NCBI GenBank assembly: GCA_024403175.1
Contig: JAKSSI010000095.1
Location: 1 to 5,721, forward strand
Length of the DNA stretch: 5,721 nt
DNA from: Clostridia bacterium
GTDB lineage: Bacteria; Bacillota_A; Clostridia; Peptostreptococcales; Anaerovoracaceae
Direction of reading: 5' to 3'
Positions 1 to 5,721 of this stretch are shown in pieces. A model generated the notes under the pieces. It ran no database searches, was not told where the DNA came from, and saw only the letters and a program-made list of their open reading frames with translations. The translations under genes and the position numbers were made by a program. Numbering within the stretch: the first letter of the stretch is position 1; every line of letters starts with the position of its first letter.

Positions 1-57
1 AAAGCGGGCCGCCGAGAAACCGATTATTTGGAACTATAAAATGTCTTTTTGATTTCT

Positions 58-1350
58 CTATTTTTTCTTAATTATTGATTTTACTAACCCGCAGATTGGC
101 ACCAGTATTAGGTAGAAGGTGAAAAATCTGCAGCTGTACGGAGCCCCGATGGCAGCCATCGGAACCCCACCAGCAATCGACCACGGTATAAGAGCCGGAA
201 TTACAATGGCAGTGTCTGCAATGGCAAGGAATAGTTCTTCTTTGCTCAGGTCAAGACCACTGCAAAGCTGGTTTGCCAAAATGATGGTTAAGCTTTGGTT
301 GCAGGCAACTACACCTGTAACAATTGAAGCCACTAAAACCGATGTGAAAGCGGTCGTCTTCTTGGCAAGCTTTTCTAAGGCAACGGTTGCACCGTTTAGT
401 AGGCCTGTCTTTTTGAATATTCCCGAATATGCGGAAGAAATGCTGATTATAAGGCCAACGCGTATCATTGAAACAATGCCGCCACCGTTTATCATAGCTG
501 CCACTTGTGGGTCGGGCACGGAGAATCCGAAGATTAGGGCCTTTAGCATTTCAAGCGGAGCAACATGCTGAATGAAAAGTGCAATTGGCAGGGCTGAAAT
601 GATGCTTGCGCCCATGGCCATCTTAACATTTACCTTAAATGCTGCTAAAAGAAGTATCACGATGGCCGGGATTACAGCCATCCAGTGAAGATTGAACTCT
701 CTTGCGAAAAGTTCTCTAAGGTTTGGAATTTCACCGTTCCCAAGGAATTTAAAACCAAGCACAGCATAGATAATGCAAGACAAAATAAAAGGAATAATGG
801 TGTCTTTTACCATTGATTTTATGTTTGTAAAAATATTCGTACCCGTAAGTTCAGATGCCATAAGGGCAGATGTAGAAACAGGGGAGCAGCGGTCGCCGAA
901 ATATATGCCGGAAAGAATGGCTCCGCCTATAACTCTAATATCCATGCCCATAGATGTAGCCATTGTGGCGCAAATTACACCCATAGTGGCACCTGTGCCA
1001 AAGGCTGTGCCGGTTAGGAAAGATATAAGGCAGTTGAGCAGAAAGCTCATTAAAAGAAGTATAGATGGGCGAATTAAATTGGATGCATAGCAAACTATTA
1101 CAGGAATAGTGCCGGCGGCTCTCCAAATAGCGGTAAGCATACCTATTAAAAGGAATGCTATAAGTATAGTTTTGATGGTTTTTATGCCTTCGAGGGCTGT
1201 TTTAGACAGTTCAGCCCAGCTAAATCCCTTGCGTTTTCCGTAAAGTAAAAACAGCACCAGGCCAAAGGCCAGTGCATAGAGGATTGAAATATCAAGGATT
1301 ACGCAAATTATTAGGGCAGCACAAAAGCCGCCAAGTGTTAAAATCTCCAT
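58..1350 (-). CDS. nhaC: NhaC-family Na+/H+ antiporter (or organic-acid/Na+ antiporter)
   Basis: This is a polytopic inner-membrane secondary transporter of 430 residues, with about ten or more hydrophobic segments spread over its whole length. Family hallmarks are visible: a glycine-rich GTAFGTGATMG (residues 114-124), FGDRCSPVSTSA (151-162, matching the FGDK-SPLS motif of NhaC proteins), a polar CNQSLTIILANQ helix (350-361) and LIPWSIAGG (387-395, the LIPW-x-x-G motif). NhaC relatives exchange Na+ for H+, or lactate/malate with Na+ and H+ (MleN), and the sequence does not decide between these. I chose the ATG at 1350. TTG at 1359 and GTG at 1353 are in-frame alternatives that would add three or one residues. 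None of these starts has a convincing Shine-Dalgarno sequence. The gene is divergent from the c-di-GMP operon, and no functional link to that operon is apparent. The symbol denotes the family only. Confidence 0.88.
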   Translation of the reverse strand: MEILTLGGFCAALIICVILDISILYALAFGLVLFLLYGKRKGFSWAELSKTALEGIKTIKTILIAFLLIGMLTAIWRAAGTIPVIVCYASNLIRPSILLLMSFLLNCLISFLTGTAFGTGATMGVICATMATSMGMDIRVIGGAILSGIYFGDRCSPVSTSALMASELTGTNIFTNIKSMVKDTIIPFILSCIIYAVLGFKFLGNGEIPNLRELFAREFNLHWMAVIPAIVILLLAAFKVNVKMAMGASIISALPIALFIQHVAPLEMLKALIFGFSVPDPQVAAMINGGGIVSMIRVGLIISISSAYSGIFKKTGLLNGATVALEKLAKKTTAFTSVLVASIVTGVVACNQSLTIILANQLCSGLDLSKEELFLAIADTAIVIPALIPWSIAGGVPMAAIGAPYSCRFFTFYLILVPICGLVKSIIKKK

Positions 1351-1359
1351 CACGAACAA

Positions 1360-1388
1360 AGTATACTACAATTCTTGCCAATTTCATA
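1360..1388 (-). promoter_or_regulatory. Possible weak promoter for the antiporter gene
   Basis: On the minus strand a TATACT hexamer (1365-1360) resembles a -10 box. Seventeen bases upstream lies TATGAA (1388-1383), which is a poor -35. If this -10 is used, transcription would begin around 1353, almost at the start codon, giving a leaderless or near-leaderless message. That would agree with the missing ribosome binding site. The assignment is weak and made from sequence alone. Confidence 0.25.
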
Positions 1389-1404
1389 CGATGTATACTA
1401 TAAT
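1375..1404 (+). promoter_or_regulatory. Promoter of the HD-GYP/PilZ/membrane-protein operon
   Basis: The -35 box TTGCCA (1375-1380, one mismatch to TTGACA) is followed after 18 bases by a perfect -10 box TATAAT (1399-1404), a good sigma-A-type promoter. Transcription would start near 1411, leaving a leader of about 38 bases before the ATG at 1449. The leader contains a strong ribosome binding site, AAGGAG (1438-1443), five bases from the start codon. The -35 box lies in the left arm of an inverted repeat described separately. Confidence 0.75.
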
Positions 1405-1422
1405 GTAAACGGAAAATTGGCA
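1376..1422. repeat. Perfect 9-base inverted repeat framing the operon promoter
   Basis: TGCCAATTT (1376-1384) and its exact reverse complement AAATTGGCA (1414-1422) are separated by 29 bases. The left arm covers the -35 box and the right arm sits just after the predicted transcription start, so the -10 box lies between them. This geometry suits an operator for a dimeric or looping regulator. The arms are too far apart for a likely terminator and no T-tract follows. An additional 8-base direct repeat, GTATACTA, occurs at 1361-1368 and 1393-1400. The identity of any regulator is unknown. Confidence 0.45.
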
Positions 1423-1448
1423 TATTATGTGCTCTGTAAGGAGTTGTT

Positions 1449-3539
1449 ATGTTATTTAAAAAGAAAAAGACCGAAGAGAAGGTCGAGGAACAACAGAATA
1501 AAATCCCTGAAGATGTAATGAATCCTGAAGTGGATTCTACAGCTGAAAAGTTTTCAGGCAGAATGGGTTCTATTTTCGGAAATATGTATCGTATGATACT
1601 TTCCGTTAATTTGAATGCAAATGCTTGTCAGATTGAATCTGGCGATAGAAATCTTTGCGGCGATGTGCTTCCTGCAAGAATGTATTATTCCGCATTTGTA
1701 GATTATCTTGCAAAACACATGCATCCAGATGATCAGGAAAGCTTTGCAAAAGACTTTGCTCCACAAGCTTTAGCCGATGCTCTTACAGCTGCAAATGGAG
1801 GTTATAGCAAAGTTTATATGCTGGCAATTACTCCTAAAAAGGATAAGAAGGCAGAGATTGTATCAAATAATGGAGAAGCTTCTAATAATGATGAAGATGG
1901 TTCTGCATTCCTTGCTTCTTTAGAAGAATTAGAAGAAGAGCTGGATGCAAGATACTATGAATTCCGTGCAGATGTTATTCCAGATAAAAACCCGGTAAAA
2001 ACCAAGTGCATCATATACATTAAAGAAGTTGCTGAAAAGCCTGTTGATTTCCATTTTACTTCAAGTAAAAAGAATCTTCCTGCCGAACTTACAGAGATTG
2101 ACTGGGCAAAGATTCGTATGGAACGTTTCTTTGAGGGCGATGGCGCAATATTCTTCGAATACAATGTTGCAGAAGATTTAATGTACATTAACGATGCCGA
2201 GCTTACTAATGTTAATACCATTAAGAATTACCTTAGGGCTATTGACGTTCGTTCAGACTGGTCCATTTTCCATTCAGATGTTAAGCGTGTTAAGAAAGCA
2301 ATTGAAGATGCTATTAACAATGTTTCTTCAACTATAGATATAAGATACAGAGCTAATGGTCTTAAGACTGCTCCATTTAGATACTTTAGATTCCACGTGG
2401 CTGCTGCCGACGATGCTGTTCCAAGCAAGTGGGTTGTGGGCGTATTAAACGATGTAGATGAAGAAGTAAAGGCTGCAAAAAGCGCAAAGGATATTGCCGA
2501 CCACGTAGATTCCCTTATGGATTCTCTCTTTACAGATATGTTTGAAATAGATCTTGAAAAGGATACCCTTGTAAAGATTGTTAGAACAGAAAACGGTTTT
2601 GAAAAGAGTGAATTTGAAGACAGCTTAAGCCAAACTCTTGCAAAGTATATTGCGAATGGTGTTATTGCACCTGAAAGTGCTTCACTTTATGAAAAGTGGC
2701 TTAAGAAAGGTCATTTAGAGCGTGCTACTTTGGTAGGTAAGTATGAGTTTGAAAGTAAACTTAAGCTTCCTGGTCATACAGAATACGGATGGTACTCTGA
2801 AACTATCACAAAACTTGAAGGTACAAGACGTTATTTAAGACTTCGCCGCGATATTTCTGATATCGCTGAAATGCGTCAGAAGCAGTCTGAAATGGCTGAA
2901 CTTTCAAGATATTCTGCATACAACGAAAAGATGCTCGATACTATGGCATCCTTGGTGGAATTCCGAAACGTAGAAACGGGTCCGCATATTTCCCATGTAA
3001 GACAGCTTACAAAGATTCTTCTTACAGACTTGGCAAATCGCAGCCCTCTTTACAATATTACTCCAAAGCAGATTGAGATTTATACAGAAGCTGCAACAAT
3101 GCACGATATCGGTAAGATTGTTGTTCCTGATGTAATTCTTAATAAGCCAGGAAAGCTTTCAGCAGACGAATATGCTGTTATAAAGAGTCATACAATAGCC
3201 GGCGCAAAGATTGTAGATAAGCTGGTTCTTCCGGGTAAGGAAGAATTAATGGCTTGCTGCAGAGATGTTGCACTGCATCATCATGAAAGATTTGATGGCT
3301 CCGGATATCCTGACGGTCTTGTTGGCGACGCCAATAGTATAGGCGTTCAGGCTGTTGGTTTGGCCGATGTTTACGACGCTATGATTTCCGTACGTTGCTA
3401 CAAGGAAGGTATGGATTCATCGGATGCGGTTCAGTCTATCCTTTCAGGCGAATGCGGATCTTTCAATCCAAAGCTTCTTGAAAGCTTCAAGTACTGCCAG
3501 GATAAAATGTTCGAATTATACGAAAATTTAAGCGAATAG
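1449..3539 (+). CDS. PAS-like sensor with C-terminal HD-GYP c-di-GMP phosphodiesterase
   Basis: This 696-residue soluble protein has no membrane segment or signal peptide. The C-terminal HD-GYP domain (about residues 495-690) hydrolyses cyclic di-GMP in known family members. Expected metal and catalytic residues are visible: E509-TGPH513, the HD pair H552-D553 with K556 (MHDIGK), H581, H611-H612-E613, the GYP signature at 619-621 (DGSGYP), and D640 in ADVYDA. The set looks complete, so activity is likely. The motif usually reading R-P-Y is R649-C650-Y651 here. Upstream are three PAS-like regions, recognised only loosely. The first is about 40-196, with an HPDD signature at 92-95 and an acidic low-complexity insert at about 131-166. 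The others are about 225-340 and 350-470. The N-terminus is Lys-rich (MLFKKKK). It is the first gene of the operon, with AAGGAG five bases before ATG. The ligand of the sensory part is unknown. Confidence 0.9.
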   Translation: MLFKKKKTEEKVEEQQNKIPEDVMNPEVDSTAEKFSGRMGSIFGNMYRMILSVNLNANACQIESGDRNLCGDVLPARMYYSAFVDYLAKHMHPDDQESFAKDFAPQALADALTAANGGYSKVYMLAITPKKDKKAEIVSNNGEASNNDEDGSAFLASLEELEEELDARYYEFRADVIPDKNPVKTKCIIYIKEVAEKPVDFHFTSSKKNLPAELTEIDWAKIRMERFFEGDGAIFFEYNVAEDLMYINDAELTNVNTIKNYLRAIDVRSDWSIFHSDVKRVKKAIEDAINNVSSTIDIRYRANGLKTAPFRYFRFHVAAADDAVPSKWVVGVLNDVDEEVKAAKSAKDIADHVDSLMDSLFTDMFEIDLEKDTLVKIVRTENGFEKSEFEDSLSQTLAKYIANGVIAPESASLYEKWLKKGHLERATLVGKYEFESKLKLPGHTEYGWYSETITKLEGTRRYLRLRRDISDIAEMRQKQSEMAELSRYSAYNEKMLDTMASLVEFRNVETGPHISHVRQLTKILLTDLANRSPLYNITPKQIEIYTEAATMHDIGKIVVPDVILNKPGKLSADEYAVIKSHTIAGAKIVDKLVLPGKEELMACCRDVALHHHERFDGSGYPDGLVGDANSIGVQAVGLADVYDAMISVRCYKEGMDSSDAVQSILSGECGSFNPKLLESFKYCQDKMFELYENLSE

Positions 3540-3546
3540 GTGAAAT

Positions 3547-4215
3547 ATGCAAGTTATTAATCCGGGTACGAAATTGCACCTTGGTATTTCAACAGATGTT
3601 GGTGCCAATACAAATTTCGACCTCATTTCTACATATAACGAAACAATAGATGATTCTGCTTTTCTAATTTCAGTACCTTTAAAAGATGGTAAGCCTTTTG
3701 ACATAGATGAAAACACAAAGCTGATTTTCAAATATTTCGTTGGCGACGAAGCCATGATTATTGCCGCATACCGCGACGATATCGTAAAGAAAGGTATTAG
3801 AACATATTGGAAGATGCGCAGAGTGTCTGAGCAAAGACAGTTCTTCCACCGTGTTGATGAACGTTTTAAAATAGCTCTCCACTGCGATTACTGGCTTGAA
3901 ACATGGCCTGAAAAAGATGGAAGGATTCCTCACGAAGAATCCCTTACCTTAGACGTTTCTTCCGGTGGTGTGGCTACATTTATGGCACTTCACTTTGAAG
4001 TAGGCGAACTTTGCAAGTTCCTTCTTCCGAAGGTTGGAAATTCTCCAGAAGGCGCTGAAATCGAAGCTGTTGCAGCAGTCTGCTGGCAAAGAGAAGCTCC
4101 TAAGGGAAGCCCATACAAAAATCTTTGCGGTTTACAGTTTAGATTCGCAAATGATGCTGAAAAAAATGTGATGGTCCAGTATATGGCAAATTTACAGAAA
4201 GTGTATAAACTCTAA
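3547..4215 (+). CDS. YcgR-like PilZ-domain c-di-GMP receptor
   Basis: This 222-residue soluble protein has the two-part layout of YcgR/YpfA-type flagellar-brake proteins: an N-terminal beta-rich region (about 1-92), then a PilZ domain (about 94-218). PilZ signatures are EQRQFFHRVDERF (95-107), corresponding to the arginine c-di-GMP switch, and LDVSSGG (135-141), which fits the D-x-S-x-x-G motif (D136, S138, G141). Aligned with the usual QRR-x-FFRVD pattern, the first arginine of RxxxR falls on Q98, although R97 and R102 are present, so affinity may be altered. The family binds c-di-GMP and regulates motility or exopolysaccharide machinery. Seven bases separate it from the phosphodiesterase gene. 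Its ribosome binding site AGGTGA (3538-3543) overlaps the preceding TAG stop, implying tight co-expression. Its output partner is unknown, but the coupled downstream membrane protein is a candidate. Confidence 0.85.
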   Translation: MQVINPGTKLHLGISTDVGANTNFDLISTYNETIDDSAFLISVPLKDGKPFDIDENTKLIFKYFVGDEAMIIAAYRDDIVKKGIRTYWKMRRVSEQRQFFHRVDERFKIALHCDYWLETWPEKDGRIPHEESLTLDVSSGGVATFMALHFEVGELCKFLLPKVGNSPEGAEIEAVAAVCWQREAPKGSPYKNLCGLQFRFANDAEKNVMVQYMANLQKVYKL

Positions 4216-5144
4216 TGGCACTATTTAAAAAAGATAACAAGGATAAAAAAGGAGACGTTGTCCGCGTTGACGCACTCAACCAAATAGACGACGATGATAT
4301 CGATATTGATGATATCATATCGTCCTATTTGCCTATGCGAAGAACAAGGCTTCTCGGTAAGAGTCTTTTAAGATTAGACCGCACCCGCCTTGCTCTTTTG
4401 CTTGCTATTCTTATAGTTTTAATCCTGTTTATAATGTCTTTTTTCCAGGAAAAGATGGGTAACTTTACTATAAACCTGGACAGACTTGAACTTTATAGAA
4501 AGGGCGTAGCCATTGCGGCAGATGAAGACTTTACAGAGCCAACTGCTAGACTTACAGCGGCTCCGGTAGAAAACGCTACAAACATTTCGGGCTTAGATTT
4601 GCCAAACAATTTGGAAGATATTGATGGCGACCACAATGGTATTAACTATGTGGCATATACATACTACCTTAGAAATGCCGGAAAAGAAGACGTTGGATAC
4701 ATTGCAGATCTTGTGCTCGAACAATCATCTAAGAACGCAGAAGATGCTGTAAGAGTTGCCGTATGGCACAACGGCGAAAAGAAGGTATACGCAAAGCTTG
4801 CCGCAGATGGAAATCCAGAGCCAGGCACCGAACCTTTCGTATCTAACAAAATCGTATGCGAATTTACAGAAGAAGAGTTCCTTGTTGGAAATGTAGATAA
4901 GTTTACTGTAGTAATCTGGATGGAAGGCGACGACCCAGAATGCGTAGACAAGATAGTTGGCGGAAGCGTTCAGTTCTCCATGAGAGTAGCTTCTTACAAC
5001 GATGAGGATTCAACACTCTTCCAGAAGTATGTTCGAGATCTTATTGATACAATCACAGGCAATAAGCCTATTTCTGCAGCCGGAAACGATGCTCCGGATT
5101 TAACTTATGATAATGTAACTTGGGAGACAAGACGAAATCAGTAA
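4215..5144 (+). CDS. Single-pass membrane protein with acidic cytoplasmic tail and TasA-like outer domain
   Basis: I do not recognise this 309-residue protein as a named family. It begins with a Lys-rich MALFKKDNKDKK, then a very acidic stretch (DDDDIDIDD, 25-33), then a basic segment (R42-R58). One strong membrane helix follows (about 59-77, LALLLAILIVLILFIMSFF). The positive-inside rule predicts the N-terminus in the cytoplasm and about 230 residues outside. The outer part looks beta-rich. FTINLDR (84-90) just after the membrane and IWMEGDDPECVDKIVGGSVQF (234-254) with a following FSM resemble late strands of TasA/camelysin (SipW-type) surface proteins, but this is impression, not proof. 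C215 and C243 could pair. Its ATG overlaps the PilZ stop (TAATG) and no good Shine-Dalgarno is seen, so translation is probably coupled. The context suggests a membrane or surface output of c-di-GMP signalling. Confidence 0.75.
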   Translation: MALFKKDNKDKKGDVVRVDALNQIDDDDIDIDDIISSYLPMRRTRLLGKSLLRLDRTRLALLLAILIVLILFIMSFFQEKMGNFTINLDRLELYRKGVAIAADEDFTEPTARLTAAPVENATNISGLDLPNNLEDIDGDHNGINYVAYTYYLRNAGKEDVGYIADLVLEQSSKNAEDAVRVAVWHNGEKKVYAKLAADGNPEPGTEPFVSNKIVCEFTEEEFLVGNVDKFTVVIWMEGDDPECVDKIVGGSVQFSMRVASYNDEDSTLFQKYVRDLIDTITGNKPISAAGNDAPDLTYDNVTWETRRNQ

Positions 5145-5168
5145 CATAATTGTAACGTTATATATGTA

Positions 5169-5206
5169 AAAAACCGTTGATTAGCCTTGACAAATCAACG
5201 GTTTTT
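5169..5206 (+). terminator. Rho-independent terminator of the three-gene operon
   Basis: CCGTTGATT (5174-5182) pairs perfectly with AATCAACGG (5193-5201) around a 10-base loop. Flanking A5169-5173 and T5202-5206 extend the stem and supply the T-tract. It lies 24 bases after the stop of the membrane-protein gene. The A-tract on the left could let it act in both directions. Its loop contains the -35 box of the next promoter. Confidence 0.88.
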
Positions 5207-5215
5207 GCATAAAAT
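5187..5215 (+). promoter_or_regulatory. Promoter of the riboswitch-controlled gene, overlapping the terminator
   Basis: A perfect TTGACA (5187-5192) and TAAAAT (5210-5215, one mismatch to TATAAT) are separated by exactly 17 bases. The predicted transcription start is about 5222, some 25 bases before the first conserved bases of the aptamer. The -35 box is inside the loop of the preceding terminator hairpin, and the spacer is the hairpin's right arm plus its T-tract. Confidence 0.8.
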
Positions 5216-5240
5216 TACCTTACTTAGTTTATCAACTATG

Positions 5241-5311
5241 GAGAAAGGCAAAGCTGCCGCGAGGTGGTGACGCAAAGCTATAGGGACTGCAAGTGCAGTT
5301 AGCCAGTTGCC
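5241..5311 (+). promoter_or_regulatory. Cyclic di-GMP-I (GEMM-I) riboswitch aptamer
   Basis: The GEMM-I signature elements occur in the right order. GGCAA (5247-5251) pairs with TTGCC (5307-5311) as P1. A hairpin with CTGCC (5254-5258) and GGTGG (5263-5267) is closed by a GCGA GNRA tetraloop (5259-5262). The highly conserved GACGCAAAGC follows (5269-5278). The last hairpin has outer pairs GCTA (5277-5280) with TAGC (5300-5303) and inner pairs ACTGC (5286-5290) with GCAGT (5295-5299). Between the two strands on the 5' side is TAGGG, the likely tetraloop receptor. Class I aptamers bind c-di-GMP directly in the nascent transcript. It precedes a secreted-protein gene on the same strand, and its P1 3' strand is shared with the following terminator. 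Confidence 0.92.
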
Positions 5312-5347
5312 AATTCCGAGGATTCTTTCCTAGATTGGCATTTTTTT
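5308..5347 (+). terminator. Riboswitch expression platform: first terminator
   Basis: TGCCAAT (5308-5314) pairs perfectly with ATTGGCA (5334-5340). An inner AGGA/TCCT stem (5319-5322 with 5328-5331) extends the hairpin, and seven T residues (5341-5347) follow directly. The first four bases of the left arm are also the P1 3' strand of the aptamer, so the closed ligand-bound aptamer and this terminator should exclude each other. That arrangement predicts readthrough when c-di-GMP is bound (an ON switch), by inference from pairing alone. Confidence 0.82.
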
Positions 5348-5351
5348 ATTT

Positions 5352-5398
5352 GATGCCATTCTTGGAATGTTCCAGGTAATAGGCATCTTTTGTATTTT
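5352..5398 (+). terminator. Second terminator-like hairpin in the leader
   Basis: GATGCC (5352-5357) pairs with GGCATC (5382-5387). Inside, ATT (5358-5360) can pair with AAT (5378-5380) with single bulges, and CTTGGA (5361-5366) pairs with TCCAGG (5371-5376, one G-U) around an ATGT loop. TTTTGTATTTT (5388-5398) follows, ending just before the ribosome binding site. It looks like a second intrinsic terminator, though its T-run is interrupted. Alternatively it is a spacer hairpin protecting the 5' end of the coding region. Confidence 0.6.
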
Positions 5399-5407
5399 AG
5401 AGGAAAA

Positions 5408-5721
5408 ATGTTTAAGAAGTTAGTTTCAACAATTTTAATTATGGCAATACTTCTTCAGTGCAGCGCACTGACTGTTTTTGCTGACTCCGAAATTGTTGAA
5501 ATTTTAGACATTGAAGCCGCTACAGTTGCCACAAGCACAGATCTTCCAGCACCTGTAGAAAAGACAGAAGATGTTAAGGAACCTGAAGAAAAGATTGAAA
5601 CTCCAACAGAAGAACCGGCTGAAGAACCGGCTGAAGCTCCTGAAGAAGAGAAGACTGAGGCTCCAATTGAAACTCCTGTAGAAGAAAAGGCTGAAGTTCC
5701 AACTGAAGAAAAGACTGAAAC
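5408..5721 (+). CDS. Secreted or surface protein with acidic Pro/Glu/Thr repeats (N-terminal part)
   Basis: The reading frame starts at an ATG preceded by AGAGG (5399-5403) and runs off the window after 104 codons with no stop. Residues 1-25 form a classical Sec signal peptide: basic FKK, a hydrophobic core, and VFA before D26 as the predicted signal peptidase I site. C18 is not in a lipobox, because Q precedes it. From about residue 48 the chain becomes low-complexity, built of Glu, Pro, Thr, Lys and Ala with recurring P-x-E-E-K-x-E units (for example PVEEKAE at 90-96 and PTEEKTE at 98-104). Such stretches are typical of stalks or wall-spanning parts of Gram-positive surface proteins. No anchor or functional domain is in view, so the function is unknown. 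The upstream c-di-GMP riboswitch suggests a role in adhesion, biofilm or surface remodelling. Confidence 0.85.
   Translation, partial: MFKKLVSTILIMAILLQCSALTVFADSEIVEILDIEAATVATSTDLPAPVEKTEDVKEPEEKIETPTEEPAEEPAEAPEEEKTEAPIETPVEEKAEVPTEEKTE
5609..5632 (+). repeat. Perfect tandem 12-base repeat inside the surface-protein gene
   Basis: GAAGAACCGGCT occurs twice head to tail (5609-5620 and 5621-5632), encoding E-E-P-A twice. It lies in a wider field of imperfect repeats of about 24 bases built around GAAGAAAAG-x-CTGAA (from about 5672 to the window end). Exact copies next to degenerate ones suggest recent slippage or unequal recombination in the repeat region. Confidence 0.7.

What the first reader, a model, noticed from the sequence alone, without database searches (positions are those of the whole stretch)
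1449..5721. Compact c-di-GMP locus: degrading enzyme, protein receptor, membrane protein and RNA sensor together
An HD-GYP phosphodiesterase, a PilZ receptor and a membrane protein form one operon. The next transcription unit starts with a c-di-GMP-I riboswitch and encodes a secreted repeat protein. A turnover enzyme, a protein sensor and an RNA sensor of the same messenger within about 4 kb suggest a local signalling module controlling the cell surface. The individual parts are known; this combination, with the unrecognised membrane protein, may be undescribed.
Basis: partly seen in the sequence, partly recalled or inferred. Interest (0 to 1): 0.75.

Follow-up and report, generated by a model that had tools for sequence, protein, structure and literature searches.

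The report
c-di-GMP locus linked to surface fibres
This stretch of bacterial DNA carries an enzyme, a protein sensor and an RNA sensor for the same signal molecule beside a little-known membrane protein, and comparison with relatives suggests that the block helps control hair-like surface fibres.

Summary
Observation confirmed: HD-GYP (1449-3539), PilZ (3547-4215), a 309-aa single-pass membrane protein ("TM309", 4215-5144), then a c-di-GMP-I riboswitch (5237-5314, 59.2 bits) ahead of a secreted E/P/T-rich ORF cut by the window end. In 80 TM309 loci, PilZ is adjacent in 46 of 46 testable close relatives. HD-GYP (10 of 50) and a nearby riboswitch (8 of 50) are patchy but go together: 6 of 10 HD-GYP loci against 1 of 32 others; the tree shows too few independent events to call this coupling. 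A SipW-type (TasA-like) secreted protein follows TM309 in 30 of 35 close and 21 of 21 distant loci, often with SipW peptidases and an AAA/DUF2357 pair resembling "CoCoPALM" (named in one eLife paper and its preprint). Most riboswitches in these loci precede SipW-type genes. Best reading: a c-di-GMP control block for SipW-dependent surface fibres, in which PilZ acts on the TM309 tail and the riboswitch turns on a surface protein when c-di-GMP is high. Fibre function, the PilZ-TM309 contact and switch direction are inferred; the window itself holds no SipW or fibre gene.

The parts
1375..1404 (+). sigma-70-like promoter (TTGCCA-18-TATAAT), 44 bases before the HD-GYP start
   Evidence: consensus scan; not evidence of function by itself
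1449..3539 (+). HD-GYP phosphodiesterase, 696 aa, no hydrophobic TM window, HDIGK and HHERFDGSGYP motifs intact
3547..4215 (+). PilZ protein, 222 aa, weak YcgR N-domain plus PilZ; RxxxR (RVDER) and DxSxxG (DVSSGG) present
   Evidence: motifs read
4215..5144 (+). TM309: cytosolic tail (about 1-52), TM helix (about 56-80), beta-sandwich ectodomain (84-260), C-terminal helix and RRNQ tail
   Evidence: orientation inferred
5170..5206 (+). terminator-like inverted repeat with T-run closing the first unit; the next promoter's -35 lies in its loop
   Evidence: read by eye; promoter
5187..5215 (+). sigma-70-like promoter (TTGACA-17-TAAAAT) ahead of the riboswitch
5237..5314 (+). c-di-GMP-I riboswitch aptamer
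   Evidence: 59.2 bits
5308..5347 (+). terminator hairpin plus U-run; its 5' arm (UGCCAAUU) reuses the 3' end of the aptamer
5352..5387 (+). second hairpin, -16.6 kcal/mol, followed by UUUUGUAUUUU
5408..5721 (+). secreted E/P/T-rich protein, N-terminus only; hydrophobic signal-like start, not of SipW type by eye

Best explanation
A c-di-GMP control block for a SipW-dependent, TasA-like surface fibre system of Clostridia. The HD-GYP enzyme lowers c-di-GMP. When c-di-GMP is high, the PilZ protein binds it and engages the conserved cytosolic tail of TM309, a single-pass protein whose outer domain is a fibre-subunit-like beta-sandwich, and so switches anchoring or assembly of fibre subunits at the membrane. 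At the same time the riboswitch lets transcription pass its terminator (ON at high c-di-GMP), so a secreted surface protein is made: in the window an E/P/T-rich protein, in the two nearest relatives a SipW-type subunit. Shown: gene content, motifs, neighbourhood conservation, aptamer-terminator overlap. Inferred: enzyme activity and binding, PilZ-TM309 contact, fibre function, ON direction, and that the window's organism also carries the SipW genes.
Confidence: 0.5

Rival explanations
1. Ordinary clustering of c-di-GMP genes: HD-GYP and PilZ act on global c-di-GMP and flagella (YcgR-like), TM309 is a separate envelope protein, and the riboswitch gene is an unrelated neighbour.
For: PilZ has a weak YcgR N-domain match; separate promoter-like and terminator-like sites; HD-GYP and riboswitch patchy.
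Against: PilZ-TM309 adjacency in 46 of 46 loci; in distant TM309s without PilZ an EAL-like or HD-GYP protein takes the adjacent place in 17 of 28.
Confidence: 0.25
2. TM309 is a surface receptor or signal relay (outside-in), passing extracellular state to the PilZ and HD-GYP proteins, rather than an effector of c-di-GMP.
For: Single TM with conserved tail and ectodomain; an enzyme lies just upstream in this clade.
Against: Most close relatives lack the enzyme (HD-GYP in 10 of 50), while SipW-type genes stay nearby (30 of 35).
Confidence: 0.15
3. The riboswitch is an OFF switch (a rival to one step only, compatible with the main reading).
For: Class-I switches of both directions are known (recalled); a second hairpin and alternative pairings have nearly equal energy.
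Against: The terminator arm directly reuses the aptamer's 3' end in 17 of 22 cases, far above shuffles, with no antiterminator needed in between.
Confidence: 0.25

Closest known systems
TasA/SipW fibres of Bacillus (recalled) and sipW-bsaABCRSD of Clostridium perfringens (PMC7395162; passages read)
   Same: SipW-type peptidase plus SipW-type beta-rich secreted proteins, found near the TM309 family in relatives
   Different: The passages seen describe two-component and temperature control. A term search of that text found c-di-GMP once and riboswitch once, both in the reference list; TM309, PilZ and a riboswitch do not appear in the passages seen
CoCoPALM systems (Bell et al. 2024, PMC11090510; passages read)
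   Same: AAA protein with N-terminal TM, DUF2357 partner and signal peptidase family proteins: AAA in 19 of 50 close and 18 of 30 distant loci, DUF2357 in 20 of 50 and 18 of 30. The DUF2357 partner looks coiled-coil in the one member read by eye
   Different: The CoCoPALM passage mentions no c-di-GMP, PilZ, riboswitch or TM309-like protein, and TasA and SipW do not occur in the text. The window itself shows no CoCoPALM gene
c-di-GMP riboswitches upstream of surface protein genes in Clostridioides difficile and Bacillus thuringiensis cap (PMC6200980, PMC4933901; search listing with abstract openings)
   Same: Riboswitch control of surface proteins
   Different: Here, in relatives, it mostly precedes SipW-type genes next to a PilZ-TM309 pair
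YcgR-type PilZ receptors (recalled)
   Same: RxxxR and DxSxxG motifs, weak YcgR N-domain
   Different: The constant gene neighbour is TM309

Membership tests
HD-GYP phosphodiesterase | HD and GYP-region metal-site motifs | tested here: met
   Aligned with 4r8z; HD[IV]GK and HHExxDGxGYP in 10 of 10 relatives' proteins
HD-GYP phosphodiesterase | c-di-GMP hydrolysis | not testable with these tools
   needs assay
PilZ c-di-GMP receptor | PilZ domain with RxxxR and (D/N)xSxxG | tested here: met
   over cut-off; motifs in the window protein and in 47 of 49 PilZ ORFs of L001-L050; the 2 misses are broken or cut ORFs in L033 and L048
PilZ c-di-GMP receptor | c-di-GMP binding | not testable with these tools
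   needs assay
c-di-GMP-I riboswitch | score over Rfam gathering threshold | tested here: met
   59.2 bits against 35
TasA-like SipW-dependent fibre protein (for TM309) | N-terminal SipW-type signal (hydrophobic stretch ending YAWF-like) as in the SipW-type neighbours | tested here: not met
   TM309 has a tail of about 50 residues and an internal TM helix without that ending; it is called TasA-like in the ectodomain only
TasA-like SipW-dependent fibre protein (for TM309) | TasA-type beta-sandwich | tested here: inconclusive
CoCoPALM (for the relatives' loci) | McrB-like AAA with N-terminal TM, DUF2357 partner, signal peptidase | tested here: inconclusive
   Walker A and N-terminal hydrophobic segment in 36 of 36 AAA proteins, NxD-like motif in 21 of 36 by a rough pattern; DUF2357 on one protein 39.2 bits over 23.3, AAA_5 19.5 bits under its cut-off of 22. 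FtsB homology not tested; nothing visible in the window, which ends too soon

The most novel reading that the evidence does not exclude
TM309 is the founding family of a membrane platform that turns cytosolic c-di-GMP, read by PilZ (or by an EAL-like or HD-GYP protein in distant relatives), into assembly of TasA-type fibres made by a SipW/CoCoPALM machine: a c-di-GMP-gated pilus system of Clostridia, with riboswitches timing subunit supply.
Probability: 0.3. Interest if true: 0.8.

Novelty: new variant of a known kind. Interest (0 to 1): 0.6.

Why it matters
It gives an unannotated, strongly conserved protein family (1708 matching proteins) a testable role, links c-di-GMP to SipW/TasA-like surface proteins in Clostridia, and offers a handle on CoCoPALM, which the one paper found names and leaves for a later publication. 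In my searches of the held library I saw no paper describing this link. I saw listings with titles and abstract openings, plus passages of two papers; some searches listed only the best 20, 15 and 10 of 33, 815 and 129 papers, and most subscription papers are not held.

Tried and rejected
No genome is held for the window. TM309 profile by sequence against solved structures: only a designed repeat protein and weak sarcoglycan matches. PilZ by sequence against solved structures: no hit. TM309 on plasmids: none. Considered and dropped: that the four parts form one fixed module. That HD-GYP/riboswitch co-occurrence proves coupling: too few independent events. That c-di-GMP-I riboswitches always serve SipW genes: of 20 riboswitch regions that I picked from 12 genomes, 7 precede SipW-type genes (L109-L115, all in G009, G033, G037, G046; by profile, L114 weakly at 19.4 bits), while the other 13 (G001, six in G015, and one each in G018, G019, G027, G028, G039, G043) gave no SipW-type match. 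The Ysr206 hit (18.2 bits against 124) is chance. Three weak riboswitch matches (E 0.007, 0.011 and 0.038) were dropped from all counts, leaving 22; 12 of those 22 built the model, so 10 are new finds. One search confirmed 162 loci but kept the best 80; 82 were not seen. The forced-helix calculation pairs GGCA with UGCC, a helix that the Rfam model does not contain, so only the overlap with the aptamer's 3' end is used. The SipW-type and 'EAL-like' groups come from single-linkage clustering; the latter mixes EAL and HD-GYP proteins: of 19 adjacent ones, 0 have a canonical EAL motif by my pattern and 7 have HHE. L010 has an HD-GYP match downstream of TM309, not counted as an upstream HD-GYP. 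The structure lists rank other folds as high as TasA.

Full report
What is in the window. An NhaC-like antiporter on the minus strand (58-1359), then HD-GYP, PilZ and TM309 in close head-to-tail order, a terminator-like repeat, a promoter-like site, a c-di-GMP-I aptamer and the start of a secreted protein (repeat read by eye). The aptamer scores 59.2 bits against a gathering score of 35. The HD-GYP domain aligns with solved phosphodiesterase 4r8z with its motifs kept. The PilZ protein keeps RxxxR and DxSxxG (read).

The unknown protein. TM309 has no Pfam or NCBIfam match, but 1708 proteins match it (own entry included); the 120 listed are 58-100% identical. The 37-row alignment has invariant residues in the tail, around the TM helix and across the ectodomain. 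AlphaFold2 gives pLDDT 84.0 and pTM 0.72, with a helix at 56-80 and strands from 84 to 260.

Neighbourhoods. Of 162 confirmed loci in species genomes the best 80 were kept: 50 close (L001-L050) and 30 distant (L051-L080). PilZ is adjacent in 46 of 46 close loci with at least 1 kb upstream visible and in 0 of 28 distant ones; there an EAL-like or HD-GYP protein is adjacent in 17 of 28. HD-GYP of the window's kind is in 10 of 50 close loci (L001, L002, L006, L009, L014, L018, L021, L025, L033, L044). A SipW-type protein lies within 2.5 kb downstream in 30 of 35 close and 21 of 21 distant loci. SipW peptidase is found in 23 of 50 and 20 of 30, AAA in 19 of 50 and 18 of 30, DUF2357 in 20 of 50 and 18 of 30; many contigs are short, so these are lower bounds. 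One SipW example passes TIGR02228 (82.6 bits against 51.85).

Is the SipW link chance? A profile of SipW-type proteins finds 2 to 7 matches per genome in 20 genomes, 86 in all; 85 lie on a single contig per genome (the exception is in G005), so these genes are few and clustered. For G015 and G022 that contig is also the one with TM309. The profile was built partly from these genomes, so the top matches are no surprise; their small number and clustering are the point.

Spread. In the family of G001, 7 of 296 genomes match TM309; 6 of these have PilZ beside it and the seventh (L087) looks like a SipW-type protein. In the family of G015, 14 of 200 match a TM309 profile, one of them weakly (G354, E 1.9e-4) and one over a part only (G351). 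The system is sparse.

CoCoPALM. The AAA and DUF2357 genes with signal peptidases resemble the CoCoPALM systems named by Bell et al. (PMC11090510, passages read), who say these will be explored in a separate publication. AAA proteins in these loci have Walker A and an N-terminal hydrophobic segment in 36 of 36. The term search listed ten items; by title only that paper and its preprint concern this sense.

Riboswitches. A covariance model built from 12 of them found 22 strong matches in the window and 80 loci. Close loci with one within about 3.2 kb downstream: L001, L002, L005, L006, L014, L018, L025, L037. Among 42 loci with the upstream side visible, 6 of 10 HD-GYP loci have one against 1 of 32 others (Fisher p 2.5e-4); counting L005 and L010, which carry an EAL-type gene, as PDE loci gives 7 of 12 against 0 of 30 (p 2.9e-5). 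The quick tree, which groups the window with L001 and L002 (support 95), needs only 4 changes for each trait. It gives 3 independent pairs on supported branches (4 on all), of which one or two go the same way and none the other way (p 0.5 to 1), so this is not evidence of coupling beyond shared ancestry. Leaving 6 tandem partners out, 15 units in relatives are followed by a SipW-type gene (11), an EAL-like/TM309 operon (3) or a secreted protein of another type (1). In the two nearest relatives, tandem aptamers (two in L001, three in L002) precede a SipW-type gene, whereas the window's gene is of another type.

Switch direction. The terminator's 5' arm contains the aptamer's conserved 3' end in the window and in 16 of 21 riboswitches of relatives (13 by the script's flag and 3 whose arm begins 5 bases before the aptamer end; exceptions L001 twice, L006, the first of L014, L051). 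With downstream bases shuffled the count is 1.2 on average and 4 at most in 20 rounds. In the window the same script picked the second hairpin as the more stable one. Bound aptamer and terminator should exclude each other, which predicts ON at high c-di-GMP. That the 3' segment contacts the ligand in solved class-I aptamers is recalled. Energies of alternatives are close, so direction is inferred.

PilZ-TM309 contact. The tail motif S.Y.[PA].R[RK] is in 42 of 46 PilZ-adjacent TM309s and in none of 17 with an adjacent EAL-like or HD-GYP protein. This fits a PilZ docking site, but follows the close/distant split and may be ancestry.

Verdict. The constant core is PilZ-TM309, usually beside SipW-type proteins. 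The HD-GYP and the riboswitch are variable additions in the window's clade and a few others.

Noticed in passing
window 58-1359 (-): NhaC-like Na+/H+ antiporter (Pfam Na_H_antiporter 103.7 bits; TIGR00931 184 bits, below its 370 cut-off), divergent from the operon; no NhaC match in the 80 TM309 loci by tblastn.
   Followed up: partly
window 5352-5387: Second terminator-like hairpin after the first terminator; GGCA/UGCC segments recur five times from the aptamer to here (5247, 5308, 5337, 5354, 5382) and could pair in a relay.
   Followed up: partly
window 5170-5215: The -35 box of the downstream promoter-like site lies in the loop of the upstream unit's terminator-like repeat.
   Followed up: no
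L025:5431-5514 and L025:11093-11167, 18518-18594: One locus holds a c-di-GMP-II and two c-di-GMP-I riboswitches around HD-GYP, PilZ and TM309.
   Followed up: no
L001, L002, L037, L056, L058: Tandem c-di-GMP-I aptamers, two or three in a row.
   Followed up: no
L014:11948 onward: A second, partial TM309-like stretch downstream of the full one.
   Followed up: no
L061, L073, L074, L075, L079: A conserved family of about 330 aa upstream of the AAA gene; one member has no Pfam match. It looks like a degenerate EAL domain to my eye, untested.
   Followed up: partly
L108 (G001:C130): Riboswitch ahead of a gene that resembles a polyphosphate-polymerase (VTC) domain, by recall.
   Followed up: no
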